NCBI GenBank assembly: GCA_021786375.1
Contig: JAJYNL010000065.1
Coordinates: forward strand, 5,902 to 45,892
DNA: 39,991 nt
DNA from: Actinomycetes bacterium
GTDB taxonomy: Bacteria > Actinomycetota > Acidimicrobiia > Acidimicrobiales > Acidimicrobiaceae
Direction of reading: 5' to 3'
Part shown: one piece after another, positions 1 to 39,991 of the stretch
Numbering within the stretch: position 1 is the first letter of the stretch
Layout: each line of letters begins with the position of its first letter
Translations under genes and position numbers: made by a program
Notes under the pieces: generated by a model
What the model was told of the DNA's origin: nothing
What the model saw: only the letters and a program-made list of their open reading frames with translations
Database searches by the model: none

Positions 1-276
1 GCCCCCTCGGGTGACTTCCAGATCTCCGGGACGAATCTGGACAACGTCTCGATGGAGCTGCTCTGCCCGGCCGGGTCGACCAGCGGTCCTCCGATCGTCA
101 TCTCCCAGGGACCCTTCTCCTTCGACGGGAGCGAGCTGAACCTGCACGTATCGGGCGGGCTGGTCTCGGGCGGCATCTACGACGTCCGCATAGTGGCCAA
201 TGGCGCGATATCGGCGGTCAACGCCGGCGACCGGCTCTTCGTGGCCATCGCCGCGGGTGGTTCTGCCTCGGCCTGA
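1..276 (+). CDS. C-terminal end of a putative secreted or surface protein (5' end outside the window)
   Basis: The frame is open from base 1 and ends with TGA at 274-276, giving 91 residues of a C-terminus. The composition is beta-rich with many G, S, V and I. Phrases such as FQISGTNLDNVSMELL and GGIYDVRIVANG resemble the end of an IPT/TIG-like immunoglobulin-type fold, where a ligand or surface-binding sheet alternates with glycine turns. That is a composition-based guess. No catalytic motif, membrane segment or anchor is visible in the part present. It is followed by about 80 bp of intergenic sequence and then the GGDEF-EAL gene on the same strand. Neighbouring PilT suggests, but does not show, a surface or pilus context. 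Confidence 0.6.
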   Translation, partial: APSGDFQISGTNLDNVSMELLCPAGSTSGPPIVISQGPFSFDGSELNLHVSGGLVSGGIYDVRIVANGAISAVNAGDRLFVAIAAGGSASA

Positions 277-357
277 AATGCCAAACCTCTGGCAATTGGT
301 AATTACACTCCGGTAAGATCCTGCTAGCACTTTTGAGCGTGCAGCGTCGTCCTGCGG

Positions 358-2466
358 GTGGCGGTGGCATTCTCCGCCTCGGGTGGATTGACCCGAGGTG
401 CTAGTTTCGATCGGAGCCGGGGGTTGGACAATCGGCGTGCGCGGCAACTGAGGATTCGTCTGCTCCCGGCGGTTGTCGCCCTCGTTGCGCTGATTGCCCT
501 GGCGGCGGTGGCCTGGTCCGATCCGCTCGAGCGCCTTGGTCGCAACGCCTGGGTCGCTGCTCTTCTCTTTGTGGCGCTGGTCCTCTCCGAGATCGTCGGA
601 GCCCTCGCCGAGCGCTCCGAGCGGGTGCGACCGCTGGAGGCCGAATCATGGGCCTTTGCTTTCGCCCTACTGATTTACGCCCCTTCGGCGGCTCTCCTGC
701 TGCTCGCCGCGCTGGTAAGGGTGGCCATCGCCCTTGTGCGCCGCCGCCCCGGTGCGGCCGCGCTCATGTCGGGCGCCTCGACGCTTGTCACCATGGCCGC
801 GGGCCTCGGTGTGCTGGCCGCCTTTGGTGCTGGGGCCGGGCTGGCCGGTGGCTCGCCCAGCGGAGGCTCGGTGGCGGGCCAAGTGGCGGCGGCGCTGGCG
901 ATGGCGCTGGTGGCCGGCTTACTCCGGGCTTTGTGGTGGTCCTACGCGCGAGGGGTTTCGGTGCGCTTCGCGCTTGGGCCTGAGGCGGCAGAGGTCTTCG
1001 GAGCCGAGGTGGTGCTGCTGCTGCTCGGAGTTCTGGTGCTGGCCCTGGTCGAGCGGAGCGGAGTCTTCGCGCCGGTGGCCGTGGCGGTCGCCCTGGCGGT
1101 GCAGTACGGCGCCAAGCGGGCCCTTGAGGGCAGCCGCCTGCGCAGTGTCGACGCCCTGACCAATCTTGCCAACCGGGCAAGTTTCGAAAAGGGGGTGGAC
1201 GCCTTCGTGGCCGAGGCCGAGCGCAGGGGTGGGGGGTTCGCCGTATACCTGATCGACCTCGACGGTTTTGGCGAGATCAACGCCACACTCGGCACGACCG
1301 TAGGTGACCTGGCCTTGAAGGCCATGGCCGGCAGGCTTGAAGGTGGCCTGCGCCCGACCGACCTCCTGGGGCGGGTGGGGGGTGACGAGTTCGCCATAGC
1401 CGCCTATCGAGTCGAATCCCGCGAGGAGGTGGAGGCGCTTGCCGCGCGGCTGCGACAGCAGATCGCACGTCCCCTCGAGGTGGGAGGTTGCCCGGTGGCA
1501 CTGACCGGCTCCATTGGGGTGGCTCTCTTCCCCGACCACGGGACGAGCGCCGCCGAGCTGATCGCCCATAGCGATGTGGCCCTCTTCGGCGCCAAGCGCC
1601 GGCGCCAAGGGGTTTCGACCTACCAGGGCGAGGGCGAGCGTTTCAACACCGGGCGTTTCTCCCTCCTTGCCGACCTGCGCCAGGCGATCGGCACCAGCCA
1701 GCTCTACCTTGTCTACCAGCCCAAAATCGATCTGGCCAGCGACAGGGTCGCCGGCGTGGAGGCTCTGCTGCGCTGGAACCATCCTCGCTTGGGACTGGTG
1801 GGGCCGGCGGAGTTCATGCCGCTTGCGGAGCAGACCGAGCTGATGGGACCGCTCACCGCCTGGGTGGTGCGCGAGGCGTTGGCCCAGTGTGCCCGCTGGC
1901 ATGCCGGAGGGATAAAGGTGGGAGTCGCGGTCAACACCTCGGCCAAGAACTTGCACGATCTGGAGTTTCCGGGCATGGTCGCCCGCGAGCTGGAGCTGGC
2001 GGGCGTGGAGGCGGGCTGGCTGGAGATGGAGATAACCGAGAGTACGGTCATGGCTGATCCCACCCGCTCGCGCCTGGTCATCGAGCAGCTGCGTGGGATG
2101 GGTGTGGCGGTCTCGGTGGATGATTTCGGGGCCGGGTATTCCTCGTTCACCTACCTGCAGCAACTCCCGATTTCCAGTGTCAAGATCGACTCGTCCTTTG
2201 TCACCACCATGGCAGGCGATGCCAACGGCCGGGCCATCGTGCGGGCGATAATCGACCTGGCCAAGGACCTCTCCATTGGTACCGTGGCCGAAGGGGTTGA
2301 GACCGAGGAGGTTATGGAGGCGCTGCGCGTGCTGGGCTGTTCGATGGCGCAGGGCTACTACATACACCGCCCTGCGACGGCGGCCGACATGACGCATTGG
2401 CTGGCCGGGGGCGCGATTCCCGCGGCGCGGAGCCGGCGTGCCGGCGGCGGGCACTCAGCCGAATAG
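358..2466 (+). CDS. Membrane-bound GGDEF-EAL cyclic-di-GMP enzyme (dual diguanylate cyclase/phosphodiesterase)
   Basis: A 702-aa protein starting at GTG 358. The first 250 residues hold about six or seven hydrophobic segments (roughly 36-53, 65-83, 98-125, 138-162, 173-195, 215-250), a membrane sensor of no named family that I recognise. A GGDEF domain follows (about 262-420), with the signature GGDEF at 341-345 and an RxxD product-inhibition motif exactly five residues upstream (RPTD). The EAL domain (about 435-690) has EAL at 468-470, NTSAKN, EITES, DDFGAGYSS at 588-596, the VKID lysine and AEGVET, so both active sites look intact. Known role of the family: making and breaking c-di-GMP at the membrane, controlling pili, adhesion or motility. 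A possible -10 (TAAGAT, 314-319) lies upstream. The gene ends 133 bp before a PilT-type gene, with a terminator between them, so a functional link to pili is plausible. Confidence 0.93.
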   Translation: MAVAFSASGGLTRGASFDRSRGLDNRRARQLRIRLLPAVVALVALIALAAVAWSDPLERLGRNAWVAALLFVALVLSEIVGALAERSERVRPLEAESWAFAFALLIYAPSAALLLLAALVRVAIALVRRRPGAAALMSGASTLVTMAAGLGVLAAFGAGAGLAGGSPSGGSVAGQVAAALAMALVAGLLRALWWSYARGVSVRFALGPEAAEVFGAEVVLLLLGVLVLALVERSGVFAPVAVAVALAVQYGAKRALEGSRLRSVDALTNLANRASFEKGVDAFVAEAERRGGGFAVYLIDLDGFGEINATLGTTVGDLALKAMAGRLEGGLRPTDLLGRVGGDEFAIAAYRVESREEVEALAARLRQQIARPLEVGGCPVALTGSIGVALFPDHGTSAAELIAHSDVALFGAKRRRQGVSTYQGEGERFNTGRFSLLADLRQAIGTSQLYLVYQPKIDLASDRVAGVEALLRWNHPRLGLVGPAEFMPLAEQTELMGPLTAWVVREALAQCARWHAGGIKVGVAVNTSAKNLHDLEFPGMVARELELAGVEAGWLEMEITESTVMADPTRSRLVIEQLRGMGVAVSVDDFGAGYSSFTYLQQLPISSVKIDSSFVTTMAGDANGRAIVRAIIDLAKDLSIGTVAEGVETEEVMEALRVLGCSMAQGYYIHRPATAADMTHWLAGGAIPAARSRRAGGGHSAE

Positions 2467-2479
2467 GTATAGACAAAGC

Positions 2480-2509
2480 TTTACGCTGCCTGGCTCGCAG
2501 GAGTAGTAT
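2480..2509 (+). promoter_or_regulatory. Weak candidate promoter for the pilT-like gene, upstream of its leader terminator
   Basis: TTTACG (2480-2485) and TAGTAT (2504-2509) are separated by 18 nt and match 4/6 of each sigma-70 hexamer. It is the only reasonable pair I see in the 133-bp gap. If used, transcription would start near 2516, before the hairpin terminator at 2550-2571. This is inferred from position; no strong consensus is present. Confidence 0.25.
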
Positions 2510-2549
2510 TTTCCCGTCGGAGGACGGCCGATTCATCGTCGAATTGGCG

Positions 2550-2571
2550 CCCGCCTTTGCGGGTTTTTCTT
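2550..2571 (+). terminator. Intrinsic terminator between the GGDEF-EAL gene and pilT
   Basis: CCCGC (2550-2554), loop CTTT, GCGGG (2559-2563), then TTTTTCTT (2564-2571). This is a textbook rho-independent terminator, with the best U-tract in the window. It lies 84 bp after the GGDEF-EAL stop and only 28 bp before the pilT start, so it sits inside any normal pilT leader. It could simply end the upstream gene, or act as an attenuator for pilT. Confidence 0.8.
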
Positions 2572-2599
2572 CAGATGCCGATCGGGAGGGCCGACATAA

Positions 2600-3694
2600 A
2601 TGGTTGTGAGTCATGACTATCTTGATGGCCTCCTAAGGCTTCTTTCCAGCCGCGACGGATCGGACCTGCACCTGAAGGCAGGGGTCGTCCCCAGGGTGCG
2701 GGTGAAGGGGATCCTCTCGGAGTTGACCGACGTCTCCGCTCCAACTGCCGACGACATGTCCCATATCGCCCGCTCGACCATGACGGCATCGCTGTGGGAT
2801 TCGCTGGGAGTGAATCGCCAGGCGGACTACGCATTCTCCTCTTCGGATGGGACCAGGTTTCGCGTCAACTCCTTCTTTCAGCGGGGGATGATATCCATGG
2901 CTTTCCGCCGGGTGCTCAATGCGCCTTCCACGGTGGAGGGCTTGGGGCTGCCACCGGTGGTCACTCGGCTGGCCAACGAGAGGCGTGGGCTGATCCTGGT
3001 CACCGGGCCGACCGGGTCGGGCAAGACCACGACACTGGCCTCCATGATCGGCCACATCAACCGCACTCGTGCCTGTCATATCATCACCATTGAGGACCCC
3101 ATCGAGGTGCTGCAGAGGGACGAGAAGGCCTACATCAACCAGCGCGAGATCGGTTCCGACGCCGTCGACTTCGCTCTGGCCATGAAGGCTGCCATGCGCG
3201 AGGACCCCGACGTGATCCTGGTGGGGGAGATGCGGGACGAGGAAACGGTGCACGCCGCCATCGCCGCCGCCGAGACCGGCCACCTGGTTCTCTCCACCCT
3301 TCACACCACGAACGCCAAGGAGACCGTCAGCCGCATCATCGACTTCTTCCCGGCCCATCAGCACGGCCAGATACGTGCCGCTCTGGCGGGCTCGCTGAGA
3401 GGGGTCATCTGCCAGCGCCTGGTGCGCACCAACAACGGGGGGCTGCGCCCGGTGATGGAGATCCTGGTCGGTAACGGCCGTGTCTCCCAGGCGATTGTCG
3501 AGCCCACCAAGGGTGATGACATCCACTCCATCATCAAGGACGGCGAGTTCTACGGGATGCTCACTTTTGAGAAATCCCTCTTCGACTTGATCTCCGCGGG
3601 CATGATCGATGTGAAGGAGGCGCTGATGGCGGCCTCCTCACCCCAGGACCTGCAGGTCATGTTGCAGCGAACCGGGCAGTTTCAGGCCAGCTGA
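2600..3694 (+). CDS. pilT: PilT/PilU-family type IV pilus retraction ATPase
   Basis: 364 aa, ATG 2600 with GGGAGGG nine bases upstream. It is a hexameric secretion-type ATPase: an N-terminal PAS-like region (SDLHLKAG... near 20-100), Walker A GPTGSGKT at 136-143, Asp box (ITIEDPIE), Walker B-like ILVGEMRD and His box STLHTTNA. The late region DIHSIIKDGEFYGMLTFEKS corresponds to the AIRNLIRE region of PilT, somewhat diverged. The family depolymerises type IV pili at the inner membrane and powers twitching or DNA uptake. The length (about 345-370 aa) and lack of the long N-terminal extension separate it from PilB. No pilin, PilB or PilC gene is in the window. It may be one of several PilT paralogues or PilU, so the exact symbol is uncertain. 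The neighbouring c-di-GMP enzyme fits pilus control. Confidence 0.9.
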   Translation: MVVSHDYLDGLLRLLSSRDGSDLHLKAGVVPRVRVKGILSELTDVSAPTADDMSHIARSTMTASLWDSLGVNRQADYAFSSSDGTRFRVNSFFQRGMISMAFRRVLNAPSTVEGLGLPPVVTRLANERRGLILVTGPTGSGKTTTLASMIGHINRTRACHIITIEDPIEVLQRDEKAYINQREIGSDAVDFALAMKAAMREDPDVILVGEMRDEETVHAAIAAAETGHLVLSTLHTTNAKETVSRIIDFFPAHQHGQIRAALAGSLRGVICQRLVRTNNGGLRPVMEILVGNGRVSQAIVEPTKGDDIHSIIKDGEFYGMLTFEKSLFDLISAGMIDVKEALMAASSPQDLQVMLQRTGQFQAS

Positions 3695-4002
3695 GGAGCT
3701 GGGCGAGTTCGCGGCCATCACCGGTGAGGTGATGGCACGTCGGCGGGGCCGGCCGCCTCGGCTCGGCGTGCCCGTCCCTCCTGGTGCCGCGACGGTCAAA
3801 CCGCGGGTGCGTCGTGCGGTGAGACTCCAAGAAGCCCGAAGAGTCGCCAGGGACATCTCCGCCGATATGGGTTTGGTGGCATCCGGATCGAGTCGGTAGT
3901 ATCCCAGATCTATGTTCGACCCCCCGGGATCGCGGATTAGGCGAATCGCCTCCACACAACTCGGTTGGGACTCGGTCCGGCTCGAGAAAGGGGAATGGCG
4001 CA
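3695..4002 (+). other. 308-bp intergenic region, no convincing gene
   Basis: There is a 55-codon open frame at 3732-3899 encoding an Arg-rich peptide that begins MARRRGRPPRLG. Its third-position GC (about 63%) is no higher than background and it has no well-placed ribosome site, so I do not call it a gene. TTGGTG (3873-3878) and TAGTAT (3897-3902), 18 nt apart, are a weak promoter candidate for the permease. A GAAAGGGG ribosome-binding site ends at 3993. No known riboswitch consensus was recognised. Confidence 0.5.
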
Positions 4003-4005
4003 TTG

Positions 4006-5475
4006 GTGGCTAAGGCGACGCCGGATTCGGCCATGGCGAGAAACCGGCCGTGGAGCATCGAAACTCACGGGATCGATGCGATCGGGGGCGAGGAGCGACG
4101 GGGAAAGCCATCGGACACCTTCTGGGTGTGGTTTGCGGCAAACATCTCTGTCCTGGGCGTTACCTACGGCGGTTACCTGGTCATCTTCTACGGCCTGGAT
4201 CTTTGGCAAACGGTCGTGGCGGCGGTGGTGGGCGTGGTTGCCTCCTTCCTGCTGGTCGGCTTGATTAGTTTGGCAGGCAAGCGGGCAGGGGCGCCGACCA
4301 TGGTGCTCTCCCGAGCACCTTTCGGCGTGATCGGGAACGGGCTTCCGGCCCTGGTCAGCTACGTCACACTGGTGGGCTTCGAAATCGTGCTGGCGTCACT
4401 TGCCGCACTGGCGATCCGAACCGTGCTTACCCGGCTCGGGGCGGCCTCCAGCACCGGGGAACTTGCAGTCGGCTTCGTCATGGTTGTTGCGCTCGCGGTG
4501 GCGGTCAGTCTCTTCGGACAGGCCACGATCCAGCGTGTCCTGACTTGGTTCACGGCCGCCTTCGGCGCGTTGACGCTGGTCTTCATGGCGCTCGAGGCGC
4601 GGCAGGTGGACTGGCGGAAAGTGGCTGCCCTGCCGCACGGTAACCTCCTGGCGGGACTGCTCGGCGGGCTGTCGATCATCATGGCCGGGACCGGCCTTAC
4701 CTGGACCAATACCGCCGCCGACTACAGCCGTTACCTCCCAAGATCGGTTTCCTCGCGCGGCGTGGTGTGGTGGACCACCTTCGGCGCCTCGCTCCCGCTC
4801 GTGGCGCTGATCGTTTTCGGAGGGCTCCTGGCCGCCAATGATGCGTCTGTGGCGACCTCTTCCGATCCGATCGGCGTGTTGGCGGCACCCCTTCCCACCT
4901 GGTTCCTTATTCCCTACATGATCACGGCGGTCGGCGGCTTGGTGGCGGAGGTGGTGATGAGCAGTTACTCGGGTGGCCTCAACCTGCTGACGCTAGGCTT
5001 GCGCACCGCGCGGCACAAGTCCATCCTCCTGGATTCGGTGCTGGTGGCATCCGGAAGCATTTACATCCTGTTCTTCTCGCCCTCCTTCTTCGCACCATTC
5101 GAAGGGTTCCTGGTTACGATGGGCGCCGCGCTCGCTTCCTGGGCGGCGATCTTTCTGGTCGATCTCTGGGTTTTCCGGAGGGGGGGATATGTGGAGGCCG
5201 ACTTGTACGACTCGTGCGGGTCCTATGGCTCGGTGAATCTTGCGGGGGTCTCCTCTCTCGTGCTGGGCACGGCGCTGGGGTGGGGCCTGCTCACCTCGAC
5301 CAGTCCCGCCTTCGCCTGGACCGGGTATCTCCTCGGGATGGCGGGCGGTCCAAAGGGGCCGGTCGGCGCCAGCAGCATCGGCCTGCTTTGCGCATTCGTT
5401 GTAGCGGGACTGCTCTATGCGCTGCTGAGCCGGCCGCGTATCTCGGCCTCGCGGACGGCGGAGAGCGCGGTGTGA
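4006..5475 (+). CDS. NCS1-family nucleobase permease (CodB/cytosine-purine permease-like)
   Basis: About 489 aa. Starts at GTG 4006 (TTG 4003 is adjacent); GAAAGGGG lies 12 nt upstream. The N-terminus has the family signature region (WSIETHGID..., FWVWFAANISVLGVTYG), followed by about twelve hydrophobic segments and a short cytoplasmic tail. Motifs such as GTGLTWTNTAADYSRYLP in the middle are typical of the NCS1 family (sodium or proton symport of cytosine, purines, uracil, allantoin, thiamine precursors). The substrate cannot be read from the sequence. The gene ends in GTGTGA: the last four bases (GTGA, 5472-5475) also form the start of a 35-codon ORF. A PfkB kinase follows 105 bp later, so import plus phosphorylation of a nucleobase-derived or nucleoside compound is a reasonable inference. 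Confidence 0.9.
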   Translation: MAKATPDSAMARNRPWSIETHGIDAIGGEERRGKPSDTFWVWFAANISVLGVTYGGYLVIFYGLDLWQTVVAAVVGVVASFLLVGLISLAGKRAGAPTMVLSRAPFGVIGNGLPALVSYVTLVGFEIVLASLAALAIRTVLTRLGAASSTGELAVGFVMVVALAVAVSLFGQATIQRVLTWFTAAFGALTLVFMALEARQVDWRKVAALPHGNLLAGLLGGLSIIMAGTGLTWTNTAADYSRYLPRSVSSRGVVWWTTFGASLPLVALIVFGGLLAANDASVATSSDPIGVLAAPLPTWFLIPYMITAVGGLVAEVVMSSYSGGLNLLTLGLRTARHKSILLDSVLVASGSIYILFFSPSFFAPFEGFLVTMGAALASWAAIFLVDLWVFRRGGYVEADLYDSCGSYGSVNLAGVSSLVLGTALGWGLLTSTSPAFAWTGYLLGMAGGPKGPVGASSIGLLCAFVVAGLLYALLSRPRISASRTAESAV

Positions 5476-5579
5476 ACCCCGCTCGCTTTGGTGCCGGGAT
5501 CGCCATGCTGACCGGCGTGAACTCGAACGCCTGCCGGAATGCGTCGCTCGCCGGCGGAATGCACGGCTGGAAGGCGTGA
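5472..5579 (+). CDS. Putative 35-aa small protein between permease and kinase
   Basis: GTG at 5472 overlaps the permease stop in the arrangement GTGA; the ORF runs to TGA at 5577-5579, and the kinase starts at GTG 5584, four bases later. Third-position GC is about 86% (30 of 35 codons), as expected of a coding frame in this genome. The peptide is Gly/Ala/Asn rich, contains one Cys, and ends GGMHGWKA. I recognise no family and no membrane helix. It exactly fills the space between two genes whose products should act together, which supports translation, but the length is too short for certainty. The alternative is a non-coding spacer that is open by chance. Confidence 0.4.
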   Translation: MNPARFGAGIAMLTGVNSNACRNASLAGGMHGWKA

Positions 5580-5583
5580 ACCG

Positions 5584-6537
5584 GTGAAGCGGCCTCCCGC
5601 CCGCCTCGTGGTGGCCGGCACCGTGCTGGTCGACATTCTGCTTTACCTCGATAGCCATCCAAACCCGGGGGAGGTGAGGATCGCCCGAGGCGCTGTCGTG
5701 TCACCCGGAGCCGGCTACAACTTGCTCCGCACGGCGGTGGGCCTTGGCCTCCCTGCGGCCCTATTGGGCTTGGTCGGGGACGGTCCATTCGGCAGGATCG
5801 TGCGCGATTCCCTCGCCGAACTGGGCGTACCGGTTCTCCTGCCGACGCGCGGACGGATCGACACGGGCTTTGACGTGGGGCTCGTTCAGCTTGGGCTGGA
5901 CAGCCAGCCGAGCTTCGTCGGATCCCCCGGCGTGGAGGTGGAGCTGGCCTTGGAGGATTTGCGCGGGGTGCGGCTCGAGCCGGGGGATGCGGTCTACGTC
6001 TCGGGATACGACCTGTGGCACGAGGGGGCGGGCCCGCCACTGGCGGAGTGGCTGGGTGACCTGGGGGACGACCAGCTTGTGGTGATGGATCCTGGACCCC
6101 TCGTCGCGCAGATCCCCGCGGGCCGGCTGGAAGCTGCGCTGAGCCGCGCCGACGTCGTCAGTTCCAACCTGGCCGAGGCCCGGGCATTGGCCGGGGCATT
6201 GGATGGGCCGGAACTTTGCGAGGCGATAGGGGGCATGCTCCGCCCTGACGCCGTGGCGGTCGTCCGTGCCGGGGCGCAAGGGTGCTGGGTGGCCGTCGGC
6301 GACGGGGGTGTCTCGCATATCCGGCCCCGCCCCGCGCCGCCGCAAGACACCACGGGGGCGGGAGACGTGCACGTGGCGACCTTTCTTACCCGGCTCGCCA
6401 GGGGGGACCACGCCTTCGAGGCGGCCCGATGGGCAAACGTCGCGGCTTCGATGGCAGTCGAACGCCTCGGGTCCTCCGAGGCGCCCTCGGAGGAGGAGCT
6501 GCGGCGTGAGATGGCCAAGTACCGAGGCGGCCGATAA
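5584..6537 (+). CDS. PfkB/ribokinase-family sugar or nucleoside kinase
   Basis: 317 aa from GTG 5584; a longer frame begins at 5539 but would run through the preceding small ORF. It starts with the family's beta-strand VVAGTVLVD, has a GAGYNLLRTAVGLG segment matching the substrate-side PfkB signature, and the C-terminal signature DTTGAGD at 255-261, where Asp261 is the expected catalytic base and the glycines form the anion hole. The family transfers ATP phosphate to a hydroxymethyl group of sugars or nucleosides in the cytoplasm. Substrate is not determinable. Coupling to an NCS1 permease suggests a nucleoside or nucleobase-related ligand; the closest well-known genes in such settings are YegV-like or pseudouridine-type kinases, but this is inference. 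Confidence 0.88.
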   Translation: MKRPPARLVVAGTVLVDILLYLDSHPNPGEVRIARGAVVSPGAGYNLLRTAVGLGLPAALLGLVGDGPFGRIVRDSLAELGVPVLLPTRGRIDTGFDVGLVQLGLDSQPSFVGSPGVEVELALEDLRGVRLEPGDAVYVSGYDLWHEGAGPPLAEWLGDLGDDQLVVMDPGPLVAQIPAGRLEAALSRADVVSSNLAEARALAGALDGPELCEAIGGMLRPDAVAVVRAGAQGCWVAVGDGGVSHIRPRPAPPQDTTGAGDVHVATFLTRLARGDHAFEAARWANVAASMAVERLGSSEAPSEEELRREMAKYRGGR

Positions 6538-6591
6538 CCACTGGCCCAGGCGGGGCTGGTTCCGGCGGGCGGCCATGAAGACGGTGGCTCG

Positions 6592-6607
6592 TGTGCGATG
6601 GGTCACA
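6592..6607. promoter_or_regulatory. Near-consensus CRP-type site upstream of the MBL-fold gene
   Basis: TGTGC-GATGGG-TCACA matches the CRP/GlxR consensus TGTGA-N6-TCACA at 9 of 10 defined bases. Its centre (6599.5) lies 71.5 bp upstream of the proposed leaderless start at 6671, a spacing used by class I CRP activators. A chance match is possible; the stronger perfect site at 25569 gives some support that a CRP-type regulator operates here. Confidence 0.35.
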
Positions 6608-6657
6608 TGTGCCCCTTCTCGCATCCGAAGCGTCTCCATCTTCCGGGCGAAAGTGGC

Positions 6658-6663
6658 TAGCTT
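6658..6663 (+). promoter_or_regulatory. -10 element of a leaderless promoter
   Basis: TAGCTT, seven bases before the GTG at 6671. The spacer is TTCCTCT, the opposite of a Shine-Dalgarno sequence, so translation probably starts at the transcript's 5' end. No clear -35 is seen. Confidence 0.45.
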
Positions 6664-6670
6664 TTCCTCT

Positions 6671-7525
6671 GTGAAGGTTTCGGTGCGCTTCTACGGGACC
6701 CGGGGCTCGCGCCCGGTGGTGGGTCCGGATCATGCGGAATTTGGCGGCGATACCGCCTTCGTAGTGATCGAGGCTGGTGGTGAGCCGGTCTTCCTCGACC
6801 TTGGCACGGGCATGGACGCCTATGCGCGCCGCCTGGAGGCCGGACAGCTGGTGCGTGCGTCAGTGTTGCTCAGCCACTACCACTTCGACCACGTGCAGGG
6901 CCTTCCCTTTTTCACCGCGGTGGATGTGGAGGGTGCGAGGCTCAGGATCTTCACCCCCGGCGGCCCCGATCCGCTGGAGCGCCTCTTCGCCCCTCCCTTC
7001 TTCCCGGTCTCTCCGTTGCGCTTCCGGGGGGAGATCTCGGTTGCCCGCGTCGAGGAGGGCCGCTTAGAGCTGGAGGCCTCGCGGGTGGAGGTCCTGGCTC
7101 TCGAGGTGCCCCATACCAACACCGCCTTCGGATATCGCATCGAGGCGGGTGGAATCTCCATCTGCTACATCCCCGATCACCAGGCCCCTTGCGGCCTCGA
7201 TTTCTTTGATGAGAAGGCTCTGCGCCTGGCCGAAGGGGCGGACCTGGTCATTCACGACGCCCAGTACAGCGAGGTGGAGTTCGCGGCCAAGTGCCACTGG
7301 GGCCACTCCACCTACGGATACGCAGCCGCCCTGGCTCACCAGGCGGGTGCCAAGCATGTTGTGCTGTTCCATCACGACCCTTCTCGCACGGACTCGGATC
7401 TCCTGGAGGTGGAGAAAGGACTGGCCGCACGATACGCTCCCCTGGGCCTGCGGGTGACCGCCGCACGGCAGGGAGGGATGATCTTGCTATCCGATGAGCA
7501 CGCCGCCGCCGCAGGCGCCCTTTAG
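6671..7525 (+). CDS. Metallo-beta-lactamase-fold hydrolase
   Basis: 284 aa from GTG 6671. The frame is open far upstream (to 6266), but that part overlaps the kinase gene and is non-homologous in look; homology-like sequence begins KVSVRFYGTRGS. The zinc motif HYHFDH occupies 69-74, with later ligand candidates in the IHDAQYS and HWGHS segments and LFHHDPSRTD near the end. The opening FYGTRGSRP and the GGDT region resemble the PhnP/class-II cyclic phosphodiesterase-like branch (COG1235-like), so a phosphodiester substrate is possible, but the reaction is unknown. Expected cytoplasmic, with no signal peptide. It lies 133 bp after the kinase and 32 bp before the RmlC-like gene. No ribosome-binding site is visible. 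Confidence 0.85.
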   Translation: MKVSVRFYGTRGSRPVVGPDHAEFGGDTAFVVIEAGGEPVFLDLGTGMDAYARRLEAGQLVRASVLLSHYHFDHVQGLPFFTAVDVEGARLRIFTPGGPDPLERLFAPPFFPVSPLRFRGEISVARVEEGRLELEASRVEVLALEVPHTNTAFGYRIEAGGISICYIPDHQAPCGLDFFDEKALRLAEGADLVIHDAQYSEVEFAAKCHWGHSTYGYAAALAHQAGAKHVVLFHHDPSRTDSDLLEVEKGLAARYAPLGLRVTAARQGGMILLSDEHAAAAGAL

Positions 7526-7557
7526 GATCATCGAGGGCGTCGGACGGAGGAGGAGAC

Positions 7558-8115
7558 GTGAGCTCGACCAGGTTGGAGAACTCCGAGAAAATCGATGACG
7601 TGGTGATCGTCCACCCGGTCTCCTTCGGAGACGACCGTGGGCGCTTCACCGAGACCTATCGCCGAGCTTGGTTCGGACTTGGCCGGGAGATGGTGCAGGG
7701 TTCGCGATCCGACAAGCAGGCCGGTTCGCTCGTGGGGCTGCACTACCACCTGCACCAGGCCGACTACTGGTACGTCGTCTCCGGCCGGGCGCATGTGGTA
7801 CTGCATGACCTTAGGGTGGGCTCCGCCACCGAGGGGGCGACGCTCGAGATCGAGCTGGGCGACTCCACCGGGCTTGGACTGTTCATCCCCCCCGGTGTGG
7901 CGCACGGCTTCTGCGCCCTCACCGATATGGTCCTCACCTACCTGGTGGACGGGTACTACAACCCCTCGGACGAGCTTGGCGTCGCCTGGAATGACGCCGA
8001 GGTGGGAGCTTCCTGGCCCATCTCCGACCCGGTGCTCTCCGGTCGCGATCAATCCAACCCGGCCAGGGCGGCCATCGCGGACCACCTGCGGCCTCGCGCC
8101 GTGCTGCGGACCTGA
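7558..8115 (+). CDS. RmlC-like dTDP-4-dehydrorhamnose 3,5-epimerase family cupin
   Basis: 185 aa, GTG 7558 preceded by GGAGGAGA. The family pattern is clear: DDRGRFTETY (25-34), GLHYH with the catalytic-position His62, the cupin strand VVSGRAHVVLHDLRVGS, IPPGVAHGF, and YYNPSDELGVAWND. RmlC isomerises dTDP-4-keto-6-deoxyglucose at C3 and C5 on the way to dTDP-rhamnose. Here the usual LRGLH motif reads LVGLH, replacing an Arg implicated in nucleotide-sugar binding, and no rmlA, rmlB or rmlD gene is nearby. It may therefore be a true RmlC encoded away from its partners or a relative acting on another sugar nucleotide. Tightly spaced after the MBL-fold gene, probably co-transcribed. Confidence 0.85.
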   Translation: MSSTRLENSEKIDDVVIVHPVSFGDDRGRFTETYRRAWFGLGREMVQGSRSDKQAGSLVGLHYHLHQADYWYVVSGRAHVVLHDLRVGSATEGATLEIELGDSTGLGLFIPPGVAHGFCALTDMVLTYLVDGYYNPSDELGVAWNDAEVGASWPISDPVLSGRDQSNPARAAIADHLRPRAVLRT

Positions 8116-8184
8116 CCCCTTGCCCACGGCCCCGGCGCGGTCTAGGATCTCTGTCAGGAAGGTCCGACTTGCGGGGGGTGGATA

Positions 8185-9960
8185 ATGACGGGATCATCGC
8201 CCGCTACCGATGCTGCTGCGCCACTGGCAGCAGTATTCACGCCACCGACTGACGTCGAGCTTGCACGTGAACGCTGGAAGCAGGCTCGTGCACGCAGGCT
8301 CCTGCTGCTCCTCGGGCTTCTTTTCGTGCTGGCCATCTATCGCATCTATCTATACGTGGCCGGGGGCCAGCTTCTCTCCCTCCACCTGCATGTTCCCAGC
8401 TCGCCTTACCTGGTCCCCACCGCCCTGATCGTGGTGCTCCTCCTGCTTGTGGCCGGGCCCGGGCTTTTGCTGGGGCGCTCCCCCCACGTGCGCTTCAACC
8501 CGCAGGACATACCCGTGGGTTTCGACGATGTGAGGGGTCTTGGCCCCGAGCTGGAGGACGTTCGCCGGACGCTCGAGATCTTCGAGTACCGTGACCGCTT
8601 CGAAACGGTACTGGGCGGCCAGGCGCGCAAGGGGGTGCTTTTCGAGGGTCCCCCTGGCACCGGTAAAACGCTGATGGCCAAGGCCATGGCGGCAGAAGCC
8701 GGGGTTCCGTTCCTTTACGCCTCCGCCTCGAGTTTTCAGGCGATGTACTACGGGCAGACCAACCGCAAGATCAGGAGCTTCTTCCGCGCGCTACGTGCGG
8801 CGGCAGTCCGCGAGGGTGGGGCGATCGGCTTTATCGACGAGTTTGACGCTCTTGGCACCGCCCGCTCCAACATGGGGCGGCGGGGATCCGACGGGGTGAC
8901 CGGGGTGGTATCGGAGCTGCTGGTGCAGATGCAGAGCTTCGAGGTGCCCAGCCTTTCGGCGCGCCTCCAGAGGCGCGTGGTCGGGCTCTTCCCCCGCCTC
9001 CAGCCCCTGTGGGTGCGGGTCTATGTGCCCAACATCCTTCTGGTGGCCGCGACCAACCGCGCGGCCGACCTCGACCCGGCGCTGATGCGGCCGGGGCGCT
9101 TCGACCGGATCATCTCCTTCGGGATCCCCTCTCGCGTCGAGCGCGAGGAGCTGGTCGAGTACTTCCTTTCCAGCCGAGCCCATCAGCCCGAGCTGGACCT
9201 GGAGGTCAACCGTGCGCGCATCGCGGTCAAGACAATGGGCTTCACTCCGGCCATGATCGAACGCCTCTTCGACGAGTCATTGGTTCTGGCGGCCAGGGCC
9301 GGCCGCGGCGCGATGTCCTTCGCTGATCTGGAGGAGGCTTTCCTGGCCGTCTCCATCGGCTTGGCACGGCAGGAGCCCTATCCGGCGGACCAGCGGCGCG
9401 CCATCGCCGTGCACGAGGCAGGCCACGCGGTGGTGGCCTGGGCAAGCGGGCACAACCGGGTGGTGGAGATGGTCTCGATCCTGAAGCGTGGCGCCTCGCT
9501 GGGGGCGACTTTGCACGCCTATACCGAGGAGAGTTTCGTCGAGACTCGCTCGGACCTGCATGCGATGGTCCGCATCGCCTTCGCGGGCATGGTCGCCGAA
9601 GAGGTGATCCTGGGCGAGGCGAGCTCCGGTGGCGCGGCCGACCTGGTTTCCGCGACCCAGGTGGGCGCCCGCTGCGTCGGCCTTTACGGCCTGGAGGGCA
9701 TGCACCTTTCCATGGATGCCATCGGCGGGGTGGGTGGCGACGAGACGGCACGGGTGATGTCCGACAAGCGCGGTCGGGAGTTGCTGGAGAACCTGCTGAA
9801 CGGGCTCTATTCGGAGACAGCCTCACTGGTGAGAATGCACCGATCCCTCGTCGAGGAGCTCGCCTCGACGCTGGAGGCGCGAGAGGAGCTGACGCGCCAC
9901 GAACTGGAGGAGATCTTCGCGGCCTACGGCGCGGGAATACTCGACCTGCGCGACCGCTGA
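8185..9960 (+). CDS. FtsH-like membrane AAA+ zinc metalloprotease (M41)
   Basis: 591 aa, ATG 8185 after GGGGGGTGG. Two N-terminal membrane helices (about residues 34-58 and 72-95) are joined by a short loop. The AAA+ module has Walker A GPPGTGKT at 155-162, a pore loop MYYGQT, Walker B FIDEFDALG, and the second region of homology ATNRAADLDPALMRPGRFDR. The M41 peptidase domain has HEAGH at 410-414 and the third zinc ligand candidate Asp486 in GGAADLVSAT. FtsH degrades unstable membrane and regulatory proteins. Compared with FtsH the periplasmic domain is almost absent, and about 28 extra residues (254-282, Arg/Leu rich) sit between the QSFE segment and the ATNR motif. It is therefore a divergent paralogue rather than the housekeeping FtsH. 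All catalytic residues seem present. Confidence 0.9.
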   Translation: MTGSSPATDAAAPLAAVFTPPTDVELARERWKQARARRLLLLLGLLFVLAIYRIYLYVAGGQLLSLHLHVPSSPYLVPTALIVVLLLLVAGPGLLLGRSPHVRFNPQDIPVGFDDVRGLGPELEDVRRTLEIFEYRDRFETVLGGQARKGVLFEGPPGTGKTLMAKAMAAEAGVPFLYASASSFQAMYYGQTNRKIRSFFRALRAAAVREGGAIGFIDEFDALGTARSNMGRRGSDGVTGVVSELLVQMQSFEVPSLSARLQRRVVGLFPRLQPLWVRVYVPNILLVAATNRAADLDPALMRPGRFDRIISFGIPSRVEREELVEYFLSSRAHQPELDLEVNRARIAVKTMGFTPAMIERLFDESLVLAARAGRGAMSFADLEEAFLAVSIGLARQEPYPADQRRAIAVHEAGHAVVAWASGHNRVVEMVSILKRGASLGATLHAYTEESFVETRSDLHAMVRIAFAGMVAEEVILGEASSGGAADLVSATQVGARCVGLYGLEGMHLSMDAIGGVGGDETARVMSDKRGRELLENLLNGLYSETASLVRMHRSLVEELASTLEAREELTRHELEEIFAAYGAGILDLRDR

Positions 9961-10065
9961 TCCAGGTAGCGATGGGGGCCAGGAGCCAAACCCGGCCCGG
10001 CTTGTAGCATCGAATGGTGTTGGTGGCCGACTCGATGCTCGTCGGCCGCCGGTGAGGAGCCGTAC

Positions 10066-11397
10066 TTGAAACTTCTGGTCGTGATCCTCGTGGGCGTGGG
10101 GATCGCCGGCCTATTGATCAGTTGGCTGGCAACTACCTACTCGAGGGAGCGCCGCTCGATCGAGCGCTACAGCCAGGCGATGGGTGTTATCCAGAAGGTC
10201 TCTGAGGAGGCCGGCGAGGCGGAGGCGCCCATTCACCACGCGGCGGCAAAGCCCCACATCAAGGTGGTTGGGGGCGCGAAGCCGCTGGAGCCGCCCCCCC
10301 AGAGCAGCTTTCCACATTCAATGCCGCCTTCCGATATCGCCAGGGCGCTGGCCGAGCAGGCCATGCACCCGCGCGGAGCCGAACCGATCGATCTCGAGCA
10401 CCCGCTGGTGGATTCGCCTGCCCCCGAGCCTCCCCGCCACAGCAACGTGCCGCGCTATATGCCACCGGCCGAGATCGCCAGGGCGCTGGCCGAGCAGGCC
10501 ATGCACCCGCGCGGAGCCGAACCGATCGATCTCGAGCACCCGCTGGTGGAATCGCCTGCCCCCGCTCAGGCCATGCACCCGCGCGGAGCCGAACCGATCG
10601 ATCTCGAGCACCCGCTGGTGGATTCGCCTGCCCCCGAGAGCAGGTTTCCACATTCAATTCCGCCTTCCGATATCGCCGGGCCCCTCGCTGAAGAGGCCTC
10701 CCAGCCACCCACACTCGAGATGCCGCGGGTTGGGGCCGGCGTTACCGATGCGCCGCAGCCGAAGGCCGATGCGTCTGCACGGTCCCAGCACTCACCGATG
10801 GTGTTCGACGAGCGTGCGGGGATGGTGGCCGGGGAGGAGGAGACGGCTTCCTGGCGGTCGGCTTCCGGTGCGAACCTTCGCCTGCAGCCGAGGCTGGGAC
10901 GCTTTGCGGGGGTCGCCGCCGCGATAATCGTGGTGGCGCTGCTCGGGTACTTCGCTGTAGGCAAGCTCTCGGGCAAGCAGGCGCGCTCGACGACGGCCAC
11001 GACCGCACCTCCCAGAGCTTCCGCCGCCACGACGACCGCACCTCCCAGGGCCTCCACCACGACCACCACCAGTACCAGTACCACAGCGGTTCCGAGTGTG
11101 GTGCTTCCAGTCTCGTCGACCGCGGGCGCGTCCACCTTCCGTGCCCCGAGCGGCACCTACACCGTGGTGGTCTCGGCGACTGCACCGTGCTGGGTGGCGC
11201 AGTCCACCACAGTGGGGGGAACCATAAGCTGGGATGCGGTGTTGCAGGCCGGACAGAGCCACACCTTCTCGGTCTCGGGCGACATGGTCCTGCGTTCGGG
11301 TGCCTCGACCTTTATGAACGTCACTCTCAACGGAGTGCCGGTCAAGTACAACTCGCCACCGGGCGCCTACGACCTGATCTTCTCCACCAACGCCTAG
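10066..11397 (+). CDS. Two-pass membrane protein with tandem repeats and a RodZ-type DUF4115 C-terminal domain
   Basis: 443 aa from TTG 10066, preceded by GGTGAGGA. A membrane helix at 3-22 is followed by a charged coiled-type segment (SRERRSIERYSQAMGVIQKV), a long proline- and acid-rich region carrying three nearly identical 24-residue repeats (98-121, 144-167, 168-191), a second helix (about 281-303), a Thr/Ala-rich linker, and a compact beta domain from about 350. That last part (APCWVAQST... LQAGQSHTFSVSGDMVLRSGA... VTLNGVPV) matches the DUF4115 fold that ends RodZ, which in actinobacteria is extracytoplasmic. Unlike RodZ there is no N-terminal helix-turn-helix domain, so a role in cell shape is speculative. 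Its TAG stop overlaps the stop of the convergent oligopeptidase gene. Confidence 0.75.
   Translation: MKLLVVILVGVGIAGLLISWLATTYSRERRSIERYSQAMGVIQKVSEEAGEAEAPIHHAAAKPHIKVVGGAKPLEPPPQSSFPHSMPPSDIARALAEQAMHPRGAEPIDLEHPLVDSPAPEPPRHSNVPRYMPPAEIARALAEQAMHPRGAEPIDLEHPLVESPAPAQAMHPRGAEPIDLEHPLVDSPAPESRFPHSIPPSDIAGPLAEEASQPPTLEMPRVGAGVTDAPQPKADASARSQHSPMVFDERAGMVAGEEETASWRSASGANLRLQPRLGRFAGVAAAIIVVALLGYFAVGKLSGKQARSTTATTAPPRASAATTTAPPRASTTTTTSTSTTAVPSVVLPVSSTAGASTFRAPSGTYTVVVSATAPCWVAQSTTVGGTISWDAVLQAGQSHTFSVSGDMVLRSGASTFMNVTLNGVPVKYNSPPGAYDLIFSTNA
10357..10638 (+). repeat. Three copies of a 72-bp intragenic repeat
   Basis: Copy 1 is at 10357-10428, copy 2 at 10495-10566 and copy 3 at 10567-10638. 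Copies 1 and 3 are identical over all 72 bases; copy 2 differs at three bases near its end. Copies 2 and 3 are directly tandem. The homology of copies 1 and 2 also extends about 21 bp upstream (10336 and 10474). A second diverged repeat pair flanks the array (TTTCCACATTCAAT near 10308 and 10644). All spacings are multiples of three, so the frame is kept. Absence of silent changes implies recent duplication or gene conversion. Confidence 0.95.
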
Positions 11398-13466
11398 GCG
11401 GCGTCCTCCATGGCGCTGGCCACCAGGAACGCATAGAGGCGGGAGACGGTCTCCCACTCGTTGAAGCGGCCCGAGGAACCGAAGTGCCCGGCTCCCTCCT
11501 CGACCCAGAGCACCACTCGCGCCTCGCTAGTCTGGGCGCGCAACTTGGCGACCCACTTGAGGGGCTCGAAGAAGGAGACCCGCGGATCGTTCAAGCCGGT
11601 TGATGCGAGTATCGGGGGATACTGGACTCCGGGCCGGATGTTGTCATATGGCGACCAGGAGGCCATCTCCTGGTAGATCTCCCAGTCGTCCAAGGGGTTT
11701 CCCCACTCCTCCCACTCGCCAACCGTGAGAGGAAGCGTGGGGTCGGAGATGGTGGTGAGGCAATCGACAAAGGGCACCTCGGCGACGACTGCCCCGAAGA
11801 GGTCGGGACGCTGGTTGAGCGCCACAGCCACCAGCATTCCTCCGGCGCTACCGCCCCAGGAGAAGACCTTGCCTACCGAGGTCCAGCCAAGCTCGCACAA
11901 GGCGACTGCAGCGTCGACGAAGTCGTTGAAGGTGTTGTGCTTGCGTGTCAGCTTGCCGTGCAGGTACCACTGCCTGCCCATCTCGCCTCCGCCCCGCACG
12001 TGTGCGATGGCGAAGACGAAGCCACGATCGATGAGCGAGAGGCGCAGCGAGGAGAAGCCGGGGTCGGTGGAGCTCTCGTAGGAACCGTAGCCGTAGAGCA
12101 GGAGCGGATTGGATCCGTCCAGGACCACACCCTTGCGGGCCATGATGGACACCGGCACCTTGGTGCCGTCCCTCGCGGTGACGAACTCGGTGGTGCTCAC
12201 ATAGTTCTCGGGGTCGAAGCCCCCTTTCACCACCGCGTCCTTCAGGACGCGAACCTCGCCGGTGGCGAAGTCGATCTCGCGGATGGAGCGCGGGGTGCGC
12301 ATGGAGGTGTAGCTGTAGCGTACCGAGCCGGCGTCCATGCGAGGATTGGGGCCCAGGTCCAGGGTGGAGGCCTCGGTGTCGAAGGGGACCATGTATCCGC
12401 CCCCGCCGTTCCGGTCGACCAGTCTGATGCGTTGGAAGCCGCCGGTGCGCTGCTCGATCGCCACGAAGGTGTCGAATACCTCGAAGGACTCGATCTTGAT
12501 GGCGGGGTCGTAAGGGACGAAGTCTGCGCCCGCATCAAGGCGCGGCTCGCTGCGGGAGGTGAGGGAGATGCGGAAGTTCTCGGCCATGTAGTTGGAGAGG
12601 ACGAAGACATCCTCGCCGATGGGTTCGGCCGAGTATTCGAGCCCCTCGGTGCGCTCTATGAACACCTCCAGCTCGGAGCCAGGGTCGACGAGGTCGAGGA
12701 AGGCAACCTCGGAGGAGGTGGTGGAATGGGACTCCACCACCAGGGTGCGGTCGTCCTTGGATTTGGAGATGCCCACTGTGAACGCCTCGTCGTCCTCCTG
12801 GTAAAGGGGTTCCTCACCGTTGCGGCCCGCGGCCAGGTCGTAGCACCAGACCCGCCATGGGCGCATGGCGTCGTCCGCCTCCACCCAGAAGAGCCGCGTG
12901 GCCTCGGCGTCGAGCTCCAGTCCGTATGTGGCCCGCTCCAGTGGGATCTCGCGCGTCTCGCCGGTGCGCAGATCGAGCAGGTAGACACGGAAGAGCTCTG
13001 AGCCGTCGGTGTCGATTGCATAGGCCAGGATCTCCTCGTCGTCGCTCATTGAGGAGGAGCCGAGCGCGAAGTACTCATAGCCTTGGGCGAGTTCGTTCTC
13101 GTCGAGTATCACCTGGTGCTCGCCACCCTCCAGGTAGCGCAGGTGCTGCTCATACTGGGAATCCTCGGTGGTGGCGGAGTAGTACCAGTACTTCTTGTGC
13201 CTCTGGGGGACGGAGGAGTCCGCCAGCTGGATACGGGAGATGAACTCGTTGTAGATGCGGCTGCGCAGGCCCTCGAGCTCACCCAACACCGCTTTGGCGT
13301 AGGCGCTCTCGGCCTGGATGTCGGCGGTGATATCCGGGTCGGAGATGTCGCGCATCCAGTAATAATCGTCGACCCGCTCCCCGCCGAGGCCCATCAGGAC
13401 CGCGGGCGCGCGCTTGGGGGCAGGGGGGAGGGGGTGCTTCTTGAAGGCTTCGTCTATGGCTGGCAC
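11394..13466 (-). CDS. ptrB: Prolyl-oligopeptidase-family serine peptidase (oligopeptidase B, S9A)
   Basis: 690 aa, ATG at 13466. The N-terminal part ([10 protein letters not shown] motif, then to about 400) is the seven-bladed propeller that excludes large substrates. The C-terminal alpha/beta hydrolase domain has the nucleophile in GGSAGG (Ser540), Asp627 in LNDPRV and His661 in GAGHFG. The family cleaves short peptides, oligopeptidase B after basic residues, in the cytoplasm; no signal peptide is present. The length fits oligopeptidase B. It is alone on the minus strand, converging on the repeat-protein gene with the shared four bases CTAG (11394-11397) forming both stop codons. The start codon has no obvious ribosome-binding site. 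The exact cleavage preference cannot be read, so prolyl endopeptidase is the alternative. Confidence 0.92.
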
Positions 13467-13585
13467 GTAATCGACACTAGGGCCCCCGGGCGGCTAACGC
13501 CCCGCCCCCGGGCGGCCTGCAGCAGCGATGAGCTGGCGCTTCGGCCCAACCGGCTCGGATCATGCCGGCAAATTTCTTACTACGT

Positions 13586-13603
13586 GGATAGGAGAAATTA
13601 TCC
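13586..13603. promoter_or_regulatory. Small inverted repeat upstream of sufB
   Basis: GGATA (13586-13590), eight bases, TATCC (13599-13603), about 80 bp before the sufB start. It could be an operator for a SufR- or Rrf2-type regulator, but it does not match a consensus known to me, and arms of five bases arise easily by chance. Confidence 0.2.
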
Positions 13604-13682
13604 CGGAGGGGCTAGTCTGGAAGAAAGCGACGTGCGCCAGGTGCAGGTCTTGGCGCCGGAGATGATCTTTTTGCGAGGCACA

Positions 13683-15083
13683 ATGAGCACCGTCGACCTG
13701 AATCTCGGTAAGTACAAGCTCGGCTGGTCGGATCGCGAGGACTATGTCTTCAAGCCGAAGAAGGGCCTGAACACCGAGATCGTCAAAGAGATGACCTGGA
13801 TGAAGAACGAGCCGGAGTGGATGGCCAAGTTCCGGCTGCGGGCGTTGGCGAACTTCGAAAGGAAGCCGATGCTCCCGTGGTTCGCGGTCAACATGCCCGA
13901 CATCGACTTCGATGACATCTACTACTACATCAAGCCCATCGACAAGCAGGTCAGTTCGTGGGACCAGCTGCCCGAGTCGGTTAAGCGTACCTATGAGAAG
14001 CTGGGTATCCCCGAGGCCGAGCGCAAGTACCTGGCCGGAGTAACCGCCCAGTATGAGTCCGAGGTGGTCTATCACCGCAACCGGGAGGACCTCGCGGCCC
14101 AGGGAGTGATCTTCTGCGACATGGACACTGCGGTACGTGAGCACTCGGACCTGGTGAGGCAGTACTTCGGCACAGTCATTCCCCCCAACGACAACAAGTT
14201 CGCCGCTCTTAACTCGGCGGTTTGGTCGGGCGGCTCCTTCATCTACGTGCCGCCGGGCGTGCACGTTGGGATGCCCCTACAGGCGTATTTCCGCATCAAC
14301 GCGGAAAACATGGGCCAGTTCGAGCGCACCCTCATCATCGCCGACGAGGGCGCAAGCGTCCACTACATCGAGGGCTGCTCGGCACCGGTCTACACGACTG
14401 ACTCGCTGCACTCCGCGGTGGTGGAGCTCGTGGCCAAGGCCGGCGCCCGCATCACCTACACGACCATCCAGAACTGGTCCAACAATGTCTACAACCTGGT
14501 TACCAAGCGCGCCATGGCCTATGAGGAGGCGCGCGTCGAGTGGATCGACGGGAACATCGGCTCCAAGCTGACCATGAAGTACCCCTCCGTCTACCTGATG
14601 GGCCCGAAGGCCACCGGCGAGGTGCTCTCCGTCGCCTACGCCGGCGAGGGGCAACACCAGGACGCCGGTGCCAAGATGGTCCACGTGGCCCCTGAGACCT
14701 CATCGACCATCATCTCCAAGTCGATCTCCAAGGACGGTGGTAAGACCACCTACCGGGGCCTGGTCCACGTGGACGAGGGTGCGGTCGGCTCAAGGAGCTT
14801 CGTGCGCTGTGATGCCCTTCTGCTCGACGACTACTCGATCTCCGAGACCAAGCCCTACATGGAGGTCGCCGAGCAGAAGGCGCAGATCGGCCACGAGGCC
14901 ACCGTCTCCAAGATCGGCGAGGACCAGCTCTTCTACCTGATGAGCCGGGGCTTGTCGGAGTCCGCCGCCATGAGCATGATCGTCAACGGCTTTATCGAGC
15001 CGGTGACCAGGACCCTGCCCATGGAGTACGCGGTGGAGTGGAGCCGCCTGATCGAACTGCAGATGGACGGCTCGATCGGCTGA
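13683..15083 (+). CDS. sufB: SufB, Fe-S cluster assembly scaffold subunit
   Basis: 466 aa from ATG 13683. The frame is open further upstream, but the sequence before this point is antisense to the oligopeptidase gene. The protein has the SufB core: [21 protein letters not shown], the beta-helix region with [12 protein letters not shown] and HYIEGCSAP, and the C-terminal [17 protein letters not shown] (Cys376, equivalent to the cluster-assembling Cys of SufB) with GHEATVSKI following. SufB pairs with SufD and two SufC ATPases to build Fe-S clusters from SufS/SufU sulfur. In actinobacteria sufB is usually directly followed by sufD; here sufD lies 6.4 kb away with six genes between. A GAGG element precedes the start. 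Its 3' end converges on the next minus-strand gene nine bases away. Confidence 0.97.
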
Positions 15084-15092
15084 TACCCGGAC

Positions 15093-15830
15093 CTAGATGG
15101 AGACCTCGGCGCGCCAGCGCTGGGCCAGTTCGGTCCGGCCGTGGACCTCGAGTTCCTGGTCCGGCACCCGGTTCCAAACCCAGCCGTAAATGGCGCTGGC
15201 GCTACCGCGCATGGCCAGATCCGCCTTGGCATGCCCGGGCCGCGGGCTGAACGACTCGGGGGCGAAGTCCACCAGCCACTCGCAGGCTTCGATGTCGGTG
15301 GCGTGCAGGTGCAGGCTCCAGCTTTCGCCCGTAGTCGACTTGCGCGCGCCCGGCCGCGCCTGGACCAGGGTGAAAAACTCATCGATACCGTCGCGGGCAA
15401 AGGCGGGGTCGAAGAAGGCGTCAAAATCAATCGGGCCAGCCGCCAGCCCGGCGTCCAAGGCGTGGATCGCGGTCTCGTGTGCCATGCGTCTGACCAGGAA
15501 GCTCACCGTCTGATTGCGCCCGGTCCAATTCCAGGCCGGGTATTCGTCGGGCAGTTCCTCGATTACCTCGCGCAGCGAGGAGAAGGCCTGGATGAGCAGG
15601 GCAGTGGCGTGCTCGGGATCGGACGGAGTGAATTCGAACTCCGGGTCGCGGTCGATCCCGACGCGCCTTTCGGCGCGCTCGTAGACCCGCCGCAAGTGGT
15701 CGAGCAGCTGGTGGCCGTCCCAGTCGCCGCAAGTGGTCACGGGAGTCTCCAGGATGGAGGCGCCCAGCGCGAAGAGGACCGAAGCGTTGCGCTCCCACTC
15801 CTGCAGATAGATCGCCCTTGAAAGTGTCAC
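15093..15830 (-). CDS. Mycothiol-dependent maleylpyruvate isomerase-family protein
   Basis: 245 aa, GTG at 15830 with GGAAAGGA upstream. The N-terminal DinB/MDMPI four-helix domain contains the TCGDWDGHQLLDHLRRV and VRRMAHETAIHALDA segments whose His and Glu residues bind metal in mycothiol maleylpyruvate isomerase. The C-terminal part (LHLHATD, ADLAMRGSASAIYGWVWNR) is the smaller SCP2-like domain of the same family. Such proteins use mycothiol as a thiol cofactor in isomerisation or detoxification and occur mostly in Actinomycetota, which supports the taxonomic guess. The actual substrate is unknown. It sits downstream of the histidine kinase gene on the same strand (77-bp gap) and could be the last gene of that operon. 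Confidence 0.85.
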   Translation of the reverse strand: MTLSRAIYLQEWERNASVLFALGASILETPVTTCGDWDGHQLLDHLRRVYERAERRVGIDRDPEFEFTPSDPEHATALLIQAFSSLREVIEELPDEYPAWNWTGRNQTVSFLVRRMAHETAIHALDAGLAAGPIDFDAFFDPAFARDGIDEFFTLVQARPGARKSTTGESWSLHLHATDIEACEWLVDFAPESFSPRPGHAKADLAMRGSASAIYGWVWNRVPDQELEVHGRTELAQRWRAEVSI

Positions 15831-15907
15831 GTCCGTCCTTTCCGACGCTGCGGGTTGGTTCGGCGCCGACGGCGCCTGCGAGGTGATGATACCACCGCTT
15901 GCCCGGC

Positions 15908-17560
15908 TCAGGATTGACCGGCCGCCTCGTGGGAGCTACCCTGCGTGGCCTGCCCGGTATCCGAGCCTCGGTCCGGACCTTGCTCCGGCGTGGTGCCGGG
16001 CGGACCGGCGGCCGCGCCCGATTTCGCAGAGGCGGCCGGCTCGGGTGGCCCGGAAGCCGGCAGCTCCACGTAGACCGTGGTGCCGAGCCCAGGACCTGCC
16101 GAAGTTATCCACGCCTTGCCCCCGTGGGCTTCGGCGATCGAGGCGACCAGGCTGAGGCCCAGCCCCGCGCCTCCCTGGGCTCGGGTGCGCGAGGCGTCCG
16201 CCCGGTAGAAGCGCTCGAAGGCGTGGGCCAGCTGATCGGGGGTCATGCCCGGGCCGCGGTCCTCCACCTCCAGCATCACCTTGGCCAACGCGCCGCCGTC
16301 GCCCGGGAGGGGACGCAGGGTCACCTTGGCCCAGGTGCCCCTGGCGGTGTGGGCGCGTACATTTGCCAGCAGGTTGGCGATCACCTGGGTCAGGCGGGCC
16401 TCGTCCCCGACAACCTCCAGGTGGGGGACGATGTCACTTTCGATGGTGCGCTCGGGTTCCACCACCCGTGCATCGGCGACAGCCGCCTCCACTATCGCCG
16501 AGTAGTCGACACGCCTGCGCGCCAGCGGCCGGGCCTGGTCGTTGCGCGCCAGGATGAGCAAGTCCTCGACCAGCCCGGCCATCCTGCGCGCCTCGGAGGT
16601 GATCCGCTCCGCGGCTCCGTGAACCTCGCTCTCCTTGGCCACCAGCCCTGTCTCGATCAGCTCCGCGTAGCCGCGGATGGAGGTGAGCGGGGTTCGCAGC
16701 TCGTGGGAGGCGTCCGCGACAAAGCGCTTCAGCCGCGTCTCGGAGGCCTCCCGCTCCTCGATCGCCCCTTGCAGCGCTCCGAGCATCGTGTTGAGCGAAA
16801 GTGCGAGCCTCTCAACCTCCAGGTCCTTGGCCTCGGTCTCGACGCGCTTGGTGAAGTCACCCGCCGCGATCTCCTCCGCGGTCCGGGTCATCCTTCCCAG
16901 AGGCGCAAGGCCCAGGCCGATCAGGTAGGAGGCGAGCCAGATGAGCACCAGGAGTAGTCCGAAGGAGACCAGAGCGGTAACCACCGCCAGCCTGGCCAGG
17001 GTGGCCTCGACCGAGGTCTCCGGAATGGCCAGTACCACCAACAGGTTTCCGGTGGCGATCCTGGTCATCATGGCCCGGTAATGGAGAGTGGAGTCGATGG
17101 AGTCGACACTGAAGGGCTTGTCGAGCGGATAGTTGACCGAGTTGGCGTTGCCGATGTTGAGCTGGGGAGGTGAGACGGCAACCTGGCCGGGCTGGACGAA
17201 GGTGACCGAGAAGCGGGCACCGGCCGGGCTCACCAGCTCTCCCCAGGATCCGTTCGGCACCATTGCGGCCAGGCCGCGGCCGCTGTCCACCCCGTTGTAG
17301 GAGTTGAAGAGCACCCGTGCCGTCGGTCCCATGGAGCTTTGCAGCTGGGCGTCGAGGCGCTGGTACAGGAAGGAGCGTAGCGAGGTGTAGGTGGCTATGT
17401 CCGCCACGGCCAGCCCCGCCATGACCAGCAACGCCACGGTGAGGACCAGCTTTGACTTCAGCGAGGACTTGGCGCCCGACTGCTTGGGGTTGGATGTGCC
17501 AAGGGGTAGACGCCTCCGACCCAACCACCTACGCCACTTGCTGCCCGCTTCCTCGCTCAT
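15908..17560 (-). CDS. Sensor histidine kinase of the htrA-linked two-component system
   Basis: 550 aa, ATG 17560 with AGGGAGC upstream. Two membrane helices (about 35-58 and 187-212) flank an extracytoplasmic sensor of roughly 130 residues. They are followed by HAMP (about 213-265), HisKA with SHELRTPL (His286), and HATPase_c with NLLANVRAHT (N box), EDRGPGM (G1) and GAGLGL (G2). All kinase motifs are intact. A Pro/Ala/Gly-rich tail of about 50 residues follows the ATPase domain. It autophosphorylates and phosphorylates the response regulator encoded 55 bp upstream. Gene order htrA, regulator, kinase recalls mycobacterial mprA-mprB-pepD, where the system senses envelope stress; the order is different here, so orthology is not claimed. 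Confidence 0.92.
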   Translation of the reverse strand: MSEEAGSKWRRWLGRRRLPLGTSNPKQSGAKSSLKSKLVLTVALLVMAGLAVADIATYTSLRSFLYQRLDAQLQSSMGPTARVLFNSYNGVDSGRGLAAMVPNGSWGELVSPAGARFSVTFVQPGQVAVSPPQLNIGNANSVNYPLDKPFSVDSIDSTLHYRAMMTRIATGNLLVVLAIPETSVEATLARLAVVTALVSFGLLLVLIWLASYLIGLGLAPLGRMTRTAEEIAAGDFTKRVETEAKDLEVERLALSLNTMLGALQGAIEEREASETRLKRFVADASHELRTPLTSIRGYAELIETGLVAKESEVHGAAERITSEARRMAGLVEDLLILARNDQARPLARRRVDYSAIVEAAVADARVVEPERTIESDIVPHLEVVGDEARLTQVIANLLANVRAHTARGTWAKVTLRPLPGDGGALAKVMLEVEDRGPGMTPDQLAHAFERFYRADASRTRAQGGAGLGLSLVASIAEAHGGKAWITSAGPGLGTTVYVELPASGPPEPAASAKSGAAAGPPGTTPEQGPDRGSDTGQATQGSSHEAAGQS

Positions 17561-17615
17561 GGTGCTCCCTGGATGCTCCGGCTTGCCACCCCTTTGGCGG
17601 GGCGGGGTCGCCGGC

Positions 17616-18338
17616 TCACCGGGTTTCGTAACTGCTTGGCATCCGAAGCGAGTATCCGGCTCCGCGGACGGTGCGGATTAGGGAGGGCTCGCCGGGAAGG
17701 TCGATCTTCCTCCGCAGGTAGGAGACGTACGTCTCGACTATGTTGGCGTCCCCACCGAAGTCGTAGTGCCAGACGTGGTCGAGGATCTGTGCCTTGGAGA
17801 CCACCCGGCGCGCGTTCTCCATCAGATAGTGCAGGAGGTTGAACTCCGTCGTGGTGAGCTCGATCGTCTCGCCGCGCCGGTAGACCTCATGGGTATCCGC
17901 ATCCAGCACCAGGTCGGCAAAGACCAGGCGGGTCGAGGAGCCCTCGCCGTGACGGGTGCGGCGCAGTATGGCGTCGACCCGGGCGGAGAGCTCCTCGAGG
18001 GAGAAGGGCTTGGTGATGTAGTCGTCCCCGCCCAGCTTGAGACCGGCCACCTTGTCCTCGGTGGTGTCCTTGGCGGTCAGGAAGACGATTGGCGTCTCGT
18101 TGCGCTCCATGCGCAGGCGCTTGGCGACTTCGAAGCCATCCAGGTCGGGCATCATCACGTCGAGCAAGATGATGTCCGGGCCGAAGCTCTTTACCTTCTC
18201 CAGGCCGTCGCGCGCGCCGAGCGCCTTCTCCACCTTGTATCCCTGGTAGGAGAAGGCCAGGGCGACTAGCTCCGTGATGGAGGCCTCGTCATCGATGACC
18301 AGCACCCTCGGCATCGCGCCGTTGTCATTGGCGGTCAT
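17616..18338 (-). CDS. OmpR/PhoB-type response regulator
   Basis: 240 aa if started at ATG 18338 (GGAG upstream); an in-frame GTG at 18368 is less likely. The receiver domain has the acidic pair Asp16/Asp17, phosphoacceptor Asp60 in ILLDVMMPD, Thr88 and Lys110. The C-terminal winged helix (about 145-240) has the usual TTTEFNLLHYLMEN, the recognition-helix region ANIVETYVSYLRRKID and the final hairpin IRTVRGAGYSLR. It is the transcriptional output of the adjacent kinase; the likely target is the htrA operon itself, by analogy with envelope-stress systems. It is 55 bp from both its neighbours, so all three genes probably share a transcript. Confidence 0.94.
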   Translation of the reverse strand: MTANDNGAMPRVLVIDDEASITELVALAFSYQGYKVEKALGARDGLEKVKSFGPDIILLDVMMPDLDGFEVAKRLRMERNETPIVFLTAKDTTEDKVAGLKLGGDDYITKPFSLEELSARVDAILRRTRHGEGSSTRLVFADLVLDADTHEVYRRGETIELTTTEFNLLHYLMENARRVVSKAQILDHVWHYDFGGDANIVETYVSYLRRKIDLPGEPSLIRTVRGAGYSLRMPSSYETR

Positions 18339-18393
18339 TGCTGCTCCAAGCGGGTAACTCGTGTTCACGCAAATCCTACTCCTGCGTCCGAGC

Positions 18394-19797
18394 TCACGCT
18401 GTTGGAGCCGCGCCCAACACGACCGTGGCGGTATTGCTGCCGTTGGCGTTCACCCAGGTGGTCCGGACCGAGTCACCGGCGTGGTACGCGTGTATGGCGC
18501 TTACCAGGGCATTTGCCGAGGTGATGGTGGTCCCACCCAGCCGGGTTATCACCGAGCCGGCGGTGATCCCCGCGATGCTGGCCGGAGAGCCGGGAACGAC
18601 CTGGTCCACCAGGGCCCCCTGCAGCGAAGAGGGGAGCCCGAGCTGGGAAGCGATGGACGGGGAAAGGTCCTGGATCGCCACCCCGAGGTAGGCCTTGTTG
18701 CTGACCGCCGTGGTGGTGGCGCCTCCGTTCGGGTGGGCCTCGATCTGCTTCACCACCTGCAGCACCGAGTTGATTGCCTGGGCGAAGCCGATGTTCTGGG
18801 CCACCTCGGAGCTGGAGGTCGCCGCGACGGCGGTGTTCATGCCGATCACGTTGCCCGCCGAGTTGACGAGGGGTCCGCCCGAGTTGCCCGAGCTGATGGG
18901 TGCATCGGTCTGGATCATGTTACTGAGCGTGGTGGTGCCGGTCGAGACCGAGCGTCCTGTGGCCGAGACGATGCCCTGGGTCACGGTGGGCAGGCCCTGC
19001 AGGTCGAGGGCGTTGCCGATGGCGACCACGCTGTCTCCGACCTGGACCTTGGAGGAGTCTCCGAAGGTCACGGTGGGCAGTTTGGGCGCACCCTCGATCT
19101 GGATGACCGCGACATCATGGGCCGGATCGGTGCCGATGACCTTGGCGGTGTAGCTCTTGGTTTGGCCGAGCAGGGTGACCTTGATGCTGGTGGCTCCGGC
19201 GATCACGTGATTATTGGTTAGGACCAGTCCCCCGGAGGAGATGATCATCCCAGTGCCCGCCGCCTGGAACTGGCTGTATCCGCCGAAGAAGCCGTTGGAC
19301 TGGTAGCCGGTGGTGGCGATGTCGACTACCGCCGGCTCCACCTTGGCCAGCACCCCCTGGATGTTGGTGGGCGAGCCGCTGCTGACGGAGGTGTCGGTCC
19401 CGCCGGTCACCACCGGCGCCAGCGAAGTGGTGGTGGGCGAATTGTTCTCAGCCAGCTTGTATCCGCCGAATCCGGCCGCGCCTCCCACCACGGCAGCGAC
19501 CACCGCGGCGGTGGCCAGAACCTTGGCGGTGCGGAAGCCGGTCGGCTTCTTGCCCGGCGCGACATAAAGCGGTCCGCCGGCGGAAGGGGGAGGGAAGGAC
19601 GCTGCGGGGGGTACATCAGAGGCAGCGGGGATCTCGGTGGTGGAGTCCCCGGCCGGACCGGACTCGGTACCGGGGGCCGCGCCCTCCGTCTCGGTTGAGG
19701 AGGGTTCGACCGCGTACTGCGCGGTGTCCTCCGCGCCGGAGAGCTCCTCGGTCCGATTCTCTTCTTCAGGGATCATGTTGTCGTCGTTGGGGCTCAT
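18394..19797 (-). CDS. HtrA/DegP-like membrane-anchored serine protease with PDZ domain
   Basis: About 467 aa from ATG 19797, chosen over TTG 19806 because GAGG lies eight to twelve bases upstream of the ATG. An acidic, Pro/Thr/Glu-rich cytoplasmic N-terminus (about 90 residues) precedes one membrane helix (VLATAAVVAAVVGGAAGFGG), a Ser/Thr linker and a trypsin-like domain with the triad His197 (TNNHVI), Asp228 (DPAHDVAVI) and Ser306 (GNSGGPL). A single PDZ domain forms the C-terminus (YLGVAIQDL... GALVDQVVPGSPA). The family cleaves or chaperones misfolded exported proteins outside the membrane. It is first in an operon with a response regulator and kinase, which suggests feedback control of envelope stress. 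Confidence 0.95.
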   Translation of the reverse strand: MSPNDDNMIPEEENRTEELSGAEDTAQYAVEPSSTETEGAAPGTESGPAGDSTTEIPAASDVPPAASFPPPSAGGPLYVAPGKKPTGFRTAKVLATAAVVAAVVGGAAGFGGYKLAENNSPTTTSLAPVVTGGTDTSVSSGSPTNIQGVLAKVEPAVVDIATTGYQSNGFFGGYSQFQAAGTGMIISSGGLVLTNNHVIAGATSIKVTLLGQTKSYTAKVIGTDPAHDVAVIQIEGAPKLPTVTFGDSSKVQVGDSVVAIGNALDLQGLPTVTQGIVSATGRSVSTGTTTLSNMIQTDAPISSGNSGGPLVNSAGNVIGMNTAVAATSSSEVAQNIGFAQAINSVLQVVKQIEAHPNGGATTTAVSNKAYLGVAIQDLSPSIASQLGLPSSLQGALVDQVVPGSPASIAGITAGSVITRLGGTTITSANALVSAIHAYHAGDSVRTTWVNANGSNTATVVLGAAPTA

Positions 19798-20149
19798 ATT
19801 CTTCAACCTCGCGCATTCCGAGTCGTGCTAGTGAAACTGCTCTTGTGTGCTGCTGTTCTCCACTATCGGTGGGAAATCTTTGAAATGTCTGAAATAGCGC
19901 TAAAGGATTCCGCATAGGTGGCCGATACTTCTAATGCGACCCAATGAGAGTTTCGGGGCCCCGCTCTCGCACTTGGATATCGCCGGATGTGAAGGCCGCA
20001 AGGCCGGTGGAAGGGCAGCGTTTCGCGTGCCCGTTTTGTCGTTCCCCGAACACGGTCGTTTTGGTCTGCACGCCTGTGAAATGCGCCATCGATCAGCCAG
20101 CGCAAATTCGACTAATCTCGGCCACAAGCCTATCTTCGAGGAGCGGCTC
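19798..20149. other. 352-bp divergent intergenic region between htrA and the four-cysteine protein gene
   Basis: This should hold promoters for both directions. An AT-richer block (19850-19935) contains candidate elements, but I could not pick a clear -35/-10 pair. A plus-strand open frame from 19944 encodes a CPFC-containing stretch reminiscent of a zinc ribbon (GQRFACPFCRSPNTVV). It continues deep into the next gene in another frame, so I treat it as non-coding or a relic. Confidence 0.5.
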
Positions 20150-20479
20150 GTGGCTATGCGTGAAGAGTGCAAGCACTTCCAGAGTCGGACGTACAACACC
20201 GGTGACGTGGCCCGCTTCTGCGTGCTCGACCTTGCCCCGGAGGCACCCTGGCGCTGCCCGGCGGATTGCTCCAGGTACGAACGCCGCCTGGCGGACGTGG
20301 CCTGGAACCACGGCAGCCTGGTCGCGCCGCGTATTGAGGATCCGCCTGCAGAGGAGGGCGCGGAGATCGGCTTCCTTCTCGACCAGGCCGAGGACATCGT
20401 CAACCAGGCCGCCCCGGAGGTGATCCGTGACTTCGGCACCAAGCCGCGCCGGCGCGGCTTCTTCCGCCGGCGCGGCTGA
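20150..20479 (+). CDS. Conserved small protein with four cysteines, function unknown
   Basis: 109 aa from GTG 20150 (107 from ATG 20156); GAGGAGC lies just upstream. The frame is open to 19934, but the upstream part is low in coding character. Four cysteines, at 5, 22, 34 and 38 counted from the ATG, lie in a compact N-terminal part (REECKHFQSRTY, ARFCVLDLAPEAPWRCPADC), spaced C-x16-C-x11-C-x3-C. This could bind zinc or an Fe-S cluster. The middle is acidic (EDPPAEEGAEIGFLLDQAEDIV) and the end is strongly basic (RRRGFFRRRG). I recall similar uncharacterised proteins in Acidimicrobiia-like actinobacteria but know no function. It stands among suf genes without being in their operon, and converges on the enoyl-CoA hydratase gene with a four-base gap. 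Confidence 0.7.
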   Translation: MAMREECKHFQSRTYNTGDVARFCVLDLAPEAPWRCPADCSRYERRLADVAWNHGSLVAPRIEDPPAEEGAEIGFLLDQAEDIVNQAAPEVIRDFGTKPRRRGFFRRRG

Positions 20480-20483
20480 GTGA

Positions 20484-21293
20484 TCATTCCCCATTGAATT
20501 GAGGCGCTCGCTTTTGGAGGAAGGCCGTGAAGGCCTCTTCCAGGTCAGCCGAGCGTATGAAGGCGGAGTTCCAGAGCGCAACCCGATCCATCTGGCCCGG
20601 AAGGTCGGAGTCGTAGACTCCGCGAAGTATCTCTTTGGTGCCAAAGGTCGCAAGAGGCGAATTGGAGGCGATCCGCTCCGCCACCGCCACGGCCTCTGCA
20701 ATCGTCTCCTCACGATCGGCTAGCACCCGGTTGATCAGGCCGATCCGTTCTGCCCGGTCGGTGTCGAAGTCCTCTGCGGTGAGAGCCAGCTCAGTGAGAT
20801 GCCCTCGTGGAACAATGCGTGGGAGCCGCTGCAGCGAGCCCAGATCGGCCACGATCGCTATGCGCGCCTCGCGGATGGAGAAGACCGAACCTCGGGCGGC
20901 CAGCCTCATGTCGCACGAGGCGATGAGGTCGATCCCGCCACCGATGCAGTAGCCGTGCACGGCGGCGATGGTCGGTTGCGGAGCCTCGGCGAGTGCGTCG
21001 AAGGCGCGTTGCAGCTGCTTGACGTGGCGGTAGGTTCCCCGAGCCGCCGCCGCGGGCGAGCCGGAAGACGCGGTGAGGTTGGACTCCTTCAGGTCGAGGC
21101 CCACGCTGAAGTGAGGGCCTTGGGCGCTAACCACGATGGCCCGGACCGCGTCATTCTCGGAAAGTTCGCGGACCGCGGCCTCGAGGTCGGCGAAGAAGGC
21201 CGGGTTCATTGCGTTGAGGCGCTTCTCCCGCGCCAGGCGGAGGTGGCCGATGTGGCCTTCTACGGCTGTCTCTATGGTGGGGTATCTGCTCAC
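20484..21293 (-). CDS. Enoyl-CoA hydratase/isomerase family; dienoyl-CoA isomerase-like
   Basis: 269 aa, GTG 21293. This is a crotonase fold: oxyanion-hole segments FSVGLDL (after the A-x-G-x-x-F region) and GYCIGGGIDL, and the active-site strand region REARIAIVADLGSLQRLPRIV. The VADLGSLQRLP motif with preceding Glu (REA) and CDMR Asp matches delta3,5-delta2,4-dienoyl-CoA isomerase (ECH1), which uses Asp and Glu residues at those sites to shift double bonds of odd-position unsaturated fatty acids. A plain enoyl-CoA hydratase would have Glu in place of this Asp. Expected cytoplasmic, in beta-oxidation. There is no ribosome site; a TATCAT box lies seven bases before the start. It is monocistronic, divergent from sufD. 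Confidence 0.88.
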   Translation of the reverse strand: MSRYPTIETAVEGHIGHLRLAREKRLNAMNPAFFADLEAAVRELSENDAVRAIVVSAQGPHFSVGLDLKESNLTASSGSPAAAARGTYRHVKQLQRAFDALAEAPQPTIAAVHGYCIGGGIDLIASCDMRLAARGSVFSIREARIAIVADLGSLQRLPRIVPRGHLTELALTAEDFDTDRAERIGLINRVLADREETIAEAVAVAERIASNSPLATFGTKEILRGVYDSDLPGQMDRVALWNSAFIRSADLEEAFTAFLQKRAPQFNGE

Positions 21294-21300
21294 GGAGCCG

Positions 21301-21306
21301 ATGATA
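21301..21306 (-). promoter_or_regulatory. -10 element of a leaderless promoter for the dienoyl-CoA isomerase-like gene
   Basis: TATCAT on the minus strand ends seven bases before the GTG start at 21293. The intervening bases (CGGCTCC) contain no Shine-Dalgarno sequence. Confidence 0.45.
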
Positions 21307-21443
21307 GCCGAGGGGCTCGGAGGCGCCCGGCCCGTTGGACGGGTGCAGGCGGTGCGCGTGCGTTCTCCGGGCGGGTTCCTTTGACGGAGATTCCCACTAT
21401 CGTGGTAGTGAAAATTGCTCCTATCGGCGGTTTCGAGGTGGCG

Positions 21444-22721
21444 GTGAGCGCGGAAAAGGTGATGTTGGGCTTCGAGCCCGCCCAGGCTCCCTACGCGGGG
21501 GCGGGCGAGCCGGAGTGGGTGCGTGAGCGAAGGGAGTCGGCCCAGGTGCAGTTGGGGAAGGTCCCCTTTCCCAGGACCACTGAGGAGATCTGGCGCTACT
21601 CCCGGGTGGAGGAGCTCGAGGGAAAGGGATTCTCGCTCGGCCAGGCCGCCCCGGCCCTCGAGACGGTGGCGGACCCCCCGGCTGACGGCCTTCCCGGGGG
21701 ACTGGTCGCTGAGGCCGCCTGCTTGATCCGCGTCAGGCCCGGCACCTCGCGCGCCTTCATCGGCACCTCGTCGCCGGTCACCTTCATGCCGGCCACTCAG
21801 GCTCCCGCGTCACCGCGAGAGATCGAGTCCGGCAGCGACTTCTTCCGCCTCTTCGCCGAGGCCTATTCTCCCGACCTATACGTTCTTAGGATCCCTGCGG
21901 GGGCGGACGGCGGCACCATCGTGGTGGCCTACGAGCAGCCCGACGAGGATGTCAGCTTCATGCCCCAACTGGTGGTGGAGGTGGGCGAGGCCGCGCGGCT
22001 GAAGCTGGTGGAATACCTGGCTCCCGGCGCGGACCGCACCTTTGTCGCCCCTAACGCGGAGATAAGAGCGGGCAAAGACGCCCATGTCGGCCACTACCAG
22101 ATCCAGGCGCTGGCCGGCGGAGCCTATGCCAGTGCCTTCGTCTCCCACTCCCTCGGGGAGCGCGCCAAGCTCGACTTCGGCTCCTTCGCCTTCGGCGGCC
22201 ACTACGCGCGGCTGCGCCTGGAGGCTCACCTGGTGGGGGAGGGCGCACGGGCCGAGCTTCGCGCCGCCTACTTCGCCGATGGCGATCAGATGCTGGACTT
22301 CAGGACCCATCAGGATCACCACGGCCCCGGCGCGTACTCAAACCTGCTCTTCAAGGGGGCGGTTGGAGGCACATCCCACTCCGTCTATTCGGGTCTGGTC
22401 ACCATCGAGGAGGGCGCAATCCGCTCCGACGCCTATCAGACCAACCGTAACCTGGTGCTCTCGGATGGGGCGCGCGCCGACTCGGTGCCCAACCTCGACA
22501 TCCGCGAGAACTCGGTGCGCTGCAGCCACGCCTCCGCGGTGGGTCCGATTGACGAGGAGCTTCTTTTCTACTTGGAGTCGAGGGGGATCGACCCCGCCGA
22601 CGCCGAGCGCATAGTGGTACGCGGATTTTTCGGTGAGGTGCTGGAGGGTATCGACTTGCCGGAGGTGGTGGGCTTGGTTCAGTCACTGGTGGATGCGAGG
22701 CTTGGAGCGTTGGCCGAATGA
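21444..22721 (+). CDS. sufD: SufD, Fe-S cluster assembly scaffold subunit
   Basis: 425 aa from GTG 21444, with CGAGGTGG upstream; the frame is open earlier but runs antisense to the preceding gene. The N-terminal helical part (EPEWVRERRESAQVQL... FPRTTEEIWRYSRV) is typical of SufD. The beta-helix core and the C-terminal KGAVGGTSHSVYSGLVTI... AYQTNRNLVLSDGARADSVPNLDI... CSHASAVGPIDEELLFYLESRG match the family well; the His after the Cys in CSHAS is the residue known to be essential in SufD. SufD pairs with SufB in the SufBC2D scaffold. It overlaps the Rieske gene by ATGA (22718-22721), heading a sufD-Rieske-sufC operon without sufB in front. Confidence 0.96.
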   Translation: MSAEKVMLGFEPAQAPYAGAGEPEWVRERRESAQVQLGKVPFPRTTEEIWRYSRVEELEGKGFSLGQAAPALETVADPPADGLPGGLVAEAACLIRVRPGTSRAFIGTSSPVTFMPATQAPASPREIESGSDFFRLFAEAYSPDLYVLRIPAGADGGTIVVAYEQPDEDVSFMPQLVVEVGEAARLKLVEYLAPGADRTFVAPNAEIRAGKDAHVGHYQIQALAGGAYASAFVSHSLGERAKLDFGSFAFGGHYARLRLEAHLVGEGARAELRAAYFADGDQMLDFRTHQDHHGPGAYSNLLFKGAVGGTSHSVYSGLVTIEEGAIRSDAYQTNRNLVLSDGARADSVPNLDIRENSVRCSHASAVGPIDEELLFYLESRGIDPADAERIVVRGFFGEVLEGIDLPEVVGLVQSLVDARLGALAE

Positions 22722-23032
22722 GCGAGAGAGTTGCAATAGGGTCCCTGGACGACTTCCCTCAGGGTCCAAAGCGGGTGGAGATCCAAGGGCACCGCGTGGC
22801 GGTGGTTCGCATTGGGGATGACTTCTACGCCCTGGGCGACCGCTGCTCGCACGCCGACTACTCGCTTTCCGAGGGCGACGTTTACGAGGAGGATCTGGAG
22901 ATCGAGTGCTGGAAGCACGGGAGCACCTTCTCGTTGAAGACGGGACGCCCGACCACCCTTCCGGCCACCCGGCCGGTACCGGTTTACGAGATCGAGGTCG
23001 AGGAAGAGAAAGTTTGGTTGAAGCTGCCATGA
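22718..23032 (+). CDS. Rieske [2Fe-2S] ferredoxin embedded in the suf operon
   Basis: 104 aa. Cluster ligands Cys43-x-His45 (RCSHADYSL) and Cys64-x2-His67 (CWKHGSTF) are intact. The protein is a free-standing Rieske domain of the type annotated as the ferredoxin component of non-heme iron oxygenases, but no oxygenase is nearby. A Rieske protein between sufD and sufC is an arrangement I recall from actinobacteria. The role there is unproven; electron donation to cluster assembly is an attractive idea. It overlaps sufD by four bases at its 5' end and sufC1 by four bases (ATGA, 23029-23032) at its 3' end, so translation of all three genes is coupled. Confidence 0.93.
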   Translation: MSERVAIGSLDDFPQGPKRVEIQGHRVAVVRIGDDFYALGDRCSHADYSLSEGDVYEEDLEIECWKHGSTFSLKTGRPTTLPATRPVPVYEIEVEEEKVWLKLP

Positions 23033-23769
23033 GCGGGTCGGATGCGAAGGCGCTGCGCCTCGAGGGCCTGCGCGCTGAGGTGGTGGGCAAGGAGATACTG
23101 CACGGAGTGGACCTGGTAATCCGGCCCGGAGAGGTTCACGCCATCATGGGTCCCAACGGCTCGGGCAAGACCACCCTCGCCTCGGCGGTGATGGGCAAGC
23201 CCGGCTACAAGGTGACCGGGGGCCGGATCTTGGTGGATGGCGAGGACGTTACCGGCCTGCCCACTCACGAGCGGGCACGCAAAGGGTTGTTTCTCATCTC
23301 CCAGTATCCCGCCGAGCTGCCTGGCGTGAGCTTCGTCGACTTGGCCGAGCAGGTGCTCGACCGCGAGCCGGCCGTTGTCGGATCGACACTCGTGGCCGAG
23401 GCGGAGCGGATCGGCCTGAAGCCCGAGCTGCTCGGACGCAGCGTGAACGTCGGCTTCTCCGGGGGCGAGAAGAAGCGGGCCGAGACCATGCAGCTCGCCA
23501 TTTTCGGCGCCCGCTACGCGGTCCTGGACGAGCTTGACTCGGGTCTCGATATCGACGCGCTGCGTGATGTGGCCCGTCGAATCGCCGAGATGGTGCGCGC
23601 CGAAGGGATCGGCGTGCTCGCCATCACCCATTACTCGCGTCTGCTCCAGGAACTCAAGCCCGATAAGGTGCATGTCTTCGCGGCCGGCAGAGTCGTCCGC
23701 TCCGGCGGGCCCGAGCTCGCCGTGGAGCTGGAGCGTACCGGCTACGGCGAGGGTGGCGGAGCGGACTAA
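23029..23769 (+). CDS. sufC: SufC ATPase, first copy (SufC1)
   Basis: 246 aa. ABC ATPase motifs: Walker A GPNGSGKT (41-48), Q-loop ISQYP, signature FSGGEKKR, Walker B AVLDELDSGLD and switch His in ITHYSRLL. The FSGGEKKR and DSGLDIDAL segments are characteristic of SufC rather than of transporters. It powers conformational change in the SufB-SufD scaffold. It ends the sufD-Rieske operon. A second, clearly different SufC is encoded at 31384-32130. Compared with that copy, this one has a shorter, altered segment between Q-loop and signature and a different walker-adjacent residue (DELDSG versus DETDSG). Division of labour is unknown. Confidence 0.95.
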   Translation: MSGSDAKALRLEGLRAEVVGKEILHGVDLVIRPGEVHAIMGPNGSGKTTLASAVMGKPGYKVTGGRILVDGEDVTGLPTHERARKGLFLISQYPAELPGVSFVDLAEQVLDREPAVVGSTLVAEAERIGLKPELLGRSVNVGFSGGEKKRAETMQLAIFGARYAVLDELDSGLDIDALRDVARRIAEMVRAEGIGVLAITHYSRLLQELKPDKVHVFAAGRVVRSGGPELAVELERTGYGEGGGAD

Positions 23770-23826
23770 GGGGATTTCCGCTCCTCGCCTGCCGCCTTGG
23801 CGCACCCCGGGTGCCAGACTGGTCCG

Positions 23827-25086
23827 ATGAGCGAGCGTACCTCGGTAACCTGGTCCTCGCTTCGCCATAGGAACTTCGCGCTTCTCTGGTTGGGTCAGAG
23901 TATTTCCATGACCGGCGATGGGATCTTCGCCGTCGCCTTGGCCATCGTGGCTCTCGATATCGACCGCAGCCCGGCCGGCCTCTCCTACGTGCTGGCTGCC
24001 CGCATCGTTCCCACGGTGGTCTTTCTCCTCCTTGGCGGAGCTGTCGCCGACCGAATGAGCCGCAGATTGGTGATGCTCGCCTCCGACGTCACCCGCGGGA
24101 TCGTGGTCGGCTGCGTTGCCGTCCTCTTGGCGCTGGGGCGCCTAACCATCGCCGAGCTGGTGGTGATGTCGCTCCTGTTCGGCGTGGCCGACGCCGCCTT
24201 TTCGCCCGCCTCGACCGCAATCGTGCCCGAGATAGTGCCGGAGGGGCTGCTGGTAAATGCCAACGCGCTCCGCTCCACCAGCCAGACGGTGGCTCAGTCG
24301 CTTGTGGGGCCGGCGCTTGGCGGAGTAGTGCTGGCCGTCATCGGCTCGGCCTGGGCTTTCGGGATCGACGCGCTCACCTTTGCGGCCAGTGCGGGCTTCC
24401 TTGTCGCGATGAGGCCCGGCCCCAAACGCCCTGGGGCCACCGTGTCGCCTTTGGCCCATATACGTGAGGGTCTGGCATTTGCGGCCCGCAACCGCTGGTT
24501 CTGGGTCACCCTGGTTGCCGCGGCCCTCGCGAACTTCGCCGCCTTCTCACCGCTGGGCCTGCTCGTCCCGCTCCTGGTCAAGGTGACCCTGCATGGCAGC
24601 GCCACCGCGCTCGGCCTGGTCTTGGCTGCCGGGGGCCTGGGCGGCGTGGCGGGCTCGCTACTGCTTGCCCGGCTCGGCTCTCCGCGCCGGCAGGTGACGG
24701 CGATGTGCGCGGCCTGGGGTGCGTCGGGGGTGGCGATCGCGGGCATAGCCTGGGCCGGCAGCCCCGTCGTGGTAGGCGCCTTCGAGTTCGCCGTGCTGGG
24801 ACTCCTGGTCTTTGGAAACACGCTGTGGTACCCGCTCATGCAGAAGCTGGTACCTCCGGGACTGCTAGGCCAGGTTTCCTCGATCGACTCCATGGTCTCC
24901 CTGGCCCTTAGCCCGCTGGGAGTCCTGGCTGCCGGCGTGGTCTCCGGGGCCATCGGAGTGCGCGCGACGCTCCTTGCCGGGGCGATCGTGGCCGCTCTGA
25001 TGCCGCTTTCGCTGGTGGTTCCAGGAGTTCGTGATCCGGATCGGCGCATGGGCGCCGGTGACGGAACGCTGCCGGCCGTGGAATGA
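23827..25086 (+). CDS. MFS transporter, probable exporter (EntS/MFS_3 type)
   Basis: 419 aa from ATG 23827. It shows a classic MFS layout: SLRHRNFALLWLGQSISMTGDGI at the first helix, the loop 2-3 motif GAVADRMSRRLV, ASTAIVPEIVPEGLLVNANALRS-type segment after helix 4, about twelve helices, and a short C-terminal tail. The sequence pattern is that of the MFS_3/enterobactin-exporter-like group that effluxes drugs or siderophores. The substrate is not inferable. There is no good ribosome-binding site (GACTGGTCCG precedes the ATG). It follows sufC1 by 57 bp on the same strand and could be partly co-transcribed. A 59-codon ORF begins seven bases after its stop, in the same frame. Confidence 0.88.
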   Translation: MSERTSVTWSSLRHRNFALLWLGQSISMTGDGIFAVALAIVALDIDRSPAGLSYVLAARIVPTVVFLLLGGAVADRMSRRLVMLASDVTRGIVVGCVAVLLALGRLTIAELVVMSLLFGVADAAFSPASTAIVPEIVPEGLLVNANALRSTSQTVAQSLVGPALGGVVLAVIGSAWAFGIDALTFAASAGFLVAMRPGPKRPGATVSPLAHIREGLAFAARNRWFWVTLVAAALANFAAFSPLGLLVPLLVKVTLHGSATALGLVLAAGGLGGVAGSLLLARLGSPRRQVTAMCAAWGASGVAIAGIAWAGSPVVVGAFEFAVLGLLVFGNTLWYPLMQKLVPPGLLGQVSSIDSMVSLALSPLGVLAAGVVSGAIGVRATLLAGAIVAALMPLSLVVPGVRDPDRRMGAGDGTLPAVE

Positions 25087-25092
25087 GGCGGC

Positions 25093-25272
25093 ATGAAAGT
25101 CCCTTGGTTCGGCGGGTTGGTCCAAGTGGGGCCGGATACCCAGCGCCACGACCCGAGCCAACTCCGAACGATCTGGTGGTTATCCGTCCACGCCGTCCAA
25201 GTGGTCAAAGCGATGGGCCCGATCATCAGCGCCATCTCAGCCGAGGCGGTTGGGCTATATCGAGGACGGTAA
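25093..25272 (+). CDS. Putative 59-aa small protein downstream of the MFS gene
   Basis: ATG 25093, six bases after the MFS stop codon; GAGGCGG precedes it. Third-position GC is about 74%, higher than in neighbouring non-coding sequence. The peptide begins MKVPWFGGLVQVGPD, then has a hydrophilic stretch and a hydrophobic-amphipathic C-terminal half (IWWLSVHAVQVVKAMGPII) ending in basic residues. I recognise no family. It is in the same frame as the MFS gene, so it might be a C-terminal extension cut off by a stop codon rather than a separate gene. Its composition, with Trp clusters and a plausible helix, looks more like protein than noise. Confidence 0.4.
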   Translation: MKVPWFGGLVQVGPDTQRHDPSQLRTIWWLSVHAVQVVKAMGPIISAISAEAVGLYRGR

Positions 25273-25568
25273 CGGGAAAAGAGATTGTGTAGCGGGTCGA
25301 AGTTCCGGATGCTCCCGATGGGTGCAAACCACGATCCGGCCGCGGCGGATCCCGCATTCACGCCTTTCTGCGCGCTTCCACCGAGGCTTAGCAGATGAAC
25401 CGCCACGGTTTGGCGATTGCGCCGATCGTCTGGGCCGCCTGCCTTGTCGGCCACAGCGGGCAATGGAACGCGGGCTCTCGCGGCCGGCCCGAGGAGCTTG
25501 TCCGAGCCGGGCAGGGCCGCGTCTCCCCCTCTTGGGGGGATCCGTAGGGGAGAAGGTCCGGGGGCGAC
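25273..25568. other. Intergenic region before the putative sRNA, no gene seen
   Basis: The only structure I can point to is a hairpin CCCCC-TCTT-GGGGG at 25525-25538, with a run of six G at 25534-25539. It has no T-tract, so it is a poor terminator. No tRNA T-loop, riboswitch core or convincing reading frame was found. Confidence 0.5.
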
Positions 25569-25584
25569 TGTGACCTCAGTCACA
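25569..25584. promoter_or_regulatory. Perfect CRP/GlxR-type palindrome
   Basis: TGTGA-CCTCAG-TCACA is an exact match to the consensus TGTGA-N6-TCACA of Crp-family proteins, including actinobacterial CRP and GlxR; the palindrome extends one more base inside (TGTGAC...GTCACA). It lies where the -35 box of the TATGCT promoter (25592-25597) would be, so a bound regulator would more likely repress than activate that promoter, unless another start site is used. Confidence 0.7.
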
Positions 25585-25591
25585 GGCGGTG

Positions 25592-25597
25592 TATGCT
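25592..25597 (+). promoter_or_regulatory. -10 element of the putative sRNA promoter
   Basis: TATGCT, 17 bp downstream of TGTGAC (25569-25574), which could serve as a weak -35. The predicted transcription start is near 25604. Confidence 0.5.
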
Positions 25598-25603
25598 CTC
25601 TTG

Positions 25604-25741
25604 GCATTGGAGCGCTGGGGCGGGTTTGCGATGCACAGCTTCGGGGGGAGCTGGGTACGCAAGCCTATTGGGGGGAAGTCCTGCAGCGCTTCAAATCTGG
25701 AGGGGGATCGGGGAGGCGGGCGACCGCCTCCCTTCTCTTCT
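25604..25741 (+). ncRNA. Putative small RNA with two G6 motifs and a strong terminator
   Basis: About 138 nt delimited by the TATGCT promoter and the hairpin terminator at 25711-25741, with no credible ORF inside. It contains a hairpin CAGCT-TCGGGGGG-AGCTG (25636-25653) whose loop holds six G, and a second run of six G (25670-25675) in a region with weak stem potential (GCAAG with CCTGC). A perfect CRP-type site overlaps the promoter. On the opposite strand the same hairpins would expose CCCCCC loops, like the actinobacterial 6C RNA, but the minus strand lacks a U-rich terminator here. I match it to no Rfam family with certainty. Boundaries are inferred, not measured. Confidence 0.45.
25711..25741 (+). 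terminator. Intrinsic terminator of the putative sRNA
   Basis: GGGAGGCGG (25711-25719), GNRA-type loop GCGA, CCGCCTCCC (25724-25732): a perfect nine-pair stem followed by TTCTCTTCT (25733-25741). The T-rich side is on the plus strand; read in the other direction it is followed by CGATCCCCC, so it does not suit the ferredoxin gene. Confidence 0.7.
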
Positions 25742-25752
25742 GCCCGTAGGTA

Positions 25753-25944
25753 TCACTCGATGACGCTTATCGCCTGGGTGGGGCAGGACTCCATTGCCTC
25801 GATCACCTTCTCGAGCCACTCATCTCCCGGCTCGGCATCCAGGACATAGAGAAAGCCGTCCTCGCGGACCTCGAAGATCTCCGGCGCGATCCCCATGCAG
25901 ACGGCGTTGGACTGGCACTTGTCGTAATCGACTTCGATCCGCAT
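25753..25944 (-). CDS. Small [3Fe-4S]-type ferredoxin
   Basis: 63 aa. Cysteines at 10, 16 and 54 in the pattern C-x5-C ... C-P (CQSNAVC, ESCPTQ) give three ligands; the fourth position of a 4Fe-4S site is replaced by Ala (SNAV), so a [3Fe-4S] cluster is expected. Such proteins donate electrons to cytochromes P450 and other oxygenases in actinobacteria. No P450 is in the window. The start at 25944 is preceded by GGGGTAT. Divergent from the response regulator gene; the intergenic 132 bp serves both. A likely client of the SUF machine encoded on both sides. Confidence 0.92.
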   Translation of the reverse strand: MRIEVDYDKCQSNAVCMGIAPEIFEVREDGFLYVLDAEPGDEWLEKVIEAMESCPTQAISVIE

Positions 25945-26076
25945 CTTGGATACCCCTGTCTATGCTTGAGCTAGGCCATCCCAACCTTATCCAGCCCAGC
26001 CGGGCTAATTTGGCCCCCGGCGTACCGAGCTGGAGCGCTCCGGCACCCGAAGCCGGTCAAGTATCCTGGAATCGTC

Positions 26077-26748
26077 ATGCGCTTGCTGGTGGTAGAGGAC
26101 GAGCTGCGCCTGGCCGACGCACTTAGGCGCGGCTTGCAGGCGGAGGGCTTCGCGGTCGACGTGGCGAACACCGGCACCGACGGCTTCCGTCTTGCCAAGC
26201 AGAATCCCTACGATGTCATACTCCTTGACCTCATGCTGCCGGGCATCAACGGCTTCAAGCTGTGTGCGATGTTGCGCGAGGCCGAGGTCTGGTCACCGAT
26301 ATTGATCCTCACCGCCAAGGACGGAGAGCTGGACGAGGCCGAGGCGCTCGACACCGGTGCCGACGACTTCCTTACCAAACCCTTTTCCTTCACCGTTCTG
26401 ATGGCCCGGATCCGCGCCCTCCTGAGGCGGACCAGTGGCTCCCGGCCCGCGCTCCTCTCCGCCGGCGAACTGGTGCTGGATCCCGCCAGCCACCAGGTAC
26501 GCCGGGGCGAGGCGGAGATCGAACTCACCGCGCGCGAGTTCTCCCTGCTCGAGTTGTTGTTGAGGCGCAAGGGGGAGGTGCTCACCAAGTCCGAGATCCT
26601 CGAGCACGTCTGGGACTACGACTTCGAGGGCGATTCCAATATCGTCGAGGTCTACATCGGCTACTTGCGCAAGAAGATAGACGCACCCTTCGACCAGAAG
26701 ACGATTCACACCATCCGTGGGGTGGGATACCTGGTCAAGGAAGACTGA
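26077..26748 (+). CDS. OmpR/PhoB-type response regulator, second system
   Basis: 223 aa, ATG 26077. The receiver has Glu7/Asp8 as acidic residues, phosphoacceptor Asp51 in VILLDLMLPG, and the TAKD and TKPF switch motifs. The winged-helix effector domain ends with NIVEVYIGYLRKKIDAPFDQ and IHTIRGVGYLV. It resembles the MprA/TcrA/CopR-like subgroup. A TATCCT box lies nine bases before the ATG, with only a weak GGA as ribosome site, so the mRNA may be leaderless or nearly so. The kinase starts two bases after its stop, at TTG 26750, so the pair is translationally coupled. The signal and targets are unknown; the next gene downstream is a secreted phosphodiester glycosidase. Confidence 0.94.
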   Translation: MRLLVVEDELRLADALRRGLQAEGFAVDVANTGTDGFRLAKQNPYDVILLDLMLPGINGFKLCAMLREAEVWSPILILTAKDGELDEAEALDTGADDFLTKPFSFTVLMARIRALLRRTSGSRPALLSAGELVLDPASHQVRRGEAEIELTAREFSLLELLLRRKGEVLTKSEILEHVWDYDFEGDSNIVEVYIGYLRKKIDAPFDQKTIHTIRGVGYLVKED

Positions 26749-26749
26749 A

Positions 26750-28303
26750 TTGCCCAAGTTCCTCCGTTCCGTGAGGGCAAAGGCGGCGCTGGCGGCCATG
26801 GCCGTGGTGGCCGTTGCCCTGGCCCTGGCCTCGGTGGCGATCCTGGAGGCCACTTTTAGCGCGGTGGATGCCGCCGCCCAGAACCTTGCGCGAAACCAGA
26901 TCGCCTCGGTGGCCCTGATCATGAAGGGTGGTGAAGTGTCCGATCCGCTTCCGGTGCCGCGCGGTGACCTTGGCGTGCAGGTTATCGACGCCACCGGCAG
27001 GGTTGTGGCCACCACAGCCAACGTGGCCAAGCTGTCCGCCTTCGCCAAGGTCACTCCGGCCACCGCTTCGATCCTGCGAAATCTCAAGCTCGGAGATCAC
27101 CGGATCATCGGCGACCTGAAGGGTGACAGCGAAGGCGTGCTGGTGGGGGAGCGGGTCAGCGTGCCCTCCGACGGACTGCGCGTGGTGCGATATTCGACTA
27201 CCACGCAGGCGGACAGCCAGCCGCGTGAGGTCTCCGAGATCCAGGTGAAGACCTCGCCCACCCCCGGAGCGGGGACAGCCAATGCCTCGCCCGGCTCCCA
27301 GAGCGTCTTCGTCCTGGTCTTCGCCTCGCTGGGGACCACGGTGCAGTCCACGCGGGCAACGGAGACCTCTCTCTTCGTGCTCTTCCCGATCCTGGTGATC
27401 CTGGTAGGGCTGGTGGTTTGGTATCTGACCGGACGGGCATTGCGCCCGGTTGAAAAGATCCGCTCCGAGGTGGCGTCCATTTCGGGTGCCAACTTGCATG
27501 CCCGCGTCCACCTCCCTACGAGCAGGGATGAGATCGCCAAGCTGGCCACCACCATGAACGAGATGCTCGATCGCCTGGAGCAGTCCTCGGAGCGCATGCG
27601 GGCCTTCGTCTCCGATGCCTCACACGAGCTGCGCAGTCCTATCGCTTCGATTCGCGCCGAACTGGAGGTCTCCCTCCTGCACCCGGAGGCCACCGAAATG
27701 CCGGTCGCGCTGGCGGCGGCGCTCGAGGAGGCGAGCCGGATGCAGCGCATCGTGGACGACCTGCTCACCTTGGCCAAGATCGACGAGAAGGTGCTGGTCC
27801 CCAAGAGCGAGAGCGTCGATCTGGATGAGATCGTCGCCACTGAGGCGAGGCGGATCCGGGCACAGTACAGCAAGATCGTGGATACGACCGAGGTGCAGGC
27901 GGCGAGGATCCTGGGCGACCGGGACCAGATCTTCCGGGTGGTGCGGAACCTTTTCGACAACGCCGCCCGCTATTCCCGCTCGCGGGTTGTAATCTCCCTT
28001 ACGATGCTGGACGGGATGGTGGAGCTGAGGGTCTGCGACGACGGGCCGGGTATCCCCGAGGAGATGAGGGAGAAGGTCTTCGAGCGCTTCCACCGCTTGG
28101 AGAAGGACCGCTCCAGGATTTCCGGCGGTTCCGGACTGGGTCTGGCCATTGCGGCCTCCCTGGTGGAGCTGCACGGTGGGCGGCTCTACGTCGAGGAGGG
28201 CCTCTCTGAGCTGGGCGGGGCCGAATTGGTGCTTCAGCTGCCGGCCGATCCGGCCTTCAGCGGGCGTGAGGCGATTCAGCCAATTCACACATTGGAGACA
28301 TAG
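26750..28303 (+). CDS. Sensor histidine kinase, second system
   Basis: 517 aa from TTG 26750, chosen because it sits one base after the regulator stop; an upstream GTG at 26717 lies inside the regulator gene. Helix 1 is at about 10-35; the extracytoplasmic domain (about 150 residues, Thr/Val rich) is followed by helix 2 (SLFVLFPILVILVGLVVWYL), HAMP, and HisKA with SHELRSPI (His292), where the usual Thr is Ser. HATPase_c has NLFDNAARYS, CDDGPGIP and GSGLGLAI. All residues needed for kinase activity are visible. It pairs with the regulator directly upstream. The ending (AIQPIHTLET) adds nothing recognisable. Confidence 0.93.
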   Translation: MPKFLRSVRAKAALAAMAVVAVALALASVAILEATFSAVDAAAQNLARNQIASVALIMKGGEVSDPLPVPRGDLGVQVIDATGRVVATTANVAKLSAFAKVTPATASILRNLKLGDHRIIGDLKGDSEGVLVGERVSVPSDGLRVVRYSTTTQADSQPREVSEIQVKTSPTPGAGTANASPGSQSVFVLVFASLGTTVQSTRATETSLFVLFPILVILVGLVVWYLTGRALRPVEKIRSEVASISGANLHARVHLPTSRDEIAKLATTMNEMLDRLEQSSERMRAFVSDASHELRSPIASIRAELEVSLLHPEATEMPVALAAALEEASRMQRIVDDLLTLAKIDEKVLVPKSESVDLDEIVATEARRIRAQYSKIVDTTEVQAARILGDRDQIFRVVRNLFDNAARYSRSRVVISLTMLDGMVELRVCDDGPGIPEEMREKVFERFHRLEKDRSRISGGSGLGLAIAASLVELHGGRLYVEEGLSELGGAELVLQLPADPAFSGREAIQPIHTLET

Positions 28304-28389
28304 GCTGTTGCGGGTAGTTATCGACCGCGCGGCGCCCTGATCCTATGGTGCGGAGCCGCCGGCACGTACAGCTGACAAGAATCGAGACA

Positions 28390-29598
28390 ATGCAGCGCAC
28401 TTATGTCAAGAGGCGGTTAAGGCCACGTTACTTCAGGATCTCAATCGTCCTGGCGGCCTTTCTTCTCGTGGTATCCGTTTCATGGTCCTATGGCACAGCT
28501 CTGACCGCCCCGGGCGGAGGAAACTTCGGGATCAGGACCGTGGAGTGGATTCGCGGCCATGGCGGCGCATCGTTTGTGGCCTGGGCCGAGAACACCTGGT
28601 ACGGGCTGAACAAGCCGCCGGTCGGCGGCAAGCCTCCCAAGGGCGCAATAGCCGTCGTCTCCAACAAGCGCGGGACTACGACCACCGCGGCTGCAGGGCC
28701 ACCGCACCTGACACCGCCGCGTAACCTCAAGCCCTTGGTCACCCCGGCCCTCCCCGGCGAGGGCGTGTGGCAGCCCCAGGGGCGGCTCATCGGCGGGCTG
28801 GCCGGTCTCTACACCACCAGCATCCGTCCCTCCGCCACCTACAGTTCACTCGTGACCGGCGTGGCCTGGATGGATCCGAAGCTGGTCTCGTTCACCCTCT
28901 TCGCCGGCGGGCAGGACCCCGGCCACGGACCCTGGCAGAACATGGCTCCCTTCACGACTTCCCAGGAGGCAAGCCTGGTGGCCGCCTTCAACTCCGGCTT
29001 CAGGATGCAGGACGCCCGTGGTGGCTGGTATTCCGAGGGGCGGATGGCCTATCCGCTGGTTAACGGAGCCGCCTCGTTCGTCATCTACAAGAACGGGACC
29101 GCCAACGTGGTCAACTGGACCGATGGGCAGAACGTGCCTTCCAACGTGGCCTCGGTTCGCCAGAACCTCTCGCTGATCGTTGAGGGAGGCAAGGTCAACC
29201 CAGCCGTGTACACCGGCAACTTCTCCGACTGGGGCGCAACCGTGAACAACGCTGTCATGGTTTGGCGCTCGGCGGTGGGTATCACCAAGGACGGGGCAAT
29301 CATCTACGCCTCCGGCGACGGCCTCTCGGTCGGAGAGCTGGCTCAGGTGATGGTGCGTGCCGGAGCGGTGCGGGCTATGGAGATGGACATCAACTCCTAC
29401 TGGACCGACTTCTTCTACTTCAACCCGCCCAACAATGGCCTGGCCAATCCCTCCAATGCGACGAAGCTGGTCTACAACATGGTCCGGCCACCTCAAAGGT
29501 ACTTCGAGGGAACGGCTCGCGACTTTATCGGGGTCTTCGCCCGCGGCCTGGGTTCGAACACTTCGGCGAATTCCGGCGCCACTGCGGCGGCGGGCTGA
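28390..29598 (+). CDS. Membrane-anchored phosphodiester glycosidase (NAGPA/DUF2233) domain protein
   Basis: 402 aa from ATG 28390; ATG 28345 in frame is the alternative, and neither has a good ribosome site. A basic start (KRRLRPRYFR) and one hydrophobic segment (ISIVLAAFLLVVSVSWSYG) form a signal anchor. The C-terminal two thirds hold the NAGPA fold: FNSGFRMQDARGGWYSEGR, NLSLIVEGGKV, MVWRSAVGITKDGAIIYASGDG and MEMDINSYWTDFFYF, which correspond to the conserved N-G-F and D-x-N type motifs. The human relative removes GlcNAc from a phosphodiester. Bacterial members act outside the membrane on cell-wall or teichoic-type phosphodiesters, substrate unknown. Downstream of the second two-component pair, it may be one of its targets. 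It converges on sufU with one base between stops. Confidence 0.85.
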   Translation: MQRTYVKRRLRPRYFRISIVLAAFLLVVSVSWSYGTALTAPGGGNFGIRTVEWIRGHGGASFVAWAENTWYGLNKPPVGGKPPKGAIAVVSNKRGTTTTAAAGPPHLTPPRNLKPLVTPALPGEGVWQPQGRLIGGLAGLYTTSIRPSATYSSLVTGVAWMDPKLVSFTLFAGGQDPGHGPWQNMAPFTTSQEASLVAAFNSGFRMQDARGGWYSEGRMAYPLVNGAASFVIYKNGTANVVNWTDGQNVPSNVASVRQNLSLIVEGGKVNPAVYTGNFSDWGATVNNAVMVWRSAVGITKDGAIIYASGDGLSVGELAQVMVRAGAVRAMEMDINSYWTDFFYFNPPNNGLANPSNATKLVYNMVRPPQRYFEGTARDFIGVFARGLGSNTSANSGATAAAG

Positions 29599-29599
29599 G

Positions 29600-30082
29600 C
29601 TAGTTGCTCTCGCCTGCCTCGATCTCGTCCAGGAGCTGGGAGAGCGTGTTCCAGGCCAGGGTGGCGCACTTGATGCGAACCGGGAACTTGACCACGCCCT
29701 GAAGCGCGGCGAGCTCACCCAAGGTGCGCAGGTCGGCAGGGCCCACCTGATCCTCGGCTTCGGCCCCGAGGGCGGCCTCATGGATCGACATCATGTTCTT
29801 GAAGGTGCGAATGGCTTCGCGCGCCTCGGCGACGCTCTTGCCCTTGACGGCCACCGTCATCAGTGATGCCGAGGACCTGGAGATCGAGCAGCCCTGGCCG
29901 CTCATCTTGATGTCGACGATGCGGTCCCCGTCATTGGCCACGTAGACGGCGACCTCGTCCCCGCAAAGGGGGTTGTAGCCCTCTGCGCGATGTGCCGGCG
30001 GCGAGTCGAGCTGCCCCGAGTTGCGGGGGTTCTTGTAGTGGTCCAGGATGATCTCCCGGTAGAGGTCTTCGAGTCCCTGCAT
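29600..30082 (-). CDS. sufU: SufU, sulfur-transfer partner of SufS
   Basis: 160 aa, ATG 30082 (GGAG upstream). Conserved cysteines are Cys40 in NPLCGD, Cys65 in GQGCSIS and Cys139 in KCATLAW, with Asp42, the zinc site and sulfur-accepting set of SufU. The insertion that distinguishes SufU from IscU is present between Cys65 and Cys139 (region VGPADLRTLGELAALQGV). SufU takes persulfide from SufS and passes it to SufBCD. It is the last gene of the sufC2-sufS-sufU operon, 54 bp after sufS. A SufT (DUF59) gene often follows in actinobacteria but is absent here. Its 3' end abuts the convergent glycosidase gene. Confidence 0.95.
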   Translation of the reverse strand: MQGLEDLYREIILDHYKNPRNSGQLDSPPAHRAEGYNPLCGDEVAVYVANDGDRIVDIKMSGQGCSISRSSASLMTVAVKGKSVAEAREAIRTFKNMMSIHEAALGAEAEDQVGPADLRTLGELAALQGVVKFPVRIKCATLAWNTLSQLLDEIEAGESN

Positions 30083-30136
30083 CTTTAGGCTCCGTCTCTG
30101 GTCCCCGGCATATGCGCGCCCTCGGCGGGCTTGACC

Positions 30137-31383
30137 TTAGCCGAAGAAGCTCCTGGTGGCGGCGATTGCCTCTATGAGGCCCTCCACGTCGGATTCGTCA
30201 TTGTAGATGTAAAGCGATGCCCGGGCGGTGGCCGCCACTCCGAGCGTGCGCATCAGCGGCTTGGCGCAGTGATGGCCGGCACGCACGCACACGCCGAACT
30301 GGTCCAGCACCTGGGAGATGTCGTGGGGGTGCACATTGCGGTAGGCGAAGGAGAGCACGCCGCCACGGTCGAGCGGGTTCTTGGGGCCGTGCACCACCAG
30401 ATCCCGGCCGAACTCCTCCTCGAAGCGCCGGAAGGCGTACTCGCTGAGGGCGATCTCGTGGGCGCGCACCTTGTCCATTCCCAGCGCGGACAGGTACTTG
30501 ACCGCGGCCCCCAGCCCGATCGCTTCGGCTATGGGGGGAGTGCCGGCCTCGAATTTGTAGGGGATCTCGTTGGGCGTGTAGCCATCAAGCCGGACGTCCA
30601 GGATCATGTCGCCGCCTCCCAGGAAGGGGGGCATGCGCTCCAGCAACTCGGCCTTGGCCCAGAGAACTCCTATCCCGGTGGGGCCGAGCATCTTATGGCC
30701 GGTGAAGGCGAGCATGTCGATGCCGAGGTCCTGGACATCGGTGGCGATGTGCGGTACGTACTGGGCCCCGTCCGCCACAACCAGCGCCCCGGCGTCATGT
30801 GCCCTCGCGGCGATCTCCTTTACCGGGTTGAGCGTACCCAGGACGTTCGAGCAGAGGGTGAGCGAGACCAGCTTGGCCCCGTCCAACTTGGCGTCGAGGC
30901 CATCGAGGTCGAGGTAGCCGTCGGCGTCGTGGTCGATGTAGACGATCTCTATCCCCATCTGGTCCTTTACCATCAGCCAGGGGACCAGGTTGGCGTGGTG
31001 CTCCATCTTGGTCAGCACCACCTTGTCGCCCGGGGCGAACAGACCGCGCGCGAAGGAGTTGGACACCAGGTTGAGTGACTCGGTTGCGTTCTTGGTGAAG
31101 ATGATCTCCCGGGAAGGGTCGGGTGCGCCGACGAAGGCGCCCACCGCGACGCGTGAATCCTCGTACTGCTCGGTGGCCCGCTCGGCCAGGCCGTAGACCC
31201 CGCGGTGCACGTTGGCATGGGTGGTCTCGTAGTACTCGTCCATCATCGCGAGCACCTGGATGGGCCGCTGCGAGGAGGCTGCGGAGTCGAGGAAGTGCAA
31301 GGGCTTTTCGCCGTGGCGGTCGAAGATGGGGAAGTCGGCCCTAATCCTTGCCACGTCCAGCGTGTCGGTTGTGTCCTGGGTGG

Positions 31384-31387
<4 letters not shown>
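30137..31387 (-). CDS. sufS: SufS cysteine desulfurase
   Basis: 416 aa, ATG 31387. The frame is open to 31912, but that part is inside sufC2. It is a group II cysteine desulfurase: HANVHRG near the start, EHHANLVPW, DGAQYVPH, PLP-binding Lys232 in FTGHKMLGP, and the catalytic Cys374 in RAGHHCAKP on the short loop. It releases sulfur from cysteine and hands persulfide to SufU. The start overlaps the sufC2 stop as ATGA (31384-31387), so the two are translationally coupled. Cytoplasmic, PLP-dependent. Confidence 0.96.
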
Positions 31388-32130
<743 letters not shown>

Positions 32131-32137
32131 GACCTAA

Positions 32138-32143
32138 AGTCTA
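32138..32143 (-). promoter_or_regulatory. -10 element of a leaderless promoter for sufC2
   Basis: TAGACT on the minus strand, ending seven bases before the ATG at 32130. No ribosome-binding site lies between them (TTAGGTC). Confidence 0.45.
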
Positions 32144-32184
32144 GACGCCGCTACCTCCGATTTCCCCTATCGCCGTAGTGTTAA

Positions 32185-32775
32185 TCATGCCTCCCACGAG
32201 GAGGTTATCGAGCTGATGTCAGGATCGTGTGGCTCGGGCGTCATCGCTTCGGCGCTGGTCCCGAAGTAGAGGAAGCCGACTACAAAGTCGGACTCCTTGA
32301 TCCCGAGCGCAGCCTTCACCTTGGGGTCGTAGGCGGGATCGCCGGTTCGCCAGATCGAGCCGTAGCCGAGTGAGGTGGCGGCCAGCAGCATGTTCTGTGC
32401 TGCCGCCGCCGCGGCGGAGATGATCTCCTGGGTGGGCAAGGAGATCTCCCCGTTGCGGACCGCCGCCACCGCGATCACCAGAGGCGCGCGCATGAAGCGG
32501 TTGCGCTCCTTTTCGAGCTGTCCGGGCGTTGGCTCCAAGCCGCGGGCCGCCATGCGTTCCATAAGCGCCTCGGCCAGCAGCGCGCCGAACTCCTCCCTGG
32601 CCTTGCCCTCGAATACAACGAACCAGAAGGGCCTGGTGAGCTTGTGGTCCGGCGCGGCCGCACCGGCGCGCAGGATGGTTATCAGCTCGCCTTCGCTGGG
32701 GCCGGGAAGGTTGAGCTTTCCAACCGAGCGGCGCGAGAAGATGGCGCGTATGGCGGCGTTCGGCTGTGTCCTCAA
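32185..32775 (-). CDS. Nitroreductase-family FMN oxidoreductase (YdjA-like)
   Basis: 196 aa, GTG or ATG near 32775. The family pattern is RRSVGKLN at the phosphate-binding N-terminus, LRAGAAAPDHKLTRPFWFVVF, AAAAAQNMLLAATSLGYGSIWRTGD and the C-terminal GFLYFGTS. The short length and PDHKLTRPF segment fit the YdjA subgroup, small homodimers using NAD(P)H to reduce nitroaromatic or quinone compounds. The natural substrate is unknown. Upstream of, and separated by 54 bp from, the sufC2 start on the same strand, it could in principle be read into the suf operon, though a separate sufC2 promoter is suggested. Confidence 0.85.
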   Translation of the reverse strand: MRTQPNAAIRAIFSRRSVGKLNLPGPSEGELITILRAGAAAPDHKLTRPFWFVVFEGKAREEFGALLAEALMERMAARGLEPTPGQLEKERNRFMRAPLVIAVAAVRNGEISLPTQEIISAAAAAAQNMLLAATSLGYGSIWRTGDPAYDPKVKAALGIKESDFVVGFLYFGTSAEAMTPEPHDPDISSITSSWEA

Positions 32776-32854
32776 GGCGTGCTTTCTGTTTGAGGTGTCA
32801 GTGTCAGCACCCTGGTCAAAAGGGCTTGCTCACAAACCTAGCCTCGGGCCACAC

Positions 32855-33469
32855 TCACCAACCCCGGGCGACCCAAGCGTCGAGATTCGGCGATTCCGCA
32901 CCCACGGTGGTGGGGCGGCCGTGACCCGGAAGCACACGGGTCTCGGGGTCGAAGCGGGCGAAGATGCGCTTGTCGATGGACTCGATGATGGCCGTGAAGT
33001 CGCCGCCGGGGAAGTGCGTCGCCCCCGGGCCGCCGGGGAAGAGCGTGTCCCCCGTGAAGAGGAGTGGGGTGCCGGCCACGTAGAAGCACATCGACCCCGG
33101 GGTATGGCCTGGTGTGTGAATCACCTCGATCTGCAGCCTGCCCACGGCGATGTGCTCGCCGTCGGTGAGGATCTCGTCGTAGCCATCCAGCATTGTCGCG
33201 TCCTCTGCGGCGACCGCCACCTGGTAGCCGGCGTCACGGACCTGCGGGACGGCGGCAATGTGGTCCCAGTGGCCGTGCGTCTCGAGCACCCGGCGCACTC
33301 CCAGCTCGCCGCAGAGCTCGAGCAGGCGCTCGTGCTCGTTTGCGGCATCGATCATGACCGACTCACCCGTGGTGCGGCAGCGGATGATGTAGACGTTGTT
33401 GTCGATCGGGCCCACCGAGAGCTGGTAAACCTCGACGGCGGCATCGACATAGGAAGGGACACTGGCCAT
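32855..33469 (-). CDS. Glyoxalase-II-like metallo-beta-lactamase-fold hydrolase
   Basis: 204 aa, ATG 33469 with GGAGGCGG just upstream. Metal ligands His65, His67, Asp69 and His70 (THGHWDH), a His in HTPGHTPGS, Asp in FTGDTLFPGG and His in LPGHGRPT make a full binuclear site. The layout is that of hydroxyacylglutathione hydrolase-like proteins without the C-terminal substrate domain. In a mycothiol-using organism the thioester would be a mycothiol or other thiol adduct, which is an inference. Cytoplasmic. Divergent from the acyl-CoA dehydrogenase gene across 161 bp containing a palindromic operator. Confidence 0.9.
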   Translation of the reverse strand: MASVPSYVDAAVEVYQLSVGPIDNNVYIIRCRTTGESVMIDAANEHERLLELCGELGVRRVLETHGHWDHIAAVPQVRDAGYQVAVAAEDATMLDGYDEILTDGEHIAVGRLQIEVIHTPGHTPGSMCFYVAGTPLLFTGDTLFPGGPGATHFPGGDFTAIIESIDKRIFARFDPETRVLPGHGRPTTVGAESPNLDAWVARGW

Positions 33470-33572
33470 AGCCGCCTCCGTACTAGGGGCTTCTCAATAG
33501 GGAGGTTAGCGCCGAAGTGCCAGCACCGGCTGCTATTCACGCTTGAGCTGGCAGAGACCGCCGTCCTTGGCT

Positions 33573-33601
33573 AGATTTGCATTTGGTTTGGGAGCAAATC
33601 T
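33573..33601. promoter_or_regulatory. Palindromic operator upstream of the acyl-CoA dehydrogenase gene
   Basis: AGATTTGC (33573-33580), 13 bases, GCAAATCT (33594-33601): a perfect eight-base inverted repeat with 21-bp centre-to-centre arms, in an AT-rich island, 29 bp upstream of the ATG at 33631. This size suits a TetR- or FadR-type dimeric repressor of fatty-acid genes. The regulator is not in the window. Confidence 0.55.
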
Positions 33602-33630
33602 TTGCCGCGCGGCAGGAGTGTAGAGAGTAA

Positions 33631-34746
33631 ATGAATTTCGCGTTTTCAGAGGAGCAGGAAGAGCTGCGCAAGGCGGTGCGCCGCTTTATGGAGGACAAGT
33701 CCCCCGTGACCGAGGTCCGACGCCTGATGGAGACAGCCAAGGGTTATGACGCGGCAGTCTGGCGGCAGCTTGCCGAACAGCTGGGACTGACCGGGTTGGC
33801 CATTCCCGAGGCCTATGGCGGCTCCGGCTTCAGCGCGGTGGAACAGTCCATCGTCTTCGAGGAGATGGGGCGAGCGCTCTACTGCGGTCCCTACTTCGCG
33901 ACCGTGGCCCTCGCTGCCAATGTCCTGCTTTCAAGCGGTGATGACGACGCCAAGGCCGCGTATCTGCCGGGAATCGCCGCGGGCGAGACCATAGCCACCT
34001 TGGCTGTAACCGAGGAGGACGGTGGCTGGGGAGTCGATTCATTCGCAAGCTCTGCCACTGCGGCCGGGGCGGGCTACACCCTGAACGGCATCAAGTCCTA
34101 CGTCATCGATGGCCAGAACGCCTCGTTGCTGCTCGTCGCCGCCACCGCTCCGGGCGGGGTGTCCCTCTTTGCAGTGGAGGCGGGGGCGCCGGGTCTATCG
34201 GTGGAGGAGATTCCCACCTTGGACCAGACCCGCAAGATGGCCCGTGTCACCTTGTCCAATACGCCCGGCCGCCTGGTCGGCGCCGAGGGCGGGGGAGCCT
34301 CCATTCTCACGGTGACCATGGACCTTGCCGCGGTGGCCCTCGCTGCCGAAGAGGTAGGAGGGGCCGCCAGGTGCCTCGAGATGTCGGTCGACTACGCCAA
34401 GAGCCGCATCCAGTTCGGTAGGGCAATTGGCAGCTTCCAGGCCATCAAGCACAAGTGCGCCGACGTCCTGCTGGAGGTGGAGTCAGCCAAGTCGGCTGCC
34501 TACTACGCGGGCTGGGTCGCCTCCCAGGATTCGGAGGAGCTTGCAGTGGCTGCGCCGCTTGCCAAGGCCTTCTGCTCGGACGCCTACTTCCTCGCGGCAG
34601 CCGAGAACATCCAAATTCATGGAGGCATCGGCTTCACCTGGGAGCACGACGCGCATCTCTACTTCAAGCGCGCCAAGGCCTCGCAGCTTCTCTTCGGAGA
34701 TTCCACCTACCACCGCGCCAAGCTGGCCGACCGGGTCGGGATTTAG
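33631..34746 (+). CDS. Acyl-CoA dehydrogenase
   Basis: 371 aa, ATG 33631. The N-terminal helical domain starts MNFAFSEEQEELRKAVRRF; the middle beta domain contains TLAVTEEDGGW and LNGIKSYVIDGQ; the C-terminal four-helix domain has YAKSRIQFGRAIGSFQAIKH (FAD-binding Arg, Gln) and IHGGIGFTWEHDAHLYFKRAK, where Glu338 occupies the usual catalytic-base position. It oxidises an acyl-CoA to trans-2-enoyl-CoA and passes electrons to ETF. The subgroup is the FadE type common in actinobacteria, often in alpha2beta2 pairs for unusual acids, but no partner is adjacent. CAGGAG precedes the start by 12 bases and TAGAGA is four bases upstream of it, so it may be read as a leaderless mRNA. A strong palindrome suggests repression by a fatty-acid regulator. 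Confidence 0.93.
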   Translation: MNFAFSEEQEELRKAVRRFMEDKSPVTEVRRLMETAKGYDAAVWRQLAEQLGLTGLAIPEAYGGSGFSAVEQSIVFEEMGRALYCGPYFATVALAANVLLSSGDDDAKAAYLPGIAAGETIATLAVTEEDGGWGVDSFASSATAAGAGYTLNGIKSYVIDGQNASLLLVAATAPGGVSLFAVEAGAPGLSVEEIPTLDQTRKMARVTLSNTPGRLVGAEGGGASILTVTMDLAAVALAAEEVGGAARCLEMSVDYAKSRIQFGRAIGSFQAIKHKCADVLLEVESAKSAAYYAGWVASQDSEELAVAAPLAKAFCSDAYFLAAAENIQIHGGIGFTWEHDAHLYFKRAKASQLLFGDSTYHRAKLADRVGI

Positions 34747-35155
34747 GCCCCCGAAAGCGCGCCAAGAGCAAGATCACCTGGAGTTCGCCCCAGGGTGCGG
34801 CGCCTGTCGCAGGGCGCGCCATTTTCCGGGGCGGGCCCTGCCCTCGGTTGCGCAAAGCGCGCCCAGTGGCCGAAGCCGGGTGGCGCGCCGTGCCCCGTGG
34901 AGCCATGGACCCGGCCGATGCCCAATCCATCCCGCGCGCCAGGCTTTGTAACCACGCCCTGCAGTGCCTTACCTTGGTGTTTTTTCCAGTCGGGCGTAGA
35001 GTAAATGCTGGAGCGAAGTTTTGCCGGCGTCCGTGCGGCCGTCCATGCCCGGAGCCGGGTGGCGGCGCCCCCGAGCGCGCCGGGATGACGCCGCTACCCC
35101 GCGTTGCGGCCATTGCAAGTGCTGGCGGACACGTTTCCATTTCGAGAGGAGCCTC
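34747..35155. other. 409-bp intergenic region with GCGCGCC motifs and a candidate promoter
   Basis: No gene is visible. The first 200 bp are very GC-rich with at least four GCGCGCC sites. A candidate promoter TTGGTG (34974-34979), 17 bp, TAGAGT (34997-35002) faces the VOC gene, predicting a leader of about 150 nt. A 27-codon ORF at ATG 35005 lies in that leader; it has no ribosome site and I do not call it a gene. Confidence 0.5.
34974..35002 (+). promoter_or_regulatory. Candidate promoter for the VOC-family gene
   Basis: TTGGTG (34974-34979) and TAGAGT (34997-35002) with the optimal 17-bp spacer, in an AT-richer patch of an otherwise very GC-rich gap. Confidence 0.4.
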
Positions 35156-35563
35156 ATGCGGGCCACCACATTTCAGGGCATTCACCACCTCGACCTTTCG
35201 GTGGTCGACGCCGAGGCGAGTTCGGCCTGGTATGAAAGGGTGCTCGGCCTCCGGCGGCTTCGCCGGGCGGAGTTTCCCGGGAGGACGATGATCGTCCTTC
35301 TCCACGAGGAGGCGGGCTTGGTGGTCGGGCTCAATCAGCACCACGCCTCGGACGGCTCAGCGTTCGACGAGCGAACCACCGGGCTCGACCACGTCGGCTT
35401 TAGGGTTGGAAGCCGCGAGGATCTGGATGCCTGGCAGGAGCGCCTGGAGGAGTTCGGCGTGGAGCATTCGCCGGTTGCCGACGCCGAATCCGGCTCCGCA
35501 CTGGTGTTTCGGGATCCTGACAACATCCAGCTCGAGATGTGGTGGCCCAGGCCCCGCCCGTAG
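35156..35563 (+). CDS. VOC (glyoxalase/dioxygenase fold) family protein
   Basis: 135 aa, ATG 35156 with AGAGGAG upstream. A longer frame to 35021 is GC-rich leader. Two beta-alpha-beta-beta-beta modules: first IHHLDLSVVDAEASSAWYERVLGLR, second GLDHVGFRVGSREDLDAWQERLEEFG, ending FRDPDNIQLEMWW. Metal ligand candidates are His in IHHLDL, His in GLDHVG and Glu in QLEMW. The group is lyase/dioxygenase-like with unknown reaction, typical of small-molecule modification or resistance proteins. Cytoplasmic. It is separated by 118 bp from the next gene and may form an operon with it. Confidence 0.85.
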   Translation: MRATTFQGIHHLDLSVVDAEASSAWYERVLGLRRLRRAEFPGRTMIVLLHEEAGLVVGLNQHHASDGSAFDERTTGLDHVGFRVGSREDLDAWQERLEEFGVEHSPVADAESGSALVFRDPDNIQLEMWWPRPRP

Positions 35564-35681
35564 CCGCCACATCCGCTTTCCGCCGTTCACCCCGCGCATT
35601 GTCCGCTGCGGCCGGGCTGGTCCAGGTGGTCGGGGACTGGCTAGTTTTTAGGACAGGGATAGCGCGATACAAGGAAACGGC

Positions 35682-36050
35682 ATGAGCGAAAATCAGTACC
35701 ATCAGGTCCTCGCCGACCTGGGAGAACCGGTCAAGGAGCTGCGATCCCACATCCCCGAGGTGTGGCGTGGCTTTGCGGAGCTTCACCGGGCCGCCTTGGC
35801 CGATGGCGCCGTGCCTGGAGCGATGAAGGAGTTGGTGGCGGTCGCCATAGCCGTTGCCCGCGAGTGCGACGGCTGCATCGCGAGCCATACCCGGGGAGCC
35901 GTGCGCAAGGGGGCCACTCCCGAGCAGATGGCCGAGGTTCTGGGCGTCACCGTGCTCATGCTGGGTGGGCCGGGGACTGTCTACGGCCCCCGCGCCTGGC
36001 AGTCCTTCATGGAGTTCTATGGCGTGATGCATCCCGAGACGGCTTCCTAG
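35682..36050 (+). CDS. AhpD-like/carboxymuconolactone decarboxylase family protein
   Basis: 122 aa, ATG 35682 preceded by AAGGAAAC. The AhpD-type redox motif is intact: CDGCIASHTRGAVRKGATPEQMAEVL, giving C-x2-C-x3-H with the downstream Gly. Family members are small helical proteins acting as alkylhydroperoxidase partners or as gamma-carboxymuconolactone decarboxylases; the CxxC-x3-H pattern favours a peroxide-linked thiol role. Cytoplasmic, likely hexamer or trimer. No partner AhpC is nearby. Confidence 0.88.
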   Translation: MSENQYHQVLADLGEPVKELRSHIPEVWRGFAELHRAALADGAVPGAMKELVAVAIAVARECDGCIASHTRGAVRKGATPEQMAEVLGVTVLMLGGPGTVYGPRAWQSFMEFYGVMHPETAS

Positions 36051-36077
36051 CAGCCGTTTCCTGAGCCGGGGGACCAG

Positions 36078-36839
36078 TTGATCGTAAAGCTTCCAACCTC
36101 TGGTGGCGAGTGCGAGTTGCTCGTCGTGAACGAGTCGCGGTCCAGAGCCTCCAATCAGTTGCCGGAGCTCGGCGCTCTCATCTGTTACGGAGCGCCGGCT
36201 GCTGCCCGAGTGACCGGAGTCGAGGCGGACTATTTCCTCGAGGAGCAGGTGAAGCGGCTCTCCTCGTCGGCCGATGTGCTGGCTGCGGTGCTGGTTCCCT
36301 CGGGGGTGGGTAACTCGGGGGGCACATTCTCGCCCCTGCGTTGGCGCCAGGACATGGCCAACGCGGTGGAATACCTGACCGCAGAGGTGGGCGTGCCCAA
36401 GATCTGCCTGGTGGGCTACGAGCTGGCCAGCCTCCAGGCGCTATCCTTGGGCCCCGACTTGGACAAGGTCGCCGGTGTGGCCACCATCTCCACGGTGGCT
36501 ACGCTCCCCCCATACGGCCTATCCAGCGAATCGCTTGCAGAGCAGATGAGGAGCCTGGGGGTGGCGGTGGCCTCCTCGCAGGAGTCGGTGGCCGCCTGGA
36601 GCGGAGAGTTCGCGGTTCTGGATCCCGCGCGCACCGCCCCACGGCTGGGGCGCAAGCCGTGGCTGGTCCTTCACGGGCAGGACGACCAGGCGATACCGGA
36701 GGCGCGAGTTCGCCAGCTCCTCGAAGAGGTGGCGGGCATTGGCGAACTCCACTTGGTGAACGCCGGCGGCGAGTCTTTGCGCGCGGACCCACGCGTGCTT
36801 TCCCTTCTGGTCGGCTGGCTGGACCGTATCCGCCGTTAG
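36078..36839 (+). CDS. Degenerate alpha/beta-hydrolase-fold protein lacking the catalytic serine
   Basis: 253 aa from TTG 36078, with GAGCCGGGGG upstream. The fold is visible: the first strands (ELLVVN, GALICYGAP), the loop VPSGVGNSGGTFSP in the position of the dienelactone-hydrolase-like segment, the nucleophile elbow LVGYELASLQ and the late strand LVLHGQDDQAIP with the Asp. At the elbow the consensus G-x-S-x-G reads GYELA, so the nucleophile is Glu115. The usual His (gHxf) near the end is replaced by NAGGESLRADP. A hydrolase with these changes should not work by the normal triad. It may be a non-catalytic binding protein or use a different chemistry. Codon use looks normal, with no frameshift. 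Confidence 0.75.
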   Translation: MIVKLPTSGGECELLVVNESRSRASNQLPELGALICYGAPAAARVTGVEADYFLEEQVKRLSSSADVLAAVLVPSGVGNSGGTFSPLRWRQDMANAVEYLTAEVGVPKICLVGYELASLQALSLGPDLDKVAGVATISTVATLPPYGLSSESLAEQMRSLGVAVASSQESVAAWSGEFAVLDPARTAPRLGRKPWLVLHGQDDQAIPEARVRQLLEEVAGIGELHLVNAGGESLRADPRVLSLLVGWLDRIRR

Positions 36840-36885
36840 CCCGGCGCGCGGTCCGCCCTTCCCGTTCTCTCCAAGGCGAACTTGA

Positions 36886-36891
36886 TATGCT
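36886..36891 (+). promoter_or_regulatory. -10 element of a leaderless promoter for the lipoprotein-like gene
   Basis: TATGCT ends six bases before ATG 36898; the spacer TCGCCC has no Shine-Dalgarno sequence. Confidence 0.5.
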
Positions 36892-36897
36892 TCGCCC

Positions 36898-37329
36898 ATG
36901 GTTTGTCCGCGGCCGTCTCTCCTGATTTTCGCCTGCGGCGCTCTGGCGGCAGCGTGTGGCACGGCCGGATCGGTGAGCGGTGCCGTGACCGGCCCGGCCG
37001 CCGCTCAGCAGGTGCCAAGAACTCCGGTGCAGGCGGCCCTGGCCTGGTTTCGCGCGATCGACGCCAAAGATGGGCCCCAAGTGCTTGCCGCGTTTGCCCC
37101 CGGCAATGCCTCGGCCACGAGCTGGCACGCATGGGGCCCGGCCGCGTGGCCCACCTTCTCCGCGGTCAGGTGTAAGGGAGGGACCCGGACGCCGACCACG
37201 GCCACGGTGCTCTGTACCTTCTCCGAGAGCCAGGCGCCATCGGCGGGAAACCCGGTCGGCTTCTGGTCTGTCTCCTTCGTCCGAGCGCCGCATGGGCGGT
37301 GGCTGATCGACAACTACGGTCAGGGCTGA
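36898..37329 (+). CDS. Putative secreted lipoprotein, function unknown
   Basis: 143 aa. The N-terminus is MVCPRPSLLIFACGALAAACGT: a short hydrophobic stretch ending in LAAAC, a relaxed lipobox with Cys20 as the likely lipidated residue. The mature part (PVQAALAWFRAIDAKDGPQVLAAFAP) looks like the first helix and turn of a SnoaL/NTF2-like or DUF4878-type small domain, with paired Cys in SAVRCKGG and VLCTFS that may form a disulfide outside the membrane, and a final strand GRWLIDNYG. The fold guess is from pattern only. Monocistronic, preceded by a convincing leaderless promoter. Confidence 0.7.
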   Translation: MVCPRPSLLIFACGALAAACGTAGSVSGAVTGPAAAQQVPRTPVQAALAWFRAIDAKDGPQVLAAFAPGNASATSWHAWGPAAWPTFSAVRCKGGTRTPTTATVLCTFSESQAPSAGNPVGFWSVSFVRAPHGRWLIDNYGQG

Positions 37330-37386
37330 TCGCGGCAATTGGACCGGGTGCCGGGCCGACACTCCATCCAGGAGCGCAAGGCCCGG

Positions 37387-38110
37387 TTATGGTAAGGCAA
37401 GCGGGAGCGGAACGGTCTTCCCTGGCCGTGGGCAGTGGTCACGGTCCTGCCAGCTTGTCCCTGGCGCGAACCGATCCGGGCCGGGAAGAAGCTCCGCGAG
37501 AGAATCGATACGCGCGTCGGCCCTGCCTGCCTCCGGCACCAGCGCGTGAAGATGGCCCCACGGGCCCCTCCGAATGAAGACCGCCCATATTCCAAGCCTG
37601 CATCGCCGGCAGGATGTCGTTATCCAGCCGGTCTCCCCTACGTAGGCGATCTGACCGGGCTCGAGGCGGACTCCACGGCAATCCGCTCATAGAAGAGTGT
37701 CGACGGCTTTTCCATCCCCCAGCCCGCCGAGGAGGCGACGAAGGAGACCGGGAGGCCAAGCTGGTGCAGGGCAGCCTCAGCCTCGATGGGCTGGTTGCCC
37801 GCTATTCCAATGCGGTAGCCCGCTCTCGCGAGCCGGGAAGGCACGCGAGAGCGTCGGGGTGGAAATCCCGGGCCTCGATGGGACAGGAAAGCGCGGGCTT
37901 GGCCGTGGCCGGCAGCCCCCACACCTTGCGATGATCCTCGCCCCGGGCGATGAGGGCTCCAACGGTGGCGAAGAGCGTGAAGGCCCTCAGGCCGGCGGCT
38001 TCGGCAAGGAGGGACCAGGCCCTGGTCTCATCCACCAGCGTCTTCCCGACGTCGAACACGACCGCCTCGATGCGCTGGGGAAGCACGACCTGCGGCGAGT
38101 TCTGGGACAT
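37387..38110 (-). pseudogene. HAD-superfamily hydrolase, broken by four frameshifts
   Basis: Starts at ATG 38110 (GAGGAGG upstream) with VVFDVGKTLVDETR, the HAD motif I region in its DxGxT variant. Homology then jumps between frames: first near 37830-37842 (to GYRIGIAGNQPIEAEAALHQL), then near 37660-37668 (to PGQIAYVG), then near 37633-37640 (to DRLDNDILPAMQA, the motif III/IV region), then near 37593-37600 (to WAVFIRRGPWGH... ARIDSLAELLPG), ending at TAA 37387-37389. Each continuation makes sense as HAD sequence, so the intact gene would have been about 235-240 codons. Four indels in 500 bp with otherwise preserved codons suggest either very recent decay or local sequence errors. The function was probably a phosphatase. 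Confidence 0.8.
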
Positions 38111-38146
38111 GGTTGACCTCCTCGGTCGGATCGCTTGGCCCGCCGG

Positions 38147-38782
38147 CTATCCCCGCGGCATCTCCCTGTCGATGGCAAGGCGCAGCTCGCGTGCGGCCGC
38201 CTCGGGGTCGGGCGCGTCCGCGATATAACGGACCACTACGAAATGGGTGGCCCCCGCCGCCGCCAGTGCAGCGATCCTGTCGGGAGCGACCCCGCCGGTC
38301 ACGAAGACGGGGAGAGGGGAGCGCGAGGTGGCGAACCGTAGGTAGTCGAGTCCGGTACCGGGCCGCCCCGGCTTCGTCGGCGTTGCCTCCACCGGGCCGG
38401 CGGAGAGATAGTCGACCGGCTCGGAGAGGGCCACTTCCAGCTCTTCGGGCACATGGGTCGAGCGGCCGATGAGCACCTCGTCCCCGAGGATCTCTCGGGC
38501 TATGGCCGGAGGCACGTCGGCTTGTCCGAGATGCACTCCATCGGCGCCGATTGCGTATGCCACATCCACCCGGTCGTTCACGAAGAAGGGAACATCTGCG
38601 GTGACGCAGATCGCCTTCAGCCCCTCCGCGGCGCGCATTATCGGCACCGCTTCGGCCACCTTCTCCCGCAGCTGGACGACGTCCACCCCTCCGGCGACGG
38701 CGGCGCGCACGATCTCCTCCAGGTTCGGCCTAAGGCCGATGCATAGATAAAGGCGGCGATCCGCCATCGAGAAGTGGCTCAC
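38147..38782 (-). CDS. thiE: Thiamine-phosphate synthase
   Basis: 211 aa, GTG 38782 (ATG at 38767 possible). Family motifs: VDVVQLREK, VPFFVNDRVDVAYAIGADGVHLGQAD, GRSTH, YLSAGPVEATPTKPGRPGTG and VFVTGGV. It joins HMP-PP and thiazole phosphate into thiamine phosphate in the cytoplasm. The gene overlaps the HhH-GPD gene by GTGA (38779-38782) and should be translated from the same mRNA. No other thi gene is in the window, and no TPP riboswitch consensus was seen upstream. It is intact, unlike the HAD gene 36 bp downstream. Confidence 0.92.
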   Translation of the reverse strand: MSHFSMADRRLYLCIGLRPNLEEIVRAAVAGGVDVVQLREKVAEAVPIMRAAEGLKAICVTADVPFFVNDRVDVAYAIGADGVHLGQADVPPAIAREILGDEVLIGRSTHVPEELEVALSEPVDYLSAGPVEATPTKPGRPGTGLDYLRFATSRSPLPVFVTGGVAPDRIAALAAAGATHFVVVRYIADAPDPEAAARELRLAIDREMPRG

Positions 38783-39354
38783 TTGGCGCCCGCCGCCTTG
38801 GCCGCCTTCATCTCCTTCTTGAAAGTCCTGACCGCGGCGAGGGTCTCATCGTCGACGATGTCGGCCACGCTCATTGCTGTCCCCGGCTCGCCAAAGGGGT
38901 GCGAGGCCTCGCGCCAGCCCTGAAGCTGCAGGCCGCCCTGCTTGCCCAAGAGCGCCAGGAAGATCCTGCTCTTGTCGGGGCCGAAACCGGGCAGGGCGGC
39001 CAGGCGGCCGAAAAGGTCTTCACCGTTGGCGGCTTCGGTCCAGATCCGCTGGGCCCGGTTCCCGTACTGCTCGGCCACGGTTCTGCAAAGATCGGCCGTG
39101 CGCCTGGCCATGGCTGCCGGGAAGCGGTGGATGGCGGGCTTGGCGGAGAAGGCCGCCTCCAGTTCGAGGGGGTCCATCGAGGCGATGGTGGCCGCGTCCA
39201 GGCTTCCGCCCAACCTGTCCTGGAGCGCCTTGGGCCCCCGGAACGCCTTCTCCATGGGTATCTGCTGATCCAGCAGCATCCCGATCAGAAGTGCAAGCGG
39301 TGAGCTTCCGAGAAGCTCGTCGGCGTCGGGGTCCTGGGCAAGTACGAAGGGCAT
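38779..39354 (-). CDS. HhH-GPD base-excision-repair family protein (actinobacterial, TIGR03252-like)
   Basis: 191 aa from ATG 39354 (GTG 39366 possible). The frame is open to 39765, but the upstream part overlaps the terminator and the aceE end. The HhH-GPD fold is seen in LLIGMLLDQQIPMEKAFRGP and the hairpin LAALPGFGPDKSRIFLALLG; an acidic residue in VADIVDDETL may serve as the glycosylase-type Asp, but this is uncertain. It belongs to the small HhH-GPD proteins restricted mainly to actinobacteria, function undefined. A Lys/Ala-rich basic tail (KKEMKAAKAAGAK) could help DNA binding. Translationally coupled to thiE. Confidence 0.85.
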   Translation of the reverse strand: MPFVLAQDPDADELLGSSPLALLIGMLLDQQIPMEKAFRGPKALQDRLGGSLDAATIASMDPLELEAAFSAKPAIHRFPAAMARRTADLCRTVAEQYGNRAQRIWTEAANGEDLFGRLAALPGFGPDKSRIFLALLGKQGGLQLQGWREASHPFGEPGTAMSVADIVDDETLAAVRTFKKEMKAAKAAGAK

Positions 39355-39519
39355 CTGCGGCTTCACGCTTTCACTCGGTGGCCGGGTTGGATTTCGAGCG
39401 TACTCGCGCCACCGGGCCGGGCGGGCATGCCATGCCCCGGGCAGGTGGGCGACGGATTGCGGGCTCTTCTTCGTCGTTGGCAGCATCCCGGCCAGGTCCG
39501 AGGTGGAGTTGGCCAAAGT

Positions 39520-39548
39520 GTAAGGGGCACCTCTTAGGTGCCCCTTAC
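39520..39548 (-). terminator. Strong hairpin terminator after aceE
   Basis: GTAAGGGGCACCT (39520-39532), three-base loop, AGGTGCCCCTTAC (39536-39548): a perfect 13-pair stem, 29 bp downstream of the aceE stop. Only short T-runs (TTT) flank it on either side, so it may work in both directions. It is the best hairpin in the window. Confidence 0.75.
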
Positions 39549-39577
39549 TTTGCTGACTCAACTGGTGTTGGTTTGGT

Positions 39578-39991
39578 TCAGATGATGTGTGCCGGGTCCG
39601 GCGTCTCGGGGTCGAGCCCGAAGAAGCCGATCGCCTCTGAGACGGTATCCGCGCCGATGTCCTTGGAGGCGGCAAGCGCCGAGAGCGTTGCAACCACCAG
39701 GTGGGCGGTGTCGACCTCGAAGTAGCGCCGCAGGTTGTCCCTGGTGTCGGAGCGCCCGAAGCCATCGGTCCCTAGTGGGACGAAGTTGCGATGGCCTAGG
39801 AAGCGCGCGATCTGGTCGGGGACGGCCTTCATGTAGTCGGTGACCGCGACGATCGGCCCGGTGCCTCCGCCCAGAACGTTGGTGACGTGAGCGTTGCGTG
39901 CCTCGGCTCCGGGGTGGAGCCTGTTGTGGCGCTCGGCCGCTAGAGCGTCATCGCGTAACGCCTGGTAGGAGGTAACCGAGAAGAGCTCGGT
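39578..39991 (-). CDS. aceE: Pyruvate dehydrogenase E1 (homodimeric type), C-terminal 137 residues; 5' end outside the window
   Basis: The frame enters at 39991 and stops at 39578. The sequence TELFSVTSYQALRDDALAAERHNRLHP, the VTNVLGGGTGPIVAVTDYMKAVPDQIA stretch and FVPLGTDGFGRSDTRDNLRRYFEVD match the transketolase C-terminal domain of AceE. AceE decarboxylates pyruvate with ThDP and acetylates lipoyl-E2. The actinobacterial enzyme partners a shared E2 for PDH and OGDH. The whole protein should be about 900 aa, so some 760 residues are missing here. The C-terminus (GLDPETPDPAHII) is complete. Confidence 0.95.
   Translation of the reverse strand, partial: TELFSVTSYQALRDDALAAERHNRLHPGAEARNAHVTNVLGGGTGPIVAVTDYMKAVPDQIARFLGHRNFVPLGTDGFGRSDTRDNLRRYFEVDTAHLVVATLSALAASKDIGADTVSEAIGFFGLDPETPDPAHII

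Follow-up and report, generated by a model that had tools for sequence, protein, structure and literature searches.

The window, a stretch of 39,991 nucleotides from an Acidimicrobiaceae genome (G000), carries an operator, a -10 box, a G-rich body and an intrinsic terminator on its plus strand (25569-25743), all of which can be read directly. The operator is a perfect TGTGA-N6-TCACA palindrome of the CRP type (TGTGACCTCAGTCACA, 25569-25584) that overlaps the -35 region and is followed after 7 bp by the -10 box TATGCT (25592-25597). With a start placed 7 nt past this box and an end set by the terminator, the predicted small RNA (sRNA) would span about 140 nt (25604-25743). Two runs of six G lie in its body, one within CAGCTTC..GGAGCTG (25643-25648) and one further downstream (25670-25675), and a run of five G stands ahead of the terminator (25702-25706). 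The terminator hairpin has a GCGA loop and a modest T-rich tail (TCTCTTCTGC, 25710-25733), and it was the single site found by a terminator scan, against 0.3±0.6 expected in shuffled sequences. An earlier note on this DNA had pointed out the palindrome, the -10 box, both G6 runs and the terminator with its GNRA-type loop, each of which was confirmed by direct reading, but its count of two G-runs had missed the third. A sigma-70 consensus scan reported no promoter at the 9-of-12 threshold, because the -35 element (GTGACC, 4/6) is situated inside the palindrome and the -10 box matches at 4/6 positions only; the -10 boxes of relatives read TATAAT, TATACT, TATAGT, TACAGT and similar.

Upstream of this unit, the plus strand encodes sufC (23026-23769, above the cut-off of TIGR01978) and an MFS gene (23797-25086), and a convergent ferredoxin gene, recognised by its Fer4_13 domain, follows on the minus strand (25753-25944) and adjoins the RNA in some members. 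Just ahead of the operator there is a CCCCC-TCTT-GGGGGG hairpin (25525-25539) that is kept in G000, G003 and G004, and its C-run could pair with the G-runs of the RNA if it is transcribed. The body had been described as free of ORFs; mechanical ORFs do overlap it, but G004, which is 86% identical, differs by 1-nt indels, and these speak against any conserved frame. Alignment of G000 with G004 gives an identity of 0.55 for the upstream intergenic region (60 of 110 aligned positions, 58 indel columns), 0.87 for the ferredoxin gene, and 0.88 each for the promoter and for the RNA, the latter with 3 indel columns. Constraint on the RNA thus equals that on a protein gene, and given the indels it does not act in frame.

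Counterparts, counted by place, operator and G-rich hairpins, are present in 22 of the 42 genomes of the window's Acidimicrobiaceae-like family and in five of its eight genera (g1 7/12, g2 1/1, g3 3/5, g6 9/9 and g8 2/4), and they are missing from the counts of g4 (0/7), g5 (0/2) and g7 (0/2). One of the carriers is G018, taken as Ferrithrix thermotolerans DSM 19514, whose RNA sequence agrees, and the sRNA is thereby placed in a named isolate. A DNA search of 60 genomes, the window's own included, returned G003 (96%) and G004 (86%) besides the genome itself. When the pattern TGTGAN6TCACA-N5-9-TANNNT was run over the 42 family genomes, 13 places (six in g1, seven in g6) were judged by reading to run into a G-rich RNA and a terminator, and nine other distinct places were judged to lack these. 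Seventeen stretches behind further sufC hits were also read, four of which belong to a second sufC beside sufS; the remaining 13 were read without an operator filter, and nine of them contained the unit with TGTGA-N6-TCAC, namely those of G002 (g1), G065 and G027 (g6), G013, G029 and G019 (g3), G012 (g2), and G024 and G018 (g8). The unit was not found on reading the stretch after sufC in G009, G015, G020 and G035. Stretches of the non-carriers G017, G023, G014, G028, G031, G010 and G009 were scanned by the pattern, the other non-carriers of the family were covered by the pattern and model searches, and the first sufC locus is absent or cut in G005, G006, G010, G011 and G021.

The genomic address of the unit is also shared. 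In 12 carrier loci, as far as the contigs reach, the order is enoyl-CoA hydratase, sufD, Rieske protein, sufC and the RNA, followed by a response regulator, a histidine kinase and a phosphodiester glycosidase, sometimes with the convergent ferredoxin gene before them. The operator lies 23-89 nt after sufC in the 19 of 22 members that have no intervening MFS gene; in the window, G003 and G004 such a gene stands ahead of the sRNA (cut by the contig end in G004), and the other members lack it there. The regulated plus-strand sRNA that had been proposed for the window is supported by the recurrence of a complete unit, from promoter to terminator, at one address in 22 genomes and five genera, by a covarying stem in g1 (see below), by the lack of a conserved frame, and by the position of the promoter and the U-tail on the plus strand. 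Judged from these sequences, the units almost certainly represent a real sRNA family, which has so far been seen only in the window's Acidimicrobiaceae-like family.

The plus strand of the locus is predicted to fold stably (minimum free energy -81.9 kcal/mol, z -5.2, with none of 200 shuffles equally stable), and the minus strand does so less markedly (z -2.5, 5/200). The predicted fold is one long element in which stem P1 (UUGGAGCGCUG at 25607-25617, paired with CAGCGCUUCAA at 25684-25694) is followed by P2 (25624-25630 with 25658-25664) and by the apical hairpin P3, CAGCUUC-GGGG-GGAGCUG (25636-25653), which carries the first G-run, and then by the G6 run, the G5 run and the terminator. The second G-run is mostly unpaired (0.78), and the third is mostly paired in the window ensemble (unpaired 0.12) and reaches unpaired values of 0.14-0.54 in G004, G007, G008, G001 and G002. 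The hairpin with six G in its loop described earlier is thus real, but the prediction pairs two of these G with each other's flanks and leaves a GGGG tetraloop, and it makes the hairpin the tip of a larger element.

Covarying stems, proposed in the same note as a check, were found in P1, where double changes occur at 6 of the 9 pairs tested across seven g1 genomes; in P3 (CAGCU/AGCUG) 91.4% of the cells are paired, yet only 1 of 5 pairs is doubly changed, and G004 disrupts the two lowest pairs of this hairpin. For P1 and P3 together, with stems taken from the consensus of the same alignment, 93.9% of 98 cells are paired in the seven g1 RNAs and 7 of 14 pairs are doubly changed. Their covariation score is 0.541, compared to 0.330±0.043 after shuffling (reached in 0/500) and to at most 0.231 when the stems are slid. 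Two other measures are not clearly above the shuffles, of which 38 in 500 reach the number of doubly changed pairs and 406 in 500 the number of further pair types. Moreover, the double changes represent few events, because they follow two or three g1 subclades. A previous g1 count that included a third helix (10/18 pairs, score 0.548) has been superseded, as this helix is out of register with P2 of the window; dropping it changes the doubly changed pairs from 10/18 to 7/14, and the conclusion stands. For the same reason P2, which is predicted from a three-genome consensus and is invariant there, is without covariation support. In the alignment of the nine g6 genomes the stems hardly vary and no compensatory pair was found, and the MAFFT alignment across g2, g3 and g8 was poor, and the RNAalifold structure derived from it was left out. 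The fold z is weak in G007 (-1.55), G013 (-1.95) and G018 (-2.03). In G007, G008 and G001 an alternative hairpin, GUCCAA/UUGGAC, can form between the second and third G-run, and the minimum free energy structure of G007 prefers pairings in this region, hence the RNA may switch between folds there or the stem may be wrong. As a separate observation, hardly any change is seen among nine genomes in the g6 terminator stem, GATACTGGG..CYCAGTATC (alignment columns 81-115), a degree of conservation far beyond what a terminator needs.

What the members share more evidently than their stems is the presentation of G-runs. Runs of at least four G together with a CRP-type site are present by sequence in all 22 members. 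In the 22 RNAs (85-137 nt) the mean unpaired probability is 0.56 for G in runs of at least four (268 nt) and 0.26 for other G (664 nt). In 16 RNAs, which are related and do not represent 16 independent tests, 106.5 G-run nucleotides are exposed, compared to 44.0±7.3 in dinucleotide shuffles (0/200); G003, G001, G062, G034, G027 and G029 were left out as near-duplicates. Taken individually, the exposure reaches p<0.05 in 10 of these 16 and is not significant at this level in G061, G016, G065, G022, G024 and G018; a single run of four or more G is found in G061, G022, G065, G027 and G024. The manner of display varies between genera, as g1 RNAs use the apical loop, most g6 RNAs a 5' hairpin loop and a stretch before a hairpin, and g2 and g8 RNAs a small GGAG loop, and the terminator loop itself shows a G-run in g3 (CAGGGGGGU) and g2 (UAAGGGGCG). 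The exposed runs comprise 4-7 G while the stems differ across genera, and these differences in display point to selection for the display and not for one particular stem. The G-rich loops had been called unusual, and the oddity is real and common to the relatives.

The operator geometry is equally regular. TGTGA and TCAC are found in 22 of 22 members and the last A in 13 of them, although this invariance is partly by construction, because the operator pattern served to find 13 members and was in view when the others were judged by eye. The distance from the palindrome end to the -10 box is 6-8 bp in all 22 (the initial pattern allowed 5-9), and the palindrome is centred near -27 of the inferred start. 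A CRP site over the -35 region leads one to expect repression instead of activation, and the operator is probably a site for a CRP-family repressor. TGTGA-N6-TCACA occurs three times in the 2.83 Mb of the genome (reversed-pattern control 0); the evidence for the putative operator lies in its conservation at the sRNA promoter, and the palindrome alone is not rare genome-wide. The second of the three (C73:1698-1713) is found near the start of a cupin-like gene and also in G008 (L037), and this gene, named by ORF reading, is likely a further member of the same CRP regulon. The third (C35:2088-2103) is located between CoA-transferase-like and branched-chain amino acid permease-like genes, both named by reading. 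Just upstream of the sRNA operator, G007, G008 and G001 have a second palindrome-like site, AAATGTTNANATTT. In all nine g6 loci a second GTGA-N6-TCAC lies 32-33 bp upstream, near -60, which is the classical activating distance.

A candidate for the regulator is encoded in G000 (C64). This protein of 225 aa has its best PDB match in 3d0s/4a2u (E 2.5e-35), which we take to be the M. tuberculosis protein, and its recognition helix reads ASRERVNK, compared to ASRETVNK in 3d0s; its score of 122 bits is short of the NCBIfam CRP equivalog cut-off (266). G000 has one strong HTH_Crp_2 match (1.7e-16), the next being 1.2e-6. The gene lies next to, and divergent from, what is presumably a CarD-like gene (L133 423-1713). 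HTH_Crp_2 matches below 1e-12 are found in 21 of 22 carriers (all except G061), and also in 15 of 20 non-carriers. Among the copies read, ASRERVNK with a GEMGLF stretch occurs in six carriers and in the non-carriers G011, G031 and G032; G026 and G033 (g4) and G015 (g5) have ASRERTNK without the GEMGLF stretch. This co-occurrence of CRP protein and sRNA is suggestive and not proof. In M. tuberculosis, repression is associated with CRP sites near the transcription start and activation with sites further upstream, and CRP sites precede three sRNAs, ncRv13660c included (PMC4117774). This last RNA is B11 (PMC8805019), and is called 6C in a paper cited there.

A known Rfam family was rejected as the source of the RNA, given that the window and 16 member loci gave no match at the gathering thresholds, in agreement with the earlier note, which could place it in no family. 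The relationships within the new family were probed with two covariance models. R1, built from nine g6 RNAs and run over 38 sources (158 kb), retrieved beyond its own nine G024 (E 2.6e-6), G018 (0.007), G012 (0.047) and G019 (0.21), all at the expected places, with intervening hits on the opposite strand of terminator inverted repeats of g6 loci; for G013 and G029 it found only a 14-nt piece (E 2.2). R2, the g1 model, had the window sequence in its build and spans 25603-25739 there. Run within the family, it finds only g1 members strongly, at one place per genome, and does not reach other genera, so the link of g1 to the other genera rests on place, operator geometry and G-runs. Across 397 genomes of the order, a search for operator, -10 box and GGAGGGG matched four genomes (the members G018 and G022, and G238 and G252; reversed-pattern control 1). 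The G252 match looked unrelated, and the two places in G238 were rejected as members, being read as Shine-Dalgarno sequences of lipoprotein-like genes. These G238 loci (L109/L111), in another family of the order, combine an operator-like palindrome, a -10-like box and GCGGAGGGGG as an apparent ribosome site, and their lipoprotein-like genes share sequence. Outside the family, neither the pattern nor R1 gave anything convincing in the 397 genomes, an absence that is weakly tested because the pattern recovered two and R1 three (all g6) of nine known members in this sample. A phage collection gave no match, and in the literature no paper on the window RNA or on Acidimicrobiaceae sRNAs was recognised by title.

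Several other explanations of the unit have to be weighed. The C6 loops of the reverse complement and the CRP control of B11/6C in M. tuberculosis (PMC8805019) speak for the earlier suspicion that the opposite strand yields a 6C-type RNA, but it did not hold: the promoter and the U-tail lie on the plus strand, the minus-strand fold is weaker (z -2.5 vs -5.2), and the loops of the inferred plus-strand transcript carry G. RF01066 matched neither strand, nor anything up to E 10 on 25500-25780, and it matched none of 31 genomes, a search of limited sensitivity, as among 14 control genomes only C. glutamicum appeared, below the cut-off. This reading is accordingly extremely improbable. It is also quite unlikely that the locus comprises only a conserved promoter and operator with the terminator of a sufC-operon 3' UTR and no trans-acting RNA. 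The short distance from sufC in 19 of 22 members and the terminator at the end fit such a 3' UTR, but an MFS gene intervenes in the window and G003 with the RNA's own promoter kept, the body from the -10 box to the terminator matches the ferredoxin gene in its conservation between G000 and G004, and P1 covaries in g1.

Two further alternatives are concerned with what the G-rich loops might bind. CsrB and RsmZ are decoys with repeated GGA-like motifs in their loops, and the GGGGGA and GGAGGGG loops could similarly hold a GGA-binding protein such as CsrA, since GGA-containing motifs are repeated in or near the loops, and CsrA is patchy in the family, with matches in 32 of 42 genomes and up to five per genome. 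However, of the 22 carriers only 15 gave a CsrA match, and none was found in G000 (95% complete), G003, G004, G061, G016 (96%), G062 and G019; the assemblies are incomplete, and single absences are no proof. Furthermore, it is present in all 11 g4, g5 and g7 genomes, where no sRNA was found, and the g3 loops are G6-G7. The decoy was therefore rejected as the general mechanism and is an unlikely reading, and some other protein might bind the loops instead. Alternatively, GGAGG(GG) might mimic a Shine-Dalgarno sequence and titrate the 30S subunit, or precede a small ORF. All nine g6 RNAs contain GGAGGGG without variation, and it also occurs in g2, in g8 and in the g1 trio of G000, G003 and G004, yet by reading no start codon lies at a usable distance in g2, g6 and g8, and outside the paired terminator stem G007, G008, G001 and g3 have no GGAGG, their runs being GGGGGA or G6-G7. 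The small ORF was rejected, because indels break the frames in g1 (G000/G004) and no start was seen after GGAGGGG, and anti-Shine-Dalgarno binding as a whole is very unlikely.

The reading we favour, and hold with moderate confidence, is that of a CRP-controlled sRNA family, not in Rfam, that pairs through its G-runs with C-rich RNA. The unit would be transcribed as a stand-alone sRNA from its own sigma-70-type promoter up to the intrinsic terminator, and a CRP orthologue similar to M. tuberculosis Rv3676 would bind TGTGA-N6-TCACA over the -35 region. At high cAMP, the bound dimer would block RNA polymerase and repress the sRNA promoter, and in g6 the second site 32-33 bp upstream may add activation. 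In most members, the predicted hairpins would hold runs of 4-7 G in loops or single strands, and these could pair either with sRNAs that have C-rich loops, as a sponge similar to RosA and RsaI, or with C-rich stretches of mRNAs. Base pairing under CRP repression is preferred because the G-runs are the conserved, displayed part of the RNA and because RosA/RsaI and 6C/B11 offer parallels. Action through G-run pairing is somewhat better than an even bet, and is divided about evenly between sponging and direct pairing with mRNAs. The computation itself shows the family, its strand, the geometry of the operator, stem P1 and the exposure of the G-runs; transcription, the binding of CRP and its sign, the base pairing and the targets are what we infer here. 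Small searches for targets in sequence found none. Sites nearly complementary to the g6 seed (13-mer, 1 mismatch) comprised, across nine genomes, 9 self matches and 23 others, against 26 in the control; none of the 21 non-self sites examined is widely shared, and one pair (L199/L208) is homologous DNA. At 54 neighbouring start codons in 8 loci, taken from the longest ORFs, no C-run was common to more than two loci for any gene. The family gives the Acidimicrobiaceae an sRNA for which a regulator can be proposed, the operator is defined and the genomic address is constant, and since it recurs beside suf genes, a role in Fe-S or redox control can be tested.

Among known systems, Spot 42 (spf) is an Hfq-dependent enterobacterial RNA that is repressed by CRP-cAMP, and it thus shares with the window RNA a tie to CRP repression, which is predicted in the latter; no Rfam match connects the two. 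CsrB and RsmZ have GGA-like loop motifs in common with it, and differ in that 7 of 22 carriers gave no CsrA match. Homology to RsaI is not indicated either, as the window and 16 member loci match nothing in Rfam, which presumably holds an RsaI/RsaOG model. RosA of Bacillus subtilis and RsaI/RsaOG of Staphylococcus aureus are stand-alone RNAs with two G-rich regions under CcpA control; RosA acts as a sponge for the C-rich sRNA RoxS, and pairing with FsrA is also predicted for it (PMC8216469). Judged from its sequence, the window RNA would resemble them in being stand-alone, in its G-rich regions and in control by a carbon-status-type regulator. In contrast to the predicted CcpA site of RosA at -1 to +12, its CRP-type operator lies over the -35 region, it belongs to another phylum, and its G-runs are situated in hairpin loops or single strands. 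If C-rich sRNAs are sponged, the RosA/RsaI design would have evolved anew with another catabolite regulator in control. The closest actinobacterial parallel is 6C/B11 (RF01066; Mycobacterium, Corynebacterium, Streptomyces), which likewise presents homopolymeric loops, but 6C has C-runs where the window RNA has G-runs, the stems differ, and there is no covariance model match. In published work, crp is named as a regulator of B11 in M. tuberculosis (PMC8805019), 6C is placed in the GlxR network of C. glutamicum (PMC4046766), and the C-runs of 6C pair with G-rich UTR and ribosome-binding regions (PMC10470900), a logic of C-loop and ribosome site that the G-run loops invert. A bolder reading, which is doubtful and offered tentatively, would count the family, beside RosA and RsaI, as a third case in which G-rich sRNAs under catabolite control evolved independently, here controlled by CRP, with up to three G-runs, sponging a C-loop sRNA and tying cAMP status to Fe-S and redox genes; if true, it would mirror the circuit that CRP and 6C form in other actinobacteria.
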